Shown: positions 1 to 64,000 of the stretch, in pieces
Position numbering within the stretch: position 1 is the first letter of the stretch
How the letters are laid out: every line of letters starts with the position of its first letter
From: Pseudomonas laurylsulfativorans
Lineage (GTDB): Bacteria; Pseudomonadota; Gammaproteobacteria; Pseudomonadales; Pseudomonadaceae
Assembly (NCBI RefSeq): GCF_002906155.1
Contig: NZ_MUJK01000012.1
Location: 62,001-126,000, forward strand
DNA length: 64,000 nt
Direction: 5' to 3'
Program-made: the position numbers and the translations under genes
The notes under the pieces: generated by a model
What the model was told of the DNA's origin: nothing
The model's input: the letters and a program-made list of their open reading frames with translations, nothing else
Databases searched by the model: none

Positions 1-427
1 CGGATACCGAGGTGATGCAAACAATCCGCCCGGCGGCGCGACGACGAATCATCGGCATCATCACCGGGTGCAGCACGTTATAGAAACCGTCGAGGTTGGT
101 GCGCATCACCACATCCCAGTCTTCTTCGCTCAAGGCCGGAAAAGCACCGTCGCGGGTCAGGCCGGCATTGAGCACCACGCCGTAATAGGCGCCGTGGGTT
201 TCCACGTCGGCTTCGAGAATTTCTTTGCAGCGGGCGCGGTCGGCCACGTCGAACTGCAGGATGCGCGCACGACGGCCCAAGGCCTCGACTTCGGTCTTGA
301 CGGCTTCGGCGTCGGCCAGGCCGCTGCGGCAATGCAGCACGATGTCGTGCCCGGCCTGGGCCAGACGCAGGGCGATGGCGCGGCCGATGCCACGGCTGGA
401 ACCGGTGACCAGTACGGATTCAGTCAT
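1..427 (-). CDS. 3-oxoacyl-ACP reductase (FabG/SDR family), aryl-polyene cluster, 3' end cut by window edge
   Basis: The first 142 residues of a short-chain dehydrogenase are present; the C-terminus lies beyond the left edge. The N-terminal Rossmann motif TGSSRGIG, an NAG motif (VVLNAG) and the start of the catalytic-Ser strand (ITSVS) are visible. The family reduces 3-ketoacyl-ACP to 3-hydroxyacyl-ACP with NADPH. In this operon it should provide the ketoreduction step of polyene elongation, paired with the ketosynthase and dehydratase just upstream. The ATG overlaps the stop of the upstream dehydratase gene (ATGA), which fixes the start. Family is certain; pathway role is inferred from neighbours. 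Confidence 0.93.
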   Translation of the reverse strand, partial: MTESVLVTGSSRGIGRAIALRLAQAGHDIVLHCRSGLADAEAVKTEVEALGRRARILQFDVADRARCKEILEADVETHGAYYGVVLNAGLTRDGAFPALSEEDWDVVMRTNLDGFYNVLHPVMMPMIRRRAAGRIVCITSVS

Positions 428-885
428 GACTGGACTCCTTCGGGTTCATGGAGATATTGAGCGGCCTGGGGTGGGCGATACACGTTCAGACGGGCGGTGG
501 CGTGAATGCCGTGGGCGTTGATGTGGCACTCAAACACACCCATGCCGTTGTCGTCTTCCAGAGAGCGAATGCCGTGGATGGTCAACTCGCAGCCGGCCGG
601 GAAGCTTTCAACGTTGCATTCGAATTTACGGCTGCCGAGCAGGAAGCCCAACGCCACGTCATCACCGCGCTGACGCGCATGGCAACCGGCGAAGGCGGCC
701 ACACTCTGGGCCATCAGTTCGATGCCGACCCAGGCTGGCAGGCTGCCGTCGGGGAGATTGAACAGGCCATCGGGCTTGACGGTCAGGCGGGTGTGAATCT
801 GCTCTTCATCGAACGCCAGGATCTGATCGATGAGGATCATGTCGCCAGCGTGGGGCAGCAATTCGGCGAGCGGCCAGTCAATCAT
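424..885 (-). CDS. FabA/FabZ-like 3-hydroxyacyl-ACP dehydratase, hotdog fold
   Basis: The 153-residue product has the hotdog dehydratase signature: PHAGDMILID near the N-terminus with candidate catalytic His12, and GIELMAQS with candidate acidic residue Glu56. It should dehydrate 3-hydroxyacyl-ACP to trans-2-enoyl-ACP. No enoyl reductase is seen in the operon, so double bonds would be kept, as required for a conjugated polyene. Its start overlaps the ketosynthase stop and its stop overlaps the reductase start, each by 4 bases, so the three elongation enzymes are translationally coupled. A second dehydratase domain is fused to the AMP-ligase at 12576–14255, so the two may act at different chain lengths or stages. 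Confidence 0.9.
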   Translation of the reverse strand: MIDWPLAELLPHAGDMILIDQILAFDEEQIHTRLTVKPDGLFNLPDGSLPAWVGIELMAQSVAAFAGCHARQRGDDVALGFLLGSRKFECNVESFPAGCELTIHGIRSLEDDNGMGVFECHINAHGIHATARLNVYRPPQAAQYLHEPEGVQS

Positions 886-2078
886 GGGGCGTCTCCGATA
901 ATCAGGCTGACGTTATTGCCCCCGAAGGCGAAGGAGTTGCTCATCAGGTAGCGGGGTGCAATGGACGTCAGGCGAGTCGCCGGGGTCACCCATTGCAGCG
1001 GCGGCAGTTCGGGGTCGGGCTGCCCGTCCCAGACATGCGGTGGCAAGGCATGCTCGCGATTGTCAGTGCTCAGGCTCAACCAGCAGAACGCCGCTTCCAG
1101 TGCACCGGCTGCGCCAAGGGTGTGGCCGGTCATCGGTTTGCTCGAGGAACAGTGCACACCGGCCGGGAACAGCGTCGCCACGGCCTGGCTTTCCATGGCG
1201 TCGTTGTGTTGGGTAGCGGTGCCGTGGAGGTTCAGATAAGCGATCTGCTCCGGTTGCAGGTTGGCGCGGCCCAAGGCTTTGCGCATGGCTTGCAGGGCGC
1301 CACGACCCGCCGGCTCCGGGGCGGAAATGTGATGCGCATCGGAGCTGGCGCCGCTGCCGAGCAAGGCAATCGGTTGGCTATCACCTGCACTTTTGGTCAT
1401 CAGGAACAGTACCGCCGCTTCGCCAATATTGATGCCGTTACGGTTCACCGAAAACGGATTGCAACGCTGCTCCGAAACCGCTTCCAGCGCCGTAAAACCA
1501 TTGAGGGTCAGCTTGCACAGGGTATCGACACCGCCACACAGCACCGCGTCGCAAATGCCCAGGTCCAACAGGCGCTGGGCGCTCATCAGGGCTCGGGCAC
1601 TGGAGGTGCAAGCCGTGGAGATGACATAGGCCGGCCCGCTCAATTGCAGCCAGTCGGCGAGGAAATTTGCCGGCGCACCGAGTTCCTGTTGCTGGTAGTC
1701 GTACTCGGCAGGGAACTGCTTTTCGCGCAGGTAATGCGCCAGGCCCTGGCTGGCCTCGTCGATACCCGAGGTGCTGGTGCCCAGCACGACACCGATGCGG
1801 TCGCGGCCGAAGGTCTGGATCGCGCTGTCGATGTCCGCGCGGATTTGCAGCGTGGCTTCCAGCAACAACTGATTGTTGCGACTGTGATGGCGCGACATGT
1901 CGGCTGGAAGGGTTGCCAGTTTGCCCTGGACCGCGCCGACCGGCAGCGTGCGTTGTGGCACCCACCCGGTCTGTTCACGCATGCCGCCGCAGTCGCCGGC
2001 AAACAGCTTGCGGGCCACTTCCTGCTTGTCGCGGCCCAATGCGCAGACCAATCCGAGGGCATTGAGGTAAGCCGTCAT
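882..2078 (-). CDS. Beta-ketoacyl-ACP synthase (KAS II-like), aryl-polyene elongation
   Basis: This is a 398-residue thiolase-fold condensing enzyme. The catalytic triad is readable: Cys157 in STACTSSA, His285 in NLHGTATQ and His319 in KPMTGHTLGAAG. It should catalyse decarboxylative condensation of malonyl-ACP with the growing polyenoyl-ACP. It overlaps the lipoprotein gene upstream and the dehydratase downstream by 4 bases each. Together with the Cys-less partner at 16084–16809 it could form a KS/chain-length-factor type heterodimer, as proposed for aryl-polyene systems, but another ketosynthase may lie left of the window. Family assignment is firm; partner assignment is inference. Confidence 0.92.
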   Translation of the reverse strand: MTAYLNALGLVCALGRDKQEVARKLFAGDCGGMREQTGWVPQRTLPVGAVQGKLATLPADMSRHHSRNNQLLLEATLQIRADIDSAIQTFGRDRIGVVLGTSTSGIDEASQGLAHYLREKQFPAEYDYQQQELGAPANFLADWLQLSGPAYVISTACTSSARALMSAQRLLDLGICDAVLCGGVDTLCKLTLNGFTALEAVSEQRCNPFSVNRNGINIGEAAVLFLMTKSAGDSQPIALLGSGASSDAHHISAPEPAGRGALQAMRKALGRANLQPEQIAYLNLHGTATQHNDAMESQAVATLFPAGVHCSSSKPMTGHTLGAAGALEAAFCWLSLSTDNREHALPPHVWDGQPDPELPPLQWVTPATRLTSIAPRYLMSNSFAFGGNNVSLIIGDAP

Positions 2079-2557
2079 GGCGTTTCACCGCTCAGGGGGG
2101 TGACTTGATAAGTCGGGCCTTTCGGAAACTTCAATTCGAAATTCTGCGGTTGTGCGTAGCGAATGTCCCAGCGCTCGGGCAGGGACCGTTGTGTACCGTG
2201 CTGCCAGGCGTCGGGATAGTTGGCCGCCAGTTCATCTTCCGGCGTCAGCGCAAACAGCAGCGCCGCGAACAGCTCGCGGGCTCGCGGATTGGGTGGCAAG
2301 AAACCATCGGACTCCCAGGTTTTGTCGATCAACTTCTGGCGGGCCTGGGGGATGCCCAGCAGGTCCATCATCGACCAGCGAATACCCGATTCTTCACGCT
2401 GGATCACCAGCACCCAGTCCTGGCGGTCGTCGGGCTGTAAGAGCTGGATGTGCAGTTGCAGCGGCAACGGCAGATCCGGATTTTTCTCGGGCAACGGCGC
2501 CCGACCGGCGCAGGCGCTCAGCAGCAGGGTTGCGGCGAGTAACAGATATTTCAGCAT
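2075..2557 (-). CDS. Small lipoprotein of the aryl-polyene cluster (DUF3261-like)
   Basis: From ATG 2557 the 160-residue product begins with a short lipoprotein signal peptide ending in the lipobox LSAC (MLKYLLLAATLLLSAC), so it should be an acylated envelope protein. The frame stays open upstream to a GTG at 2695 that overlaps the methyltransferase stop. That extension is translated REP sequence (2569–2661) and would bury the signal peptide 46 residues in, so I chose 2557. Lipoproteins of this kind accompany aryl-polyene clusters with the LolA-like carrier and MMPL exporter and are thought to help place the lipid in the outer membrane. The exact biochemical role is unknown. Confidence 0.8.
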   Translation of the reverse strand: MLKYLLLAATLLLSACAGRAPLPEKNPDLPLPLQLHIQLLQPDDRQDWVLVIQREESGIRWSMMDLLGIPQARQKLIDKTWESDGFLPPNPRARELFAALLFALTPEDELAANYPDAWQHGTQRSLPERWDIRYAQPQNFELKFPKGPTYQVTPLSGETP

Positions 2558-2568
2558 GCCCGCTACCC

Positions 2569-2661
2569 CTGTAGGAGCGAGCTTGCTCGCGATGGCGGCG
2601 ATACATTCGGCATCAATGTTGACTGACCCTCCGCTTTCGCGAGCAAGCCCGCTCCCACAGG
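2569..2661. repeat. REP doublet (REPIN-like) at operon junction
   Basis: Two inverted REP arms, GTAGGAGCGAGCTTGCTCGC on the left and GCGAGCAAGCCCGCTCCCAC on the right, are separated by about 50 bases. They sit between the methyltransferase stop and the lipoprotein start and would form an extended hairpin in the polycistronic mRNA. Confidence 0.9.
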
Positions 2662-2691
2662 GATGGTGCTTCGAGCGGTTGGCAATGAACA

Positions 2692-3417
2692 TCACACAGT
2701 TCCTTCAAAAGGTTTGCGCGCCACCACATTGACCAGGGTTTCTTCCCGTTGGCCAAAAGGTTTTGGCTTGCACACACCCAAGTGTTCGAGCAGGCCGAAA
2801 TCCTTGGCGCGACTCCACCACAGGTACGGATAAGACACGTTTTTCGCGGTAAATTCGAAACCCTGCTGGCGAATCATTTGCAGATACTGCGCCGCGCTTT
2901 TCTGCACGTGCATGGGGTGGCGGAACAACCAGCGGATCACCCAGGTATCAATGTAGGCCTCGGTGGATTCGGCGAACAGCAGATAACCGCCGGGTTTGAG
3001 TACGCGGTAGAACTCGGTCAGGGCCTGTTCCTGTTCCACCAGATGATGGAAGGTCTGGTGACAGAACAGCAGGTCGATACTGGCGTCCGGCAGGTTGAGG
3101 CTGGCGCAATCGCCGCCGATCAACTCCACGTCCATGCCTTGGCGGGCCGCTTCTGCGCGGCTCTGCTCCAGGCTGTGGGGATCAGCATCGACGCCAATCA
3201 GGCGACCGGGCGCAAAGGCCTGGCGCAGCAGCGCGAATGATTTGCCCTGGCCACAACCGGCATCCAGCAGAACCGGGCTGACAGGCATCGCTTCGCTGAA
3301 CAGGTTGCACAAATCGTCGATCGCCAACCGCAGAACATAGTGTTGCCAGATCCGGCTGCGCAGGAACCACAACCCGAAACGGGTTTCTTCGACGTAGTTG
3401 TCGCTCAAGTAGTTCAT
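2692..3417 (-). CDS. SAM-dependent class I methyltransferase
   Basis: The 241-residue product carries methyltransferase motif I (LLDAGCGQGKS, about residues 51–61), an acidic motif II (LIGVDADP) and the post-motif region LPDASIDLLFCHQTFHH. It probably methylates the aryl head group or a hydroxyl of the polyene; known aryl polyenes carry ring methyl groups, but the site cannot be read from sequence. Its start overlaps the halogenase-like gene stop by 4 bases. A REP doublet separates it from the following lipoprotein gene. Confidence 0.85.
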   Translation of the reverse strand: MNYLSDNYVEETRFGLWFLRSRIWQHYVLRLAIDDLCNLFSEAMPVSPVLLDAGCGQGKSFALLRQAFAPGRLIGVDADPHSLEQSRAEAARQGMDVELIGGDCASLNLPDASIDLLFCHQTFHHLVEQEQALTEFYRVLKPGGYLLFAESTEAYIDTWVIRWLFRHPMHVQKSAAQYLQMIRQQGFEFTAKNVSYPYLWWSRAKDFGLLEHLGVCKPKPFGQREETLVNVVARKPFEGTV

Positions 3418-4661
3418 GACGCATCCCTTGCACAGAATTCGGATATCACCTTCAACCGGCGCCTGGCTTCGCTGACGAACGGGTTGCGTGGGTCCCAGGC
3501 GTAGCCGGCAAGGATGGAGCTGATCATCCCGCGAATCTCCGGCGAACTGCTCTCATGGAAGATCACATCCTGAAAGGTCCCGGCGTACCAGCCTTCGACG
3601 TAGCAACGGAACGTGTCGACGCCGCGCTTGAGCGGTTCAGCGAACTCGGTTTGCCAGTCGACGGCTTCGCCTTGCAGTTGGCGGTGCAACACCCCGGCGG
3701 CCATGCTCGCCGAACGCATGGCGATGGTCACGCCGGAGGAGAACACCGGGTCGAGGAATTCTGCGGCATTGCCCAGCAGCGCGAAGCCTGGACCGTGCAG
3801 GGTTTTGACGTTGGCCGAGTAACCGCCGATGGTTCGGGCTTCGGTGTCCCACTGCGCATTTTGCAACACGCTGGCCAGGCTTGGCGTCTCGGCGATAAAG
3901 CCGCGCAGGCATTGGTCCAGATTGTCGCTGCGGCCGGCGAAACGGTCCTCGGCGGCGACCACGCCGACCGAGCAGCGCCCGTTACTGAACGGGATGGTCC
4001 AGAACCACACGTCGCGCAGGGTCGGATGAGTGGTCACGAGGATCTTGCTGCGGTCGAAGGCAGGGTGGTCGATGCGGTCCTCGACGTGAGTGAACACGGC
4101 CTGGCGCACCGGGAAGTTCGACGGCGCCTCAAGGTCGAGCAAGCGCGGCAGCACGCGGCCGTAACCACTGGCATCGAGTAGAAAACCGGCCTCGATGCGG
4201 TACTCGCTGCCGTCTTCGCGGCGCACGCCGAGTTGCGGTTTTCCGGGCTCAATGTCAACGCTGACGATGCTTTCGCCGTAGCGGATCTCCACGCCCTGCA
4301 ACGCGGCCTGATCGGCCAGCAGCTTATCGAAATCGGCGCGCTGGACCTGAAAGGTCGTTGATTTGCCATGACTGAACGTTTCGCTGAAATCAAAGGCGCT
4401 GTAGCGATCGCCCCAGGCAAACGCGGCACCGGTTTTCAGCTGGAAGCCGGCCGCGTTGACGGCGTCGAGCATGCCCGCTTCTTCGACGAAGTCCAGGCAG
4501 TGCGCCAACAGGCTTTCACCGATGGAAAAACGTGGGAAATGCTGACGCTCGATCACCAGCACATCGTGTCCCTGGCGCTTGAGCAACGCAGCGGCGATGG
4601 CACCGGAGGGACCAGCACCGATGACCACGACCTGGCGGCGTTCCATTTCAACGGTTGGCAT
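3414..4661 (-). CDS. FAD-dependent oxidoreductase, flavin halogenase-like
   Basis: The 415-residue product starts with an FAD-binding Rossmann motif, VVVIGAGPSGAIAA, followed by PRFSIGES, and has a second FAD contact at LLGNAAEFLDPVFSSG. The segment WFWTIP fits the WxWxIP signature of flavin-dependent halogenases. Relatives occur in aryl-polyene clusters, and the brominated xanthomonadins are pigments of this class, so head-group halogenation is one possibility; oxidation is another. Its gene overlaps the antiporter upstream by 14 bases and the methyltransferase downstream by 4. Family is clear; halogenation itself is not shown by sequence alone. Confidence 0.85.
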   Translation of the reverse strand: MPTVEMERRQVVVIGAGPSGAIAAALLKRQGHDVLVIERQHFPRFSIGESLLAHCLDFVEEAGMLDAVNAAGFQLKTGAAFAWGDRYSAFDFSETFSHGKSTTFQVQRADFDKLLADQAALQGVEIRYGESIVSVDIEPGKPQLGVRREDGSEYRIEAGFLLDASGYGRVLPRLLDLEAPSNFPVRQAVFTHVEDRIDHPAFDRSKILVTTHPTLRDVWFWTIPFSNGRCSVGVVAAEDRFAGRSDNLDQCLRGFIAETPSLASVLQNAQWDTEARTIGGYSANVKTLHGPGFALLGNAAEFLDPVFSSGVTIAMRSASMAAGVLHRQLQGEAVDWQTEFAEPLKRGVDTFRCYVEGWYAGTFQDVIFHESSSPEIRGMISSILAGYAWDPRNPFVSEARRRLKVISEFCARDAS

Positions 4662-5808
4662 GAGGGCTCCTTGCCGGGACAGTGGTTTTCAGGGGGATTC
4701 GGTGCATGCCGGTCAGGGCTGGCAGCAGTGTAGCGATCAGGCCCATCAGCATCAGGGCAAAGTACAGCGGCGGGCTGATGAGTTGCTGTTGCAGCAGCAG
4801 GTTGAGAAAAACGATCTCGCTCAAACCACGGATGTTCAGCAGCACGCTTTCCCGCCAGCGGCTGGCGCCAGTGAACGAGGCCCCGGCCCAGCCGAGGCCG
4901 AGCCAGTTGCCCAGCAGTTTGCTCAGCATCGGCAACAGCAGCAGGGCCAGCAGTTGCACCCAGCCGAGGCTGTCGATCGCGCTGTGTACATTGATCTGCA
5001 CGATGCCGAACGTGAGGATCAGCGGGATGGCGATATACGTCTGCAAGCGGCTCATCCAAACGGCTGGCAGCGGCAGGACCAGTGGGGCTTTCAGCGCGGC
5101 CATGATCAGCACATAACCGATGCCAAAAATCAGCGCATTGAGCTTGAAGTGTTCGGCGACGACCAGCAGGGCGAAAAAGCTCAGGCTGTAAAGCCACGTC
5201 TGGCGCAAGCCGAGCAACCGCAGCAGTACCGGCAGGCAGGCACCAGCCAGGGGCAGCAACAGGCTGCTCAGGTGCAGGCTGCCCTGGGCGATGCCGAACA
5301 GGGTCCAGCAGGCGAGGTCGATGAGGATCGCGGTTTGCACCAGACGCCGGGTGGCGGCGGGTGGGTAATCGATGTGTCGCAGGTACAGGTACAGCACTGG
5401 AATCGCGGTGATGGCGAACAACAAGCCGACGGCCAGCGAGCTGATCCACGGTTGCGACGGCAACAACCAGACGGCCGTGGCCAGGCCACAGGCGAACGGA
5501 ATGCAAAAGCTGGGCAGGGCGATTTTCAGGCTCTGGCGATCCAGTTGCAGGTCGATCACATCACTGAGGATGTAACCCAGCAACAGGGCAAAGCTCAGGC
5601 TGTAGAGGTTTTTCAGCCAGCCTGGCGACACCAGCAGCGCACCGCTCAATTGCCATTGGGGCTCGATCCAGAAATACATCAACAGCGGCAAGCCGAGGGT
5701 CGCCAGCAGCAACTGGCTGACGATGGGAATCAGGCCGAAATGCCGGCCGACGCGGGTCGCCACGGCGAACAAGACCAGCGCCATCGCCCAGAACAGCACG
5801 ACCATCAT
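4648..5808 (-). CDS. CPA-type cation/proton antiporter-like membrane protein
   Basis: The 386-residue protein is almost entirely hydrophobic, with about 11–12 predicted membrane segments. Near the C-terminus it has RGLSEIVFLNLLL, which resembles the conserved arginine-containing helix of CPA antiporters. No TrkA_N or other cytoplasmic domain follows. The start ATG overlaps the stop of the MMPL exporter gene (ATGA). An antiporter-like protein inside an aryl-polyene operon is not part of the core set I know. It may couple ion gradients to lipid export or may be a passenger. Confidence 0.75.
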   Translation of the reverse strand: MMVVLFWAMALVLFAVATRVGRHFGLIPIVSQLLLATLGLPLLMYFWIEPQWQLSGALLVSPGWLKNLYSLSFALLLGYILSDVIDLQLDRQSLKIALPSFCIPFACGLATAVWLLPSQPWISSLAVGLLFAITAIPVLYLYLRHIDYPPAATRRLVQTAILIDLACWTLFGIAQGSLHLSSLLLPLAGACLPVLLRLLGLRQTWLYSLSFFALLVVAEHFKLNALIFGIGYVLIMAALKAPLVLPLPAVWMSRLQTYIAIPLILTFGIVQINVHSAIDSLGWVQLLALLLLPMLSKLLGNWLGLGWAGASFTGASRWRESVLLNIRGLSEIVFLNLLLQQQLISPPLYFALMLMGLIATLLPALTGMHRIPLKTTVPARSPHANR

Positions 5809-8144
5809 GTTGCACGCTCCACGGCCGTAGCCCCATGCGGCTGTCGACCGGCCCAAGGTGCGAGCAGGAAGCTGAAGGCCAGGCCCAGGCTCACCGACAG
5901 TCCGAAGTTGCTCACCGCCGGGGTACTCGACACCGCCAGCAGGCCGAACGACAGCCAGGTGGTCAAGGCCGCCAGCAGGGTGCCCAGCAGGCTCACGGCC
6001 GCACCGCCGACCTGTTCGCGCATCAGGATCGCGTAATCGACGCTGATCGCCGTCACCAGCAGCAGGCCAAACAGACTGAACAGGGTCAACGGCTGCCCGA
6101 GCCAGCCGAGGCTGGCCAGGCTGCACAAGGCCGCCAGCAGCGGCAGGGACACGATGCGCAACGCGCCGCCGAGGCCGAACGGCAGGATCAGCACCAGCAC
6201 AATCAGCACGCAGGAGGCGAGTTTCAGTTCCGCGGCACTGATTTGGGTGGCCGCGAAGACGTTGTTCAATTCGCCCAGTCGATCCACCAGTGTCACGCCG
6301 GGTAAATCCTCACCCTGAAGCCGCAAAAGTGCCGGGTTGTTGATGCCCTGCAGGCTGACCATCGCCGCCACGCCGTCATCGGTCGGCCCCAGCCACAGGG
6401 GCCGGTAGGGTTCTGCCAGCGGGCCGCTGAGCGCTGCATCGATGTCTACGGTCGGCAATGCCTGTAGCTTCGTCAGCTCGGCTTGTAGCGCCTCGGCCGG
6501 TACGCCGATGTCGAGCAACGGCTGCCAGAACGAAGGCAGTTTGCTCAGCGCTGCGCGGACCTGCTGCTGTTCGCTCGGAGGGCTGACCAGTTGATTGAGC
6601 GACAGATAGCCCTGGAGCTTTTCCAGGCCAATCAATTGATCAAGTCGCTCTCTCAGCGCGGTCTGGCGTTCGAGCAGTTGCTGCTGATTGGCGGCGCGTA
6701 TCAGGAAGAACTGGCTGGTGGGTTGATAGCCGGTGATCCGGGCAATGGTGCGAGCTTCGTCGGTCAATTGTTGTGGCGCGCTGATCCACTGGCGGATGTC
6801 GTTTTTGCTGTCCAGCTGCAACAGACCACCCACGCAAAAGGCGATCAGCAGTGCCAGCAAGACCGGTGTTTTCACCTGTTTGAGCAGCGCTTCACGACAG
6901 CCCAGCAAAAACTCGGACACCTGTAATGGCCATTGCGCCGGGCGCAGTTCAACACCCTTGAGCAAGGCCGGCAGCAGGCACACGGCGGATAAATAGGCGC
7001 CGAGCAAACCGGCGGCAGAGAACGCGGCAATCTGGGTCAGTGCCGGGAAGGGTGTCCAGGCCAGGGCCAGGTAACCGATGCCACTGGTGATCAGGCTCAG
7101 GGTCAACCCGGGCAAGGTCAGGCGCAGGGCGGGCCAGCTGTGCCAGGGCTTGAGGCTCCAGCTCTTGGACAGGTAGTGCAGCGGGTAGTCGACCGCGACA
7201 CCGATCAGGCTCGAACCGAGCACCAACGTCATCACGTGCATATGGCCGAACAACGCCACGCAGGCCACCGCTCCGAAGAGCATCCCGACCAGCACCGGCA
7301 CAAAGGCCAGCAAGACACGCCAGCGCCGGAAGGCCAACAGCAGCAGCAACAAAATCCCGACGGTGGCACCACCACCGACCCAGGTCATTTCCCGGGTGGC
7401 CTGCTGTTGCCCGTTAGCGGCGTACAGCAAGCCGCTGGCGGCGAGCAGTTGCACGTCGTGCCGGGCGGCTTCTTCGCGGCTGTGCTTGAGCAAGTCGGCC
7501 ACTTGCAGTGGCAGGTTCATGTCGAAGGCGTTGCCGGTGGTGCGCGCGCGCAGCAGCACCCAGCTCTTGCCATCGGCATCGGCGACCAGGGCGCCGCTGC
7601 CGATGTCCAGTTGCACCGCACCGTGTTGCGGCTGGCTGTTCTGGATACGCCCGGTCAGGCCCAGCCAGTCGTCCTGGCTCGGCACCAGGCTGTAACCGTT
7701 GAACGGGTCGAACAAGGCCTGCACGCGTTGCTGGATAAAGGTGTCGGGGTGCTCGATCAGCAGTTGTCGGTCCGCCGCCTGGAGCATCGCCAGGCGACCT
7801 TGCAGCAATTGCGTGCGCAGCGCCGGCAGGTCGGCTTGCAGGGTCCACTGGACCTTTTCGAACAATCCACTGGCCTGCCATTGTTCGCCCAGGGTTTGCG
7901 CCATGGCGACGGCCTGCTGGCGATCGGTGTGGCCGACCAGCACCAGCATTTCGCGATTCAGCGGCTCTTGCATGCGTTGTTCGGCGCGCAGTTCCAGGGC
8001 ATCGGGCGCCGTGCCAGGCACCAGTTCCATCAGGTTCGCCGACAGTGGCGCGCCGTCACGCCATTGCCAGCCGGCGAGCGCCAGTACTGCCAGCAGCAGG
8101 ATCAGAAACAGCCGTGGCAACCACCGTTCACTCGGCAAAGTCAT
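5805..8144 (-). CDS. MMPL/RND-family exporter of the aryl-polyene cluster
   Basis: The 779-residue membrane protein has the duplicated RND layout: one N-terminal helix (about 10–28), a large periplasmic loop, a first helix bundle (about 250–400), a second long periplasmic loop, and a second bundle at the C-terminus (about 635–770). It belongs to the predicted-exporter group that accompanies aryl-polyene clusters and probably extracts the finished lipid from the inner membrane using the proton gradient. It works with the LolA-like protein, whose gene overlaps its start by 17 bases, and with the lipoprotein at 2075–2557. Confidence 0.87.
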   Translation of the reverse strand: MTLPSERWLPRLFLILLLAVLALAGWQWRDGAPLSANLMELVPGTAPDALELRAEQRMQEPLNREMLVLVGHTDRQQAVAMAQTLGEQWQASGLFEKVQWTLQADLPALRTQLLQGRLAMLQAADRQLLIEHPDTFIQQRVQALFDPFNGYSLVPSQDDWLGLTGRIQNSQPQHGAVQLDIGSGALVADADGKSWVLLRARTTGNAFDMNLPLQVADLLKHSREEAARHDVQLLAASGLLYAANGQQQATREMTWVGGGATVGILLLLLLAFRRWRVLLAFVPVLVGMLFGAVACVALFGHMHVMTLVLGSSLIGVAVDYPLHYLSKSWSLKPWHSWPALRLTLPGLTLSLITSGIGYLALAWTPFPALTQIAAFSAAGLLGAYLSAVCLLPALLKGVELRPAQWPLQVSEFLLGCREALLKQVKTPVLLALLIAFCVGGLLQLDSKNDIRQWISAPQQLTDEARTIARITGYQPTSQFFLIRAANQQQLLERQTALRERLDQLIGLEKLQGYLSLNQLVSPPSEQQQVRAALSKLPSFWQPLLDIGVPAEALQAELTKLQALPTVDIDAALSGPLAEPYRPLWLGPTDDGVAAMVSLQGINNPALLRLQGEDLPGVTLVDRLGELNNVFAATQISAAELKLASCVLIVLVLILPFGLGGALRIVSLPLLAALCSLASLGWLGQPLTLFSLFGLLLVTAISVDYAILMREQVGGAAVSLLGTLLAALTTWLSFGLLAVSSTPAVSNFGLSVSLGLAFSFLLAPWAGRQPHGATAVERAT

Positions 8145-8832
8145 GCTGCTCCGCGTCGCTCAACGGTTGGGCGCTGGTGCTGTCCTGCATGCGCAATAAC
8201 GTACTGTCGCCCTGGGTTTCGAGCAGTTCGATGCTGTGCACCAGTTCTGCGCCGGTAATGTTGATCTGGTTGAACACCTGCTTGAGCAGCATCGAGCGCG
8301 GCACCAACGTGAGCTTCCAGTTCTGCGCGTCGCCGCTCAGAGACAGCTCGAAATCCCGTTGCAGACCACTGCTGTCGCCTTGCAGCACGGCGAGGAACAA
8401 ACGGTTCTGCTCGGCACCGGCGCTTTTGCCCGGCAGCATCTGCCAGACACTGCCGTCACGCCGGGCAATGCCTTTGGCGGTGATGCGATAGTCCTGTTGC
8501 AGTGGCGATTTGAGCAGCCACAACAGGCCGTGGTTCTTCGCCAGGACGAACGTGCCCTTGCTGGTCAGCGGCTGGGGCAGGGCACGCAGGTGTTTTTCCT
8601 GGATGAAGTTGCCGTGGATCACCTCGGGCCGGGCCAGTTGATCGCTGAGTTGTTGCAGGTCGAAGGCATGGGCCAGTCCAGGAATACCCAGTAGTACGCA
8701 GAACACAGTAGGAGCGAGCTTGCTCGCGAAAAACCTGAGAAAGCCGCGGGGTGTCAGGTGCCCGGTGTCATCGTTAACGACCATCGCGAGCAAGCTCGCT
8801 CCTACAGGGGAGCGGGAGGGGCAGAAAATCAT
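8128..8832 (-). CDS. LolA-like periplasmic lipid/lipoprotein carrier with REP-derived N-terminus
   Basis: The mature part, starting after the signal-peptidase site at LAHA, is a LolA-like beta-barrel half (FDLQQLSDQLARPEVIHG, then KTFVLAKNHG-type strands and SLLRMQD). It should carry the aryl-polyene lipid or an associated lipoprotein across the periplasm. The start is a puzzle. ATG 8832 overlaps the thioesterase stop by 4 bases, in the operon's style, but the next 35–40 codons are a REP doublet read in frame. The basic residues expected in the signal-peptide n-region (FLRFFASK) are themselves encoded by the REP. A GTG just after the repeat would give a signal peptide with no positive charge. 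I therefore keep 8832, with an internal ATG 48 bases further in as an alternative. Confidence 0.8.
   Translation of the reverse strand: MIFCPSRSPVGASLLAMVVNDDTGHLTPRGFLRFFASKLAPTVFCVLLGIPGLAHAFDLQQLSDQLARPEVIHGNFIQEKHLRALPQPLTSKGTFVLAKNHGLLWLLKSPLQQDYRITAKGIARRDGSVWQMLPGKSAGAEQNRLFLAVLQGDSSGLQRDFELSLSGDAQNWKLTLVPRSMLLKQVFNQINITGAELVHSIELLETQGDSTLLRMQDSTSAQPLSDAEQHDFAE
8706..8808. repeat. REP doublet inserted in the LolA-like gene's 5' end
   Basis: Arms GTAGGAGCGAGCTTGCTCGC and GCGAGCAAGCTCGCTCCTAC lie in inverted orientation with a spacer of about 55 bases. The whole element stays open in the LolA-like frame. Confidence 0.9.
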
Positions 8833-9254
8833 CGCAGAGCTCTCTCTACGGCATCGGTGAACACGTCAGGCGAGGCCAGTTGCATCTCGCGGCTGGCGAG
8901 GTCGACGGCGACTTGCACCGACATGGCCCGGGTCAGGCGTTCACCGGTTTGCAGATCGCTGATCAGGTAGTTGATCTTCAAGCGGTTCTCCCACTCCACC
9001 AGGTTGGCGCGCACGTTGAGTTTCTGACCGAACACCGCGCCGCGCACGTAGCGCAATTGCAGGTCGATCACCGGCCAGGCATAGCCTGACTCGTTCATCG
9101 CGGTGTAGTTGTGGCCGATTTTGTCCAGTAGCGCGCAGCGGGCCACTTCCAGGTATTTGACGTAATGGCCGTGCCAGACCACGTGCATGCTGTCGACATC
9201 AAAGAACGGTACGACGATTTCCGTGTCGGTGTGCAGGAATCCCTTGCTACGCAT
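8829..9254 (-). CDS. 4HBT-like acyl thioesterase (hotdog fold)
   Basis: The 141-residue product contains FFDVDSMHVVWHGHYVKYLE, which matches the Asp-x-x-x-H-x-x-Y thioesterase pattern of the 4-hydroxybenzoyl-CoA thioesterase/YbgC group. It probably hydrolyses a thioester in the pathway, either editing stalled ACP intermediates or releasing a starter acid. ATG 9254 overlaps the ammonia-lyase 3' end by 8 bases. Longer readings upstream run through the lyase in another frame and are rejected. Confidence 0.87.
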   Translation of the reverse strand: MRSKGFLHTDTEIVVPFFDVDSMHVVWHGHYVKYLEVARCALLDKIGHNYTAMNESGYAWPVIDLQLRYVRGAVFGQKLNVRANLVEWENRLKINYLISDLQTGERLTRAMSVQVAVDLASREMQLASPDVFTDAVERALR

Positions 9255-10791
9255 GCAGCCTCCAGTGTTGTTCGGCGATGCGTTGCAGGCACAGGCGCAA
9301 CTCGCTTTCCAGTGCTCGGTCTTCGATGACCGGTGCGAAGTCCTTGGCCAGTTCTTCGTGCATGGCGGCCAAAGCGGGTGGCAGTGGTCGTGCATCTTCA
9401 GCCTGGCCACGCAGCCAGACGCCCTGATTGGCTGCCAGCAACGTGGCGGCCGCCACCTGCTCGGTGAGTTCCAGCACGCGGATCGCATCCCGGGCGGCGA
9501 TGGTGCCCATGCTGACTTTGTCCTGGTTGTGGCATTCGGTGGAGCGCGAGAAGACGCTGGCCGGCATGGTGTTCTTCAGCGCTTCGGCGGTCCAGGCACT
9601 GGTGCCGATCTGCACCGCCTTGAAGCCATGATTGAGCATGGCGCGGTCAGCCGTGGCGCCGGACAGATTGCTCGGCAAGCCATGGTTATAGCGCTCATCC
9701 ACCAGCAGCGCGAGTTGCCGATCCAGCAGGTCGGCGACATTGGCCACGAGGTTTTTCAGGCTGTCCATGGCGAACGCGATGTGCCCGCCGTAGAAGTGCC
9801 CGCCGTGCAGCACGCGTTCGGCTTCGGCGTCGATAATCGGGTTGTCGTTGGCGCTGTTGAGTTCAATCTCGATGAACGAGCGCAGCCAGTTCAGACTGTC
9901 GGCCAGCACGCCCAGCACATGGGGTGCGCAGCGCAGGGAATAGCGGTCCTGCAGGCGATGCAGCGGCGCGGTCGGGGCGTCGATGGCCAGGTCCTTGCGC
10001 AGCCACGCGGCGACCTGCATCTGCCCCGGATGTGGCTTGGCGGCGAACAGGCGCTCGTCGAAATGCTCCGGGTTGCCTTGCAGGGCGACCACGTTCAGCG
10101 CTGTGATGCGGGTGGCCAGTTGCAGTAGATAATCGGCGCGGGCGAATGCCAGGCAAGCCAGACCGGTCATCACGGCGGTGCCGTTCATCAAGGCCAGGGC
10201 TTCTTTGGGACGCAACACCAGTGGCTGCCAGCCGAGTTCGCGGTGCACATCGGCGGCTTGCCGGCGTTCACCGCGGAACATCACCTCGCGTTCGCCGGAC
10301 AACGTGGCGGCAACGTACGACAGCGGCGTCAGGTCACCACTGGCGCCCACTGAACCTTCCTCCGGAATCAGCGGCAGGATGTCGTGTTCAAGGAACGCCT
10401 GCAGGCGCTCCAGCAGCTCCACGCGCACCCCGGAAACACCGTGGCACAACGACTGCAAACGCGCCGCCAGTACCGCGCGGGTGGCCTGGGCGTCGAGCAG
10501 TTTGCCCAAGCCACAACCGTGAAAAGTGTACAGGTGACGGGGCAGCGCCTCGACGTGATGCAGCGGCACCGCAACCACGCAGGAATCGCCATAACCGGTG
10601 GTCACACCGTAGATCACGCCTTCCTTGTCCAGCAGAGAGTCCAGAAAACGCGCGCCCTTGGCGATGCGCTCGCGGTAGGCGGGATCGCTTTGCAACTGCG
10701 TCGGCACCTTGCGGTTGGCCAGGGCCAGCACGTCTTCAATGCGCAAAGGGCGTTCGCCGAAGGTTACCGGCTCAAGCGTTGGCGTCGTCAT
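9247..10791 (-). CDS. Aromatic amino acid ammonia-lyase (HAL/PAL/TAL family)
   Basis: The 514-residue protein has the autocatalytic MIO-forming triad Ala150-Ser151-Gly152 in GSVGASGDLTPLSYV, the YGVTTGYG loop and the conserved SANDNP region. The family deaminates His, Tyr or Phe to the trans-acrylate. By eye the substrate-selectivity pair is Phe90-His91, unlike Ser-His of HutH and His-His of bacterial tyrosine ammonia-lyases. Within this operon it most likely makes a cinnamate-type starter for the aryl head group, which the AMP-ligase would activate. The gene overlaps its neighbours by 20 and 8 bases. It is clearly not a hut operon member; no hutU, hutI or hutG is nearby. Confidence 0.92.
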   Translation of the reverse strand: MTTPTLEPVTFGERPLRIEDVLALANRKVPTQLQSDPAYRERIAKGARFLDSLLDKEGVIYGVTTGYGDSCVVAVPLHHVEALPRHLYTFHGCGLGKLLDAQATRAVLAARLQSLCHGVSGVRVELLERLQAFLEHDILPLIPEEGSVGASGDLTPLSYVAATLSGEREVMFRGERRQAADVHRELGWQPLVLRPKEALALMNGTAVMTGLACLAFARADYLLQLATRITALNVVALQGNPEHFDERLFAAKPHPGQMQVAAWLRKDLAIDAPTAPLHRLQDRYSLRCAPHVLGVLADSLNWLRSFIEIELNSANDNPIIDAEAERVLHGGHFYGGHIAFAMDSLKNLVANVADLLDRQLALLVDERYNHGLPSNLSGATADRAMLNHGFKAVQIGTSAWTAEALKNTMPASVFSRSTECHNQDKVSMGTIAARDAIRVLELTEQVAAATLLAANQGVWLRGQAEDARPLPPALAAMHEELAKDFAPVIEDRALESELRLCLQRIAEQHWRLHA

Positions 10792-11713
10792 CGGTCTTCC
10801 AGAAAGGGTAAAAGTTGAACCATTGTTGGGGCGCTTCGAGGCAATAGTGACTCAGGCGCTCAGCGTAGCGGGACGCCCACTGATGAATGACCTGTTCGCG
10901 ATCGCTGCGCTTCCAGGTGATTGCGTCAGCGAAGGGTTCAATGGTCAGTCGATAGTCGCCGTCGGGCTTTTTCAGGCACAGCAGCAGGTTGATCGGACAT
11001 TTGAGCAGGCCGGCCAGCAGCCACGGACCCTGGGGGAATCTGGCCGGATGACCGAGGAAGTCCACGGTTACGCTGCGCCCGCCATGCAGCGGCACGCGAT
11101 CACCGGCAATCGCCAGCCACTCGCCGCGCTCCAGGCGTTCGCTCAGTTGCAGCATGACCCCGGGGTCGAGTTCGCTGACCTGAATCAGCCGAAGGTTGGT
11201 CGCGCCGGCTTCGCCCAGCAAGCGGTTGAACTGTTCGGCGTGCTTGGTGTGCACCAGCACGTTCATCGTCACCTTCTCGCCGATCTCGGCAAGCGCACGA
11301 CAGACTTCCAGATTGCCCAGGTGCGCGCCCACCAGCATCTGCCCGCGTGTCCCGCGCAATTGGTCGCGCAACAGCGCCGGGTCGATGATTTCGATTTGTT
11401 CGATGCTCAGCTTGCCGTTCCACACGTCGAGTTTGTCGAGCATGGAATCGGCGAAAGCCATGAACTGGCCGAATACCCGCCAATGGCTTGGGCGCAATTC
11501 GCTGCGACCGCTCCAGTCGGCCAGGCGTTGCTGGTATTGCCAGGCACTGTGGCGGGCGCTGCGACCGAACAGGAAAAAGTACAAGACGATGCCGTACAGC
11601 ACGGGGCTCAGTACTCGACGGCCCAACACTTTGGCGCCGAACGCGGTGAGTTTCATCAGCCAGAAACTGCCGCGCTCTTCGCGGTCGGCCCAGTGCTGGT
11701 TGTCTGCGCTCAT
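10772..11713 (-). CDS. LpxL/HtrB-like lysophospholipid acyltransferase
   Basis: From ATG 11713, which overlaps the glycosyltransferase stop (ATGA), the 313-residue product has an N-terminal membrane anchor and the HX4E acyltransferase motif (GAHLGNLE). A second substrate-binding block follows at AGDRVPLHGG. Members transfer acyl chains to lipid A precursors. In aryl-polyene operons the homologue is thought to attach an acyl chain or the polyene to the lipid anchor at the inner membrane. Pathway placement is inference. Confidence 0.88.
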   Translation of the reverse strand: MSADNQHWADREERGSFWLMKLTAFGAKVLGRRVLSPVLYGIVLYFFLFGRSARHSAWQYQQRLADWSGRSELRPSHWRVFGQFMAFADSMLDKLDVWNGKLSIEQIEIIDPALLRDQLRGTRGQMLVGAHLGNLEVCRALAEIGEKVTMNVLVHTKHAEQFNRLLGEAGATNLRLIQVSELDPGVMLQLSERLERGEWLAIAGDRVPLHGGRSVTVDFLGHPARFPQGPWLLAGLLKCPINLLLCLKKPDGDYRLTIEPFADAITWKRSDREQVIHQWASRYAERLSHYCLEAPQQWFNFYPFWKTDDDANA

Positions 11714-12444
11714 GCCCGCCACCGTCGCCAGAGGATCATTGGCGCGCGCAGCAACATGCCGAAGAACAGCCGCGTGTGCATGCTGGAAATCAGCACGTTG
11801 TCGTGGAACATACGAAAATGCGAAACACCGTCCAGCGGGTAATGGACTTTGGTTTGCAGCCATAACATCGGCTGATTGCGCCAGGCCAGGCGCACCAGGA
11901 TGTCCGAGTCGAAGTCCATGCGCTTGCCGATTTTCGCTGACTCGATCAACGCCAGGACCGGCGGCAATGGATACATGCGAAAGCCGCACATGGAGTCGCG
12001 AATCTGCAACGACAGGGTGTTGATCCAGACCATGACATGAGTCAGGTAGCGTGCATACAAACGGCCTTTCGGCACGCTGGCATCATATTGCGGATAGCCG
12101 CAGATCACCGCCCGTGGGTGGCGGCGAGACTGTTCGATGAAGCGCTTGATGTCCTGCAAATCATGCTGGCCATCGGCATCCACCTGCAAGGCATGGCTGA
12201 AACCCAGGCGCGAAGCTTCGCGCAAGCCGGTCATGACCGCGCCACCCTTGCCCTGGTTTTCGGCGAGGCGGATCAGGTAAACCATTTCGCGCTGTGCCAG
12301 GCGATCGAGCACCCGGGCGCAGCGCAGGCTGCTGGCATCGTCCACCAGAATGCATGGCAGGTTGCTGGCGATCAGCGCGTCGACCACCGTGGTGATTGCG
12401 TCTTCGTGGTTGTACACCGGGACGATGGCGCAGGGGTTATGCAT
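11710..12444 (-). CDS. Family 2 glycosyltransferase
   Basis: From ATG 12444 the 244-residue protein begins with the GT-A strand CAIVPVYNHED, followed by VDDASS and the metal-binding DxD in VDADGQHD. It would transfer a sugar from an NDP- or polyprenyl-phosphate donor, probably to the aryl-polyene anchor. The frame is open to a GTG at 12570, but that extension is REP sequence, and 12444 gives a normal GT2 N-terminus. The stop overlaps the downstream acyltransferase start by 4 bases. Confidence 0.88.
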   Translation of the reverse strand: MHNPCAIVPVYNHEDAITTVVDALIASNLPCILVDDASSLRCARVLDRLAQREMVYLIRLAENQGKGGAVMTGLREASRLGFSHALQVDADGQHDLQDIKRFIEQSRRHPRAVICGYPQYDASVPKGRLYARYLTHVMVWINTLSLQIRDSMCGFRMYPLPPVLALIESAKIGKRMDFDSDILVRLAWRNQPMLWLQTKVHYPLDGVSHFRMFHDNVLISSMHTRLFFGMLLRAPMILWRRWRA

Positions 12445-12478
12445 GTTGGCGTACACCTGAAGGACCGAGGTGTCTGCT

Positions 12479-12552
12479 TCGCGAGCAGGCTCGCTCCCAC
12501 ACTGGATTTGTGAACGCCGCGGACCCCATGTGGGAGCGAGCCTGCTCGCGAT
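12479..12552. repeat. REP doublet between AMP-ligase and glycosyltransferase genes
   Basis: Inverted arms GCGAGCAGGCTCGCTCCCAC and GTGGGAGCGAGCCTGCTCGC are separated by about 30 bases. The element fills most of the 131-base gap between the upstream stop and ATG 12444. Confidence 0.9.
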
Positions 12553-12575
12553 TGAGTGCGCAGCACTCACCCAGC

Positions 12576-14255
12576 TTATGCATGCGCCGCCTCCAGCAAT
12601 ATCCGTCCGCTTGAGCAGGTGGCGGTTTCGTTGCGATAGGCGAAATACAATTTGCCGCGCGCCGGGTCGAAGCGCAGGTGCAGCTGGATTTCATCGCCCG
12701 GGCGCACCAGTTGCTGGAATTTCAAGACTTCCATGCCGGCGAATTTTTCCGGCAGGCTCATCAGTTGCCGGCCCAGGCTCAGCGCCCAGTCCACCTGCAC
12801 CACACCCGGCAACACCGGCGCCGTGGGGAAGTGACCGCTGAAATAGGCCAGGTCCGGCGGCACGGCCAGTTGCAGGCTCCACTCGCCATTGCTTTCAATT
12901 TGCTCCAGCACCTCAGGCGCTTTGGGGCGCGGCGCCAGCAGCAGGGCGTCGACGTCGGCCTGGGGCAGTTTGCCCTGAGTGTTCAGCGGCAGTTGTCGCA
13001 GCAGGCGCCAGCGTCTTGGCAGGGCCAGGGCTTCGCAGTGTTGGCTCAGGTGTTGGCGCAATGGCTCGGTGAGGCTGCGTCGACCCTGATTGCGCAGCAC
13101 ATGCAAACCGGCCTCGCTCAGCACCAGCAACGCTCCCAGGGAGGCGCGGTTTTCCTGAACCACACCGAGCCGCGCTTCGACAACCCATTCATGGGTCATC
13201 AGCGCCTGTTCCAGCATCGGCAGCGAGATGCGTTTTTCTTCCAGCTTGACGATCCGGTCCAGTCGCCCGAGCAATTGGAAGCGACCATCGTCGGCGATGC
13301 GCGCTGAATCGGCAGTGTGTTCGACATGGCCCTTGGGCAAATACGGCGAGGCGATCTGCAGCGCACCCTCACTGTCCTGGGTCAGCCTGACATCGGCAAA
13401 GGGCCGCCAGAGTTCAGCGCCCTGACGCCAGGCGATGCCGCCGGTTTCCGAACTGCCGAAGATTTCCGTTGGCCATTGCCCCAGACGCTCATGCAGGCTT
13501 TGTGCGGCCTCGACTGGCAATGCGCCGCCAGAGGAAAACACCCGGCGTACGGCGCCCAACGCAGGCCAGTCAAGGTTGTCGCCCATGCGCTTGAGCAGCG
13601 CCGGGCTGGCCACCCAGGCGAAGGCCGGGTACTCGCGGCTGGCGCGTTGCAGGTCTTCCGCAAAGGCCACTTGCCGACGTACGAACGGGCGCCCGGCGCA
13701 CAGCGGCCACAGCACCCGAAACAACAGGCCGTAGATATGCTGGGTGGCGACGCTGCCAATGATGCACGCCGGGCCCAGATCAGCGCCCCATAACTGCTCC
13801 AGGGCTTCGACTTCATTGGCCAGTTGGCGCAGGTTTTTTACGATGCGCTTGGGTTCGCCGCTGGAGCCGGACGTGCACAGGCTGAGTTGGCAGTTATCCA
13901 GGTCCAGCGTAGCGGCACTGAGTGGCGGCTGTTGGAGGTCGCCAAGGTGCGTGTCGTCGGGCTGATCAGTCAGCCACAGGTCGACGTCATTCGACCAGCG
14001 TTGGCGGGTCTGCGGTTGCAGGTCGGACGGCAGCAGCACGCTGACCCCGGCACGCCACGCGCCAAGCAGCGCGCCCGCCAGTTCAGCGGCATCCTCAAGG
14101 TGCACGGCCATCTGCCGTACGCCCCGGGCCTGCAGGCCGGCAGCCAGGCGCAGCGCCTGTTCGCACAGTCGGGCGTGATCCAGTGCCGGACGGGTCGTTA
14201 CGGCGCGCTCCGGTTGAGCCTTGAGCAACAGTTGCTCAAGTTTTATCCAATTCAT
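12576..14255 (-). CDS. Acyl/aryl-ACP (CoA) ligase fused to a FabA/FabZ-like dehydratase domain
   Basis: The 559-residue protein is a two-domain fusion. Residues 1–about 450 are an ANL-type adenylating enzyme, with phosphate loop [13 protein letters not shown] at about 126–137 and the [11 protein letters not shown] acyl-AMP region. Residues about 455–559 form a hotdog dehydratase, with [13 protein letters not shown] carrying the candidate catalytic His near 475. It should activate the aromatic starter acid onto an ACP and also dehydrate a 3-hydroxyacyl intermediate. ATG 14255 overlaps the stop of the membrane protein gene (ATGA), which rules out the longer upstream readings. Confidence 0.88.
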
Positions 14256-14797
14256 GGGCGGCCTCGTACCCTTTGTCGTATGAGCCATTCGATGGCAAAC
14301 ATCAGGCCTATCAATCCGTAGGAAATCAGGCCGGTGTACAGCGTCCACCAGCTCAGCGGCGCCCAGACTGTCAGGGCAGCGGCACACAAACCGTTGCAGA
14401 GAAAAAACACACTCCAGGCGATGGTCACCTGACGGGTATAACGAATGCCCTCGGCCGGTAATTGCGGTTCGCGCACCCGGGCCAGGCGTTCGACTATCGG
14501 TGGGCCGAATGCCAGGCTCGATCCGAACAGCACCAGCATGAAGCTGCTGATCAACACCGGATACCAGCGCAACAGCGCCGGGCTGTCGAACAGTGCCAGC
14601 AATAGACAGAACACGATGGCCACCATCGCCATCCACAGGCTGCCAGGCCGTCGTTTGCCGGTCAGCGCCCGGGCCAGCCACAGTCCGCCGAGCAGCAGGC
14701 CGAACTGCCAGGGGGCGAAATGCTCCATGCCGAAATACACCGCAAAGGGATACAAAAGGCCTGCCAGCAGCAGGCCAAGGCCGATCATTCGACTCAT
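14252..14797 (-). CDS. COG4648-like integral membrane protein
   Basis: The 181-residue hydrophobic protein has about five membrane segments. It matches in size and position the membrane protein found next to the ligase gene in aryl-polyene clusters. No catalytic motif is visible. Its start overlaps the ACP stop and its stop overlaps the ligase start, each by 4 bases. Confidence 0.75.
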   Translation of the reverse strand: MSRMIGLGLLLAGLLYPFAVYFGMEHFAPWQFGLLLGGLWLARALTGKRRPGSLWMAMVAIVFCLLLALFDSPALLRWYPVLISSFMLVLFGSSLAFGPPIVERLARVREPQLPAEGIRYTRQVTIAWSVFFLCNGLCAAALTVWAPLSWWTLYTGLISYGLIGLMFAIEWLIRQRVRGRP

Positions 14798-15048
14798 GCG
14801 GCCGGTTGAACCAGACGGTAGACCGCCTCGACCACGTCACTGACGGTACGCACTGATTTGAATTCTTCGGCGGCGATTTTCTTGCCGGTCTGGCGTTTGA
14901 TGTGATCAATCAGGTCGACCGCGTCGATGCTGTCGATTTCCAGGTCCTGATACAGGTTGGATTCCAGGCTCACACGCTCGGGGTCCAGCTCGAAGAGCTC
15001 GACCAGGGCATCGCGCAGGGTGTTGAAAATGTCATCACGAGTTTGCAT
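14794..15048 (-). CDS. Acyl carrier protein (first of pair by coordinate)
   Basis: An 84-residue acidic four-helix ACP with phosphopantetheine-site Ser40 in the motif IDSIDAVDLI. It lies 9 bases downstream of the second ACP gene. The two ACPs differ in sequence around the active serine, which suggests separate starter and extender roles. Confidence 0.92.
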   Translation of the reverse strand: MQTRDDIFNTLRDALVELFELDPERVSLESNLYQDLEIDSIDAVDLIDHIKRQTGKKIAAEEFKSVRTVSDVVEAVYRLVQPAA

Positions 15049-15057
15049 GGTCCGGTC

Positions 15058-15318
15058 TCAAGCTGCCTGTTTTGCGGTGACGAACGCCGCAAGGCTCGCC
15101 ACGTTACTGAAGTGATTACGGGTGTCTTTGGCATCGGCATCGATTTTGATGCCGTACTTTTTCTGGATGGCCAGGCCCAGTTCCAGGGCGTCGACCGAGT
15201 CCAGGCCCAGGCCTTCGCCGAACAGCGTCTGTTCGTTGCCGATGTCTTCGGCGCTGATGTCTTCGAGGCCCAGGGCGTCGATGATAAGCATTTTGATATC
15301 ACGGTGCAGATCGCTCAT
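15058..15318 (-). CDS. Acyl carrier protein (second of pair by coordinate)
   Basis: An 86-residue ACP with phosphopantetheine-site Ser41 in GLDSVDALEL. It overlaps the acyltransferase 3' end by 20 bases. Paired ACP genes are characteristic of aryl-polyene clusters. Confidence 0.92.
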   Translation of the reverse strand: MSDLHRDIKMLIIDALGLEDISAEDIGNEQTLFGEGLGLDSVDALELGLAIQKKYGIKIDADAKDTRNHFSNVASLAAFVTAKQAA

Positions 15319-16108
15319 CTTCGGCGAGCTCCTTAATAAAGTAAGAATGTAGATAATCGTTGAGCTTGCGCGAGGCTTGCGGAGCCGGCCCCTGCGTGGC
15401 GAAGGTCTGCGGGTCTATATCGGCCCCGACCCGGAAACTGAAGTGCACGCGCCGCTTGGGGATGCGGTACCAGGGCTCGGCCTTGGTCAATGTGGTCGGG
15501 CTGACCTTGATAATGACCGGGGTGAGGATTTTCGCACCACGCAGGGCGATTGCCGCACCGCCCCGATGAAAGGCCGGCGCCTGGCCGGGCTGGGTACGCG
15601 TACCTTCGGGGAAAATGATCAAGGTCTGGCCGTCTTTCAGTGCGTCGGCAGCGGCGTCGAGCATGTCCATGCTGCCGTCGTTGCTGATGTATTCGGTGCA
15701 GCGCAGCGGTCCGCGGGTGAAGGGGTTTTCCCAGAGGCTTTGCTTGACCACGCAGTTGGCATGACGCACCAGGCCGATCAGAAACACCACGTCGATCAGC
15801 GACGGGTGATTGGCGATGATCATTTGCCCGGGACGACCGAGTTTTTCCGCGCCATCAATGGTGTAGGTCAGCACCCCGGTGCGGGCCATGAAGCGCACAA
15901 AAATCCAGAAGCAACGGCTGACCGTTTGCCGGGCTCGCAGTCGATGGGTCCGGGCGTCGCCCGGCAGGCCGTTCAGCACAGGGAAAATCACCAGGCGCAG
16001 GCATAGCCCGCCCAACCCGAACAGGGCAAAGCTCGCGGCGGTGGCCAGCAAGCGCCAGTAATAGGCGTCGCGGTTTTTCTCGGTCACGGGTTGCGTTGCC
16101 AGGTCCAT
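15299..16108 (-). CDS. PlsC-type 1-acylglycerol-3-phosphate acyltransferase homologue
   Basis: From ATG 16108 the 269-residue protein has an N-terminal hydrophobic helix, the HX4D motif in ANHPSLIDV and the FPEGTR substrate-binding motif. It should acylate a glycerophospholipid-like acceptor, probably to build the membrane anchor of the pigment. An ATG at 16135 is an alternative that would enlarge the overlap with the upstream gene from 25 to 52 bases. Confidence 0.88.
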   Translation of the reverse strand: MDLATQPVTEKNRDAYYWRLLATAASFALFGLGGLCLRLVIFPVLNGLPGDARTHRLRARQTVSRCFWIFVRFMARTGVLTYTIDGAEKLGRPGQMIIANHPSLIDVVFLIGLVRHANCVVKQSLWENPFTRGPLRCTEYISNDGSMDMLDAAADALKDGQTLIIFPEGTRTQPGQAPAFHRGGAAIALRGAKILTPVIIKVSPTTLTKAEPWYRIPKRRVHFSFRVGADIDPQTFATQGPAPQASRKLNDYLHSYFIKELAEDERSAP

Positions 16109-16809
16109 ACACGATTTTTCCAGGCATGTTGGCAAGTGGTTTGCTGGCCGAGCAATGTGGGCAACAGATTCAGCGCGTGTGGCCAGCGGGGTTTGGACAA
16201 CGCATCCGGGGGCGTGTTCAGGGACAACTGCCAGTCGGTACCGGGAGTGATCAGCAGGCCGACGGCATAAGGAAACGGCACGTCGTCGATCCAGGTTGAG
16301 TAAGCCTCGGGCGGCTGCTCTTCGGTGACCACCAGCAATACCGCGCGAGCGCCTTCAGCCAGCAGCGCGGCTGCTTCCAGCATGCCGTGTTCCAGGCCAT
16401 CGCCAGCGGCAGCCAGGGCCGTCATTTCGCTGGTTTCACCGCGCATGATCGACCACAAACCAATAATGGCGTTATGCACGGACAAGCTGAACTGGGTTGG
16501 CGACAGCGGCTGATCGGCGGCCAGATCACTGAGAATGTCGACGGTGCGGGGCGTTTCGCCGTGACGGGATACAAAGACCAATGGCAGATCCTGCCGACCT
16601 TCGGCCAATGGCCAGCCGACACTGAATGCCATCCGTGCCAGGCGGCTGAGTCGTCGACGCTGCATGGCCGGCAGGAACGAAACGTCGGGAGCGGCATCGC
16701 TGTCCGGCAGCACGACCGGTTGTCGGCTCCAGGCCTGCCAATCGTTCACGCTATCAAGCCCGGGGGCCCAGGCGCGCCATTGGGCGATGTTGAAGTTGAT
16801 CACAGACAT
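16084..16809 (-). CDS. Beta-ketoacyl synthase chain-length-factor-like protein, first gene of operon
   Basis: The 241-residue protein corresponds to only the N-terminal half of a ketosynthase. At the place of the nucleophilic elbow it reads SLSVHNAIIG, with no Cys (His112 in the region). This fits the group annotated as beta-ketoacyl synthase chain length factor in aryl-polyene clusters. It probably forms a non-catalytic partner for a true ketosynthase. ATG 16809 is preceded by a GA-rich Shine–Dalgarno region. As the first gene it follows the 355-base upstream region that should hold the operon promoter. Confidence 0.85.
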   Translation of the reverse strand: MSVINFNIAQWRAWAPGLDSVNDWQAWSRQPVVLPDSDAAPDVSFLPAMQRRRLSRLARMAFSVGWPLAEGRQDLPLVFVSRHGETPRTVDILSDLAADQPLSPTQFSLSVHNAIIGLWSIMRGETSEMTALAAAGDGLEHGMLEAAALLAEGARAVLLVVTEEQPPEAYSTWIDDVPFPYAVGLLITPGTDWQLSLNTPPDALSKPRWPHALNLLPTLLGQQTTCQHAWKNRVWTWQRNP

Positions 16810-17164
16810 TCATCCCACCCTCACGGGCTTACTTGACGCGGGGGAGTGGCCGAGAGCCGAGACTCACCCTGCGTGGCGTCTGGCGCCGAGTGGCGCGCAT
16901 TATCCCGGTGCCGGGAACGTGTAGCAAATGCTGGTTACATTTTGCTCAGCAAGATGAAGCAGCTGGCTCGAAAAACTGAACGATTGGTAATTATTCACAC
17001 AATCACTGCTCCGTCTGTCGGTTCCTGGGTCAAGCCATCGGGCTGTTCAGGGCTTTTCAAGCCAGAGAAGGTAACTGACTGTGTAGTCCCTGTGCCGACA
17101 AGGTAGCGAAGCAACGCCGTGGACCACTACACTCGGTCATTCTTTGATACACGGAGGTTTTGAC
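16810..17164. promoter_or_regulatory. Divergent intergenic region between the aryl-polyene operon and the ParA-like gene
   Basis: This 355-base stretch contains no convincing gene and no tRNA. It should hold the minus-strand operon promoter and the plus-strand promoter of the ParA-like gene. A clear ribosome binding site, GGAGG, lies 7 bases before ATG 17165. I could not assign promoter boxes with confidence. Confidence 0.5.
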
Positions 17165-17935
17165 ATGCGGCGCGTGGTGTTCAATCAGAAAGGTGGCGTT
17201 GGAAAATCAAGCATTGCCTGCAATCTGGCGGCGGTCAGTGCCAGCGAGGGTTTTCGCACCCTGTTGGTGGATCTCGATGCCCAGGCCAACTCCACTCAAT
17301 ACCTGACGGGGCTCACTGGCAGCGACATCCCGATGGGTATCGCCGATTTCTTCAAGCAGACGCTGTCTTCCGGGCCGTTCTCGAAAAAGAATCAGGTCGA
17401 CATCTACGAAACCCCGTTCGATAACCTCCATGTCATTACCGCCACCGCCGAACTGGCGGATTTGCAGCCAAAGCTTGAAGCCAAGCACAAGATCAACAAG
17501 CTGCGTAAGTTGCTCGAAGAGCTGAGCGAAGACTACGACCGGATTTACCTCGACACCCCGCCAGCGCTGAATTTCTATGCGGTTTCTGCATTGATTGCCG
17601 CTGATCGTGTGTTGATCCCCTTCGATTGCGACAGTTTCTCACGCCAGGCGCTGTACGGCCTGATGGCGGAAATCGAAGAGTTGAAGGAGGACCATAACGA
17701 AGGTCTGGAAGTCGAAGGCATCGTCGTCAACCAATTCCAGGCCCGCGCCAGCCTGCCCCAGCAAATTCTCGACGAACTGATTGCCGAAGGCCTGCCGGTG
17801 TTGCCGGTGTACCTGGCCAGTTCGGTACGCATGCGCGAATCCCACCAGGCCAATACGCCGCTGATCCATCTCGATCCGCGGCACAAGCTGACGCAGCAGT
17901 TTGTCGAGTTGCACAACTTGCTGGAAAACGCCTGA
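17165..17935 (+). CDS. ParA/MinD-family P-loop ATPase
   Basis: The 256-residue protein begins [16 protein letters not shown], a deviant Walker A motif with the signature lysine. Walker B-like strands follow at [12 protein letters not shown] and IYLDTPPA. It is an orphan ParA: no parB or parS-like repeat is adjacent, and chromosomal parAB lies elsewhere in Pseudomonas. Its role may be positioning of an intracellular cargo rather than chromosome segregation. The start was placed at 17165 because of the GGAGG just upstream; the frame is open 7 codons earlier. Confidence 0.88.
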
Positions 17936-17958
17936 CTCTAGCTGTCAACACAGAACCA

Positions 17959-18052
17959 CTGTGGGAGCGAGCCTGCTCGCGAAAGCGGTGTATCAGGCGA
18001 CATCTTTATTGAATGTCAGTCCGCCTTCGCGAGCAGGCTCGCTCCCACAGGG
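17959..18052. repeat. REP doublet between convergent genes
   Basis: Arms CTGTGGGAGCGAGCCTGCTC and GAGCAGGCTCGCTCCCACAG are in inverted orientation about 50 bases apart. They fill the gap between the ParA-like gene and trxC, where the element may also stop convergent transcripts. Confidence 0.9.
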
Positions 18053-18063
18053 TCCGTGTTACT

Positions 18064-18498
18064 TCAGATGCCTTGGCTACGCAACCAGCTCATCAGTTGC
18101 GGCAACGGGAAAGCCCCGCTCTGTCGGACGACCTCCCGGCCGTTCTTGAACAGGATCAGGCTCGGAATCGAGCGAATCCCCAATTGTGCCGACAACTGCT
18201 GGTTCGCCTCGCTGTCCAGCTTCGCCAACCGACACTTGCCCTCCAGTTGCCCGGCGGCCTGCTCGAACACCGGTGCAAACGACTTGCACGGCCCGCACCA
18301 GTCCGCCCATACGTCCACCAGAAGCGGCAGATCGCCCTTGATCTGGCTGGCGTAGTCGCCTTGCTTCAATTCAAACGGTTTACTCAGCAAGACTTCGGCC
18401 TTGCAGCGCCCGCATTTTGGATGGTCGTTGAGACGCTCGGCGGGAATGCGGTTGAGGCCATTGCAGTGGGGGCAGGGGATGTGGAATGGGTCGGTCAT
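18064..18498 (-). CDS. trxC: Thioredoxin 2 (TrxC)
   Basis: The 144-residue protein has an N-terminal zinc-ribbon with two CxxC pairs (CPHC and CGRC), then a thioredoxin fold with active site WCGPC. The two-domain layout distinguishes TrxC from TrxA. It reduces protein disulfides in the cytoplasm using thioredoxin reductase and is often induced by peroxide. ATG 18498 was preferred over an open extension of 10 codons because it gives the usual TrxC N-terminus. Confidence 0.95.
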   Translation of the reverse strand: MTDPFHIPCPHCNGLNRIPAERLNDHPKCGRCKAEVLLSKPFELKQGDYASQIKGDLPLLVDVWADWCGPCKSFAPVFEQAAGQLEGKCRLAKLDSEANQQLSAQLGIRSIPSLILFKNGREVVRQSGAFPLPQLMSWLRSQGI

Positions 18499-18625
18499 GA
18501 GTGATATCCAATGGGAAGCTGATAACACCTAGGTGGAGACGTTTGCTCATGTTTTCAATCGCGCAGTGCCCAGCGTTAAAACTAGGCTGAGTCGTGCCGA
18601 GCCAGACCGCTGGTCTACTTCGGAC

Positions 18626-18682
18626 TATCGCAACTTGCGATATTTTTGATCTGTGATTAACTCTCCATAGCAAAATGCGATA
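18626..18682. promoter_or_regulatory. Two operator-like inverted repeats upstream of higB
   Basis: A perfect 8+1+8 palindrome, TATCGCAACTTGCGATA, lies at 18626–18642. A second, imperfect copy, CATAGCAAAATGCGATA, at 18666–18682 matches it at 13 of 17 positions. The second ends 10 bases before the higB start. Paired palindromes of this kind are typical targets for autoregulation by a HigA-type antitoxin. Confidence 0.75.
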
Positions 18683-18692
18683 AGGATGTTGC

Positions 18693-18989
18693 ATGCATGT
18701 TCTCACCGAAAAAAGAGTACGTGAAGCCAAGGCCAAATGGCCAATGGCAGCCAATGCGCTGGACCATTGGTATCAATTAGCCAAAGGAAGCAAACCGTCG
18801 GATTTTGCGGCGATGAGAGCCACATTTCCTGCTGTCGATAAGGTAGGTGAGCTTAATGTTTTCGATATCGGTGGCAACAAGCTGCGGTTGATAGCTTTTG
18901 TCAGATATCGATCGCAAAAGCTCTATATCAAGCATGTGCTGGATCATCGCGAATATGACCGCGGCAAGTGGAAGGAGGAAAAAGCATGA
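18693..18989 (+). CDS. higB: HigB-like mRNA interferase toxin
   Basis: The 98-residue basic protein resembles the HigB branch of the RelE/ParE fold. It has a central LRLIAFVRYRSQKLYIKHVL strand region and the C-terminal DHREYDRGKW, which matches the HigB-type ending. Such toxins cleave mRNA on the ribosome. The toxin gene comes first and overlaps the antitoxin start by 4 bases (ATGA), which is the usual higBA order. Base composition is more AT-rich than its neighbours, suggesting acquisition. Confidence 0.88.
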   Translation: MHVLTEKRVREAKAKWPMAANALDHWYQLAKGSKPSDFAAMRATFPAVDKVGELNVFDIGGNKLRLIAFVRYRSQKLYIKHVLDHREYDRGKWKEEKA

Positions 18990-19387
18990 GTGTATTGATA
19001 AAAAAAGCTGCCGAGCATTGGGAGTTTGTCTCACCGCTGCTTCGAAAGCCGAAAAGTGAAGATGACTATGACCTTCTGGCGCATGCGCTGGACGAGTTGC
19101 TCGAGATGACTGGCGATGATGAGTCTCACCCGCTGATGAGCCTGGTGGATATCATTGGTGACTGGATTGAGGAGTGGGACCATAAGCATCACCCGATGCC
19201 AAAGCCTAGTGGGGTCGAGATTCTTGGCTACTTGATGCGTGAACACGGTCTGAGCCAGAGCGACCTGCCTGGCGTCGGTCCTCAGTCGGTCGTGTCCGAA
19301 ATCCTGAGTGGCAAGCGCCAGCTCAACCTGCGCCAAGTCCGCTGGTTGGCCGAGCGCTTTAGCGTGTCGGTAGAAGTCTTTATCTGA
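18986..19387 (+). CDS. higA: HigA-like antitoxin with C-terminal helix-turn-helix
   Basis: The 133-residue protein has an acidic N-terminal part and a C-terminal XRE-type helix-turn-helix (about residues 75–130, with LMREHGLSQSDLPG and the recognition region PQSVVSEILSGK). It should neutralise the HigB-like toxin and repress the operon through the palindromes at 18626–18682. GGAGG lies just before ATG 18986, inside the toxin gene. It converges on selO with only 6 bases between stops. Confidence 0.9.
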   Translation: MSVLIKKAAEHWEFVSPLLRKPKSEDDYDLLAHALDELLEMTGDDESHPLMSLVDIIGDWIEEWDHKHHPMPKPSGVEILGYLMREHGLSQSDLPGVGPQSVVSEILSGKRQLNLRQVRWLAERFSVSVEVFI

Positions 19388-19393
19388 CCCACC

Positions 19394-20905
<1,512 letters not shown>

Positions 20906-23900
20906 TTAGTCGAGTTTGGCGGCCGGTGGTTCTTGCGCCGGCTTGCCGTCGACGATCGGCACGATGGTTTTCGCTTCCGGTTCGATTGGCACCATCTTGT
21001 ATTCCTGGCCGTGCAGGTTCTTTAGGTAAACCTCCATCTGCCGGAACGAGATGTTGATGTGCTGCTTCTTGAACTCGCGGTTGATGAAGCGGTTGACCTC
21101 GTCGAGCACCGGGTTGCGGTCGCCGAGGTCGCGCACGTGCATACGCAGCTCGTGGTCGAGGGTGCTTTCGCCGAAGTTCAGGAAGTAAACGTGGGGTTCC
21201 GGATCTTTCAATACGCGCGGGTTGTCGCGCGCGGCTTTGAGTAGCAGTTCCTTCACCAGGTCCAGGTCCGAGCCGTAGTCGACGCCGAGCTTGAGGGTCA
21301 CCCGGGTGATGGTGTCGGTCAGGGACCAGTTGATCAATTGCCCGGTAATGAACGTCTTGTTCGGGACGATGATGTCCTTGCGGTCGAAGTCGGTGATGGT
21401 CGTGGCACGGATGCGAATCTTGCTCACGGTGCCCGAGAGGTTGCCGATGGTGATGGTGTCACCGATCCGCACCGGGCGTTCGAACAGGATCATGATGCCG
21501 GAAATGAAGTTGGCGAAGATTTCCTGCATGCCGAAACCGAGGCCGACCGACAGTGCCGCCACCAGCCATTGCAACTTGTCCCAGCTCACGCCGAGGGTCG
21601 ACAGCGTCGAGACGAAACCGACGCCGGCGATCACGTACGACAGTAGCGTGGTGGTGGCGTAGGCGCTGCCCTGGGCCAGGTTGAGCTTTGATAGCACGAA
21701 CACTTCGAGCAAGCCCGGCAGGTTGCGCGCCAGGGCGAAGGTGATGCCGATGATGATCAGCGCGCCGAGCATGTCGCCGATGCTGATCGGCACCATGCTC
21801 ATGTTGGCGCCGGTACCGCTGGTGTATTCGTAGAGGGTGATGTTGTCCAGGTACGAGAACACTGTGATCAGGTCGGCCCAGACCCAATACAGTGCCGCCA
21901 TGAAGCCGCCGAGCAGGGCCAGACGGATCAGGCGCAGGGACTGTTCGTTGACCTTCTCGATGTCCATCGTTGGTTCTTCGATCACCGCTTCGCCATCGCC
22001 GGCCTCTTTGGCGGCCAGTCGTTTGGCCAGAGCGCGCTGGTAGGCCAGGCGCCGGGCCGCCACGCTGAGGCCGCGCACGAAGGTGGCTTCGATCACCAGC
22101 CAGAACATCAGCAGGTACAGGGTGTTGATCAGGCGATCGCTGAGTTTCAGCGCGGTGTAGTAGTAACCGAAGCACACCGCCACGAACAGCGCGACGGGCA
22201 GGGCGGTGAACAGTATCCCCACGAGCTTGCGGAACAGCGAGGCGTTCTCGTGGGTCGGGCTGCTGATGAGCAAGCGGCTGAGCAACAAGGTCATCAAGGC
22301 GTAGCAGGTGAGCACCACCGGCATGCCCAACACATCATCTGCCAGCGCCGCCGGTTGCAGTTCGGCAACGGCGACTACGGTCACCAGCGCCATCACCACG
22401 ATGCCGAGGCGGCGGATCCATCTGCGCAGGAACTCCACCTGGGGTTTTTCCCAGCGGAAATGCAGTTCTGCCACGCCACCCGGCGCGAGGATCCGGTAGG
22501 CGGTGTAGAACACCAGCCAGGCCCCGGCCATTTGCAGCAGCGCGGCGCCCATACTGGCGTTCTGCCCACGGGCGTCGATTCGCAGGGCCAGCCCGCACAA
22601 TGCGAGGCCCAGGGAAACCGGCATCGCCAGCAGAATATTGATCAGGATTGCCTGCGGCGTGTGCCACTGGCTATCGCGTTTGAAGTGACCGATGTCCTGG
22701 TGAACCTTGTTCAGTCGCGCGTACAGATTCTTGCGGCGCCACAGCAGCGCGCCGATCAGCAGTGCGAGCGGCAGGAACAGCAGCGGGCGCTGGGTCAGGC
22801 CGTCGGTCAGTTCGCTCAGGCTTGAAAGTACCGGCAGCGAATCGAGTTGCCGCTGGAGGCGATCCGGCACACTGTGAATCCACTCCAGGTCCAGCGGCTT
22901 GTTGCTCGGAATCCAGAACATCTGCTCATCGAGCGTCGCCCGCAGGCTTTGCGCCGTGCTGAGCAGTTGCTTCTGATTCAGTTGCAGGGTGATGGACTCA
23001 TTGAGCACCGCGCTCAGTTCGCGATTGAGGCGCTCCAGCAGGTCGGCACGGGTGGTGGCCAGCTCCATCAGGCTTTTGCGCAGCTGCGGGGTGACTTGCT
23101 CGGGCGGCTGGGTCGACAGCAGGTTGTCGACGTAGGTGGTCGGATTGCTCAGCAACTCCCGCTGCTGGCTGACTTCGAACTGATACAGGCGAATGTCGGC
23201 GATCTGGTCGGCCAGGTTGCGGTCGAGCCGTAGGCGCGGTAACGCTTGTTTTTGCTTGTAGAGGATTTTCGAGAGCAGCAGGCTGCCTTTGAGCACGTTG
23301 ATTTGCTCGTCCAGGGCCGAGTCGCTCTGGGTCAGGCTGTCCAGCTGTTGCTTGGTCTGCAGGTTTTGCTGGGTGACTTCGTTGAGACGGTCGGTACTTT
23401 TGAGCAGGTAGTCCGAGAGCTTCAGGTTGGCCGCGCTTTCGGTGGCCAGCAGGCTGCTGCCGCCAGACTTCTGCGCTTCGATGGATTGCTGGGTGACCGT
23501 TTCCTGGGACAACGCCAGACGCTTCTGGTTGATCAGGGTTTGCAGTTCCTGGATTTCCCGGTCCAGGCGGTCGGATCGCTCCGACAGCAGGTCATGCTGG
23601 CTGTTGCCGAGGTCTTGCAATTGGGTATTGCCGGCCAGTTCCTGACGGCGCAGCGGGATCAGGGCGTTCAGTGCTGCCAGCTCGGCATTGAGCTGGTCGC
23701 GCTGCTCGGCGCTCAAGGTCTTGCCGGCGTCCTTGCCGTTCTTGAGGATGGTGTTGATCTGCTGAATGCGCGTCTGGCTACTGGAGATCTCCGCCTGGGC
23801 GCGCTCGGGGCGGGTCTGGGCGGTGATGATCAGGCTGTTGGCATCGGCCAGGGCTTTTTGCAGGTCGCTTTGCTGGGTGGAACGCTCGGTGAGCATCTGT

Positions 23901-24265
23901 TCAAGCTGCTGGATCGGTTCCTTGGTGAAACGCTGCGCCACCGGTACCACGGTGCTGGCCTTGAGGCGGGTCAGTTCACGCTGGTTCTCGAGTGTCTGCT
24001 TGGGTGCAGAGTTCAACGTTTGCTTGAGATCGGCCAGCTTCTGCTCGTAATCACGCTTGTTATTGAGTTGGTTCAGCGTGTTTTGCAGGACGGTTTGCAG
24101 GGCCTTCTGATCGGCTTCCGGCAGTTTACGGTCGGCGATCTTGTCCAGGCTCGCCTGTACGGCTTCGCTGGAGGGCGGTTCGGCCGCTTGCAATGTACCG
24201 ACAGTACCGACAGAGAGACTCAAGCCCAGCAGGGCGATGGCGAAAAAAGAGCGCAGGTTAGGCAT
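20906..24265 (-). CDS. mscK: MscK/KefA-like mechanosensitive channel
   Basis: The 1119-residue protein has a Sec signal peptide (about 1–28, ending LQAAEPP) and a long periplasmic coiled-coil region rich in Gln and Leu (about 30–480). About 11 membrane helices follow from residue 490. It ends in an MscS core (about 850–1080) with the Gly/Ala-rich pore helix VGLGFGMQEIFANFISG and the beta domain starting at RPVRIGDTI. It opens under membrane tension to release solutes and protects against osmotic downshock. The size and large periplasmic domain separate it from MscS. Confidence 0.9.
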   Translation of the reverse strand: MPNLRSFFAIALLGLSLSVGTVGTLQAAEPPSSEAVQASLDKIADRKLPEADQKALQTVLQNTLNQLNNKRDYEQKLADLKQTLNSAPKQTLENQRELTRLKASTVVPVAQRFTKEPIQQLEQMLTERSTQQSDLQKALADANSLIITAQTRPERAQAEISSSQTRIQQINTILKNGKDAGKTLSAEQRDQLNAELAALNALIPLRRQELAGNTQLQDLGNSQHDLLSERSDRLDREIQELQTLINQKRLALSQETVTQQSIEAQKSGGSSLLATESAANLKLSDYLLKSTDRLNEVTQQNLQTKQQLDSLTQSDSALDEQINVLKGSLLLSKILYKQKQALPRLRLDRNLADQIADIRLYQFEVSQQRELLSNPTTYVDNLLSTQPPEQVTPQLRKSLMELATTRADLLERLNRELSAVLNESITLQLNQKQLLSTAQSLRATLDEQMFWIPSNKPLDLEWIHSVPDRLQRQLDSLPVLSSLSELTDGLTQRPLLFLPLALLIGALLWRRKNLYARLNKVHQDIGHFKRDSQWHTPQAILINILLAMPVSLGLALCGLALRIDARGQNASMGAALLQMAGAWLVFYTAYRILAPGGVAELHFRWEKPQVEFLRRWIRRLGIVVMALVTVVAVAELQPAALADDVLGMPVVLTCYALMTLLLSRLLISSPTHENASLFRKLVGILFTALPVALFVAVCFGYYYTALKLSDRLINTLYLLMFWLVIEATFVRGLSVAARRLAYQRALAKRLAAKEAGDGEAVIEEPTMDIEKVNEQSLRLIRLALLGGFMAALYWVWADLITVFSYLDNITLYEYTSGTGANMSMVPISIGDMLGALIIIGITFALARNLPGLLEVFVLSKLNLAQGSAYATTTLLSYVIAGVGFVSTLSTLGVSWDKLQWLVAALSVGLGFGMQEIFANFISGIMILFERPVRIGDTITIGNLSGTVSKIRIRATTITDFDRKDIIVPNKTFITGQLINWSLTDTITRVTLKLGVDYGSDLDLVKELLLKAARDNPRVLKDPEPHVYFLNFGESTLDHELRMHVRDLGDRNPVLDEVNRFINREFKKQHINISFRQMEVYLKNLHGQEYKMVPIEPEAKTIVPIVDGKPAQEPPAAKLD

Positions 24266-24299
24266 AAAGACCGGTCAAGCAAGTGATAGTGGACGCAGT

Positions 24300-26042
24300 T
24301 TAGAGGAAGAGTCCGGGACCCGGGCGACTTCCTTCGGGGAATCTGACGCCCACTTTGCCGATCTTGTTCCCGTCCATGACCGCCACGGTCCAGATGGTGT
24401 TGTTCCATTCGACCTGGTCACCTACTACCGGCGCGCCACCCACTTTCTGGGCAATAAACCGGCCCAGGGACATCTCCGGATCGATGCCTTCGACCTTCAG
24501 GCCGTACAGGGCCGCAACCGCGGCCAGCTGGGCGTCTCCTTCGAGTACGAAGTCGCCGAAGAAGCGCAGATCGAGGCCCCGTTGTGGCGCCTGGCTGAAG
24601 AGTTTTCCGAGGGCTGGCAGGTTGTGTTCATGGCCGATAACACACAGCAAATCATCAACTTCGAGCACCGTACTACCCGACGGATGGAGCAATTGTTGGC
24701 CTCGAAACAGGGCCGCGATACGAGTGCCTTCGGGCATTTTCAGCTCGCGCAGGGGCGAACCGATGCACCATTTCTCCGCGCCAAGGCGATAAACGAACAA
24801 CTCCCACTCGCTGGTGACGTGCACTTCCAGGGCCGAGCGCGAGATGGGCGCAGGCTCCGGGGGCACCGTGACCTTCAACAGCTTGGCAACCCACGGCAGG
24901 CTCGTGCCCTGAACCAACAGCGACACCAGCACGATAAAGAACGCGAGGTTGAAGTACAGCTGGGCGTTGGGCAGGCCGGCCATCAATGGGAACACCGCCA
25001 GAATGATCGGAACCGCGCCGCGCAAGCCGACCCATGAAATGAACGCTTTCTCGCGCCCATGGAAGGCCTTAAACGGCAGCAGGCCAACCACCACCGACAA
25101 TGGCCGGGCAAACAGAATCATCCACAGCGCCAGTGCCAGTGCCGGCAAGGCAATAGGCAGCAGGTCGTGAGGCGTCACCAGCAACCCCAGCACCAGGAAC
25201 ATGCCGATTTGCGCCAGCCAGGCCATGCCGTCGAGCATGTGCAAAATGCCGTGGCGGCTGCGCACGGGACGGTTGCCGATCACCAGGCCACAGAGGTACA
25301 CGGCGAGGAAGCCACTGCCATGCAAGGCGTTGGTCAGGGCAAACACCAGCAGGCCACCGGCGATGACCAGGATCGGATACAGGCCGGTGGCCAGGTTGAT
25401 CCGGTTGACCAGTTGCAGCATCAGCCAGCCGCCGCCCAGGCCGATGACGCCGCCAATGCCGAATTCACGGATCAGGTGGGTCAGCAGGCTCCAGTGCAGG
25501 CCGGTCTGGCCGCTGGCGAGCATGTCGATCAGGGTGACGGTGAGGAACACCGCCATCGGGTCGTTACTGCCGGATTCTATTTCAAGGCTGGCGGTGACCC
25601 GTTCGTTCAGGCCTTTGCCGCCCAATAGCGAGAACACCGCCGCGGCGTCGGTGGAGCCGACAATGGCCCCGATCAGCAGGCCCTGGATCAGGTTCAGGTT
25701 GAACAACCATGCGGCCGCCATGCCGGTCAACCCGGTGGTAATCAGCACGCCGACCGTGGCGAGGGACAGCGCCGGCCATAACGCCACGCGGAAACTCGAC
25801 ACCCGGGTGCGCAAGCCGCCGTCGAGCAGGATCACCGCCAGCGCGAGGTTGCCGACCAGATAAGCCGTGGGGTAGTTATCGAAAATAATGCCGCCGCCAT
25901 CGACGCCGGCCGCCATGCCGACAGCCAGGATGATCACCAGAATCGGGATACCGAGGCGCGACGAAAGTGAGCTCACCAGAATGCTCGCACCTACCAGCAA
26001 CGCGCCGATCAAGAACAGGCTGTTGATGGTCGTCGCATTCAA
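24300..26042 (-). CDS. nhaP2: K+/H+ (Na+/H+) antiporter, CPA1 NhaP2/CvrA family
   Basis: From TTG 26042 the 580-residue protein has about 12–13 membrane helices. The conserved [15 protein letters not shown] and [11 protein letters not shown] blocks carry ion-binding Asp/Asn residues. A C-terminal cytoplasmic region has a TrkA_C-like and a CorC-like domain. It exchanges K+ for protons and helps in alkaline or osmotic stress. The TTG start was chosen because GGAG lies 8 bases upstream and it gives the family N-terminus [12 protein letters not shown]. The frame continues 31 codons upstream without a better site. Confidence 0.88.
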
Positions 26043-26142
26043 AGGCAGTACTCCAGAAAGCTGAAAGGCGGGCACAAACTGACCATGCAGTCTGCGTGCC
26101 AGCGATTCTAACCTGTTGAAATGTGATGCTGTCAAAAAGGTT

Positions 26143-26244
26143 TGTAGGAGCGAGCCTGCTCGCGAAGAACCTGAGGGCGGCGCGCTGATTCAGATAGCAC
26201 GCGTCATCGTTAGCGTCCATTGCGAGCAGGCTCGCTCCTACAGG
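26143..26244. repeat. REP doublet
   Basis: Arms TGTAGGAGCGAGCCTGCTCG and CGAGCAGGCTCGCTCCTACA are inverted, with a spacer of about 60 bases, in the divergent gap before the TIGR02449 gene. The rest of the gap to 26485 holds no gene that I can support and must contain the plus-strand promoter. Confidence 0.9.
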
Positions 26245-26485
26245 AGGGCTGCAGGCTGAACCAAACGACTAGGGTGTTCAGGTCCACCGCCAATCGCGAC
26301 AGTTCGTTGCTCGCTGCATCTAATGGCGACGAAGTGCAGGAACCAGATTGGCCAACCGTAGTCTTTAAAACTCGCGAGGAAGGTCGCCCGTCAGCAAAAT
26401 CAAGGCTTTGCGCCTGTATAACCCTGGCATCCACGGTGACTTTTCTTTATCGTACGCGCCCTTTGAAAAAGCCCGGAAAATCAAA

Positions 26486-26716
26486 ATGTTGGAAGCATCC
26501 CTAAGCCAATTGGAACAACTGGTCAGTGACCTGGTGCAACAGAACCAGACGTTGCTCGGCACCAACCAGACCCTGACTGCAGAACTGGCCCAGGCCAAGG
26601 ATGAAAACGAAAGCCTGCAATTGAGCCTGATGGAGCAGGAAGAGAAGCAAGGCGCCACGGCGGCTCGCATCCAGGCCCTGGTTGAGCGCGTCAGCGCAGG
26701 CCCTGTGAGCGCATGA
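26486..26716 (+). CDS. TIGR02449-family coiled-coil protein, zapA partner
   Basis: The 76-residue protein is one continuous heptad-like coiled coil (LEQLVSDLVQQNQTLLG, then KDENESLQLSLMEQEEK). It belongs to the small protein family encoded directly before zapA in gammaproteobacteria. The function is unproven; a role with ZapA at the division ring is likely from the 4-base overlap. The start was set at ATG 26486, since the open upstream extension has no coiled-coil character. Confidence 0.8.
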   Translation: MLEASLSQLEQLVSDLVQQNQTLLGTNQTLTAELAQAKDENESLQLSLMEQEEKQGATAARIQALVERVSAGPVSA

Positions 26717-27015
26717 GTTACAACGCCGCGGGGGTAAGAGTCGTCTCGATCCTGGGGGAGGACTATTCGATCAAGGCGCCGGCCGGGGAAGAACAGACCC
26801 TGCTGGACGCCGCGATGATGTTGAAGGCAGCCCTGGCCGAAACCAAAAGAAAGTACCCGACGCTGATCGGTGACCGACTGCTGGTGCTGGCGGCGATGAA
26901 TCTGTGCTCCCAGCAGATTGAAATGCAGAAGCAGCACAAGCTCGAACTCGACCGTTACCAAGAGCAAGTCAGCGCCACGGTTGAAGTGATCTCCAAGACG
27001 ATCAATCAGGCCTGA
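26713..27015 (+). CDS. zapA: Cell division protein ZapA
   Basis: The 100-residue protein matches ZapA: an N-terminal beta-hairpin domain ([16 protein letters not shown]) and a C-terminal coiled coil ([20 protein letters not shown]). It crosslinks FtsZ protofilaments at midcell. The start overlaps the TIGR02449 gene stop (ATGA). In other pseudomonads zapA is followed by 6S RNA and a 5-formyltetrahydrofolate cyclo-ligase gene; here only 100 bases separate it from a chemoreceptor gene. Confidence 0.9.
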
Positions 27016-27115
27016 TCGGCTTTGCGCACAACCAAAGAATAAATTGTCGATTGGTTTGTATACAATCGGCACGGCTGTTGCAGTGTTTCAGCCTCTTATT
27101 CTTTGGGGGTGCTCC

Positions 27116-29053
27116 ATGCAGTTCTGGCGACGCAGTATTCAATGGCAGTTGATCCTGAGTATGGGCACGGCCCTGCTCGTCAGTATCCTGATCGTGGTTG
27201 GCATTTATACCCTGGTGGTCAACCGTCTCGCCCAGAGCTATCTGGTCGAGCAAGCCTTGCCTTCGAGCATCGAAGCGATGCGCAATGACATCGAGCGCAT
27301 CCTCGTCCAGCCTCTCACCGCCGCCAAGGACATCGCCAGCAACAGCATGGTGCGCGACTGGCTGGCCGAGGGTGAAGACAGTGCCCGGGTCGGCACGTTT
27401 ACGACCTATCTCGAAGGCATCCGCGCGGAGCACAAAGCCTTTACCGCGCTGATTGCCGGCACTGCTTCCAACCACTATTTCAACGAAAAAGGCCTGGACC
27501 GGACCCTCAGCCGTTCCAATCCAAAAGACGCCTGGTTCTATGCGTTTCTCGACAGCAACCAGCCACGTACCCTCAATATCGACAACGACACGGCCACCGG
27601 AGAATTGGCGCTTTTCATTGACCTCAAGGTCGAGCAGGCCGGTAAAGTCGTGGGCGTTGCCGGGCTTGGCCTGAGCATGAAAGAGCTGTCGGAGCTGATC
27701 CACAACTTCAGCTTCGGTGAGCGCGGCAAGGTCTATCTCGTGCGTTCCGACGGTTTGATCCAGGTCCATCCCGAAGCGCAATTCAGTGGCAAGCGCACCC
27801 TGACCGAGCAGATTGGTACTACGGCGGCACAAGCAGTGATGAGTCAAAAAGCTGCCACCAGCCACGGCTTCCAGCGCGACGGTGAGGACTACCTCGCATT
27901 AAGTCTGCCGTTACGTGATCTCGGCTGGACCCTGGTGGCCGAAGTGCCGCAATCGCAGATCTACGCCGAGGCCCGCCGCGCCATGTGGATGAGCAGCGGC
28001 ATCGGCCTGGCGGTGGCGATTGTCTGCCTCTTGTTGGTGGTGTTGCTGGCCCGTGGGTTGGTACGACCGATTCGTCAGGTAACAGCGGCGCTGGTAGCCA
28101 TCGGTAGCGGTGGTGGAGATTTGACCCATCGGTTAGATTCCGGTCGCGCCGATGAGCTGGGCGATCTGGCTCGTGGTTTCAATCGGTTCCTGGATAGCCA
28201 GCGCGACATGATCGGTGAAGTGCTGACCACCAGCGAACGTTTGCGCACCGCTGTGGGGCAAGTGGCCAGGGTTGTGGATAACACCGCTGAGCGCTCCGGC
28301 CGCCAACAGGAAATGACTGACATGGTCGCCACCGCGGTTCACGAAATGGGCCTGACCGTTCAGGAGATCGCCCAGAACGCCGGCAATGCGGCGGTCGCAT
28401 CGCAAACGGCTCGAGATGAGGCAATGCAGGCGCGGGAAGTGGTAGGCGGCTCGATCCGCCACATTGAAAGTATGTCCGACGAAATCGGTGTCGCCGCCAG
28501 CGCGGTGGGTGAACTGGCCCATCAAGTGGCGTCCATCGATCAGGTGCTGGCGGTGATTCGTGGGATTTCCGAGCAGACCAACCTGCTGGCGCTCAACGCT
28601 GCTATCGAAGCGGCGCGGGCCGGGGATATGGGGCGCGGGTTTGCGGTAGTCGCCGATGAAGTGCGCACCTTGGCACGGCGTACACAGTCGTCCACTGATG
28701 AGATCCAGCAGATGATTGGCAGTCTCAAGCAGGGCGCGGAGAACGCCGTTTCATCGATGCATAGCGGTCAAGCCGCGACGGGTACGGGGGTTGAGTCGAG
28801 CCAGCGCACTGGAGCCTCGTTGACTGCCATTACCGGGCAAGTGGAACGCATCAGCGACATGAACCATCAGGTGGCGACGGCAACGGAAGAGCAATCGGCG
28901 GTGACAGAAGAGATCAACCGTAACGTGCAGGGGATTTCAGATCTGGCCCGGGCAACGGCAGGAGAGGTCAGGGCTTGCCGAGAGGATTGTCAGACATTGC
29001 AGCGCCTGGCGGATGACCTGGCGCGGCAGATGGGTGGGTTCAAACTGAGCTGA
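27116..29053 (+). CDS. Methyl-accepting chemotaxis protein with dCACHE sensor
   Basis: The 645-residue receptor has a first membrane helix (about 12–33), a periplasmic dCACHE-like ligand domain (about 40–285), a second helix (about 291–312), a HAMP domain, and a methyl-accepting signalling domain. The signalling domain has the invariant hairpin tip [19 protein letters not shown]. It should report ligand binding to CheA/CheW. No C-terminal CheR-docking pentapeptide is present. ATG 27116 follows TTTGGGGGTGC, a good ribosome site; an earlier ATG at 27044 would add residues before the first helix. The ligand cannot be read from sequence. Confidence 0.9.
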
Positions 29054-29078
29054 AAGTTGCAGTGACTCGGCTGACGCC

Positions 29079-29169
29079 ATCGCGGGTAAGCCCGCTCCTA
29101 CAGGGGTTTTTGTTGTTCACCCATGTTGTGTTCAACGCAAAACCTGTAGGAGCTGGCTTGCCAGCGATT
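29079..29169. repeat. Pair of REP elements between convergent genes
   Basis: The left arm, ATCGCGGGTAAGCCCGCTCC, and the right arm, TGTAGGAGCTGGCTTGCCAG, belong to two different REP sequence variants, so this is not a simple matched doublet. Confidence 0.75.
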
Positions 29170-29197
29170 GGCTCTCAAAGGCTGCACAAATCGCGGA

Positions 29198-31000
29198 TCA
29201 GAACCATTCATCCTGCATCGTCAGGCAAACATCATCCCGCGCTTCAAGAATCGCCAGTTCATGGTGGCAGCCCGGCACTTCCCAGGTCAGGAAGTACCGC
29301 GCTGCCTGCAACTTGCCTTTATAGAAGCTCACGTCCGCCGCATTGCCCTTGGCCAAACCTTCCTCGGCGCGAATCGCCTGCTCCAGCCAGCGCCAGCCAA
29401 TGACGGTGTGACCGAACACCTTCAAGTACAGCGCCGAGTTCGCCAGGCTGCTGTTCACCTTGCCTTGCGCCAGATCAGTCAGCAGGCCGATGGTCACGGT
29501 CTGCAGGCGCGCCACCAGTTTCTCCAGCGGCTCGCGTAGCGACGTCAGCGACTCAAATGCCTGGGCGCGTTCGGCGGTGTCGGCGATCAGGCGGATCAGT
29601 TGCTTGAGCCCCGAGCCGCCGTTCTGCGCCAGTTTGCGGCCCAGAAGGTCGAGCGATTGAATGCCGTGGGTGCCTTCGTGGATCGGGTTCAGGCGGTTGT
29701 CGCGGTAGTACTGTTCCACCGGGTATTCGCGGGTGTAACCGTGGCCGCCGAGGATCTGGATCGCCAGTTCGTTGGCCTTCAGGCAGAACTCCGATGGCCA
29801 GGATTTGACGATTGGCGTCAGCAGGTCCAGCAATTCATGGGCCTGCTTGCGCTCGGCTTCGGTCACAAGCGTCGTGGTGTCATCGAACAGCCGCGCTGCG
29901 TACAGGCCGAGGTCGAATGAGCCTTCTACGTAGGCCTTTTGTGTCAGCAACATGCGTTTGACGTCGGCGTGCTGGATGATCGCCACCGGCGCGGTATTCG
30001 GGTCCTTGCTGTCCGGCACGCGGCCTTGCGGACGCTCGCGAGCGTACTCCAGCGAGTACAGGTAGCCAGCATAGCCGAGCATCACCGCGCCCATGCCGAC
30101 GCCGATCCGCGCCTCGTTCATCATCTGGAACATGTAGCTCAGGCCCTGGTGTGGTTTGCCCACCAGGTAGCCGACGCACTCACCGTTATCGCCGAAATTC
30201 AGCGCGGTGGACGTGGTACCACGCCAGCCCATCTTGTGGAAAAGTCCGGCCAGCAGCACATCGTTGCGCTTGCCGAGGCTGCCGTCGTCGTTGACCAGAA
30301 ACTTGGGCACGATGAACAGCGAAATCCCCTTCACCCCGGCCGGTGCATCCGGCAGCTTGGCCAGCACCATGTGCACGATGTTTTCCGACAGCGGGTGATC
30401 GCCACCGGAGATGAAGATCTTGTTGCCCCTGAGGCGATAAGTCCCGTCGGCCGCAGGTTCGGCGCGTGTACGAATATCCGACAGCGACGAGCCTGCGTGG
30501 GGTTCGGTCAGGGCCATGGTGCCGAAGAAGCGGCCGTCGATCATCGGTTGCAGGAAGCGGCGCTTCTGCTCGTCGGTGCCGAAGCTCTCGATCAGGTTCG
30601 CCGCGCCCATGGTCAGGAACGGATAAGACGTCGACGCTGCGTTGGCCGACTGGAAGTGCGAAAAGCAGGCTTGCGAAAGCAGTGTAGGAAGCTGCATGCC
30701 ACCGGCGTCGAAACTGCGCGCGGCATTGAGGAATCCGGCTTCAAGGAAGGCATCCACCGCCGGTTTCACTTCAGGAATCAGAATCGCCTGACCGTTCTCA
30801 TAGCGCGGCTCGTTCTCGTCGCCCTTGCGGTTGTGCGGGGCGAAGAATTTTTCCGCGATGCTACGGGCGGTACCAATGGCTGCATCGAAGGTTTCGCGGT
30901 TGTGCTCGGCGAAGCGCTCACGCTGGGTCAGGCCCTCGGCATCAAGGACTTCATACAGCTCGAAAGCCAGATTGCGGGAACTGAGCAACGTCTCGGACAT
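29198..31000 (-). CDS. Acyl-CoA dehydrogenase family protein with C-terminal extension
   Basis: The 600-residue protein has the acyl-CoA dehydrogenase core: TEPHAGSSLSDIRT flavin contact, KIFISGGDH, and YRDNRLNPIHEGTHGIQSLD with the candidate catalytic Glu. It also has a C-terminal helical extension, as in the DmdC/FadE-like long dehydrogenases. It oxidises an acyl-CoA to the 2-enoyl-CoA with FAD. The position matches PA5020. The chain length or substrate is not predictable. Confidence 0.88.
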   Translation of the reverse strand: MSETLLSSRNLAFELYEVLDAEGLTQRERFAEHNRETFDAAIGTARSIAEKFFAPHNRKGDENEPRYENGQAILIPEVKPAVDAFLEAGFLNAARSFDAGGMQLPTLLSQACFSHFQSANAASTSYPFLTMGAANLIESFGTDEQKRRFLQPMIDGRFFGTMALTEPHAGSSLSDIRTRAEPAADGTYRLRGNKIFISGGDHPLSENIVHMVLAKLPDAPAGVKGISLFIVPKFLVNDDGSLGKRNDVLLAGLFHKMGWRGTTSTALNFGDNGECVGYLVGKPHQGLSYMFQMMNEARIGVGMGAVMLGYAGYLYSLEYARERPQGRVPDSKDPNTAPVAIIQHADVKRMLLTQKAYVEGSFDLGLYAARLFDDTTTLVTEAERKQAHELLDLLTPIVKSWPSEFCLKANELAIQILGGHGYTREYPVEQYYRDNRLNPIHEGTHGIQSLDLLGRKLAQNGGSGLKQLIRLIADTAERAQAFESLTSLREPLEKLVARLQTVTIGLLTDLAQGKVNSSLANSALYLKVFGHTVIGWRWLEQAIRAEEGLAKGNAADVSFYKGKLQAARYFLTWEVPGCHHELAILEARDDVCLTMQDEWF

Positions 31001-31097
31001 GGCGGCCTACCTTTTATTGGAGTGGGCCGAGTCTAGGCGGGGAAATAAAGACTGAACAGGATGATTGATGTCGGTGATAAAGAGGCAAAACACCGAC

Positions 31098-31119
31098 CTG
31101 TAGGAGCCGGCTCCTACAA
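31098..31119. repeat. Compact REP-derived perfect palindrome
   Basis: TGTAGGAGCCGGCTCCTACA is a perfect 20-base palindrome made of two REP ends fused head to head without the usual spacer. It lies between the acyl-CoA dehydrogenase start and the putA terminator. Confidence 0.7.
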
Positions 31120-31122
31120 GGC

Positions 31123-31157
31123 AAAAAAAATGGGCGCCGATGAGGGCGCCCATTTTT
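31123..31157 (-). terminator. Intrinsic terminator of putA
   Basis: An 8-bp stem (TGGGCGCC / GGCGCCCA) with a 6-base loop is flanked by A8 on the left and T5 on the right. Read on the minus strand it ends in eight Ts just after the putA stop, so it terminates putA. It could also work in the other direction. Confidence 0.88.
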
Positions 31158-31176
31158 ACAGCGACAGCATCGCTAT

Positions 31177-34100
31177 TTAACCGATGGTCATCAAACTGGC
31201 ATTACCACCCGCTGCAGCGGTGTTTACGCTCAACGCCCGCTCGATCACCAGACGCTCCAACGCAATGTTGGTTTCACCTTGCGACAGACCCTGCACGCCG
31301 ACGATGGCGCCGGCACGCTTGGCAACCTGCTGGCACACCGCACGCAACTGGTCGGAATGGCCGTGATGCAGAACCGCATCAAACACCACTTCGTCCTTGT
31401 TCCAGTCGGAAACCAGCTTGATGCGCGCCTGAATGTCCTTCGGCAGGCGTGCGAACAGCGCCTTGGTCAGTTCACCTTCTGGCCAGACCGCCGAACCGCC
31501 GACAGCCAATACCGCTGCCAGTTGAGTCAACAGGTCGCCTTCGACTTCCGCCAGGCACAGCACGTGCTCACGCGGCAGGATCGCATAGCTGTTGCGCTCG
31601 CCGGTCGGGCCAGCCAGAACGCGGGTGATGCCGCTTTGCGATTGTGCGGCGAACTGCGCGCACAGGGTGCTCAGGTCGGCGAACTTGTGGCTGTCGGCCC
31701 AGGCTTTCAGGGCAGTCAGCGGCTTGCTCATGGCTTCGCGCAGACGAACGTCCGGTGCTACGGCGGCATCGCCGCGAGCGAAGGATTGTTCGATCGCATC
31801 CGCAGGGCGGGTCGACAGCAGGCGGTACAGGTACAGCGGGCCACCGGCTTTCGGGCCGGTGCCCGACAGGCCTTCGCCGCCGAATGGCTGCACGCCGACC
31901 ACGGCACCGACGATGTTGCGGTTGACGTAGACGTTACCGGCATTGACGTTGTCGATCACCTTGGCGATCGTCTCGTCGATGCGGGTGTGTACGCCCAGGG
32001 TCAGGCCGTAGCCGGAAGCGTTGATCTGGCCGATCAGTTGATCGATGTCTTTACGCTTGTAGCGAACCACGTGCAGCACCGGGCCGAAGATCTCCCGTTG
32101 CAACTCGTCGAAGCTTTCCAGTTCGATCAGCGTTGGCATCACGAAGGTGCCGCGTTTGACTTCTTCGGCGTCGGCGATGGCCACCTGGTACACGCTGCGA
32201 CCTTTGTCGCGCATGGCCTGGATGTGTTTCTCGATGCCAGCCTTGGCTTCGGCGTCGATCACCGGGCCGATGTCCACGGACAGGCGTTCAGGGTTGCCGA
32301 GACGGCTTTCAGCCATGGCGCCCTTGAGCATTTCGATGACGCGGTCGGCGGAATCTTCCTGCAAGCACAGGACGCGCAGGGCCGAGCAACGCTGACCGGC
32401 GCTGTCGAAGGCTGAGGAAACCACGTCGATCACCACTTGTTCGGTCAGTGCCGAAGAGTCAACGATCATCGCGTTCTGGCCACCCGTTTCGGCGATCAGC
32501 GGGATTGGACGGCCCTGGCTGTCCAGGCGACCGGCAATGTTGCGTTGCAGCAAGCGAGCAACTTCGGTGGAGCCGGTGAACATAACGCCTTTGACGCGAT
32601 CGTCGCCGACCAGGCCGGCACCGACGGTTTCGCCACGGCCCGGCAGCAATTGCAGCACGCCTTCAGGGATACCGGCTTCGAGCAGCAGGCGTACGGCTTG
32701 GGCAGCGACCAGCGGAGTTTGCTCTGCAGGCTTGGCCAATACCGGGTTACCGGCAGCCAGGGCCGCAGCCACTTGGCCACTGAAGATCGCCAGCGGGAAG
32801 TTCCATGGGCTGATGCACACCACTGGACCCAGCGGGCGGTGGGCGTCGTTGGTAAAATCGTTGCGAGCCTGCAGGGCGTAGTAGCGGAGGAAGTCCACGG
32901 CCTCACGCACTTCGGCGATGGCGTTGGCGAAGGTCTTGCCGGCTTCGCGAGCCAGCAGGCCCATCAGCGGCTGGATCTCGGCTTCCATCAGGTCGGCGGC
33001 ACGTTCCAGGATCGCGGCGCGCTCGGCGGGCGGGGTGGCCTGCCAGATCGGTGCGGCGTTCAGGGCGCACTGGATTGCATTGTCGACGTCTTCGACGGTC
33101 GCTTCCTGCACATGGCCGACCACGTCACGCAGATCGGACGGGTTCAGGACCGGTGCCGGCGCTTCGCTGCTGGAGGCGCAGCCGAGCATCGGCGCCGCTT
33201 TCCAGTGGTTGTGCGCGGTAGCGAGAAGCGCGCAGGACAGGGACGCCAAACGATGTTCGTTGGCCATGTCGATGCCGCTGGAGTTGGCGCGCTCGGAACC
33301 ATACAGGTCACGCGGCAGTGGAATGCGCGGGTGCGGCAGGCCGAAACCACCTTCCACGGTCGCCATCTGCTCGATCTGAGCAACTGGATCGGCCACCAAT
33401 TCCTGAATCGAAATCGACTGGTCGGCGATGCGGTTGACGAACGAGGTGTTCGCGCCGTTTTCCAGCAGGCGACGTACCAGGTAAGCCAGCAGGGTTTCGT
33501 GGGTGCCGACCGGCGCGTACACGCGGCACGGACGGTTCAGCTTGCCTTCGGAAACCTTGCCTACAACCTGTTCGTACAGTGGTTCACCCATGCCGTGCAG
33601 GCACTGGAACTCGTACTGGCCCGGGTAATAGTTCTGACCGGCGATGTGATAAATGGCCGACAGGGTGTGGGCGTTGTGTGTGGCGAACTGCGGGTAGATG
33701 ACTTCCGGCACCGACAGCAGCTTGCGGGCGCAAGCGATGTAGGACACGTCGGTGTACACCTTGCGGGTATAGACCGGGTAGCCTTCCAGGCCTTCGACTT
33801 GGGCGCGCTTGATTTCGCTGTCCCAGTACGCGCCCTTCACCAGGCGGATCATCAGGCGATGACGGCTGCGGCGAGCCAGGTCGATCACGTAGTCGATCAC
33901 GTACGGGCAACGCTTCTGGTAAGCCTGGATGACGAAACCGATGCCGTTCCAGCCAGTCAGTTGCGGCTCGAAGCACAGGCGCTCGAGCAGATCCAGCGAC
34001 AGTTCGAGGCGGTCGGCTTCTTCGGCGTCGATGTTCAGGCCGATGTCGTATTGCTTGGCCAGCAGGGTCAGCGACAGCAGGCGCGGGTACAGCTCGTCCA

Positions 34101-35127
34101 TCACGCGCTCGTATTGCGCACGGCTGTAGCGCGGGTGCAGGGCGGACAGCTTGATCGAAATGCCCGGGCCTTCATAAATCCCACGACCGTGGGAGGCTTT
34201 GCCGATCGAGTGGATGGCTTGTTCGTACGAGGCCAGGTACTTCTGTGCGTCGTGCTCGGTGAGTGCGGCTTCACCCAGCATGTCGTAGGAATAGCGGAAG
34301 CCCTTGGCTTCGAACTTGCTGGCGTTGGCCAAGGCTTCGGCGATGGTTTCGCCGGTCACGAACTGCTCGCCCATCAGGCGCATGGCCATGTCGACGCCCT
34401 TGCGGATCATCGGCTCGCCGCTCTTGCCGATGATGCGGCTCAGGGACGAGGTCAGGCCGGCTTCGTTGTGCGTGGACACAAGCTTGCCAGTCAGCAGCAA
34501 GCCCCAGGTGGCGGCGTTGACGAACAACGACGGGCTGTTGCCCAGGTGCGGGTGCCAGTTGCCGGTGCTGATCTTGTCGCGGATCAGGGCGTCGCGGGTG
34601 CCTTTGTCCGGGATGCGCAGCAGCGCTTCGGCCAGGCACATCAGCGCCACACCTTCCTGGGACGACAGGGAGAACTCCTGCAGCAGGCCCTGAACGATGC
34701 CGGCACGGCCGCCAGCGCTCTTCTGGTTGCGCAGTTTTTCCGCGATGGACGCGGCGAGTTTGTTGGTGGCTTCGGCCATCGGCGCCGGCAGGCGTGCCTG
34801 CTCGATCAGCATCGGCACGACTTCCGGCTCAGGGCGGCGGTAAGCGGCGGTGATCGAAGCGCGCAGTACCGATTGCGGCAGGATGCTTTCGGCGAATTCG
34901 AGGAAGCACTGGTGGGCGTGATCCAGAGGCGCGTCGACGCTGTCGTCGGAATCCTTGGTCAAACCGCTCAGCTCGGTCAGGGTTGCACCACCCTCGAGTT
35001 TTTCCAGGTAATTGAAGATTGCCTGCTTGATCAGCCAGTGCGGCGTGCGATCAATCGAGGTCGCGGCGGCCTTGAGGCGTTCGCGGGTCGGGTCGTCAAG
35101 TTTGACCCCAAGGGTGGTGGTAGCCAT
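31177..35127 (-). CDS. putA: Trifunctional PutA: proline dehydrogenase, P5C dehydrogenase and DNA-binding repressor
   Basis: The 1316-residue protein has an N-terminal ribbon-helix-helix (1–48, TTLGVKLDDPTRERLKAAA). A proline dehydrogenase barrel follows (about 190–560, with GPGISIKLSALHPRYSR). The P5C dehydrogenase (about 650–1120) has catalytic Cys near 912 in GQRCSALRVL. A C-terminal domain completes it. It converts proline to glutamate and, when not membrane-bound, represses put genes. ATG 35127 has TGAGGA upstream. It is divergent from putP, and the gap contains five GTTGCA boxes. Confidence 0.96.
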   Translation of the reverse strand: MATTTLGVKLDDPTRERLKAAATSIDRTPHWLIKQAIFNYLEKLEGGATLTELSGLTKDSDDSVDAPLDHAHQCFLEFAESILPQSVLRASITAAYRRPEPEVVPMLIEQARLPAPMAEATNKLAASIAEKLRNQKSAGGRAGIVQGLLQEFSLSSQEGVALMCLAEALLRIPDKGTRDALIRDKISTGNWHPHLGNSPSLFVNAATWGLLLTGKLVSTHNEAGLTSSLSRIIGKSGEPMIRKGVDMAMRLMGEQFVTGETIAEALANASKFEAKGFRYSYDMLGEAALTEHDAQKYLASYEQAIHSIGKASHGRGIYEGPGISIKLSALHPRYSRAQYERVMDELYPRLLSLTLLAKQYDIGLNIDAEEADRLELSLDLLERLCFEPQLTGWNGIGFVIQAYQKRCPYVIDYVIDLARRSRHRLMIRLVKGAYWDSEIKRAQVEGLEGYPVYTRKVYTDVSYIACARKLLSVPEVIYPQFATHNAHTLSAIYHIAGQNYYPGQYEFQCLHGMGEPLYEQVVGKVSEGKLNRPCRVYAPVGTHETLLAYLVRRLLENGANTSFVNRIADQSISIQELVADPVAQIEQMATVEGGFGLPHPRIPLPRDLYGSERANSSGIDMANEHRLASLSCALLATAHNHWKAAPMLGCASSSEAPAPVLNPSDLRDVVGHVQEATVEDVDNAIQCALNAAPIWQATPPAERAAILERAADLMEAEIQPLMGLLAREAGKTFANAIAEVREAVDFLRYYALQARNDFTNDAHRPLGPVVCISPWNFPLAIFSGQVAAALAAGNPVLAKPAEQTPLVAAQAVRLLLEAGIPEGVLQLLPGRGETVGAGLVGDDRVKGVMFTGSTEVARLLQRNIAGRLDSQGRPIPLIAETGGQNAMIVDSSALTEQVVIDVVSSAFDSAGQRCSALRVLCLQEDSADRVIEMLKGAMAESRLGNPERLSVDIGPVIDAEAKAGIEKHIQAMRDKGRSVYQVAIADAEEVKRGTFVMPTLIELESFDELQREIFGPVLHVVRYKRKDIDQLIGQINASGYGLTLGVHTRIDETIAKVIDNVNAGNVYVNRNIVGAVVGVQPFGGEGLSGTGPKAGGPLYLYRLLSTRPADAIEQSFARGDAAVAPDVRLREAMSKPLTALKAWADSHKFADLSTLCAQFAAQSQSGITRVLAGPTGERNSYAILPREHVLCLAEVEGDLLTQLAAVLAVGGSAVWPEGELTKALFARLPKDIQARIKLVSDWNKDEVVFDAVLHHGHSDQLRAVCQQVAKRAGAIVGVQGLSQGETNIALERLVIERALSVNTAAAGGNASLMTIG

Positions 35128-35199
35128 GTTTTTATCCTCATGTTTGCCACGACTGCGTGGCATCAGCTGGCGGCAAGATTAGCCGTGCGCTGACACAGG

Positions 35200-35437
35200 T
35201 GCAACCGGGTGCAACCCTTTTTTGTCGGAATGTGCAGCAGCTTGTCGGGAATAGAACAGCTTGTAGGATCTGGCGTTCCTGTATGGTGCTTTTACTTCTA
35301 GCAATGCACCAGGACTACCGTAAAAGGGAGCAAAAACCGTAGGATTTATCGCAAAACGACGAAGGTGCAACTTATTGTCAAGAAACTGGTTGCACCTTAT
35401 TTGCTTTGTTGAATAGCATTCGCGCCCAAGGTGCAAC
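35200..35437. promoter_or_regulatory. Five GTTGCA (TGCAAC) boxes in the putA–putP control region
   Basis: TGCAAC occurs at 35200–35205, 35210–35215, 35366–35371 and 35432–35437, and GTTGCA at 35389–35394. Two of them sit inside a perfect 10-base inverted repeat, AAGGTGCAAC (35362–35371) and GTTGCACCTT (35389–35398). GTTGCA is the hexamer bound by the ribbon-helix-helix domain of E. coli PutA. The 460-base divergent gap (35128–35587) holds no gene. Confidence 0.8.
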
Positions 35438-35587
35438 CAGGACAAAATCCGGCTGCTCCGGCTGATGGCTTTCCTGGGGAAACATCAGTCATAAATGCGC
35501 GGGAATCCGAATCGTCTGTCAAACGTATGCGTTTGCGAGCGGTTCACCAGCCGCCGCTACATAAAAACAAAGCCAGGGCGTAACTTA

Positions 35588-37072
35588 ATGAGCGTAAGCA
35601 ATCCAACCCTGATCACGTTCGTGATCTACATCGCAGCAATGGTGCTGATCGGCTTGATGGCCTATCGCTCCACCAACAACCTTTCCGACTACATTCTGGG
35701 TGGCCGTAGCCTGGGCAGCGTAGTGACTGCACTGTCCGCCGGTGCTTCCGACATGAGTGGCTGGTTGCTGATGGGCTTGCCTGGCGCGATCTACATGTCC
35801 GGTCTTTCCGAAAGCTGGATCGCCATCGGCCTGATCGTCGGTGCCTACCTGAACTGGCTGTTCGTCGCCGGCCGTCTGCGTGTGCAGACCGAGCACAACG
35901 GTGATGCACTGACCCTGCCGGACTACTTCGCCAGCCGTTTCGAAGACAAAAGCGGTCTGCTGCGGATCATCTCTGCGGTCGTGATCCTGGTGTTCTTCAC
36001 CATTTACTGCGCTTCCGGCATCGTGGCCGGTGCCCGTTTGTTCGAAAGCACCTTCGGCATGTCCTACGAGACCGCGCTGTGGGCTGGCGCTGCGGCGACG
36101 ATTGCTTACACCTTCATCGGTGGATTCCTGGCCGTGAGCTGGACCGATACCGTACAAGCCACCTTGATGATTTTCGCGTTGATCCTGACGCCGATCATCG
36201 TGCTGCTGGCTACCGGCGGTGTAGACACCACGTTCCTGGCCATCGAAGCGCAAGATCCAAGCAACTTCGACATGCTCAAGGGCACCACTTTCATCGGCAT
36301 CATCTCGCTGATGGGCTGGGGTCTGGGCTACTTCGGCCAGCCGCACATCCTGGCGCGTTTCATGGCTGCCGATTCGGTTAAATCGATCGCCAAGGCCCGT
36401 CGCATCTCCATGGCCTGGATGGTCCTGTGCCTGGGCGGCACCGTAGCCGTCGGCTTCTTCGGTATCGCCTACTTCTCGGCGCACCCGGACGTGGCTGGCG
36501 CAGTCTCCGAGAACCACGAACGTGTGTTCATCGAGCTGGCAAAGATCCTGTTCAACCCATGGATCGCGGGTATCCTGCTGTCGGCCATTCTGGCTGCGGT
36601 GATGAGCACCCTGAGCTGCCAGTTGCTGGTGTGCTCGAGCGCGCTGACCGAAGACTTCTACAAAACCTTCCTGCGTAAATCCGCTTCGCAGCTGGAACTG
36701 GTCTGGGTCGGTCGTGCCATGGTGCTGCTGGTTGCCCTGGTTGCCATCGCTCTGGCGGCCAACCCGGAAAACCGCGTACTGGGTCTGGTGAGCTACGCCT
36801 GGGCCGGTTTCGGTGCCGCATTCGGTCCGGTCGTGCTGATCTCCGTGATCTGGAAAGACATGACCCGCAACGGCGCACTGGCCGGTATCCTGGTCGGCGC
36901 GATCACCGTGATCGTCTGGAAACACTTCGAACTGCTGGGCCTGTACGAAATCATCCCAGGCTTCATCTTCGCCAGCCTGGCGATCTACATCGTCAGCAAA
37001 ATGGGCACGCCGACTGCTGGTATGTTCCAGCGCTTTGCGGCTGCTGAGGCTGATTACCGTTTGAACAAGTAA
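35588..37072 (+). CDS. putP: Sodium/proline symporter PutP
   Basis: The 494-residue protein belongs to the SSS family, with about 13 membrane helices. Sodium/proline-binding blocks are visible, such as LSAGASDMSGWLLMGLPGA (helix 2) and FGQPHILARFMAA. It imports proline with Na+ for PutA. ATG 35588 follows the GTAACTTA region without a strong Shine–Dalgarno. It is followed at once by an intrinsic terminator. Its last ~290 bases occur again, decayed, at 41014–41286. Confidence 0.95.
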   Translation: MSVSNPTLITFVIYIAAMVLIGLMAYRSTNNLSDYILGGRSLGSVVTALSAGASDMSGWLLMGLPGAIYMSGLSESWIAIGLIVGAYLNWLFVAGRLRVQTEHNGDALTLPDYFASRFEDKSGLLRIISAVVILVFFTIYCASGIVAGARLFESTFGMSYETALWAGAAATIAYTFIGGFLAVSWTDTVQATLMIFALILTPIIVLLATGGVDTTFLAIEAQDPSNFDMLKGTTFIGIISLMGWGLGYFGQPHILARFMAADSVKSIAKARRISMAWMVLCLGGTVAVGFFGIAYFSAHPDVAGAVSENHERVFIELAKILFNPWIAGILLSAILAAVMSTLSCQLLVCSSALTEDFYKTFLRKSASQLELVWVGRAMVLLVALVAIALAANPENRVLGLVSYAWAGFGAAFGPVVLISVIWKDMTRNGALAGILVGAITVIVWKHFELLGLYEIIPGFIFASLAIYIVSKMGTPTAGMFQRFAAAEADYRLNK

Positions 37073-37074
37073 TC

Positions 37075-37668
37075 GTTTGAGGTCATCCATCGCGGATGAA
37101 AGAACGGCTCGCAGCCTTTGGGTGCGAGCCGTTTTTTTTGCGTTCACTTTGGTTCGTATTTCCTCTTCGTAACCCTTTTCTACAGGGCTTGTAGGAGGTT
37201 TCCTGATTTGCCCAGATGCCTTGAATTACCTCTCTGCTCACGTACTTTGCGCTAGCCCGACTCATTTCCGAACCGGGATAACTTATCGTTAACAACGGCG
37301 CATTTCCCCAAGGGATGGGGCGCCAGTTGAAAGGGATATCAAGACATGGCTATCGGGCATTACATTGGGCTAGGTGACAAAACTGACTGCGGCGGCACCG
37401 TTCTGGAGGGGGACCACACCTTCAATTTCGGTCTCATCCATGCTCGTGAGGGTGATCTGGTCAGTTGCGGAAAAGACAAGAAGAGCTACCGGATCATCGG
37501 CGGCGTCTCGCACGTCCTGAGCGAGGGGCGACGAGTGGCTGGCACGCTGGATAGTTTCAGTGGTTGCCCTTGTCGAGCCAAACTACTCCCTTCGAATTTC
37601 GAGGGGAGTTATGTCAATGAACCCCCTGCACCGAAAGCAGCCAGGGCAACCGCTCAATCGGCCTCGCC
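37075..37668. repeat. 594-bp direct repeat, copy 1
   Basis: By eye identical to 41289–41882. It spans the putP terminator, the toxin promoter/leader and the first ~107 codons (PAAR domain) of the toxin gene. Identity ends abruptly in the Ser/Pro/Thr-rich linker. Confidence 0.92.
37103..37139 (+). terminator. Intrinsic terminator of putP
   Basis: The 11-bp stem AACGGCTCGCA / TGCGAGCCGTT is followed by a run of eight Ts. An identical copy lies at 41317–41353. Confidence 0.93.
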
Positions 37669-38767
37669 TGCGCCTTCGATGACAGCCACCAGCAATTCGA
37701 CCGTGCAGCGTCCATCCGGCTTTACGTCAGTGCCAAGTGCGTCATCTCGATCACAGCCCACCGGTCTCGACGTTCCGGAACCCGGCTTTTATATCGTGCC
37801 CAAAAGCACAACCCGCGAACAACTCGAAGCCTCGCTGTTCACCCTGCGCGACCCGGCGGTGATGGGTAAATTCAAACTTCTCAATCCCAATCTGCGCGAC
37901 GTCAAAGCCGGCTCGATGATCGTGCTGAGCGATCCCAATAATTTCCAGTGCACTCGTGAAGAAGCGCTGCTCATGGATGTGGCGGCCAAGACCAATCAGG
38001 TGCTTGAAACGCTTAGCCCGGAAGAAGCGGATTTCATGGTGCAGCACCGCGATGCCATTCAGACGATCTTGGGCTCCGGTTCGGGCGCCATAGGTGTCGG
38101 CGCGAGCATTTTCAAGAATAATCTGGATAACGTCGGCCATGCCTTGAGGGAAATTGAAGTCTTGCAACAGACGACCCTTCAAAGGGATGGGCATCTGCGC
38201 TCGTCGGCCTTTTTTGTAGAGCGACAGCGTTTGCTTGCAATACTTAACCGTCAAATGACGACGCTGACCCGTAAGGGTATTGGTTTTCCTCACCACATCA
38301 ACTTGAAAAAAATGCTGGGCATATCCAGTCAAAGCTTGGTTCACCACTGGACCCATGCCAGTCCCGGAGGGCAAATACCTGGTCATGCCACTCATCTTGA
38401 AGGAGTAGCGAGGGCTTCAAAATACGTCCAGTACGGCGGTTGGTTAGGGACTGCCGTCGGCGGAGGAGCTTCTGCTGCGAAGGTTCAGGATGTGTGTGCT
38501 GCTGGAAATAGCGAAGCGTGTAGACGAATCCGGCTTACTGAGTCAGGGAGTTTCACGGTAGGAGTGGCTGCTGGCATGGCCACAGGCAGGATATTAACTG
38601 CGCCGGTAGTCGGAGGCCTGTGCCTTGCTCTGGGAGTTCCAACAGGCGGCTTTTTAACGCTTGCTTGCAGTATCGTTGCGGTGGGCGCTGGCTCGTATGC
38701 GGGGGGTACGTTGGGAGAAATGAGCGGCGAGTTCATAGGCGAAGCGATTTACGAGTCGACGAAATGA
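37346..38767 (+). CDS. PAAR-domain polymorphic toxin A, probable type VI secreted membrane effector
   Basis: The 473-residue protein has an N-terminal PAAR-like tip domain (1–about 85: GLGDKTDCGGTVLEGDHTF, then HAREGDLVSCG). A Ser/Pro/Thr-rich linker (about 92–135) and a LysM-like segment (about 138–190: GFYIVPKSTTREQLEAS, then LNPNLRDVKAGSMIV) follow. A helical middle region leads to a C-terminal Gly-rich hydrophobic zone (about 350–465) with glycine-zipper stretches such as GGWLGTAVGGGAS and VGAGSYAGGTLGE. That architecture fits a T6SS spike effector that inserts into target membranes. The stop overlaps a three-helix membrane protein gene (ATGA), the expected immunity partner. No other T6SS gene is in the window, so it would be an orphan effector locus. 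Pore formation is inferred. Confidence 0.8.
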   Translation: MAIGHYIGLGDKTDCGGTVLEGDHTFNFGLIHAREGDLVSCGKDKKSYRIIGGVSHVLSEGRRVAGTLDSFSGCPCRAKLLPSNFEGSYVNEPPAPKAARATAQSASPAPSMTATSNSTVQRPSGFTSVPSASSRSQPTGLDVPEPGFYIVPKSTTREQLEASLFTLRDPAVMGKFKLLNPNLRDVKAGSMIVLSDPNNFQCTREEALLMDVAAKTNQVLETLSPEEADFMVQHRDAIQTILGSGSGAIGVGASIFKNNLDNVGHALREIEVLQQTTLQRDGHLRSSAFFVERQRLLAILNRQMTTLTRKGIGFPHHINLKKMLGISSQSLVHHWTHASPGGQIPGHATHLEGVARASKYVQYGGWLGTAVGGGASAAKVQDVCAAGNSEACRRIRLTESGSFTVGVAAGMATGRILTAPVVGGLCLALGVPTGGFLTLACSIVAVGAGSYAGGTLGEMSGEFIGEAIYESTK

Positions 38768-39147
38768 CTACTGCAGAAATGATTGCTGGCGGTTTGTGTG
38801 GCTTGGCGTTCGTATTCGTACTTGTCGGCAACTGTTTCGCATTGCACTTGGGCTATACGAAAAGAGAATTCTTATTGGTGCATTTCAAGAATAGCTCCCC
38901 AAGCATATCTAATGCCGTACGCATACATGATGGTTATTGGGGTAGGCTTCAGCTCGTGGGAAGCGCTTGTATGGTTCTTGCTTTTCCAGGTTTTTTCATT
39001 AAACACGGCATTTTAAGTGTTCAGGACTTTGCAGGTTTTCCTCGTCCACTAAGATACAAGTTAGTTGTGCTGCAATGGAGTGTTATCGTGTCATTCACTG
39101 CTATGGTCTTACTGGTCGCGTTATGGAAGTCAGGAGCGCTCAAATAG
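38764..39147 (+). CDS. Membrane immunity protein A1 for toxin A (predicted)
   Basis: The 127-residue protein has three predicted membrane helices (about 7–29, 63–83 and 101–122). Blocks LGYTKREFLLVHFKNSSP, FPGFFIKHGILSVQDF and KLVVLQW are shared with the three paralogues in this array. Its ATG overlaps the toxin stop by 4 bases, as usual for effector–immunity pairs. It is more AT-rich than the flanking core genes. Function is predicted from position, topology and family expansion beside the toxins. Confidence 0.78.
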   Translation: MTTAEMIAGGLCGLAFVFVLVGNCFALHLGYTKREFLLVHFKNSSPSISNAVRIHDGYWGRLQLVGSACMVLAFPGFFIKHGILSVQDFAGFPRPLRYKLVVLQWSVIVSFTAMVLLVALWKSGALK

Positions 39148-39266
39148 CTGGCAAAGACGCGATGACGCTGCGGTTAATTGCAGTGTATGCCACTCGTTTA
39201 AGAAAGTATGGGTGAAAATAATTTTTGGTGAAAATAAATCAGTCCTCATTTTTTCACTTTCAGCAA

Positions 39267-39325
39267 GGTACCGGAGGGAAGGTTGGTGAAGGTGCAACCG
39301 AAAAAAATATGAGTCTCTTAATTGA
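39267..39325 (+). pseudogene. Fossil C-terminal tail of a lost toxin, before immunity paralogue A2
   Basis: Reading from 39267 gives GTGGKVGEGATEK. After a shift in the A7 run at 39301–39307 the reading continues KYESLN-stop, with the TGA at 39323–39325. This parallels the toxin A ending GTLGEMSGEFIGEAIYESTK. The stop overlaps the TTG that aligns with the ATG of paralogue A3, repeating the ATGA-style overlap of intact pairs. Short similarity, so confidence is moderate. Confidence 0.55.
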
Positions 39326-39708
39326 CCCTGAGCACAGCTGACACATTATTCCTTGTCATAGGAGTTATTGACATTTCAGGGTTGTTCGCGGGAATTGGCT
39401 ACATGCTTTTTCTAGCAAACACAAAAATGGATATTCTTCAGCGGTGTTTTAAAAACAGCTGGGGCGTTACGGAGGGAAATGCCTTTGAGTATAGCGGGGT
39501 GTGGGGAAGAATAATGATAATTGGTCGTATATCAGGTTATGTGACCTTCTCTACCTTTTACATTAAGCGCGGACTTCTCAGTCCTGACGATTTAAAAGAG
39601 CTACCTGTTCAGCTCAAACAAAAACTAATCGCCTTGCAGTAGGTTGGGATAACTTTGTTAGTTGTTATGCTAGGTCTCGCGTTGCTAGCTGAACTGAATG
39701 TTGTCTGA
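39322..39708 (+). pseudogene. Immunity paralogue A2, interrupted by a nonsense codon
   Basis: Reading from TTG 39322 gives a protein aligned end to end with A3 and A1. A TAG at 39640–39642 replaces the Trp conserved in A1 (LQWS), A3 (LQWT) and B (WRWG). After the stop the frame continues with the third membrane helix (ITLLVVMLGLALL) to TGA 39706–39708. The start codon is TTG where A3 has ATG. Both changes suggest decay; a 106-residue truncated product lacking the last helix remains possible. Confidence 0.75.
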
Positions 39709-39823
39709 TTTGGAGGGGCGTTCATTCGAAAATAAAGATAAATATAATGGGAGTGGGTTTGTTACTGGAATAAAAATAAATCAGTCCCCTTTTTGTTTTT
39801 TTAGTCTTTTCTTGCTGCGCTAT

Positions 39824-39877
39824 TGGGGCGCTATGGGTGAGAAAGTGGGCGAGCGGATTTTAGAGGTCACTCAATGA
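39824..39877 (+). pseudogene. Fossil C-terminal tail of a lost toxin, before immunity paralogue A3
   Basis: In the frame ending at TGA 39875–39877 the sequence reads WGAMGEKVGERILEVTQ-stop. This resembles the toxin A tail GTLGEMSGEFIGEAIYESTK and the toxin B tail GAVGSGLGESFGDIIYEMRR. The stop overlaps ATG 39874 of the following immunity paralogue exactly as in the intact pairs. Upstream the frame soon leaves recognisable toxin sequence. Confidence 0.65.
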
Positions 39878-40262
39878 GCGTTAGCATTGTAGATACGCTA
39901 TTCCTGGCATCAGGGCTAATAGTTTTCGGTGGGGTACTTGTTGTATTTGGGGTTGCGCTGCATTTGGGCTACACCAAGGGAGATGTCCTGTCAGAGCATT
40001 TCCAAAACAGTTCTCCACTTATAACTGTCTCTGCGCGTATTGACGCAGGGCTTAGAGGTAAGACTCGGCTGGTTTATTCAATATCTAGCGTCGTTACGTT
40101 TCCCCGATTTTTTTGAAGCGCGGTATGGTCACTGCTGAAGATCTCGACAATTTTCCCCATGACCTCAGGCGAAAACTCGTAGTGCTGCAATGGACTCTTC
40201 TAGGGGTTGTATCTGGCATGGTGCTACTTGGCCTGATAGCGATGTCTGGGATAATCAGGTAA
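39874..40262 (+). pseudogene. Immunity paralogue A3, frameshifted in a T7 run
   Basis: ATG 39874 opens a frame (MSVSIVDTLFLASGL) that stops at TGA 40114–40116, immediately after seven Ts at 40108–40114. With one more T the frame runs on as FPRFFLKRGMVTAEDL to KLVVLQWTLLGVVSGMVLL and a TAA at 40260–40262. That gives about 129 residues aligned with A1 throughout. This is either a decayed gene, a phase-variable tract or a sequencing error. Confidence 0.8.
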
Positions 40263-40270
40263 CTGACCAA

Positions 40271-40310
40271 TAAAAAATGGGCACTCAATCTAATTGGTGT
40301 GCCCATTCTT
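40271..40310. terminator. Hairpin at the 3' end of the first immunity array
   Basis: ATGGGCAC (40277–40284) pairs with GTGCCCAT (40299–40306) across a 14-base loop. The U-tract is weak on the plus strand (TTCTT), while the minus strand ends in six Ts. It is a plausible but not strong terminator. Confidence 0.5.
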
Positions 40311-40357
40311 CATGCCACTCCCTACTCGTCAGGCGGGTTGGAAATTTTCTGGACAAG

Positions 40358-40679
40358 GTCCTAGGACGTTTCCTTCAAAACGTATCGGTTTCCATGAACT
40401 GGTGGAGCCTGGGGTTCATGGATAGTCTTTGGCGGTCATTGACAAATCAGTGGCGGGGTGTAGGAACCTCTCAAGACCGTTAGAGCTACATTGGCGTCAC
40501 TGCCTGGTTTGCGGCCGTTTTCATGCGGCCGTAAGATCAGTTGCGGCGGCTATGCGCGGGCACGCTTCGGCGTGGTCGAGTTTTGCTCTAGGTCTCGATA
40601 TTCCTACCCCGTGCATAGCTGCCACCCTAGCCCGTAGGAAGGCTAATGGCAGGTCCATTTCCTCCTTAGAGCGTTAAAA
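40358..40679 (+). promoter_or_regulatory. Conserved leader, copy A, upstream of a small ORF
   Basis: This stretch is similar to 43539–43854. It begins with the palindrome GTCCTAGGAC followed by GTTTCCTTCAAAACG, and contains shared blocks such as GATATTCCTACCCCG near its 3' end. Similarity includes indels that change the reading frame, so conservation looks nucleic-acid based. It probably acts as promoter plus 5' leader. Confidence 0.5.
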
Positions 40680-41003
40680 ATGAAATCCATACATCTCGAC
40701 CCACCCTACGAAAAACCAACTTCCCATCCCGACAACCGCTTCATGGCATTGACCAGCAACTGCACCGACATGCCCACCCTGTTCGTCGACACCCACGCGC
40801 CACTCGACATCCTCACCGGCGCTGCCAACTACAGAATCCGCGCAGTGACCCAAGTGCTTGAGAACCTGTCCATGCGCGGTTCGATCGAGTGCGAGTCGTT
40901 CATCCTCAGTGACTTTGCCTTGCTCTGCGCCATTTCGTTGCGCGATGGCTGTGATGTGCTGGATGTGGTCGGGCGGCAGTTGCGAGCGCAGACTTCGGTG
41001 TAG
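40680..41003 (+). CDS. Small conserved Pseudomonas protein of unknown function, copy A
   Basis: The 107-residue soluble protein has no signal peptide or membrane helix. It contains FMALTSNCTDMPTLFVDT, then a helical region (APLDILTGAANYRIRAVTQV) and an acidic end. It is closely similar over its full length to the product at 43855–44178. It may belong to the short Pseudomonas-restricted families of the DUF6124/DUF3077 type, but I cannot place it firmly. It lies at the end of each toxin module and was duplicated with it. Confidence 0.65.
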   Translation: MKSIHLDPPYEKPTSHPDNRFMALTSNCTDMPTLFVDTHAPLDILTGAANYRIRAVTQVLENLSMRGSIECESFILSDFALLCAISLRDGCDVLDVVGRQLRAQTSV

Positions 41004-41013
41004 CGGCACGCGT

Positions 41014-41286
41014 CTGGTGAACTGCGCCTGGGCCGGTTTCGGTGCCGCATTCGGTCCGGTCGTGCTGATCTCCATGATCTGGAAAGACATGACCCGCAAC
41101 AGCGCTGGCCGGAGCCATCACCGTGTTTGTCTGGAAACACTTCGAACTGCTGGGCCTGTACGAAATCATCCCGGGCTTCATCTTTGCCAGCCTGGCGATC
41201 TACTTCGTCAGCAAAATGGGCACGCCGACTGCTGGTATGTCCAGCGTTTTGCGGCTGCAGAGAGTGATTACCGCCTGAACAAGTAA
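41014..41286 (+). pseudogene. putP 3' fragment carried by the tandem duplication
   Basis: Similarity to putP starts abruptly at about 41014 (matching 36782) and ends at the shared stop. The copy is about 18 bases shorter than the parent, with a larger deletion in the NGALAGIL region and a single-base loss at TATGTCCAG. The frame is broken and then restored near the end (DYRLNK). It marks the duplication junction right after the copy-A small ORF. Confidence 0.9.
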
Positions 41287-41288
41287 TT

Positions 41289-41882
41289 GTTTGAGGTCAT
41301 CCATCGCGGATGAAAGAACGGCTCGCAGCCTTTGGGTGCGAGCCGTTTTTTTTGCGTTCACTTTGGTTCGTATTTCCTCTTCGTAACCCTTTTCTACAGG
41401 GCTTGTAGGAGGTTTCCTGATTTGCCCAGATGCCTTGAATTACCTCTCTGCTCACGTACTTTGCGCTAGCCCGACTCATTTCCGAACCGGGATAACTTAT
41501 CGTTAACAACGGCGCATTTCCCCAAGGGATGGGGCGCCAGTTGAAAGGGATATCAAGACATGGCTATCGGGCATTACATTGGGCTAGGTGACAAAACTGA
41601 CTGCGGCGGCACCGTTCTGGAGGGGGACCACACCTTCAATTTCGGTCTCATCCATGCTCGTGAGGGTGATCTGGTCAGTTGCGGAAAAGACAAGAAGAGC
41701 TACCGGATCATCGGCGGCGTCTCGCACGTCCTGAGCGAGGGGCGACGAGTGGCTGGCACGCTGGATAGTTTCAGTGGTTGCCCTTGTCGAGCCAAACTAC
41801 TCCCTTCGAATTTCGAGGGGAGTTATGTCAATGAACCCCCTGCACCGAAAGCAGCCAGGGCAACCGCTCAATCGGCCTCGCC
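41289..41882. repeat. 594-bp direct repeat, copy 2
   Basis: By eye identical to 37075–37668 (offset 4214). It includes the terminator, the promoter region and the PAAR-coding start of toxin B. Confidence 0.92.
41317..41353 (+). terminator. Duplicated putP terminator
   Basis: The same 11-bp stem and T8 as at 37103–37139 now lie behind the putP fragment. They should isolate toxin B from upstream transcription. Confidence 0.9.
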
Positions 41883-42981
41883 CGCGCCATCACCGATAAC
41901 CACCAGCCATTCGACTACGCCGCGTCCATCCAGCTTTACGTCAGCGCCAGACACCTCGTCTCCATCACGGTTCACCAGCCTCGACGCTCCGGAGCCGGGT
42001 TTCTACATCGTGCCCAAAAGCACAAGCCGCGAACAACTCGAGGCCTCGTTGTTCACCCTGCGCGATCCAGCGGTGATGGGCAAATTCAAACTGCTCAATC
42101 CCAATCTGCGCGACGTAAAAGCCGGCTCGATGATCGTGCTGAGCGATCCCAATAATTTCCAGTGCACTCGTGAAGAAGCCCTGCTCATGGACGTGGCGGC
42201 CAAGACCAATCGGGTACTTGAAACGCTCAGCCCGGAAGAGGCGGATTTCATGGTGCAGCATCGTGATGCCATCCAGACCTTCCTGGGCCATGGCTCGACC
42301 GCAATCGGCGTTGGCGCGAGTATTCTCAAAAACAATCTGGATAACGTCAGCGAAACCCTGAAAAAAATCGAAGCGTTGCATCAGCATTCATTTCTGCGCG
42401 ATGGCCACCTGAGCTCACCGACGTTTCTGGCTGAGCGCCAAAAGCTGCTCGCTCAACTCGATAGCCACATGACAAGCCTGACGCGCAAAGGTATCGGTTT
42501 CCCCGACCACCCCAATTTGAATCGTGCAATGTTCCTCTCTCCTCCCAGTCTGGTTCACCGCTGGACGGAAGCCGGCGGAGTGGGGCAGATGCCGGGGTAT
42601 GCGACTCATCTTGAAGGTGTGGCTAGGGCATCCAAATACCTGAAGTACGGTGGATGGGTTGGCACTGCCATTGGTGGCGGGGCGTCGGCCATGAAAGTTC
42701 AGGAAGTGTGCACGGCCGGCAATGCCGAGGCCTGTAAACGAGTTAAGTTTACTGAGGTGGGGAGCTTCGCCGGCGGTATTGCAGGAGGTGCTGTAATAGG
42801 TGGAATCTTAACCGCTAAGACCGTTGGTGGGATTTGTCTCGCGGTTAGCGTGCCTACAGCCGGCATCGGAATCTTGGTATGCGGCGTGGTAGTGGTGACG
42901 GCAGGATCGTTAGTAGGTGGTGCAGTGGGTAGCGGGCTTGGTGAGTCATTTGGAGATATTATTTACGAGATGCGTAGATGA
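41560..42981 (+). CDS. PAAR-domain polymorphic toxin B, probable type VI secreted membrane effector
   Basis: The 473-residue protein is the same length as toxin A. The first ~110 residues, including the PAAR domain, are identical to A. The linker differs, the LysM-like and early middle part is close to A, and divergence increases toward the C-terminus. There the Gly-rich region (GGWVGTAIGGGAS, GGIAGGAVIGGILTAK, GSLVGGAVGSGLGES) keeps its character but not its sequence. The gradient fits selection for new toxin specificity on a shared delivery domain. The stop overlaps its own immunity gene by 4 bases. Confidence 0.8.
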   Translation: MAIGHYIGLGDKTDCGGTVLEGDHTFNFGLIHAREGDLVSCGKDKKSYRIIGGVSHVLSEGRRVAGTLDSFSGCPCRAKLLPSNFEGSYVNEPPAPKAARATAQSASPAPSPITTSHSTTPRPSSFTSAPDTSSPSRFTSLDAPEPGFYIVPKSTSREQLEASLFTLRDPAVMGKFKLLNPNLRDVKAGSMIVLSDPNNFQCTREEALLMDVAAKTNRVLETLSPEEADFMVQHRDAIQTFLGHGSTAIGVGASILKNNLDNVSETLKKIEALHQHSFLRDGHLSSPTFLAERQKLLAQLDSHMTSLTRKGIGFPDHPNLNRAMFLSPPSLVHRWTEAGGVGQMPGYATHLEGVARASKYLKYGGWVGTAIGGGASAMKVQEVCTAGNAEACKRVKFTEVGSFAGGIAGGAVIGGILTAKTVGGICLAVSVPTAGIGILVCGVVVVTAGSLVGGAVGSGLGESFGDIIYEMRR

Positions 42982-43361
42982 GCCAGGCAAAATTGGCTTT
43001 CGGCCTTTTAGGAGGTGCTGTTCTCCTGATGATATTCATTTGGATAGGATTCGCACTTTACTTGGCCTACACAAAAATTGACGTAATGCTTAGCCATCTG
43101 AAAAACAGTACTGCAGTCACGGCTTTATCCCATTACCGGCAGCTTGGGGCGTGGGGACACTTTCACTTGATTGCAGGAATATCTGCACTCGTTGCGTTTC
43201 CCAAACGGCATATTAAAGATGGCAGTCTCAGTGTTGAGGATATAAACAGCCTTCCTGCTCCAATCAAACGCAAGCTTGTCATTTGGCGCTGGGGAATATT
43301 AATTCTTGGTGGACTGTTTTTGTTGTTCGGTGGCATTGGCGAAATTGCGGACTGGATATAG
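42978..43361 (+). CDS. Membrane immunity protein B for toxin B (predicted)
   Basis: The 127-residue, three-helix membrane protein is a paralogue of A1. It keeps LAYTK, HLKNS, FPKRHIKDGSLSVEDI and the KLVIWRW block, but is otherwise strongly diverged. Divergence matched to that of the toxin C-terminus suggests cognate specificity. The ATG overlaps the toxin B stop. The 177 bases that follow (43362–43538) hold no further paralogue or toxin fossil. Confidence 0.78.
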   Translation: MSQAKLAFGLLGGAVLLMIFIWIGFALYLAYTKIDVMLSHLKNSTAVTALSHYRQLGAWGHFHLIAGISALVAFPKRHIKDGSLSVEDINSLPAPIKRKLVIWRWGILILGGLFLLFGGIGEIADWI

Positions 43362-43538
43362 CGACCATTAGTGGCTGACGCCTAGTCAGCCAATACGCTC
43401 CTGAGTCATTCCCAGTTGTTCAAGTCTTGCCTGGTTCACTGCTTGAGAGACGCTGGTGCTGTAAGGCAGGTTGCAGAGGGCGCTGCGGTGTAGTGGAAGC
43501 CTGTGGTGGGTTGAGGTTGCTGCGAATTTCTGGGTAAG

Positions 43539-43854
43539 GTCCTAGGACGTTTCCTTCAAAACGTGGCGGTTTTCATGAGCTGGTGCGACCTGAGTTCCAT
43601 CGATAGTCTTTGGCGGTCACTGACAGTTCAGTGGTGGGGTGTAGGAACCCGTTAAGACCATGAAAAACGCTTTGGCGTCGACACCTGATTTGCGGCCACT
43701 AACGTGCGCCCGTAAGATCTGTTGCGGCGGCTGTGCGCGGGCATGCTTCGGCGTGGTCGAGTTCTCTGGTCTCGATATTCCTACCCCGCGTATGGCTGCC
43801 ACCCAAGCCTGTAGGAAGGCCGATGTTAGTCCCACTTCTACCAGAAGTTAAAAA
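43539..43854 (+). promoter_or_regulatory. Conserved leader, copy B, upstream of a small ORF
   Basis: Related to 40358–40679, with the same opening palindrome GTCCTAGGAC and the same 3' blocks. A chance reading frame in this stretch (43660–43851) is not matched in frame in copy A because of a 4-base indel. Confidence 0.5.
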
Positions 43855-44178
43855 ATGAAAACAATTCATCCCGATCCACCCAACGAAAAATCAACTTCCT
43901 TCCCCGACAACCGCTTCATGGCATTGACCAGCAACTGCACCGATATGCCCACCCTGTTCGTCGACACCCAGGCGCCACTCGACATCCTCACCGATACTGC
44001 CAACTACAGAATCCGCGCCGTTACCCAAGTGCTTGAGAACCTGTCCATGCGCAGTTCGATCGAGTGCGAGTCCTTCATCCTCAGTGACTTTGCCTTGCTC
44101 TGCGCCATTTCGTTGCGCGATGGCTGTGATGTGCTGGATGTGGTCGGGCGGCGGTTGCGGGCGCGGCCTTCGCAGTAG
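43855..44178 (+). CDS. Small conserved Pseudomonas protein of unknown function, copy B
   Basis: A 107-residue paralogue of the product at 40680–41003. Differences are few and scattered (for example LDILTDTANYRIRAV against LDILTGAANYRIRAV), so the coding frame is under constraint in both copies. Its function is unknown. Confidence 0.65.
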   Translation: MKTIHPDPPNEKSTSFPDNRFMALTSNCTDMPTLFVDTQAPLDILTDTANYRIRAVTQVLENLSMRSSIECESFILSDFALLCAISLRDGCDVLDVVGRRLRARPSQ

Positions 44179-44197
44179 CGCCAAGTACGCCTGATTT

Positions 44198-44290
44198 CTG
44201 TAGGAGCCGGCTTGCTGGCGATAGCGGTGTGTCAGACGTTTTCCATGTTAATTGATACACCGCCATCGCCAGCAAGCCGGCTCCTACAGG
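44198..44290. repeat. REP doublet, GCCGGC variant
   Basis: Arms CTGTAGGAGCCGGCTTGCTG and CAGCAAGCCGGCTCCTACAG are inverted, with a spacer of about 50 bases. This variant differs from the GAGCGAGC type seen left of 27 kb. Confidence 0.9.
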
Positions 44291-44389
44291 TTTGCGCCCT
44301 TGCAAGTCATTTGTCAGGGCCACTCAGCCGTGAGCCCCTGACTTGCCGGCTGGTAAAAGGTAAACTCCCCGCCCTGCGCAGGAGCAATC

Positions 44390-45226
44390 ATGAATTATCG
44401 TCACGCCTTCCATGCCGGCAATCACGCCGATGTGTTCAAACACCTGACCTTGACCCGCCTCATCGCCCTGATGTCGCGCAAGGAGCAGCCGTTTGCCTAT
44501 CTCGACACCCACGCCGGCATCGGTTTGTATGACCTTCAGGGTGACCAGGCCAACCGTACCGGTGAGTACCTGGAAGGCATTGCGCGTTTGTGGGATCAGC
44601 CGGATCTGCCGATCCTGACCGCCGATTACATGCAAGTCCTGCACGAAATGAACCCGGATGGCCAGTTGCGCTATTACCCGGGTTCGCCGGAGCTGGCGCG
44701 GCGTCTGACCCGTCCACAGGACCGTGTATTGCTCAACGAGAAGCATCCGGAAGACGGCGTGCTGCTCAAGGACAACATGGCCGGTGATCGCCGGGTCAAG
44801 GTGCATCTGGGCGAGGGTTGGTTTGTTCCGCGGGCCTTGTTGCCGGTGCCGGAGAAGCGGGCGGTGATGTTGATCGATCCGCCGTTCGAGAAGCTCGACG
44901 AGATGCAGCGTTGTGCCGCGTCGTTGAAGGAGGCGATTGGCCGGATGCGCCAGACCGTGGCGGCTATCTGGTACCCGGTGAAGGATCAGCGCGCCTTGCG
45001 TCGTTTCTACCAGGACCTGGCCGGTACGGGTGCGCCGAAGTTGTTGCGCGTGGAGTTGCTGGTGCATCCGCTGGATACGCCGAACAGCCTGAACGGTTCC
45101 GGGTTGGCGATTGCTAATCCGCCGTGGGGGCTGGAGGAAGAGTTGCGTGAGTTGCTGCCGTGGCTGTCCGAGAAGCTGGGGCAGACACAGGGTGGGTGGC
45201 GGATGGATTGGTTGATTGCCGAGTAA
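44390..45226 (+). CDS. rlmJ: 23S rRNA (adenine-2030-N6)-methyltransferase RlmJ
   Basis: The 278-residue protein begins MNYRHAFHAGNHADVFKHLT, the RlmJ family signature. It has the SAM-binding YLDTHAGIGLY and the catalytic IDPPFE motif of N6-adenine methyltransferases. It methylates A2030 of 23S rRNA. GGAG lies 7 bases before the ATG. Confidence 0.95.
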   Translation: MNYRHAFHAGNHADVFKHLTLTRLIALMSRKEQPFAYLDTHAGIGLYDLQGDQANRTGEYLEGIARLWDQPDLPILTADYMQVLHEMNPDGQLRYYPGSPELARRLTRPQDRVLLNEKHPEDGVLLKDNMAGDRRVKVHLGEGWFVPRALLPVPEKRAVMLIDPPFEKLDEMQRCAASLKEAIGRMRQTVAAIWYPVKDQRALRRFYQDLAGTGAPKLLRVELLVHPLDTPNSLNGSGLAIANPPWGLEEELRELLPWLSEKLGQTQGGWRMDWLIAE

Positions 45227-45234
45227 TGCTCGGC

Positions 45235-45320
45235 CTGTAGGAGCCGGCTTGCCGGCGATGGCGGCCTAAAGGTCACCACTGGACCCACTGCCGCCATCGC
45301 TGGCAAGCCGGCTCCTACAA
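45235..45320. repeat. REP doublet, GCCGGC variant, between convergent rlmJ and msrA
   Basis: Arms CTGTAGGAGCCGGCTTGCCG and CTGGCAAGCCGGCTCCTACA are inverted around about 45 bases. No separate terminator is visible, so the element may end both transcripts. Confidence 0.9.
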
Positions 45321-45336
45321 GTGATTTTGCGTCAGA

Positions 45337-45984
45337 TCAGATCGGGCAGGTCACGCCGGTACCGCCGATCCCGCAGTAGCCTTCCGGGTTCTTGGCCAGG
45401 TACTGCTGGTGATACGCCTCGGCGAAGTAGACCGTTGGGGCTTCTTCGATTTCGGTGGTGATGTCGCCTTTGCCAGCCTTGGTCAGTTCGACCTGGAACA
45501 CTTCTTTGCTGCGTTCGGCGGCGGCCAATTGCGTCGGGTTGGTTGCATAGATCACCGAGCGGTATTGAGTGCCGATGTCGTTGCCCTGACGCATGCCCTG
45601 GGTCGGGTTGTGCAGTTCCCAGAACATCTTCAGCAATTCTTCGTAACTGACTTTTGCCGGCTCGTAGACCACGAGCACCACTTCGCTGTGGCCGGTCAGG
45701 CCTGAGCAGACTTCTTCGTACGTAGGGTTTGGCGTGAAGCCGCCGGCGTAACCCACCACGGTGCTGACTACGCCTTCGCGCTGCCAGAAGCGACGTTCCG
45801 CGCCCCAGAAACAGCCGAGGCCGAAGATCGCAAAGTCGACATCGTTGGCGAACGGACCCAGCAGTGGGGCGTCGTGGACGAAGTGTCTTTCCGGCAGGTT
45901 CATCGGGGTTTCGCGGCCAGGCAGAGCTTGTTCTTTAGTAGGGAGCACGTTTTTGTTCACCAGGATTTCCGAGCGCAGAACCAT
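45337..45984 (-). CDS. msrA: Peptide methionine (S)-S-oxide reductase MsrA
   Basis: The 215-residue protein has the catalytic GCFWG motif (Cys about residue 58), the GTQYRS block and C-terminal resolving cysteines ([11 protein letters not shown]). It repairs oxidised methionine using thioredoxin. The gene order msrA–dipA matches PA5018–PA5017. Confidence 0.96.
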
Positions 45985-46047
45985 GATCAGTCCTCTCAGT
46001 CAGGATAATTAGACAGACAAACAGTTTGCCCGAGAGTTGGGTCGCTG

Positions 46048-48741
46048 TCAGGCGATTGGGCCGCGCGGGTAGCGTTTGAGCTTTTCGATCAGCTCGTTGC
46101 CCGGGATCGGACGGTCGAACAGGTAGCCCTGGCCGACGTCGCAGCGGTGACGGCGCAGGAACGACAACTGCTCGGCGGTTTCGACACCTTCAGCCACGAC
46201 CTTGAGCTTGAGGTTGTGGGCCATGGCGATCACCGCGGAGGTGATCTCCATGTCGTCCTGGTTGTCCGGGATTTCGTGGATGAAGCTTCGATCGATCTTA
46301 ATGATATCGATGGGGAATTTTTTCAAGTAACTGAGCGACGAGTAACCGGTGCCGAAGTCGTCCATGGCCAGGGTCAGGCCCAGGCGCTTGAGTTGGTCGA
46401 GCTGCAAGTGGGTGTCTTCGGTGGCTTCCAGCAGCAGGCCTTCGGTCAGCTCCAGCTCCAGCAAATGAGCTGGCAGGGCTTCTTCCTTGAGGATGGTGGC
46501 GATGGAGGCCACCAGGTCTGGATCGGAGAACTGCTTGGGCGACAGGTTGATCGCCACTTGCAGGTTGCCCAGGCCGACCGCGGTCAACGCTTTGCTCATG
46601 CGGCAGGCCTGGCGGGCGATCCATTTGCCGATGGGAATGATCAAGCCGGTTTCTTCGGCGACGCTGATGAACTGATCCGGGCGGATCATGCCCTTTTCCG
46701 GATGATCCCAGCGCAGCAATGCTTCCATGCCCAGCAGTCGGCCGCTGCGCAGGCACAGCTTGGGCTGGTAGAACACGTCGAGTTCGTTCTGGGTCAGGGC
46801 GCGGCGCAGGTTGTTTTCGACGAACAGCTTGTAGCTGGCCTCGGCGTTCAGCGCTTCGGTGAACACTTGCACCTGGTGTTTGCCGTTGGCCTTGGCCTTG
46901 TGCAGCGCCAGCCCGGCGTTGCGCATCAGGGTTTGCGGGTCGCGCCCGTGCAGCGGCGCACAGGCCAGGCCCACGGAGCCGGTGACGCTGATCAGCTGGT
47001 TGTCGACGAACATCGGTTTGTCGAGGGTCGCCAGCAACTGGTTGGCCACTTGCTGGCCCACCGTGAGGTCGCTGTTGTCCAGCAACACGGCGAATTCGTT
47101 ACTGGCGAATCGTGCCAGGCTGCCGCTCGGGATCAAACTGTTGCGCAGGCGCCGGGCCAGGCTGATCAGCAGCTTGTCGCCGGTCTGATGGCCAAGGCTG
47201 TCGTTGATGCGCTTGAAGTTGTCGATGTCCACCAGCAACAGGCTGATCGGCGCGTCGCTGTCCCGGGCGAAGCGCTCATCGAGGTTGCGGATGAACGCCG
47301 GGCGATTGCCGAGATTGGTCAGGTTGTCGGTGTAGGCCAGTCGCTCGATACGCTGCTGAGCGAGCTTGGTCTGGGTGATGTCTTCGTAGATGCCGATGTA
47401 GTGGGTCAGCTCGCGGTTGTCGCCGTAAACCTTGGAGATCGACAACTGGCCCCAGTAGGGTTCGAGGTTTTTCCGGCGGCTCTTGAATTCGCCCTGCCAA
47501 CTGTTGCTCTTGGCCAGCGCCGAAGGCGCGTCGAACAGCAGCTCGCTGAGGTTCTCCAGGGCCGGCAGTTCCGACAGGCGCTGGCCGTGCACTTCTTCGG
47601 TGGAGTACTGGGTGATTGCGGTGAAGCTCGGGTTGACGTATTCCACCACGCCGTCGCAATTGACCAGCAGAAAGGCGTTGGCACTTTGTTCGACGGCTCG
47701 CTGAAACAGGTGCAGGGCGCTGGTGGCGGTTCGCCGGTTGTGGTTGCTGATGACCTGGGCAAACTGGTCCGCCAGTTCTCCGGCGAAGGCGATTTCATCC
47801 GACTGCCAGGCGCGGGTCGCACCGGTCTGCTCCAGGCACAAAACGCCGACCACCTGGCCATCGACGCGGATACTGGCGTCGAGCATTGCGTTGACGTCAC
47901 GCGGGCGCAAGCTTTCGGCCATCTCCCGGGTGCGCGGGTCGCGCATGGCGTTATGGGCGTCGATGGCGCGGCCGGTGTGCAAGGCGTCGAGGTAATCAGG
48001 GAAAACACTGACGTCGATTGGCTGCGGCAGCAGGTATTCCTGAATCGTGCGGTGATAGGCCGAGATCGGCACCAGCCTCGAACCTTCGAGGTGCCATAGG
48101 CTGGCGCAGTCGATTTCGTAAATGTCGCAGGCGCTACGGGTGATCAGCTCGGCGGCTTCCTGCAAGGAGTTGTTGCTGCTGTAGCGTTGACGGGTGAGCA
48201 GCAGGATCAGGTCCTGTTGGGCGCGCGCCCGGTCCAGATGCAGCAGTTGTTCCTGTTGTGCACGCTGATTGAGTTCCAGGGCGATTTGCAGGCGCGAGTT
48301 CTGGGTTTCCAGATCCAGGGCCGGTTGCAGCGGGTCACCCTCGAACAGGCCGTCAATGACCAGCAGGTAGCCGCGCAACAGGTGACGATTGTGTTGTTTG
48401 TAGGCTTCGCCCAGCTCCAGCAGGCTCAGGGGCCCCGAGGCGGTGTGCAGGGTGTAGCGGATCAGGTAATGCGTGCCTTCAGTCAGTTGCTGCTGGATCG
48501 CATCGTGCAGTCTATAGCGCGCTTCCGGTTCCATCAGACTGGCGTAGGGCGAGCCCACCAGCGCACACAGCTCCACGGCTGGCAGGCCGAACTGGCGTTC
48601 ACAATTGGGGTCAAGAAACAGCAGCGCCCAGCTGGGTTCATTAAGCCGTTCGAAACGCAGCATGCCGAGCCGCGAGGGCACAGGCAACTGCGTCACTACC
48701 TCGGCCACCATACGGCTGGCGGCATCGGGCTGGCTTTTCAT
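46048..48741 (-). CDS. dipA: DipA-like c-di-GMP phosphodiesterase (PAS–GAF–PAS–GGDEF–EAL)
   Basis: The 897-residue protein has an N-terminal PAS-like region (about 15–130), a GAF domain (about 185–335) and a second PAS (about 345–455). A GGDEF domain follows (about 460–625) with degenerate signature ASNEF at 546–550, then an EAL domain (about 640–890) with EALLRW at 673–678 and DDFGTGYSS at 794–802. The GGDEF should be non-catalytic or regulatory, while the EAL residues look intact, predicting c-di-GMP hydrolysis. In P. aeruginosa DipA is needed for biofilm dispersion. Size, architecture and location agree with PA5017. Confidence 0.92.
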   Translation of the reverse strand: MKSQPDAASRMVAEVVTQLPVPSRLGMLRFERLNEPSWALLFLDPNCERQFGLPAVELCALVGSPYASLMEPEARYRLHDAIQQQLTEGTHYLIRYTLHTASGPLSLLELGEAYKQHNRHLLRGYLLVIDGLFEGDPLQPALDLETQNSRLQIALELNQRAQQEQLLHLDRARAQQDLILLLTRQRYSSNNSLQEAAELITRSACDIYEIDCASLWHLEGSRLVPISAYHRTIQEYLLPQPIDVSVFPDYLDALHTGRAIDAHNAMRDPRTREMAESLRPRDVNAMLDASIRVDGQVVGVLCLEQTGATRAWQSDEIAFAGELADQFAQVISNHNRRTATSALHLFQRAVEQSANAFLLVNCDGVVEYVNPSFTAITQYSTEEVHGQRLSELPALENLSELLFDAPSALAKSNSWQGEFKSRRKNLEPYWGQLSISKVYGDNRELTHYIGIYEDITQTKLAQQRIERLAYTDNLTNLGNRPAFIRNLDERFARDSDAPISLLLVDIDNFKRINDSLGHQTGDKLLISLARRLRNSLIPSGSLARFASNEFAVLLDNSDLTVGQQVANQLLATLDKPMFVDNQLISVTGSVGLACAPLHGRDPQTLMRNAGLALHKAKANGKHQVQVFTEALNAEASYKLFVENNLRRALTQNELDVFYQPKLCLRSGRLLGMEALLRWDHPEKGMIRPDQFISVAEETGLIIPIGKWIARQACRMSKALTAVGLGNLQVAINLSPKQFSDPDLVASIATILKEEALPAHLLELELTEGLLLEATEDTHLQLDQLKRLGLTLAMDDFGTGYSSLSYLKKFPIDIIKIDRSFIHEIPDNQDDMEITSAVIAMAHNLKLKVVAEGVETAEQLSFLRRHRCDVGQGYLFDRPIPGNELIEKLKRYPRGPIA

Positions 48742-48871
48742 GGAGGGAAACTCGCTTCGAATATGCTGAACGCGCTGGGCTCACGCCCTCTTTACTGTTG
48801 CCTGCGGCAAGGTTGCATCATTGCGACACCGACTGACAAGAGAGATGAAGGCCAAGTGCTATAAGAATATG

Positions 48872-48967
48872 TCGGCAGGCGCGAAGATTTCTGCAGTTTC
48901 TGGCAAAAAGTATTGCTATTGATCAGATCACAGCCTTCGGTGCCGTTTCGAAGGCTGTGATTTTTTT
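48872..48967 (+). ncRNA. Candidate small RNA ending in an orphan intrinsic terminator
   Basis: A textbook terminator (13-bp stem ATCACAGCCTTCG / CGAAGGCTGTGAT, then T7) at 48927–48967 points rightward, but both flanking genes are on the minus strand. An extended −10-like box, TGCTATAAG, at 48857–48865 would start a transcript of about 95 nt ending there. No ORF of note lies inside. No family is recognised, so this is only a candidate. Confidence 0.35.
48927..48967 (+). terminator. Strong intrinsic terminator on the plus strand
   Basis: A perfect 13-bp stem with a 9-base loop is followed by seven Ts. On the minus strand the same hairpin follows the PhoD-like stop region but has no T-run. Confidence 0.85.
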
Positions 48968-48972
48968 ACCCA

Positions 48973-50379
48973 TCAATGCAATTTAATGCCTGTCGATTGC
49001 AGCAACTTGCCATCCCGATCGTGGTAATTGACCTGAATGCGATCTGCATCGATGACCAGGTGCGCGAAGTTATCCTGACTGATGACTTTACCGGTCAATG
49101 CTTGCCGATATTCGCCCGCGGTGTTCCGTGCCAACGGCCGGTCGAGGATAAAGCTCGATTGACTGGCATAGGGCATCAGTTTGGTGTTGCACAATGGCGA
49201 CGACACGATGGTGTGCACCTCGAAGTCGGGGTCTTCGCTGTGGGTCAGTCGGCTGGTCAGGGAGCAGTGGACGTCGCCGGAAACGAAAATGACATTTTTC
49301 AGCCGGTGCGAACGAATAGTCTCCAGCAGTCGCAGCCGCTGGCCTGGAAAACCGGCCCAGGCATCATCCCCGTTGTGTTTGGCGTCAGGAAAGAACATCA
49401 CGCTGGTGACCACCAACTTGACCCGGGCGGGGCTGTGGATCAGCCATTGGCACAAGGCATGTTCCTGTTCAGCATCAAGGATGCGTCGATCATCGGCGGA
49501 CAGATTGCGCCGGGTGCGGCTATCGGTGACGAACCATTCGATATCGCCATCGGTGAACTGATACCAATAGTGCTTCGGGTGCCGGCTGATCCGGCCATCG
49601 TCAAGTAATTCAAAGACCGGGCTGTGGCTGGCTTGATATAGCTCATAAGCACTGATGGCGTTTTTATACAGAGCATCATCGCCTGATTTTTTCTTGTCTG
49701 GCCAGTTATCTTCAATTTCATGATCGTCGAGGATCATGTAAGTCGATACGTTAGCCATTAACCTGGAAATATGCGGCTGGGAAAAGGCCGCGCGGTATTT
49801 TGCGAGAATCTCCTGATACTCGCGGTCAGGCGCGAAAAAATTCAAATCGTCGACATAGATCTGATCACCCGTCATCAACATCGCACTGACCGGTGGGTCG
49901 GCTTGCTGTGCCAATTGAGCCATCGAGGCAAATATCCGGTCGCCCAGTTGTGGCGCCGACGGGATGCCGGCGGTCATCCGCAGGTAACGACATGAGCCGA
50001 CGAAATAAGCTCGTGGCGTACCGGCCGCACCGGAGCGGGTGCGCAAGCGATAGAGTTCTTGCGGCCATTGCAGCGGCAGTGCTTGCAGCGAACCTGCGGA
50101 GTGTTCGGCACTCTTGGTGCTGAACCAGCCGGCCTGGTATTCGTACTCGGTATCGGCCGCTAGGTTATCAAGAACTATGACATCGGACATGTCTTGAAGA
50201 CTTGTCAGACTTGCAAAGATAGTTTTGGTCCATTGTTCGTTCCCGGAATTTCGATAACGAATACCGGCAAATACAGGCGCATTCTTTTGAACTTCACCGC
50301 GCATAAAAATACGCGCGTGATTAGTTGTTGTGTGGCCAATAATCGGGCCGACAGTTGGTTTGAGCATGTTTGAGTCCAT
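48973..50379 (-). CDS. PhoD-like metallophosphatase (alkaline phosphatase D family)
   Basis: The 468-residue protein shows the PhoD metal-binding blocks: GSCRY, LMTGDQIYVDD, ILDDHEIEDNW and FVSGDVHCS. It also has an N-terminal Ig-like PhoD_N domain (about 5–110). No Tat or Sec signal peptide is visible, so it may be cytoplasmic, unlike secreted PhoD. It hydrolyses phosphomono- or diesters with Ca/Fe cofactors. Start is uncertain: ATG 50379 is preferred, ATG 50367 and TTG 50433 are alternatives, and none has a strong Shine–Dalgarno. Confidence 0.85.
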   Translation of the reverse strand: MDSNMLKPTVGPIIGHTTTNHARIFMRGEVQKNAPVFAGIRYRNSGNEQWTKTIFASLTSLQDMSDVIVLDNLAADTEYEYQAGWFSTKSAEHSAGSLQALPLQWPQELYRLRTRSGAAGTPRAYFVGSCRYLRMTAGIPSAPQLGDRIFASMAQLAQQADPPVSAMLMTGDQIYVDDLNFFAPDREYQEILAKYRAAFSQPHISRLMANVSTYMILDDHEIEDNWPDKKKSGDDALYKNAISAYELYQASHSPVFELLDDGRISRHPKHYWYQFTDGDIEWFVTDSRTRRNLSADDRRILDAEQEHALCQWLIHSPARVKLVVTSVMFFPDAKHNGDDAWAGFPGQRLRLLETIRSHRLKNVIFVSGDVHCSLTSRLTHSEDPDFEVHTIVSSPLCNTKLMPYASQSSFILDRPLARNTAGEYRQALTGKVISQDNFAHLVIDADRIQVNYHDRDGKLLQSTGIKLH

Positions 50380-50540
50380 TCGTTGCAAGTTAGTCAGGTA
50401 GTTGGTTGTTTTGGATGTAATAGGGGCATACAACCAAGACTAATTATTTGGCCTGAATAAATACCTGGCAGAAATGGATTCGGATTGTGGGCGATATCAG
50501 CCACAAATGTAGGAAGGCGTTTTAAACATGAATTTCAGGC

Positions 50541-50570
50541 AAAAAAAGCCCCGCCAAATTGACGGGGTTG
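50541..50570 (-). terminator. Intrinsic terminator of the aceEF operon
   Basis: On the minus strand CCCCGTC and GGCGGGG pair around AATTT, and the hairpin is followed by a run of seven Ts. It lies about 70 bases after the aceF stop. A second GC-rich hairpin (CCTCC / GGAGG) lies between. Confidence 0.88.
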
Positions 50571-50638
50571 AGGTACGAGCGTGGCGCTCGGAAACGTGGA
50601 ACGCAACAGGCCCTCCGGTGAAGGAGGGCCGGTCGGTG

Positions 50639-52588
50639 TTACAGGAGCATGGTGCGGATGTCGCCCAACAGGTCGCTCAGACGCTTGGTGAAGCGTGCGG
50701 CAGCGGCGCCGTTGATCACACGGTGATCGTAGGACAGCGACAGTGGCAGCATCAGTTTCGGCTGGAAGGCTTTGCCGTCCCAGACTGGCTGGATGGTTGC
50801 CTTGGAAACACCGAGGATCGCCACTTCCGGCGCGTTGACGATCGGCGTGAAGCCGGTGCCGCCAATGTGGCCGAGGCTGGAAATGGTGAAGCAGGCGCCT
50901 TGCATCTCGTCCGACGAGAGCTTCTTGGTCCGGGCTTTTTCAGCCAGGGAAGCGGCCTCGGCGGCCAATTGCAGCAGGCTCTTCTGGTCGACGTTCTTGA
51001 TGACCGGTACCAGCAGGCCATCCGGGGTGTCGACGGCGAAGCCAATGTTCACGTATTTCTTGCGGATGATCGCTTTGCCGCTTGGTGCCAGCGAGCTGTT
51101 GAAGTCCGGCAGTTCCTTGAGCAGGTGCGCGCAGGTCTTGAGCAGCAACGGCAGGATGGTCAGCTTGACGCCGGCCTTCTCTGCAACGGCTTTCTGGGCA
51201 ACACGGAACGCTTCGAGCTCGGTGATATCCGCCGAGTCGAATTGCGTCACGTGCGGCACGTTCAGCCAGCTGCGGTGCAGGTTGGCAGCGCCGACCTGCA
51301 TCAGACGGGTCATCGGCACTTCTTCGATTTCACCGAAGCGGCTGAAGTCCACGACCGGAATCGGCGGAATGCCCGCGCCACCGGTGGCGCCAGCAGCAGC
51401 GGCCGGTGCTTCCTTGGCCTTCTGCATCATGGCTTTGACGTAAACCTGCACGTCTTCTTTCAAGATGCGACCGTGCGGACCACTGGCGCCAACGGCGCTC
51501 AGCTCGACACCGAATTCGCGGGCCAGTTGACGCACGGCAGGACCGGCGTGAACTTTCGCGCCTGGCTTGGCAGGTGCGGCGGCTGGAGCGGCAACAGGTG
51601 CAGCGGCAGCAGGAGCAGCAGCGGCTGGAGCAGATGCGCTCGGAGCAGCAGCAGGCGCCGGAGCAGCAGCCGGGGCAGCGCCTTTGACTTTCAGCTTGAG
51701 GATCAGGTCGCCGGTGCCGACTTCGTCATCGAGCTTGATGGAAACGCTTTCCACCACGCCAGCGGCTGGCGACGGGATTTCCATGCTCGCCTTGTCGGAT
51801 TCCAGGGTGATCAGCGACTGGTCGGCGGCAACGGTGTCGCCGGCCTTGACCAGGACTTCGATGATCTTGGCCTTGCCCGCCGAACCGATGTCCGGAACGT
51901 GGATGTCCTGAACGCTGTCGGCCACTGGAGCAGCCGGTGCGGCAGCGGCAGGCGCTGGAGCCGCGGCGGCAGGTGCGGCCGCCTGAGCTGGAGCGGCAGC
52001 AGCCGGTGCAGCAGCGCCCGCCACTTCCAGGTCCAGGATCAGGTCACCCGTGCCGACTTCGTCGTTGAGCTTGACGCTGATGGCCTTGACCACGCCAGCG
52101 GCAGGCGACGGGATTTCCATGCTCGCCTTGTCGGATTCCAGGGTGATCAGCGACTGATCAGCTGCGACGGTGTCGCCGACCTTGACCTGGATCTCGATGA
52201 TCTGGGCCTTGCCCGACGAACCGATGTCCGGCACGTGCACTTGCTGAACGCTGGCGGCAGCCGGCGCAGCAGGAGCGGCGGCGGCAGGGGCAGCAGCCGG
52301 TTTGGCTTCAGCCTTGGCCGCCGGTGCGGCTGCCGCAGGGGCCGCTTGCGCGGCACCTTCGACTTCCAGCTCCAGCAGTTCGTCGCCTTCTTTCAGGCGA
52401 TCGCCCAGCTTAACTTTCAGGCTCTTGATGATACCGGCCTTCGGCGCGGGCACTTCCATGCTCGCCTTGTCCGATTCCAGCGTCAGGATGCTCTGGTCGG
52501 CTTCGATACGGTCGCCGACCTTCACAAACAGTTCAATTACTTCACCTTCACCGCTGCCGATGTCAGGTACGCGAATGAGTTCGCTCAC
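50639..52588 (-). CDS. aceF: Pyruvate dehydrogenase E2, dihydrolipoamide acetyltransferase
   Basis: The 649-residue protein has three N-terminal lipoyl domains, each with the lipoylated Lys in ESDKASME (first at Lys41), joined by long Ala/Pro linkers. A peripheral-subunit-binding domain (VRQLAREFGVELSAV) follows. The catalytic domain ends with SLSYDHRVINGA, containing the active His. It passes acetyl groups from E1 to CoA. The E. coli enzyme also has three lipoyl domains. It lies 11 bases after aceE and is co-transcribed. Confidence 0.97.
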   Translation of the reverse strand: MSELIRVPDIGSGEGEVIELFVKVGDRIEADQSILTLESDKASMEVPAPKAGIIKSLKVKLGDRLKEGDELLELEVEGAAQAAPAAAAPAAKAEAKPAAAPAAAAPAAPAAASVQQVHVPDIGSSGKAQIIEIQVKVGDTVAADQSLITLESDKASMEIPSPAAGVVKAISVKLNDEVGTGDLILDLEVAGAAAPAAAAPAQAAAPAAAAPAPAAAAPAAPVADSVQDIHVPDIGSAGKAKIIEVLVKAGDTVAADQSLITLESDKASMEIPSPAAGVVESVSIKLDDEVGTGDLILKLKVKGAAPAAAPAPAAAPSASAPAAAAPAAAAPVAAPAAAPAKPGAKVHAGPAVRQLAREFGVELSAVGASGPHGRILKEDVQVYVKAMMQKAKEAPAAAAGATGGAGIPPIPVVDFSRFGEIEEVPMTRLMQVGAANLHRSWLNVPHVTQFDSADITELEAFRVAQKAVAEKAGVKLTILPLLLKTCAHLLKELPDFNSSLAPSGKAIIRKKYVNIGFAVDTPDGLLVPVIKNVDQKSLLQLAAEAASLAEKARTKKLSSDEMQGACFTISSLGHIGGTGFTPIVNAPEVAILGVSKATIQPVWDGKAFQPKLMLPLSLSYDHRVINGAAAARFTKRLSDLLGDIRTMLL

Positions 52589-52599
52589 AGAATCTCTCC

Positions 52600-55245
52600 T
52601 CAGCAGTCCAGTGGGTTGCGTTTTTCCGGGTTGATACCGAACTTGACGATGGCCTCGGCCACCACTTTAGGTTCGATGTCACCACGGTCAGCCAGTGCTT
52701 CCAGGGCTGCCAACACCACGAAATGACGGTCAACTTCGAAGAAATGACGCAGTTTCTTGCGGCTGTCGCTGCGACCGAAGCCGTCGGTGCCCAGGACTTT
52801 GAATTCCTTGGACGGTACCCACTGACGGATCTGTTCGGCGAACAGCTTCATGTAGTCGGTAGACGCGATGACCGGACCTTTACGGCCGTTCAGGCACTCT
52901 TCCACATAGCTCAGCTTAGGCTTCTGGCCCGGGTGCAGGCGGTTGGTGCGTTCAACGGCCAGGCCGTCGCGACGCAGTTCGTTGAAGCTGGTAACGCTCC
53001 ACACGTCGGCGCCGACGTTGAACTCTTCACGCAGGATCTTCGCTGCTTCACGGACTTCACGCAGGATGGTGCCGGAGCCCATCAGCTGAACGTGGTGCGC
53101 CGCTTCGCGGTTGTCTTCTTCGAGCAGGTACATGCCTTTCTTGATGCCTTCTTCGGCACCGGCCGGCATGGCTGGCTGCTGGTACGACTCGTTCATCACG
53201 GTGATGTAGTAGAAGACGTCCTGTTGCTCTTCGGTCATCTTCTTCATGCCGTCCTGAATGATCACCGCCAGCTCGTAGCCGTAGGTCGGATCGTAGGTGC
53301 GGCAGTTCGGGATGGTGGCAGCCAGCAGGTGGCTGTGACCGTCTTCGTGTTGCAGGCCTTCACCGTTCAGGGTGGTACGGCCGGCGGTGCCGCCGATCAG
53401 GAAGCCACGGGTGCGGCTGTCGCCAGCGGCCCAGGCCAGGTCGCCGATACGCTGGAAGCCGAACATCGAGTAGAAGATGTAGAACGGCAGCATCGGCTGG
53501 TTGTGGCTGGAGTACGAAGTACCGGCAGCGATGAAGGAGCTCATGGCGCCTGCTTCGTTAATGCCTTCTTCGAGGATCTGGCCCTTCTGGTCTTCCTTGT
53601 AGAACATCACCTGGTCTTTATCGACTGGCTCGTAGAGCTGGCCGACGGAGGAGTAGATGCCCAACTGACGGAACATGCCTTCCATACCGAAGGTACGGGC
53701 TTCGTCCGGGATGATCGGTACGATGCGCGGGCCGATTTCCTTGTCCTTGACCAGTTGCGCGAGGATCCGCACGAAGGCCATGGTGGTGGAGATTTCACGG
53801 TCGCCCGAGCCGTCCAGGATCGCCTTGAGGGTGTCCAGTGGCGGGGTCGGAATGTTGAAGCTTTGCGCGCGGCGCTGTGGTACGAAACCGCCCAGTGCGG
53901 TACGGCGCTCGCTCAGGTAACGGGCTTCGGCGCTGCCTTCTTCCGGTTTGAAGAACGGCAGGTTTTCGAGTTCGTCGTCTTTGACCGGGATGTCGAAACG
54001 ATCGCGGAACAACTTCAGGCTTTCGACATCGACCTTCTTGGTGTTGTGCGCGGTGTTTTTCGCTTCGCCGGCACCGGTGCCATAACCCTTGATGGTCTTG
54101 GCCAGGATAACGGTCGGTTGTTCTTTGTGGTTGACCGCTTCGTGGTACGCCGCGTAGACCTTGTACGGGTCGTGGCCGCCACGGTTGAGTTTCCAGATCT
54201 CGTCGTCGGACAGGTCTTCAACCATCGCCTTGAGTTCTGGCGTGTTGAAGAAGTGTTCACGCACGAACGCGCCGTCTTTGGCTTTGTAGTTCTGGTACTC
54301 GCCGTCGATGACTTCGTCCATGCGGCGTTGCAGGATGCCGTCGACGTCCTTGGCCAGCAGTGGGTCCCAGAAACGGCCCCAGATGACTTTGGTCACGTTC
54401 CACTGGGCACCGCGGAACACGCCTTCGAGTTCCTGGATGATCTTGCCATTGCCGCGAACCGGGCCGTCGAGGCGCTGCAGGTTGCAGTTGATGACGAAGA
54501 TCAGGTTGTCCAGCTTCTCGCGGCCGGCCAGGGAGATCGCGCCCAGGGATTCCGGCTCGTCGCACTCGCCGTCGCCCAGGAAGCACCAGACTTTCTGTTT
54601 GCCTGGCTGGATGAAGCCACGGTGTTCCAGGTACTTCATGAAGCGTGCCTGGTAGATCGCCTGGATCGGGCCCAGACCCATCGATACGGTCGGGAACTGC
54701 CAGAAGTCAGGCATCAGCCAAGGGTGCGGGTAGGACGACAGGCCCTGACCGTCGACTTCCTGGCGGAAGTTGTTCATCTGGTCTTCGGTGATGCGGCCTT
54801 CCATGAACGCGCGGGCGTAAACGCCTGGCGAGGTGTGGCCCTGGAAGTAGATCAGGTCGCCGCCGTGTTCGTCGGTCGGGGCCTGGAAGAAGTAGTTGAA
54901 GCCGATGTCATACAGGGTCGCACTGGAAGCGAAGCTGGAGATGTGACCGCCGAGGTCAGAATCTTTCAGGTTCGTACGCATTACCATGGCCATCGCGTTC
55001 CAGCGTACCAACGAGCGAATGCGGCGTTCCATGAACAGGTCGCCAGGCATGCGTGCTTCGTGGGTAACGGGGATCGTGTTGCGGTAAGGCGTGGTGATGG
55101 CGTAAGGCAACTGCGAACCGCTGCGGGTCGCGAGTTCACCCATACGGGTCATCAGATAGTGAGCACGGTCTTCGCCTTCTTTGTCGAGAACCGATTCCAG
55201 GGCGTCCAGCCATTCCTGGGTTTCGACGGGATCGAGGTCTTGCAT
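52600..55245 (-). CDS. aceE: Pyruvate dehydrogenase E1 (homodimeric)
   Basis: The 881-residue homodimeric E1 has the thiamine-diphosphate motif GDGECDEPESLGAISLAGR and ends with the conserved FGINPEKRNP region. It decarboxylates pyruvate and acetylates the E2 lipoyl groups, feeding the TCA cycle. The divergent gap to glnE contains two RccR-type operators, so control by the Entner–Doudoroff signal KDPG is likely. Confidence 0.97.
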   Translation of the reverse strand: MQDLDPVETQEWLDALESVLDKEGEDRAHYLMTRMGELATRSGSQLPYAITTPYRNTIPVTHEARMPGDLFMERRIRSLVRWNAMAMVMRTNLKDSDLGGHISSFASSATLYDIGFNYFFQAPTDEHGGDLIYFQGHTSPGVYARAFMEGRITEDQMNNFRQEVDGQGLSSYPHPWLMPDFWQFPTVSMGLGPIQAIYQARFMKYLEHRGFIQPGKQKVWCFLGDGECDEPESLGAISLAGREKLDNLIFVINCNLQRLDGPVRGNGKIIQELEGVFRGAQWNVTKVIWGRFWDPLLAKDVDGILQRRMDEVIDGEYQNYKAKDGAFVREHFFNTPELKAMVEDLSDDEIWKLNRGGHDPYKVYAAYHEAVNHKEQPTVILAKTIKGYGTGAGEAKNTAHNTKKVDVESLKLFRDRFDIPVKDDELENLPFFKPEEGSAEARYLSERRTALGGFVPQRRAQSFNIPTPPLDTLKAILDGSGDREISTTMAFVRILAQLVKDKEIGPRIVPIIPDEARTFGMEGMFRQLGIYSSVGQLYEPVDKDQVMFYKEDQKGQILEEGINEAGAMSSFIAAGTSYSSHNQPMLPFYIFYSMFGFQRIGDLAWAAGDSRTRGFLIGGTAGRTTLNGEGLQHEDGHSHLLAATIPNCRTYDPTYGYELAVIIQDGMKKMTEEQQDVFYYITVMNESYQQPAMPAGAEEGIKKGMYLLEEDNREAAHHVQLMGSGTILREVREAAKILREEFNVGADVWSVTSFNELRRDGLAVERTNRLHPGQKPKLSYVEECLNGRKGPVIASTDYMKLFAEQIRQWVPSKEFKVLGTDGFGRSDSRKKLRHFFEVDRHFVVLAALEALADRGDIEPKVVAEAIVKFGINPEKRNPLDC

Positions 55246-55355
55246 GGCTTGCTCCAGGGCGGAAAGGCTACCAGAATCGGTTGCCTGAGTTAGCGACTGG
55301 CCTTGTGGGCAGACGTTATGAATTCTTGGATTGCCGACAGGTTGTTCCGGCGGCG

Positions 55356-55422
55356 TGTAGTTTTACTACAAATCTTCCGGCATTTCAGCCCGTCTAATGT
55401 ATATACGAGTAGTAAAACTACA
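55356..55422. promoter_or_regulatory. Two RccR-type operators upstream of aceE
   Basis: TGTAGTTTTACTACA (TGTAGT-N3-ACTACA, 15 bp) lies at 55356–55370. The same 14 bases TGTAGTTTTACTAC occur in inverted orientation at 55422–55409. In P. fluorescens the RpiR-family regulator RccR is reported to bind a 15-bp pseudo-palindrome at aceE, with KDPG lowering affinity. Length and location fit that site; the identity of the bound protein is inferred. Confidence 0.8.
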
Positions 55423-55568
55423 GATGAGCGGCTTGTGGCCCCCGGCTGCGTTGTGAGAATAATCGTTAAGGTTGGTCTTTTTCCAACTACAAAAGGTAAA
55501 AGCTTGATGCTGGCTGCCAAAATAAAAGAAATTTCAGCTATTTCTAACTTTTGTTCGACACTCCCTCA

Positions 55569-55595
55569 GGTAGTGGGTTTTCGAAAACCACTACA
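55569..55595. promoter_or_regulatory. Long inverted repeat upstream of glnE with RccR-like half-sites
   Basis: GGTAGT and ACTACA half-sites enclose a 15-base spacer that is itself nearly self-complementary (GTTTTCGAAAAC core). The repeat lies 33 bases before the glnE ATG. It may be a 5' UTR hairpin or a long-linker operator. Confidence 0.45.
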
Positions 55596-55628
55596 TGCAG
55601 TCGTTTGTACGCCGATCAAGGATAGACC

Positions 55629-58568
55629 ATGAGCCTCCCTTCGCTTGCTGAACTGCCCGCCATTCTCCTGCCGTTGGTCACCCGCGCCGAGCAGTCGTTC
55701 CGGGCTGCCGTCGCCTCCCTGGACGATGACCACGGGCTGTCTGCCTGGACGCCGGAACGCTGGGCACAATTTGCCCGCGTCACCGCCGCCAGCGATTTCG
55801 TGATTGAACAGTGTGTTCGTGACCCTTTGATGTTGCTGGAGTTGGTGCAGTCCGGCGAACTGGACCGCAGCTTCGCTTCCGGTGAGTTGTGCGCTCAGAT
55901 CGCGACCGCCGTGAGTGTGGCCGAGACTGAAGATCAACTCGGCCGCGCCTTGCGTCGTCAACGTGCGCGCCACCAGGTGCGGATCATCTGGCGCGACCTG
56001 GCCCGCCAGGCCGACCTCGTCCAGACCTGCCGCGACCTCTCGGACATGGCCGATGCCAGCATCGATCAGGCCTATCAGTGGTTGTACGTGCGGCATTGTC
56101 AGCAGTTCGGCGTGCCGACCGGCCGGCGCAGCGGCGAGCCGCAGCAGATGGTCATTCTCGGCATGGGCAAGCTCGGTGCCGTAGAGCTGAACCTGTCCTC
56201 GGACATCGACCTGATTTTTGCCTACCCCGAGGGCGGCGAAACCGTCGGTGTGAAGCGCGCGCTGGATAACCAGGAGTTCTTCATTCGTCTGGGCCAGCGT
56301 CTGATCAAGGCCCTGGACCCGATGACCGTCGACGGCTTTGTATTCCGCGTAGACATGCGCTTGCGTCCCTACGGTTCGGCGGGTGCCCTGGTGCTGAGCT
56401 TCAATGCACTGGAGCAGTATTACCAGGATCAGGGGCGCGACTGGGAACGCTACGCGATGATCAAGTCGCGGGTGGTGGCCGGCGATCAAGTGGCCGGCGC
56501 GCAACTGCAAGACATGCTGCGACCGTTCGTTTACCGGCGTTACCTGGACTTCTCGGCCATCGAAGCGCTGCGCACCATGAAGCAGTTGATCCAGCAGGAA
56601 GTGCGGCGCAAGGGCATGGCCGACAACATCAAGCTGGGTTCCGGCGGTATTCGCGAGGTCGAGTTTATTGCCCAGGCGTTCCAGTTGATTCACGGCGGCC
56701 GCGATTTGAGCTTGCAGCAGCGCCCACTATTAAAGGTGCTGAGCACACTGGAAGGCCAAGGTTACCTGCCGCCCGCTGTGATCAGCGAGTTGCGTGAAGG
56801 TTACGAATTCCTGCGTTACACCGAACACGCGATTCAGGCGATTGCCGATCGCCAGACGCAAATGTTGCCCGATGGCGAGCAGGATCAGGCGCGCATTGCC
56901 TTTATGCTGGGTTTCGCCAACTGGACCGCTTTCCACGAACAACTGATGTATTGGCGTGGGCGCGTGGCCTGGCACTTCGGGCAGGTGATCGCCGATCCCG
57001 ACGAAGAGCAGGGCGCCGAAAGTGAGGTGGTGGTCGGCGGTGAGTGGCTGCCGCTGTGGGAAGAGGCTCAGGACGATGAGGCCGCCTGCCGCCAACTGGA
57101 AGAGGGTGGTTTCAAGGATGCCCCCAAGGCCTTGAATGCCTTGGCCGGCTTGCGCAGCAGCCCGCAATTGAGGGCGATGCAGCGACTGGGGCGCGAACGT
57201 CTCGATGCGTTCATACCGCGTTTGCTCGCGCAGGCCGTGGAGCATGCCAATCCGGATCTGGTGTTGGAACGAGTGCTGCCGCTGGTTGAAGCCGTGGCCC
57301 GTCGTTCCGCGTACCTGGTGCTGTTGACCGAGAACCCCGGTGCGCTGCGGCGTTTGCTGACGCTGTGCGCGGCGAGCCCGTGGATTGCCGAGCAAATCAC
57401 CCGTTTTCCGCTGCTGCTCGACGAATTGCTCAACGAAGGCCGGCTGTTCAAACCGCCACTGGCGCCTGAATTGGCCGCCGAACTGCGCGAACGCCTGACG
57501 CGGATTCCCGAGGACGACCTCGAACAGCAAATGGAAGCCCTGCGCCACTTCAAGCTGGCGCATCGCTTGCGAGTAGCCGCATCGGAAATCGCCGGCAGCC
57601 TGCCGCTGATGAAAGTCAGCGACTACCTGACCTGGCTCGCCGAAGCGATTCTTGAACAGGTGCTGGCACTGGCCTGGCGCCAGACCGTGGCCAAGTACGG
57701 TACGCCGCTGCGCACCGATGGCACCTTGTGCGATCCCGGCTTCATCATTGTCGGTTATGGGAAAGTCGGCGGCCTGGAACTCGGGCATGGTTCGGACCTG
57801 GACCTGGTGTTCATCCACGACGGCGATCCGCAGGCTGAGACCGATGGACCGAAGCCCATCGATGGCGCGCAGTTTTTCACTCGTCTGGGGCAACGGATCA
57901 TTCACTTGCTGACGGCACAGACCAACTCCGGGCAGTTGTATGAAGTGGACATGCGTCTGCGGCCGTCCGGTGCGTCGGGGTTGCTGGTGAGTTCCCTGGG
58001 GGCGTTTGCCCGTTATCAGGAGAACGAAGCCTGGACCTGGGAACACCAGGCGCTGGTGCGGGCGCGAGTGCTGGTGGGCAGTCAGGATGTCGGCCAGGCC
58101 TTCGAGAAAGTCCGTGCCGCGATATTGGGCAAGACGCGAGATCTGCCGACCCTGCGCCAAGAGGTCAGCGAGATGCGCGCCAAGATGCGCGATAACCTCG
58201 GCAGCAAGAGCACGGCGGCCGGCACCGGGGCAAATGCCTTCGAAGCCACGGCGCCGTTCGATATCAAGCAGGACGCCGGAGGTATCGTCGATATTGAATT
58301 TATGGTGCAATACGCGGCCCTGGCGTGGTCCGAAACACACCCGCCATTGCTGCGCTGGACGGACAACATCCGCATTCTGGAAGAGCTGGAGCATGAAGGG
58401 CTGATGCCCGTCGAAGATGCCGGCCTGTTGCGTGAAGCGTATAAAGCTTACCGCTCCGCCGCCCACCGGCAGGCTCTGCAGAAGAACCCGGGGGTGATAC
58501 CGGCTGACCAGTTCGCGGACGAACGGCGGCAGGTCATGCGGATCTGGCGTGAGCTGGGGCTAGGCTGA
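55629..58568 (+). CDS. glnE: Bifunctional glutamine synthetase adenylyltransferase/adenylyl-removing enzyme
   Basis: The 979-residue protein has two nucleotidyltransferase domains. The N-terminal one (adenylyl-removing) has LSSDIDLIFAYPEGG and the C-terminal one (adenylylating) has GHGSDLDLVFIHDGD. Helical regulatory domains lie between and after them. It sets glutamine synthetase activity in response to PII and glutamine. ATG 55629 is preceded by AAGGAT, a good ribosome site. Confidence 0.97.
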   Translation: MSLPSLAELPAILLPLVTRAEQSFRAAVASLDDDHGLSAWTPERWAQFARVTAASDFVIEQCVRDPLMLLELVQSGELDRSFASGELCAQIATAVSVAETEDQLGRALRRQRARHQVRIIWRDLARQADLVQTCRDLSDMADASIDQAYQWLYVRHCQQFGVPTGRRSGEPQQMVILGMGKLGAVELNLSSDIDLIFAYPEGGETVGVKRALDNQEFFIRLGQRLIKALDPMTVDGFVFRVDMRLRPYGSAGALVLSFNALEQYYQDQGRDWERYAMIKSRVVAGDQVAGAQLQDMLRPFVYRRYLDFSAIEALRTMKQLIQQEVRRKGMADNIKLGSGGIREVEFIAQAFQLIHGGRDLSLQQRPLLKVLSTLEGQGYLPPAVISELREGYEFLRYTEHAIQAIADRQTQMLPDGEQDQARIAFMLGFANWTAFHEQLMYWRGRVAWHFGQVIADPDEEQGAESEVVVGGEWLPLWEEAQDDEAACRQLEEGGFKDAPKALNALAGLRSSPQLRAMQRLGRERLDAFIPRLLAQAVEHANPDLVLERVLPLVEAVARRSAYLVLLTENPGALRRLLTLCAASPWIAEQITRFPLLLDELLNEGRLFKPPLAPELAAELRERLTRIPEDDLEQQMEALRHFKLAHRLRVAASEIAGSLPLMKVSDYLTWLAEAILEQVLALAWRQTVAKYGTPLRTDGTLCDPGFIIVGYGKVGGLELGHGSDLDLVFIHDGDPQAETDGPKPIDGAQFFTRLGQRIIHLLTAQTNSGQLYEVDMRLRPSGASGLLVSSLGAFARYQENEAWTWEHQALVRARVLVGSQDVGQAFEKVRAAILGKTRDLPTLRQEVSEMRAKMRDNLGSKSTAAGTGANAFEATAPFDIKQDAGGIVDIEFMVQYAALAWSETHPPLLRWTDNIRILEELEHEGLMPVEDAGLLREAYKAYRSAAHRQALQKNPGVIPADQFADERRQVMRIWRELGLG

Positions 58569-58596
58569 AACGGGATATTCGATACGCCAATATTCC

Positions 58597-58739
58597 CTGT
58601 AGGAGCGAGCCTGTGGCGAGGGGGCTTGCCCCCGTTTGAGTGCGTAGCACTCACAAGATCTTTGGTACATCAGAGTTTTTGGGGCTGCTTTGCAGCCCAA
58701 CGGGGGCAAGCCCCCTCGCCACAAGCTCGCTCCCACGGT
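58597..58739. repeat. Composite inverted repeat with nested REP variants between glnE and waaF
   Basis: Two arms of about 40 bases pair almost perfectly: left GAGCGAGCCTGTGGCGAGGG plus GGCTTGCCCCCGTT, right its complement. The central ~65 bases contain two smaller hairpins, GAGTGCGTAGCACTC and GGGCTGCTTTGCAGCCC. The GAGCGAGC and GGGGCTTGCCCCC cores belong to different REP families, so one element appears nested in another. Confidence 0.8.
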
Positions 58740-58811
58740 AGATCTACGGTGTTTTGTAGAATTCTCGAGGCGGGGAGGCGTAGGCCTCCCCGGTTCGTTT
58801 ATGGAAACCAC

Positions 58812-59846
58812 ATGAAAATTCTGATCGTTGGGCCCAGTTGGGTCGGTGACATGGTGATGGCGCAGACACTTTTCCAGTGTCTGAAACAACGCCACCCGCA
58901 ATGCGAAATCGACGTGCTGGCCCCCGAGTGGAGCCGGCCGATTCTTGAGCGCATGCCCGAAGTTCGCCAGGCCTTGAGCTTTCCGCTCGGTCACGGTGTC
59001 CTGGAACTGGCGACGCGTCGGCGCATCGGTAAATCCCTGACTGGCCAGTACGACCAGGCGATCCTGTTGCCCAATTCCCTGAAGTCGGCGCTGGTGCCGT
59101 TCTTTGCCGGTATCCCGAAGCGCACGGGCTGGCGTGGCGAATTCCGCTATGGCTTGCTCAATGACGTGCGCACGCTGGATAAAGATCGTTATCCGCTGAT
59201 GATCGAGCGCTTCATGGCCCTGGCTTACGAGCCGGGCGTCGAGTTGCCAAAACCCTATCCGCGTCCGACGCTACAGATCGACCCGGTAACCCGTGAAGCG
59301 GCGCTGGCGAAGTTCGGCCTGACCCTCGACCGTCCCGTGTTGGCCCTGTGCCCCGGCGCCGAGTTTGGCGAGTCCAAGCGCTGGCCGTCCGAGCATTACG
59401 CCAAGGTCGCCGAAGCGAAGATCCGCGAAGGCTGGCAAGTCTGGCTGTTCGGTTCGAAAAACGACCACGCCGTGGGTGAAGACATCCGCGCGCGGCTGAT
59501 TCCCGGCCTGCGTGAAGAGTCTGTCAACCTCAGCGGCGGCACCTCCCTGGCCGAAGCCATTGACCTGCTGTCCTGTGCCGATTCTGTGGTGTCCAACGAC
59601 TCCGGCCTGATGCACGTCGCCGCCGCGCTGAATCGTCCGCTGGTCGCGGTCTACGGTTCAACTTCGCCGGGTTTCACGCCACCGTTGGCCGAGCATGTGG
59701 AAATCGTACGCCTGGGCATCGAGTGCAGTCCGTGCTTCGACCGCACCTGCCGTTTCGGTCATTACAACTGCCTGCGCCAGCTCATGCCGCAGGCGGTGAA
59801 CGAAGCCTTGCAGCGGTTGCAAGGCACTGTGGTCGAGGTCAAATAG
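58812..59846 (+). CDS. waaF: ADP-heptose:LPS heptosyltransferase II
   Basis: The 344-residue GT9 enzyme begins MKILIVGPSWVGDMVMAQ. It carries the nucleotide-sugar blocks LCPGAEFGESKRWP and VSNDSGLMHVAAAL. It adds the second heptose to the LPS inner core on the cytoplasmic face. It opens a tightly packed core operon: only one base separates it from waaC. Confidence 0.95.
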   Translation: MKILIVGPSWVGDMVMAQTLFQCLKQRHPQCEIDVLAPEWSRPILERMPEVRQALSFPLGHGVLELATRRRIGKSLTGQYDQAILLPNSLKSALVPFFAGIPKRTGWRGEFRYGLLNDVRTLDKDRYPLMIERFMALAYEPGVELPKPYPRPTLQIDPVTREAALAKFGLTLDRPVLALCPGAEFGESKRWPSEHYAKVAEAKIREGWQVWLFGSKNDHAVGEDIRARLIPGLREESVNLSGGTSLAEAIDLLSCADSVVSNDSGLMHVAAALNRPLVAVYGSTSPGFTPPLAEHVEIVRLGIECSPCFDRTCRFGHYNCLRQLMPQAVNEALQRLQGTVVEVK

Positions 59847-59847
59847 C

Positions 59848-60909
59848 TTGCGGGTTCTGTTGATCAAGACATCTTCGCTGGGCGACGTCATTCACGCGTT
59901 GCCGGCGTTGACCGACGCGGCGCGGGCGATTCCCGGCATCAAATTCGACTGGGTGGTGGAAGAAGGCTTTGCCGAGATCCCGACCTGGCATCCGGCGGTG
60001 GGCAAGGTGATTCCGGTGGCGATCCGTCGCTGGCGAAAAAACATCTGGCAGACCATCAAGAGCGGTGAGTGGAAGCGCTTCAAGCAAAGTGTGCGCTCCA
60101 CCCAATATGACTTGGTGATCGACGCCCAGGGCTTGTTGAAAAGCGCCTGGCTGACCCGTTACGTCAAGGCTCCGGTGGCTGGCCTCGATAAAAACTCGGC
60201 GCGCGAGCCCATCGCTGCGCGCTTTTACGATCGACGTCTGGCCGTTGCCCGTGGGCAGCATGCGGTGGAGCGAGTGCGTCAGTTGTTCGCCATCGCGCTG
60301 GGCTATGACTTGCCCAAGGGGCTGGGCGACTACGGCTTGAGCGTCGAGCGTCTGGTGGAGCTGCCGCGCAAGAACCCGTACGTGGTGTTTCTGCACGGGA
60401 CCACCTGGGACACCAAGCACTGGCCCGAAGCCTACTGGCGCGAGCTGACCGAGCGGGTTGGCTATCTTGGCGTTGGTGTGAAACTGCCATGGGGCAATGC
60501 CGTGGAAAAGGTCCGCGCCGAGCGCATCGCCGCAGGATTCAAACACGCCGAAGTTCTGCCAAAACTGAACCTGGCCGGAGTCGGCAAGGTGCTGGCCGGC
60601 GCCCAGGCCTGCGTGGCGGTGGACACCGGTCTGGGCCATTTGGCCGCCGCGCTGGATGTGCCGACGCTGTCGCTGTTCGGCCCGACCAATCCGGGCCTGA
60701 CCGGTGCCTATGGCAAGGTGCAGATTCACCTGGCCAGCGACTTCCCTTGTGCGCCGTGCCTGCAAAAGAAATGCACCTATCAACCGACGGCCGACGATGC
60801 CCGTCAATTTGACCTGAAGCGCGAGTGGCCATTGTGCTTCACGCGTCTGAACCCTGAGCGTGTCGCCAGCCGACTGAGCACGTTGTTAATGGCTGAGGAG
60901 CTGCGCTGA
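59848..60909 (+). CDS. waaC: ADP-heptose:LPS heptosyltransferase I
   Basis: The 353-residue GT9 enzyme starts at TTG 59848 with the family N-terminus RVLLIKTSSLGDVIHALPAL. GAGG lies 10 bases upstream, inside waaF. It carries AVDTGLGHLAAALDVP and adds the first heptose to Kdo. The stop overlaps the waaG start (TGATG). Confidence 0.95.
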   Translation: MRVLLIKTSSLGDVIHALPALTDAARAIPGIKFDWVVEEGFAEIPTWHPAVGKVIPVAIRRWRKNIWQTIKSGEWKRFKQSVRSTQYDLVIDAQGLLKSAWLTRYVKAPVAGLDKNSAREPIAARFYDRRLAVARGQHAVERVRQLFAIALGYDLPKGLGDYGLSVERLVELPRKNPYVVFLHGTTWDTKHWPEAYWRELTERVGYLGVGVKLPWGNAVEKVRAERIAAGFKHAEVLPKLNLAGVGKVLAGAQACVAVDTGLGHLAAALDVPTLSLFGPTNPGLTGAYGKVQIHLASDFPCAPCLQKKCTYQPTADDARQFDLKREWPLCFTRLNPERVASRLSTLLMAEELR

Positions 60910-62030
60910 TGCAATTGGCATTTGTCCTGTACAAATATTTTCCGTTTGGCGGCTTGCAGCGCGATTTCATGCGAATCGCTCTGGAGTGCCAGAAGCGCGG
61001 TCATCAGATTCGCGTCTACACGCTGATCTGGGAAGGCGACGTGCCGCCGGGTTTCGAAGTGCTGGTGGCGCCGGTCAAGGCATTCTTTAACCATCGCCGC
61101 AACGAAAAGCTTAGTGAATGGATGGAGGCGGACCTGGCCAAGCGCCCGGTCGACCGTCTGATCGGTTTCAACAAGATGCCGGGCCTGGACGTCTACTACG
61201 CCGCCGACGGCTGCTTCGAAGACAAGGCGCAGAACCTGCGCAACTCGCTGTACCGCCGCTGGGGCCGCTATCGCCACTTCGCCGAGTACGAGCGAGCGGT
61301 GTTCGCAAAGGACGCCAAGACCGAAGTGCTGATGATTTCCGAAGTCCAGCAGCCGCTGTTCATCAAGCATTACGACACGCCGCTGGAGCGTTTCCACTTG
61401 CTGCCACCGGGTATCGCCCAAGACCGTCGCCGACCGGCCGATGCCGATGACATTCGCGCCGGGTTCCGCGCGGAATTCGATCTCAAGGACGACGAACTGC
61501 TGCTGGTGCAGATCGGCTCCGGGTTCAAGACCAAGGGCGTGGACCGCAGCCTCAAGGCGCTCGCGGCATTGCCTGCCGAGTTGAGGAAACGCACCCGACT
61601 GTTTGTAATTGGCCAGGATGACCCCAAGTTATTCCAGATGCAGAGCGCAACATTGGGGCTTGGCGACAACGTCACGTTCCTCAAGGGGCGCAGCGATATC
61701 CCGCGTTTCCTGTTGGGTGCCGATCTGTTGATCCACCCTGCGTACAACGAAAATACCGGTACCGTGCTGCTCGAAGCACTGGTGGCCGGTTTGCCGGTGC
61801 TGGTGAGCGCGGTGTGCGGTTACGCCCATTACATTGCCGAGGCCGACGCTGGCCTGGTGCTGGACGAACCGTTCGATCAGGCGCAACTGACGCAATACCT
61901 GACCGGCATGTTGAACGACGCTCAAGCAAGGGCGGCCTGGAGCCGCAATGGTCTGGCCTTCGCCGAGACGGCCGACCTCTACAGCATGCCGCAGCACGCG
62001 GCCGATGTGATTCTGGCGGAGCACGCTTAA
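60909..62030 (+). CDS. waaG: LPS core glucosyltransferase (GT4 family)
   Basis: The 373-residue protein begins MQLAFVLYKYFPFGGLQRD, typical of WaaG. It has the GT4 C-terminal motif HPAYNENTGTVLLEALVAG with the EX7E acidic pair. It adds the first hexose to the inner-core heptose. Confidence 0.94.
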   Translation: MQLAFVLYKYFPFGGLQRDFMRIALECQKRGHQIRVYTLIWEGDVPPGFEVLVAPVKAFFNHRRNEKLSEWMEADLAKRPVDRLIGFNKMPGLDVYYAADGCFEDKAQNLRNSLYRRWGRYRHFAEYERAVFAKDAKTEVLMISEVQQPLFIKHYDTPLERFHLLPPGIAQDRRRPADADDIRAGFRAEFDLKDDELLLVQIGSGFKTKGVDRSLKALAALPAELRKRTRLFVIGQDDPKLFQMQSATLGLGDNVTFLKGRSDIPRFLLGADLLIHPAYNENTGTVLLEALVAGLPVLVSAVCGYAHYIAEADAGLVLDEPFDQAQLTQYLTGMLNDAQARAAWSRNGLAFAETADLYSMPQHAADVILAEHA

Positions 62031-62837
62031 ATGAAGTTGATGCTGGCTGAACCGTTCAAGAGCCTTTGGGCCGGACGCGACCCGTTCGCCGAAGTCGAGG
62101 GGCTTAAGGGCGAGGTGTACCGCGAGCTGGAAGCACGCCGGACATTGCGCACGGAAGTCGACGGCAACGGATTTTTCGTGAAAATCCACCGCGGCATCGG
62201 CTGGGGCGAAATCTTCAAGAACCTGCTCACCGCCAAATTGCCGGTACTCGGCGCGGGCCAGGAGTGGAAGGCGATTCAGCGCCTGCAGGAAGCCGGCGTG
62301 CCGACCATGACCGCCGTCGCGTACGGCGAGAAGGGCAGCAACCCGGCCGACCAGCACTCGTTCATCGTCACCGAAGAGTTGGCGCCCACCGTCAGCCTCG
62401 AAGACTTCAGCATTAACTGGACCAAGCAGGCGCCCGAGCCAAAACTCAAGCGCGCGCTGATCGCCGAGGTCGCACGCATGACCGGCATGATGCACCGCGC
62501 CGGGGTCAACCACCGCGACTGCTACATCTGCCATTTCCTGCTGCACACCGACAAACCGGTGACCTTTGATGACTTCAAGCTCTCGGTGATCGACCTGCAC
62601 CGCGCCCAGACCCGCCCGGCTATTACCTCGCGCTGGCGCAACAAGGATCTGGCCGCGCTGTATTTTTCCGCGCTGGACATCGGCCTGACCCGCCGCGACA
62701 AATTGCGTTTTCTCAAGGGCTACTTCCAGCAACCGTTGCGGCAGATCTTGAGCGAAGAGGCCGGGCTGTTGAGCTGGCTCGATGGCAAGGCCAACAAGCT
62801 CTACGAGCGTAAACAGCGATACGGGGATGCGCTCTGA
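62031..62837 (+). CDS. waaP: LPS core heptose(I) kinase
   Basis: The 268-residue kinase-like protein has VNHRDCYICHFLL with the catalytic Asp and the metal-binding region KLSVIDLHRAQ. It phosphorylates heptose I; this step is essential in P. aeruginosa. It follows waaG directly and overlaps the next kinase gene by one base. Confidence 0.94.
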   Translation: MKLMLAEPFKSLWAGRDPFAEVEGLKGEVYRELEARRTLRTEVDGNGFFVKIHRGIGWGEIFKNLLTAKLPVLGAGQEWKAIQRLQEAGVPTMTAVAYGEKGSNPADQHSFIVTEELAPTVSLEDFSINWTKQAPEPKLKRALIAEVARMTGMMHRAGVNHRDCYICHFLLHTDKPVTFDDFKLSVIDLHRAQTRPAITSRWRNKDLAALYFSALDIGLTRRDKLRFLKGYFQQPLRQILSEEAGLLSWLDGKANKLYERKQRYGDAL

Positions 62838-63571
62838 TGTCGGGTTGGAAACTGGAGCCGGCCTACAGCGAACTGGCCGATGACTTCGGCAGCCTTGAGG
62901 CCGTGTTTGCGCTGCAAGGCGAGCGTTTGACCAAGGACCTGCTGTCGGAGGTCATTCGTGTGCAGCGCAATGGCGTCAACTATTACGTCAAACGCTACGT
63001 GGGCGCCGGAAAAGGCTTGCGCCGTTATCTCGGCAAGCCTCGGGTGAAGATGGAGTGGCAGAACCTCAAGCGCTTTGCCAAGTGGGGCATTCCCACCGCC
63101 GAAGTGGTGGCCTGGGGGCTGGAGCGGCGCGGTGCGGCTTACGCTCGCGGCGCGATGATTACCCGGGAACTGCCGCGCACCGAAGACTTGTCGGCACTGG
63201 CCGAGCGACACGATCCGAAATTGTCGGATCGCGCCTGGGTCGATGCCGTCAGTCGTCAGTTGGCGCAGTACACCCGGACCATGCACGACCACCGCTTCAC
63301 CCATAATGATCTGAAGTGGCGCAATCTGTTGATCGACGATGAGGCTCGCCTGTTTTTGATCGATTGCCCCAACGGTGATTTTTGGCGCGGTTTCTGGCTC
63401 AAGTACCGCATTACCAAGGATCTGGCGTGCCTGGACAAGGTTGCCAAGTATCAACTGTCGGCTACCCAGCGCCTGCGCTTTTACCTGCAATACCGCAACC
63501 GGACCCGGCTTAACGCCGCGGATAAAAAACGCATCCGGCACGTGGTGAGATTTTTCGAGGGACGCGAATGA
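62837..63571 (+). CDS. InaA/WaaP-family LPS core kinase
   Basis: The 244-residue protein has an eukaryotic-like kinase core with FTHNDLKWRNLLIDD and the metal-binding LFLIDCPNGDF. It matches PA5008 by position and family. It probably phosphorylates or modifies another core position. The start overlaps the waaP stop (TGATG), and its own stop overlaps the next start (ATGA). Confidence 0.87.
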   Translation: MSGWKLEPAYSELADDFGSLEAVFALQGERLTKDLLSEVIRVQRNGVNYYVKRYVGAGKGLRRYLGKPRVKMEWQNLKRFAKWGIPTAEVVAWGLERRGAAYARGAMITRELPRTEDLSALAERHDPKLSDRAWVDAVSRQLAQYTRTMHDHRFTHNDLKWRNLLIDDEARLFLIDCPNGDFWRGFWLKYRITKDLACLDKVAKYQLSATQRLRFYLQYRNRTRLNAADKKRIRHVVRFFEGRE

Positions 63572-64000
63572 CTGATTTCCTGGCCGCTGAGGACCGTGCG
63601 CTGCTTGAGCGCCATGGCCTCGGCACGTTCGAGGCGCTCTGGGCCAAGCAGCTCGATGCGGTGGACGAACCCAACACCGGTCGCGGCGGCTGGAGCAGTG
63701 TGTTTCGGCTGGATCTGGAAGGTCATGGCTACTACCTCAAGCGTCAAAGCAACTACCTGACCCGCACGTTACGCGCACCCTTCGGCGAGCCGAGCTTCGC
63801 GCGTGAGTTTCGCAACATCTCCCGTTACCGGAAGATGGGCATTCCGGCGCTGGAGGCGGTGTTCTACGGGGAGCGCAAGGTCAATGGCGAAGTCCGTGCG
63901 ATCCTGCTGACCCGTGCCCTGGATGGTTGGGACGACCTCGACTCGCTGTTGCAGCGCTGGGCTCAATTGAGCCCCGAGCAGCACTCGGAGATCCTCAAGG
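63568..64000 (+). CDS. InaA-family kinase-like protein, 3' end cut by window edge
   Basis: The first 144 residues of a further LPS-kinase-like protein are present, with RGGWSSVFRLDLEGHGYYLK as an N-lobe nucleotide-binding region and PSFAREFRNISRYRKMGIPA. The catalytic loop lies beyond the right edge. By position it corresponds to PA5007. Confidence 0.85.
   Translation, partial: MTDFLAAEDRALLERHGLGTFEALWAKQLDAVDEPNTGRGGWSSVFRLDLEGHGYYLKRQSNYLTRTLRAPFGEPSFAREFRNISRYRKMGIPALEAVFYGERKVNGEVRAILLTRALDGWDDLDSLLQRWAQLSPEQHSEILK

What the first reader, a model, noticed from the sequence alone, without database searches (positions are those of the whole stretch)
37076..44178. Tandem array of PAAR-tipped membrane toxins with multiplied immunity genes downstream of putP
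Two complete 473-residue PAAR proteins with Gly-rich hydrophobic C-termini each overlap, by ATGA, a three-helix membrane protein gene, and two more immunity paralogues lie between them. The N-terminal delivery part is identical while the toxin end and immunity diverge together. This looks like an orphan T6SS effector locus generating new pore-type specificities in place. I do not recognise this toxin family from the literature.
Basis: partly seen in the sequence, partly recalled or inferred. Interest (0 to 1): 0.85.

Follow-up and report, generated by a model that had tools for sequence, protein, structure and literature searches.

The report
Stacked T6SS membrane-toxin and immunity cassettes
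Behind a proline-uptake gene, this Pseudomonas carries two spear-tip toxins with their protective proteins and the wrecks of two older protectors, showing how bacteria appear to swap contact weapons between species while keeping, or slowly losing, protection against weapons they gave up.

Summary
In detail: two 473-aa PAAR proteins (37346-38767, 41560-42981), each overlapping by ATGA a 127-aa membrane-protein gene, with two more immunity relatives between them. Corrections: both middle paralogues are broken (in-frame stop; shifted frame), both follow what looks like a leftover toxin 3' end, and the second unit starts with a copied putP 3' end.
Most likely these are polymorphic T6SS effectors with cognate immunity proteins. 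The C-terminal part belongs to a family met in 39 of 95 related genomes and in Enterobacterales, on PAAR, on VgrG or alone, with four conserved cysteines and usually a small membrane protein next door. No Pfam or NCBIfam model covers it. It is probably not Ssp4: the published Ssp4 cysteines do not fit. A membrane pore is the best guess, undemonstrated.
The array does not look like specificities invented in place. The first toxin's last 133 residues and its immunity are 98-99% and 95% identical to those of another species whose PAAR is only 57% identical; a third species has the orphan type as its cognate immunity and keeps the first type as its orphan. Flanks match two haplotypes. putP-rlmJ looks like a T6SS-cargo hotspot (49 of 61 loci examined, not a random sample). 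Vibrio cholerae immunity arrays are the precedent.

The parts
35495..37072 (+). putP, sodium/proline symporter: left border of the site
   Evidence: NCBIfam TIGR02121, 736.1 bits, cut-off 515.5
37099..37137 (+). terminator-like palindrome with T run behind putP; the same at 41313-41351
   Evidence: listed as a self-complementary repeat; read by eye as a terminator; the pattern scan places an overlapping site but finds no more such sites than shuffles give
37075..37668 (+). 594-bp tract identical to 41289-41882 (intergenic DNA plus about 108 codons)
37346..38767 (+). toxin T1, 473 aa: PAAR (residues 9-69), linker, body, hydrophobic Gly-rich end (341-473)
38764..39147 (+). immunity I1, 127 aa membrane protein, ATGA overlap with T1
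39257..39330 (+). leftover toxin 3' end before pseudogene x
   Evidence: 82% to the 3' end of the L196 toxin gene; 39145-39330 is 92% to L239
39322..39705 (+). immunity pseudogene x: in-frame stop after 106 codons
   Evidence: 93% over 106 aa to the cognate immunity of L196, 91% over 128 aa read through
39827..39877 (+). 16-residue toxin-like end closing in ATGA before pseudogene y
   Evidence: read by eye from the translation; no aligned match
39874..40262 (+). immunity pseudogene y: homology split over two frames
   Evidence: (39874-40113 and 40110-40259)
40346..40679 (+). DNA before 107-aa copy A, L196-like haplotype
   Evidence: 92% to L196; 81% to the window's other copy
40680..41003 (+). 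107-aa gene, copy A
   Evidence: 92.3% to copy B
41012..41286 (+). putP 3' fragment that opens the second unit
   Evidence: 93.1% to putP outside 15 gap columns
41289..41882 (+). second copy of the identical tract
41560..42981 (+). toxin T2, 473 aa, same architecture as T1
42978..43361 (+). immunity I2, 127 aa membrane protein, ATGA overlap with T2
   Evidence: model mean pLDDT 91.8
43527..43854 (+). DNA before 107-aa copy B, L197-like haplotype
   Evidence: 94% to L197, 82% to L196
43855..44178 (+). 107-aa gene, copy B
44390..45226 (+). rlmJ-type gene: right border of the site (name recalled)
   Evidence: conserved behind putP in many relatives; no NCBIfam match at E<=1e-20

Best explanation
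The locus is an orphan T6SS cargo array in the putP-rlmJ gap. Each intact unit encodes a PAAR protein that caps a VgrG spike, followed by a C-terminal part that acts on the inner membrane of the struck cell, probably as a disulfide-stabilised pore, and a membrane immunity protein that protects sister cells. New specificities arrive from other strains or species: the 3' part of a toxin gene plus its immunity gene recombines in through the conserved gene body, and the old toxin's 3' end and immunity gene are pushed downstream. In this strain two such units, matching two haplotypes, stand in tandem; their PAAR ends have been made identical, most simply by gene conversion, and the older orphan immunity genes have decayed. 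Shown by sequence: PAAR, family, pairing, exchange of ends (for T1), remnants, decay, two flanking haplotypes, frequent T6SS cargo at this site. Inferred: secretion, toxicity, pore, protection, order of events.
For: PAAR and a T6SS cluster in the genome. Toxin domain on PAAR, VgrG or alone, usually next to a small membrane-protein gene (34 distinct pairs). Four invariant Cys in 22 of 22 aligned Pseudomonas rows and in 16 of 16 proteins from three groups. T1 against the L239 toxin: PAAR 57%, linker 30%, residues 341-473 98-99%; I1 against its immunity 95%. Pseudogene x is of the type that is cognate in L196, and L196 keeps an I1-type orphan (87%) behind a T1-type toxin remnant. Remnant before pseudogene x. 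DNA before 107-aa copy A is 92% like L196, before copy B 94% like L197, and 81% alike to each other. Immunity distance follows the toxin end best: r 0.75 for 406-473 against 0.55 for 144-205. GxxxG count in 341-473: 10 and 11, reached by 21 and 24 of 2000 shuffles. T6SS cargo at the site in 49 of 61 loci.
Against: No experiment. The toxin model failed (mean pLDDT 50.2) and has no PDB match at E<=0.001, so no fold supports the pore. Immunity distance correlates with every toxin region (0 of 2000 permutations reach any of the five values), so shared ancestry explains part of r 0.75. T2's end has no close relative among the loci compared (best 53% over 406-473), so transfer is shown for T1 only. 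The remnant before pseudogene y was read by eye. L247 is 86% identical before 107-aa copy A, so the haplotype split is not perfectly clean. The genome is a draft in 30 contigs, so an exact 594-bp repeat could be partly an assembly effect.
Confidence: 0.72

Rival explanations
1. Simple tandem duplication of one resident unit, followed by divergence of the toxin ends and immunity genes in place.
For: The unit is repeated from the putP end to the 107-aa gene, the second putP end is a fragment, and a 594-bp tract is identical.
Against: T1's end and I1 are nearly identical to those of another species while its PAAR is not; the DNA before the two 107-aa genes matches two different haplotypes better than each other; identity rises and falls along the unit instead of being even.
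Confidence: 0.15
2. The C-terminal part is not a pore former but a membrane-acting enzyme or another periplasmic toxin; the immunity protein is in the membrane because it binds the toxin there.
For: No fold could be assigned; hydropathy gives only one or two segments above 1.6 in the toxins; the family has a long helical, non-hydrophobic stretch between residues 206 and 340.
Against: No known enzyme family in Pfam or NCBIfam; Gly-rich hydrophobic end with GxxxG enrichment and co-variation with a membrane immunity protein.
Confidence: 0.25
3. The proteins are structural PAAR variants with inert tails, and the small membrane proteins are unrelated to immunity.
For: No toxicity data; Pfam finds only PAAR.
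Against: The same C-terminal part occurs without PAAR and on VgrG, next to a small membrane-protein gene in most cases; its end varies with that protein; leftover ends stand before orphan copies.
Confidence: 0.05
4. The tandem, or the 594-bp identity, is partly an artefact of draft assembly.
For: 30 contigs; exact repeat.
Against: The two copies differ on both sides and within one contig; each has its own immunity gene and flank.
Confidence: 0.07

Closest known systems
Vibrio cholerae T6SS effector displacement and immunity gene arrays (PMC5361080; listing and passages seen)
   Same: Incoming effector-immunity modules replace the effector, keep the old immunity gene downstream, and can shift back a 3' end of the old effector; orphans resemble cognate immunity genes of other strains.
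   Different: There the arrays sit 3' of T6SS clusters; here in an orphan PAAR locus between putP and rlmJ, with a second full unit, identical PAAR ends and broken orphans.
Ssp4/Sip4 family of pore-forming effectors (PMC12669606, two sections and passages; PMC5792426, passages; PMC4924876, passages)
   Same: About 330 aa in the stand-alone form, downstream membrane immunity gene, relatives in Pseudomonas, marine bacteria and Enterobacterales; Ssp4 acts in the periplasm and needs its cysteines and target-cell DsbA.
   Different: Ssp4 has three Cys (47, 123, 165); this family has four conserved Cys in the last third. Ssp4's ilv neighbours were found in none of the loci tested. The Ssp4 sequence itself was not compared.
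CDI ionophore toxins and their CdiI proteins (PMC11630599, passages)
   Same: Polymorphic C-terminal membrane toxins with highly variable immunity proteins.
   Different: Delivered by CdiA; modelled as five-helix bundles; no sequence link tested here.
VgrG5a-Tfe8/Tfi8 module of Pseudomonas ogarae F113 (PMC10671463, abstract and passages)
   Same: Orphan T6SS cargo module in Pseudomonas with a membrane toxin and an immunity protein with three predicted membrane helices.
   Different: Tfe8 resembles MATE transporters (10-12 helices), lies at the speA locus and has no PAAR.
Tse4 of P. aeruginosa (PMC12169545 and PMC11630599, passages)
   Same: T6SS effector that depolarises the target membrane, with a membrane-associated immunity protein.
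   Different: Tse4 is Hcp-borne without PAAR, and a predicted model resembles a beta-barrel; no sequence comparison made here.

Membership tests
PAAR-tipped (specialised) T6SS effector | N-terminal PAAR domain | tested here: met
   PF05488 37.3 and 38.7 bits, cut-off 27
PAAR-tipped (specialised) T6SS effector | C-terminal domain with adjacent immunity-like gene | tested here: met
   ATGA-coupled 127-aa membrane protein in both units; 33 of 37 fetched loci gave a full pair by my size and hydrophobicity filter, one of them a duplicate
PAAR-tipped (specialised) T6SS effector | T6SS core genes in the genome | tested here: met
   TssB, TssC, TssK, TssH, TssM, VgrG and PAAR on contig C11; TssA, E, F, G, J and L were not individually located
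PAAR-tipped (specialised) T6SS effector | T6SS-dependent secretion and toxicity | not testable with these tools
   needs experiments
Ssp4 family | three cysteines at 47, 123 and 165, all needed for activity | tested here: not met
   16 of 16 listed proteins of this family have four C-terminal Cys instead, e.g. 247, 255, 288, 304 in the 334-aa L137 protein; Ssp4 positions from PMC5792426
Ssp4 family | sequence similarity to Ssp4 itself | not testable with these tools
   the Ssp4 sequence was not identified in any record fetched; ilv neighbours not found
displacement-type immunity array | orphan immunity genes resemble cognate immunity genes of other strains | tested here: met
   pseudogene x is 93% to the cognate immunity in L196; the I1 type is an orphan in L196
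displacement-type immunity array | leftover effector 3' ends before orphans | tested here: met
   before pseudogene x in the window, before the second and third immunity genes of L196 and the second of L239; before pseudogene y by eye only
displacement-type immunity array | orphan immunity genes retained intact | tested here: not met
   both orphans in the window are broken; those of L196, L198 and L239 are intact ORFs; protection not tested
pore-forming toxin | ion conductance or depolarisation | not testable with these tools
   only GxxxG enrichment and hydropathy
LysM domain (residues 144-205) | match to a LysM profile | tested here: not met
   no Pfam LysM match at E<=1; a strand-helix-helix-strand order appears in a weak model, pLDDT about 70, so resemblance only

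The most novel reading that the evidence does not exclude
An undescribed, cross-order family of four-cysteine polymorphic membrane toxins whose last 70-130 residues carry the specificity and travel with a small membrane immunity protein onto PAAR, VgrG or stand-alone carriers; in Pseudomonas the putP-rlmJ gap is an exchange site where species carry each other's immunity as orphans, so that who can kill whom can be predicted from the array.
Probability: 0.5. Interest if true: 0.65.

Novelty: new variant of a known kind. Interest (0 to 1): 0.52.

Why it matters
It gives a readable record of weapon turnover at one chromosomal site: intact pair, leftover toxin end, decaying immunity, and the matching intact pairs in other species. 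The reciprocal orphans (I1 type and x type) make a direct prediction of cross-protection that can be tested with a few cloned genes. The toxin family spans Pseudomonas, Enterobacterales and other Gammaproteobacteria and matched no model in Pfam or NCBIfam in the proteins tested, so annotation by those libraries would miss its C-terminal part.

Tried and rejected
Ssp4 membership: pursued at length because size, neighbours and taxon range fitted; dropped when the published cysteine positions did not. My notebook entry still says it matches; the entry withdraws that.

Finding Ssp4's ilv insertion: none of the loci searched with E. coli ilv proteins had ilv neighbours (43 loci, where one IlvY-like hit of 24% identity was taken for another regulator; 5; 67, where most stretches are short, with about 1.5 kb on each side).

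Class-wide search with an LptA protein to find Serratia-like genomes at E<=1e-60 gave nothing: the cut-off was my choice and probably too strict; it was repeated within one family at 1e-40.

The immunity model is good but has no PDB match at E<=0.001.

Plasmid and phage collections: 3 plasmid records with a marine-type query, 20 with T2, of which H4-H6 (two Pantoea, one Klebsiella aerogenes) reach beyond the PAAR part, and one short unannotated 'Bacteriophage sp.' record from faeces, which I take for bacterial DNA.

Literature for a T6SS site at putP: putP with PAAR, type VI secretion and Pseudomonas gave 0 papers; vgrG with putP and Pseudomonas gave 5, none on this by listing; the listings showed none either.

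Sub-threshold family matches not used: DUF5056 E 0.0076 and DUF6450 E 0.11 on I2, an MCE model E 0.09 on T1. The first distance test held one duplicate (L013 and L232 are the same toxin); the numbers given are from the repeat without it, slightly lower.
Full report
What is there. The window belongs to a 6.69-Mb draft genome in 30 contigs, window at C3:62001-126000. The genus, Pseudomonas, is my reading of gene content; the genomes searched are unnamed. Between putP (TIGR02121) and an rlmJ-type gene (name recalled) lie two copies of one unit: end of putP, intergenic DNA with a terminator-like palindrome, PAAR-toxin gene, membrane-protein gene, and a 107-aa gene. The toxins are 473 aa with Pfam PAAR at residues 9-69. 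Stop and start overlap as ATGA in both units.

The two units compared. From 37075 to 37668 the first unit equals the second without a mismatch, 594 bp, starting 2 nt after the putP stop and ending in codon 108. Before the tract the putP ends are 93.1% identical outside 15 gap columns. Behind it identity is 74.5% (linker), 93.0% (residues 144-205), 84.2% (206-260), 62.5% (261-340), 62.9% (to the stop), 51.0% (immunity genes), 80.8% (DNA before the 107-aa genes) and 92.3% (107-aa genes). The tract is more alike than either side, which I read as recent gene conversion or recombination between the copies; an effect of draft assembly is not excluded.

The middle genes. Two more immunity relatives lie at 39322 and 39874. 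The first stops in frame after 106 codons, while its homology to the intact 128-aa immunity protein of locus L196 goes on to the end (91% over 128 positions). The second matches in one frame to 40113 and in another from 40110. Before the first, 39145-39330 is 92% identical to the same stretch in L239, and its last 74 nt are 82% identical to the true 3' end of the L196 toxin gene. Before the second there is a 16-residue toxin-like end closing in ATGA, read by eye.

Family. Among 95 genomes (the window's own and relatives), 39 have a match to T2; some of these matches are to the PAAR part only. The C-terminal part (about residues 145-473) occurs behind PAAR, behind a PAAR-like end, behind VgrG (a 1016-aa protein in L235, TIGR03361 616 bits), and alone in proteins of about 320-345 aa. 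Outside the genus: a class-wide sample gave 7 of 369 genomes including the window's own, two of them at E 4.4e-4 and 6.4e-4 and probably chance; 47 of 295 genomes of the family of Serratia rubidaea; 12 of 30 genomes of a genus that I take for Serratia because its members' LptA is 84-88% identical to that of S. rubidaea; and 21 loci, mostly named Erwinia and Pantoea, from a Pantoea query. Two Enterobacterales copies lie beside a gene that I take for T6SS FHA/TagH (L123, L125; label recalled, not searched). The proteins tested have no Pfam or NCBIfam match above cut-off in the C-terminal part or in the immunity proteins. Four cysteines (384, 392, 426, 441) are present in 22 of 22 aligned Pseudomonas rows; the same four recur in all 16 proteins, with spacings of 8, about 33 and about 15, except L038 (8, 25, 16).

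Not Ssp4. Ssp4 of Serratia marcescens is a pore former of similar size with a downstream membrane immunity protein and relatives in Pseudomonas, marine bacteria and Enterobacterales (PMC12669606, two sections and passages), and I first took this family for it. But Ssp4 has only three cysteines, at 47, 123 and 165, all required (PMC5792426, passages); the 16 members listed have four in the last third instead. The Ssp4 sequence itself was not available, so a remote relation stays open. What carries over is an analogy: Ssp4 needs DsbA of the target cell, and the conserved cysteines here suggest the same.

Delivery. The genome has one VipB/TssC match, five PAAR matches of which two are the subject, and ten VgrG-model matches, several partial or below cut-off. 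The contig C11 cluster has TssB, TssK, TssH and VgrG, TssM, TssC and PAAR. The other core genes were not individually located. So a machine is very likely present, and the putP locus is an orphan cargo site.

Exchange between species. Five PAAR-toxin loci stand at putP among those examined: the window, L196, L197, L198 and L239. T1 and the L239 toxin are 57% identical in PAAR, 30% in the linker, 85-92% in the body up to residue 340 and 98-99% in residues 341-473; their immunity proteins are 95% identical. L239 also has an intact x-type immunity gene in second place. In L196 the order is reversed: its cognate immunity is of the x type (93% to the window's pseudogene x over 106 aa), and it keeps an I1-type gene (87%) in second place behind a frame-broken remnant of a T1-type toxin end (pieces 74% and 90% identical), then a third immunity gene behind another remnant. 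This is the pattern proposed for Vibrio cholerae (PMC5361080, passages). For T2 no such close partner was found: its end is at best 53% identical over 406-473, and I2 is 52% identical to the cognate immunity of L197.

Two haplotypes in one genome. The 340 bp before 107-aa copy A are 92% identical to L196, 86% to L247 and 80-83% to L197, L200, L201 and L223; the 334 bp before copy B are 94% identical to L197, 93% to L200 and L201, 91% to L223 and 82% to L196. Window copies A and B are 80.8% identical. So the tandem looks like two pre-existing alleles stacked, not one unit copied and left to drift. Which one was resident is not settled. The 107-aa genes themselves do not discriminate (91-94% to L196, L197 and L201).

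The site. A DNA search with the end of putP matched 296 of 298 genus genomes. I fetched 60 downstream stretches: most are the best-ranked matches, some skipped; the rest are further down the list, several of them genomes known to carry a family member somewhere, and three (G048, G011, G006) taken because one was known near putP. With the window that makes 61: 5 PAAR plus toxin, 6 VgrG plus toxin, 37 VgrG without this toxin, 1 toxin alone, 12 with none of these. In 7 of the 37 the right border was not reached in the stretch held. One of the 12 (L218) has an Rhs-repeat ORF instead. The sample is not random, so 49 of 61 describes it and is not a rate. Of the 39 genomes, five (G000, G006, G011, G048, G053) have a family member close behind putP by the coordinates.

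Co-variation and membrane character. Of 37 fetched loci, 33 gave a toxin-immunity pair by my filter (4 dropped: two without an immunity ORF in the size range, two partial). With T1 and T2 and without one duplicate, 34 pairs remain: immunity distance correlates with toxin distance r 0.55 for residues 144-205, 0.63, 0.64, 0.74, and 0.75 for 406-473. No permutation of 2000 reaches any of these, so shared ancestry contributes; given residues 261-340 the partial r for the end is 0.64, and given the end the partial r for 144-205 is 0.33. GxxxG motifs in 341-473 number 10 and 11 against shuffle means of 5.2 and 6.0 (21 and 24 of 2000 shuffles reach them). The immunity model is confident (pLDDT 91.8); the toxin model is not (50.2); neither has a PDB match at E<=0.001.

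Judgement. Effector and immunity identity is very likely; membrane targeting likely; a pore the best guess; accretion by exchange well supported for unit 1 and probable for the tandem. The array principle is known. The toxin family, the reciprocal orphans and the putP-rlmJ site I did not find described in ten searches of open-licence papers, read mostly as listings.

Noticed in passing
window 40680-41003 and 43855-44178: A 107-aa gene of unknown family (no Pfam or NCBIfam match) borders the array and is also found between putP and rlmJ where no toxin is present (L199-L201, L203, L216).
   Followed up: partly
window 44198-44290 and 45234-45264: REP-like palindromic repeats between the 107-aa gene and the rlmJ-type gene, and again behind it (label recalled).
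   Followed up: no
L218:876-2963 (+): In one genome an Rhs-repeat ORF, whose first residues resemble a VgrG start, sits behind putP, as if a VgrG gene had been joined to an Rhs 3' part.
   Followed up: no
L234, L236: Members of the toxin family without PAAR or VgrG lie behind putP in the opposite orientation, so the site takes cargo in both directions.
   Followed up: no
L042:1438-2430 (-) with 1064-1447 (-): A weak hit (E 4.4e-4) is a 330-aa protein with a hydrophobic end followed by a 127-aa membrane protein, beside a restriction-modification-like ORF (label recalled); possibly another toxin-immunity pair outside this family.
   Followed up: no
G000:C4:28139-28537 (L047): A third PAAR protein of the genome matches the N-terminal part at 70% but has an unrelated C-terminal part.
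   Followed up: no
L264:3596-5629 (-): The T6SS cluster on contig C11 carries a class 3 lipase near VgrG, a likely further effector.
   Followed up: no
Enterobacterales loci L052-L066: Among close homologues (about 70-80% identical to the Pantoea query) the last residues of the toxin and the adjacent immunity protein differ most, as in Pseudomonas.
   Followed up: partly
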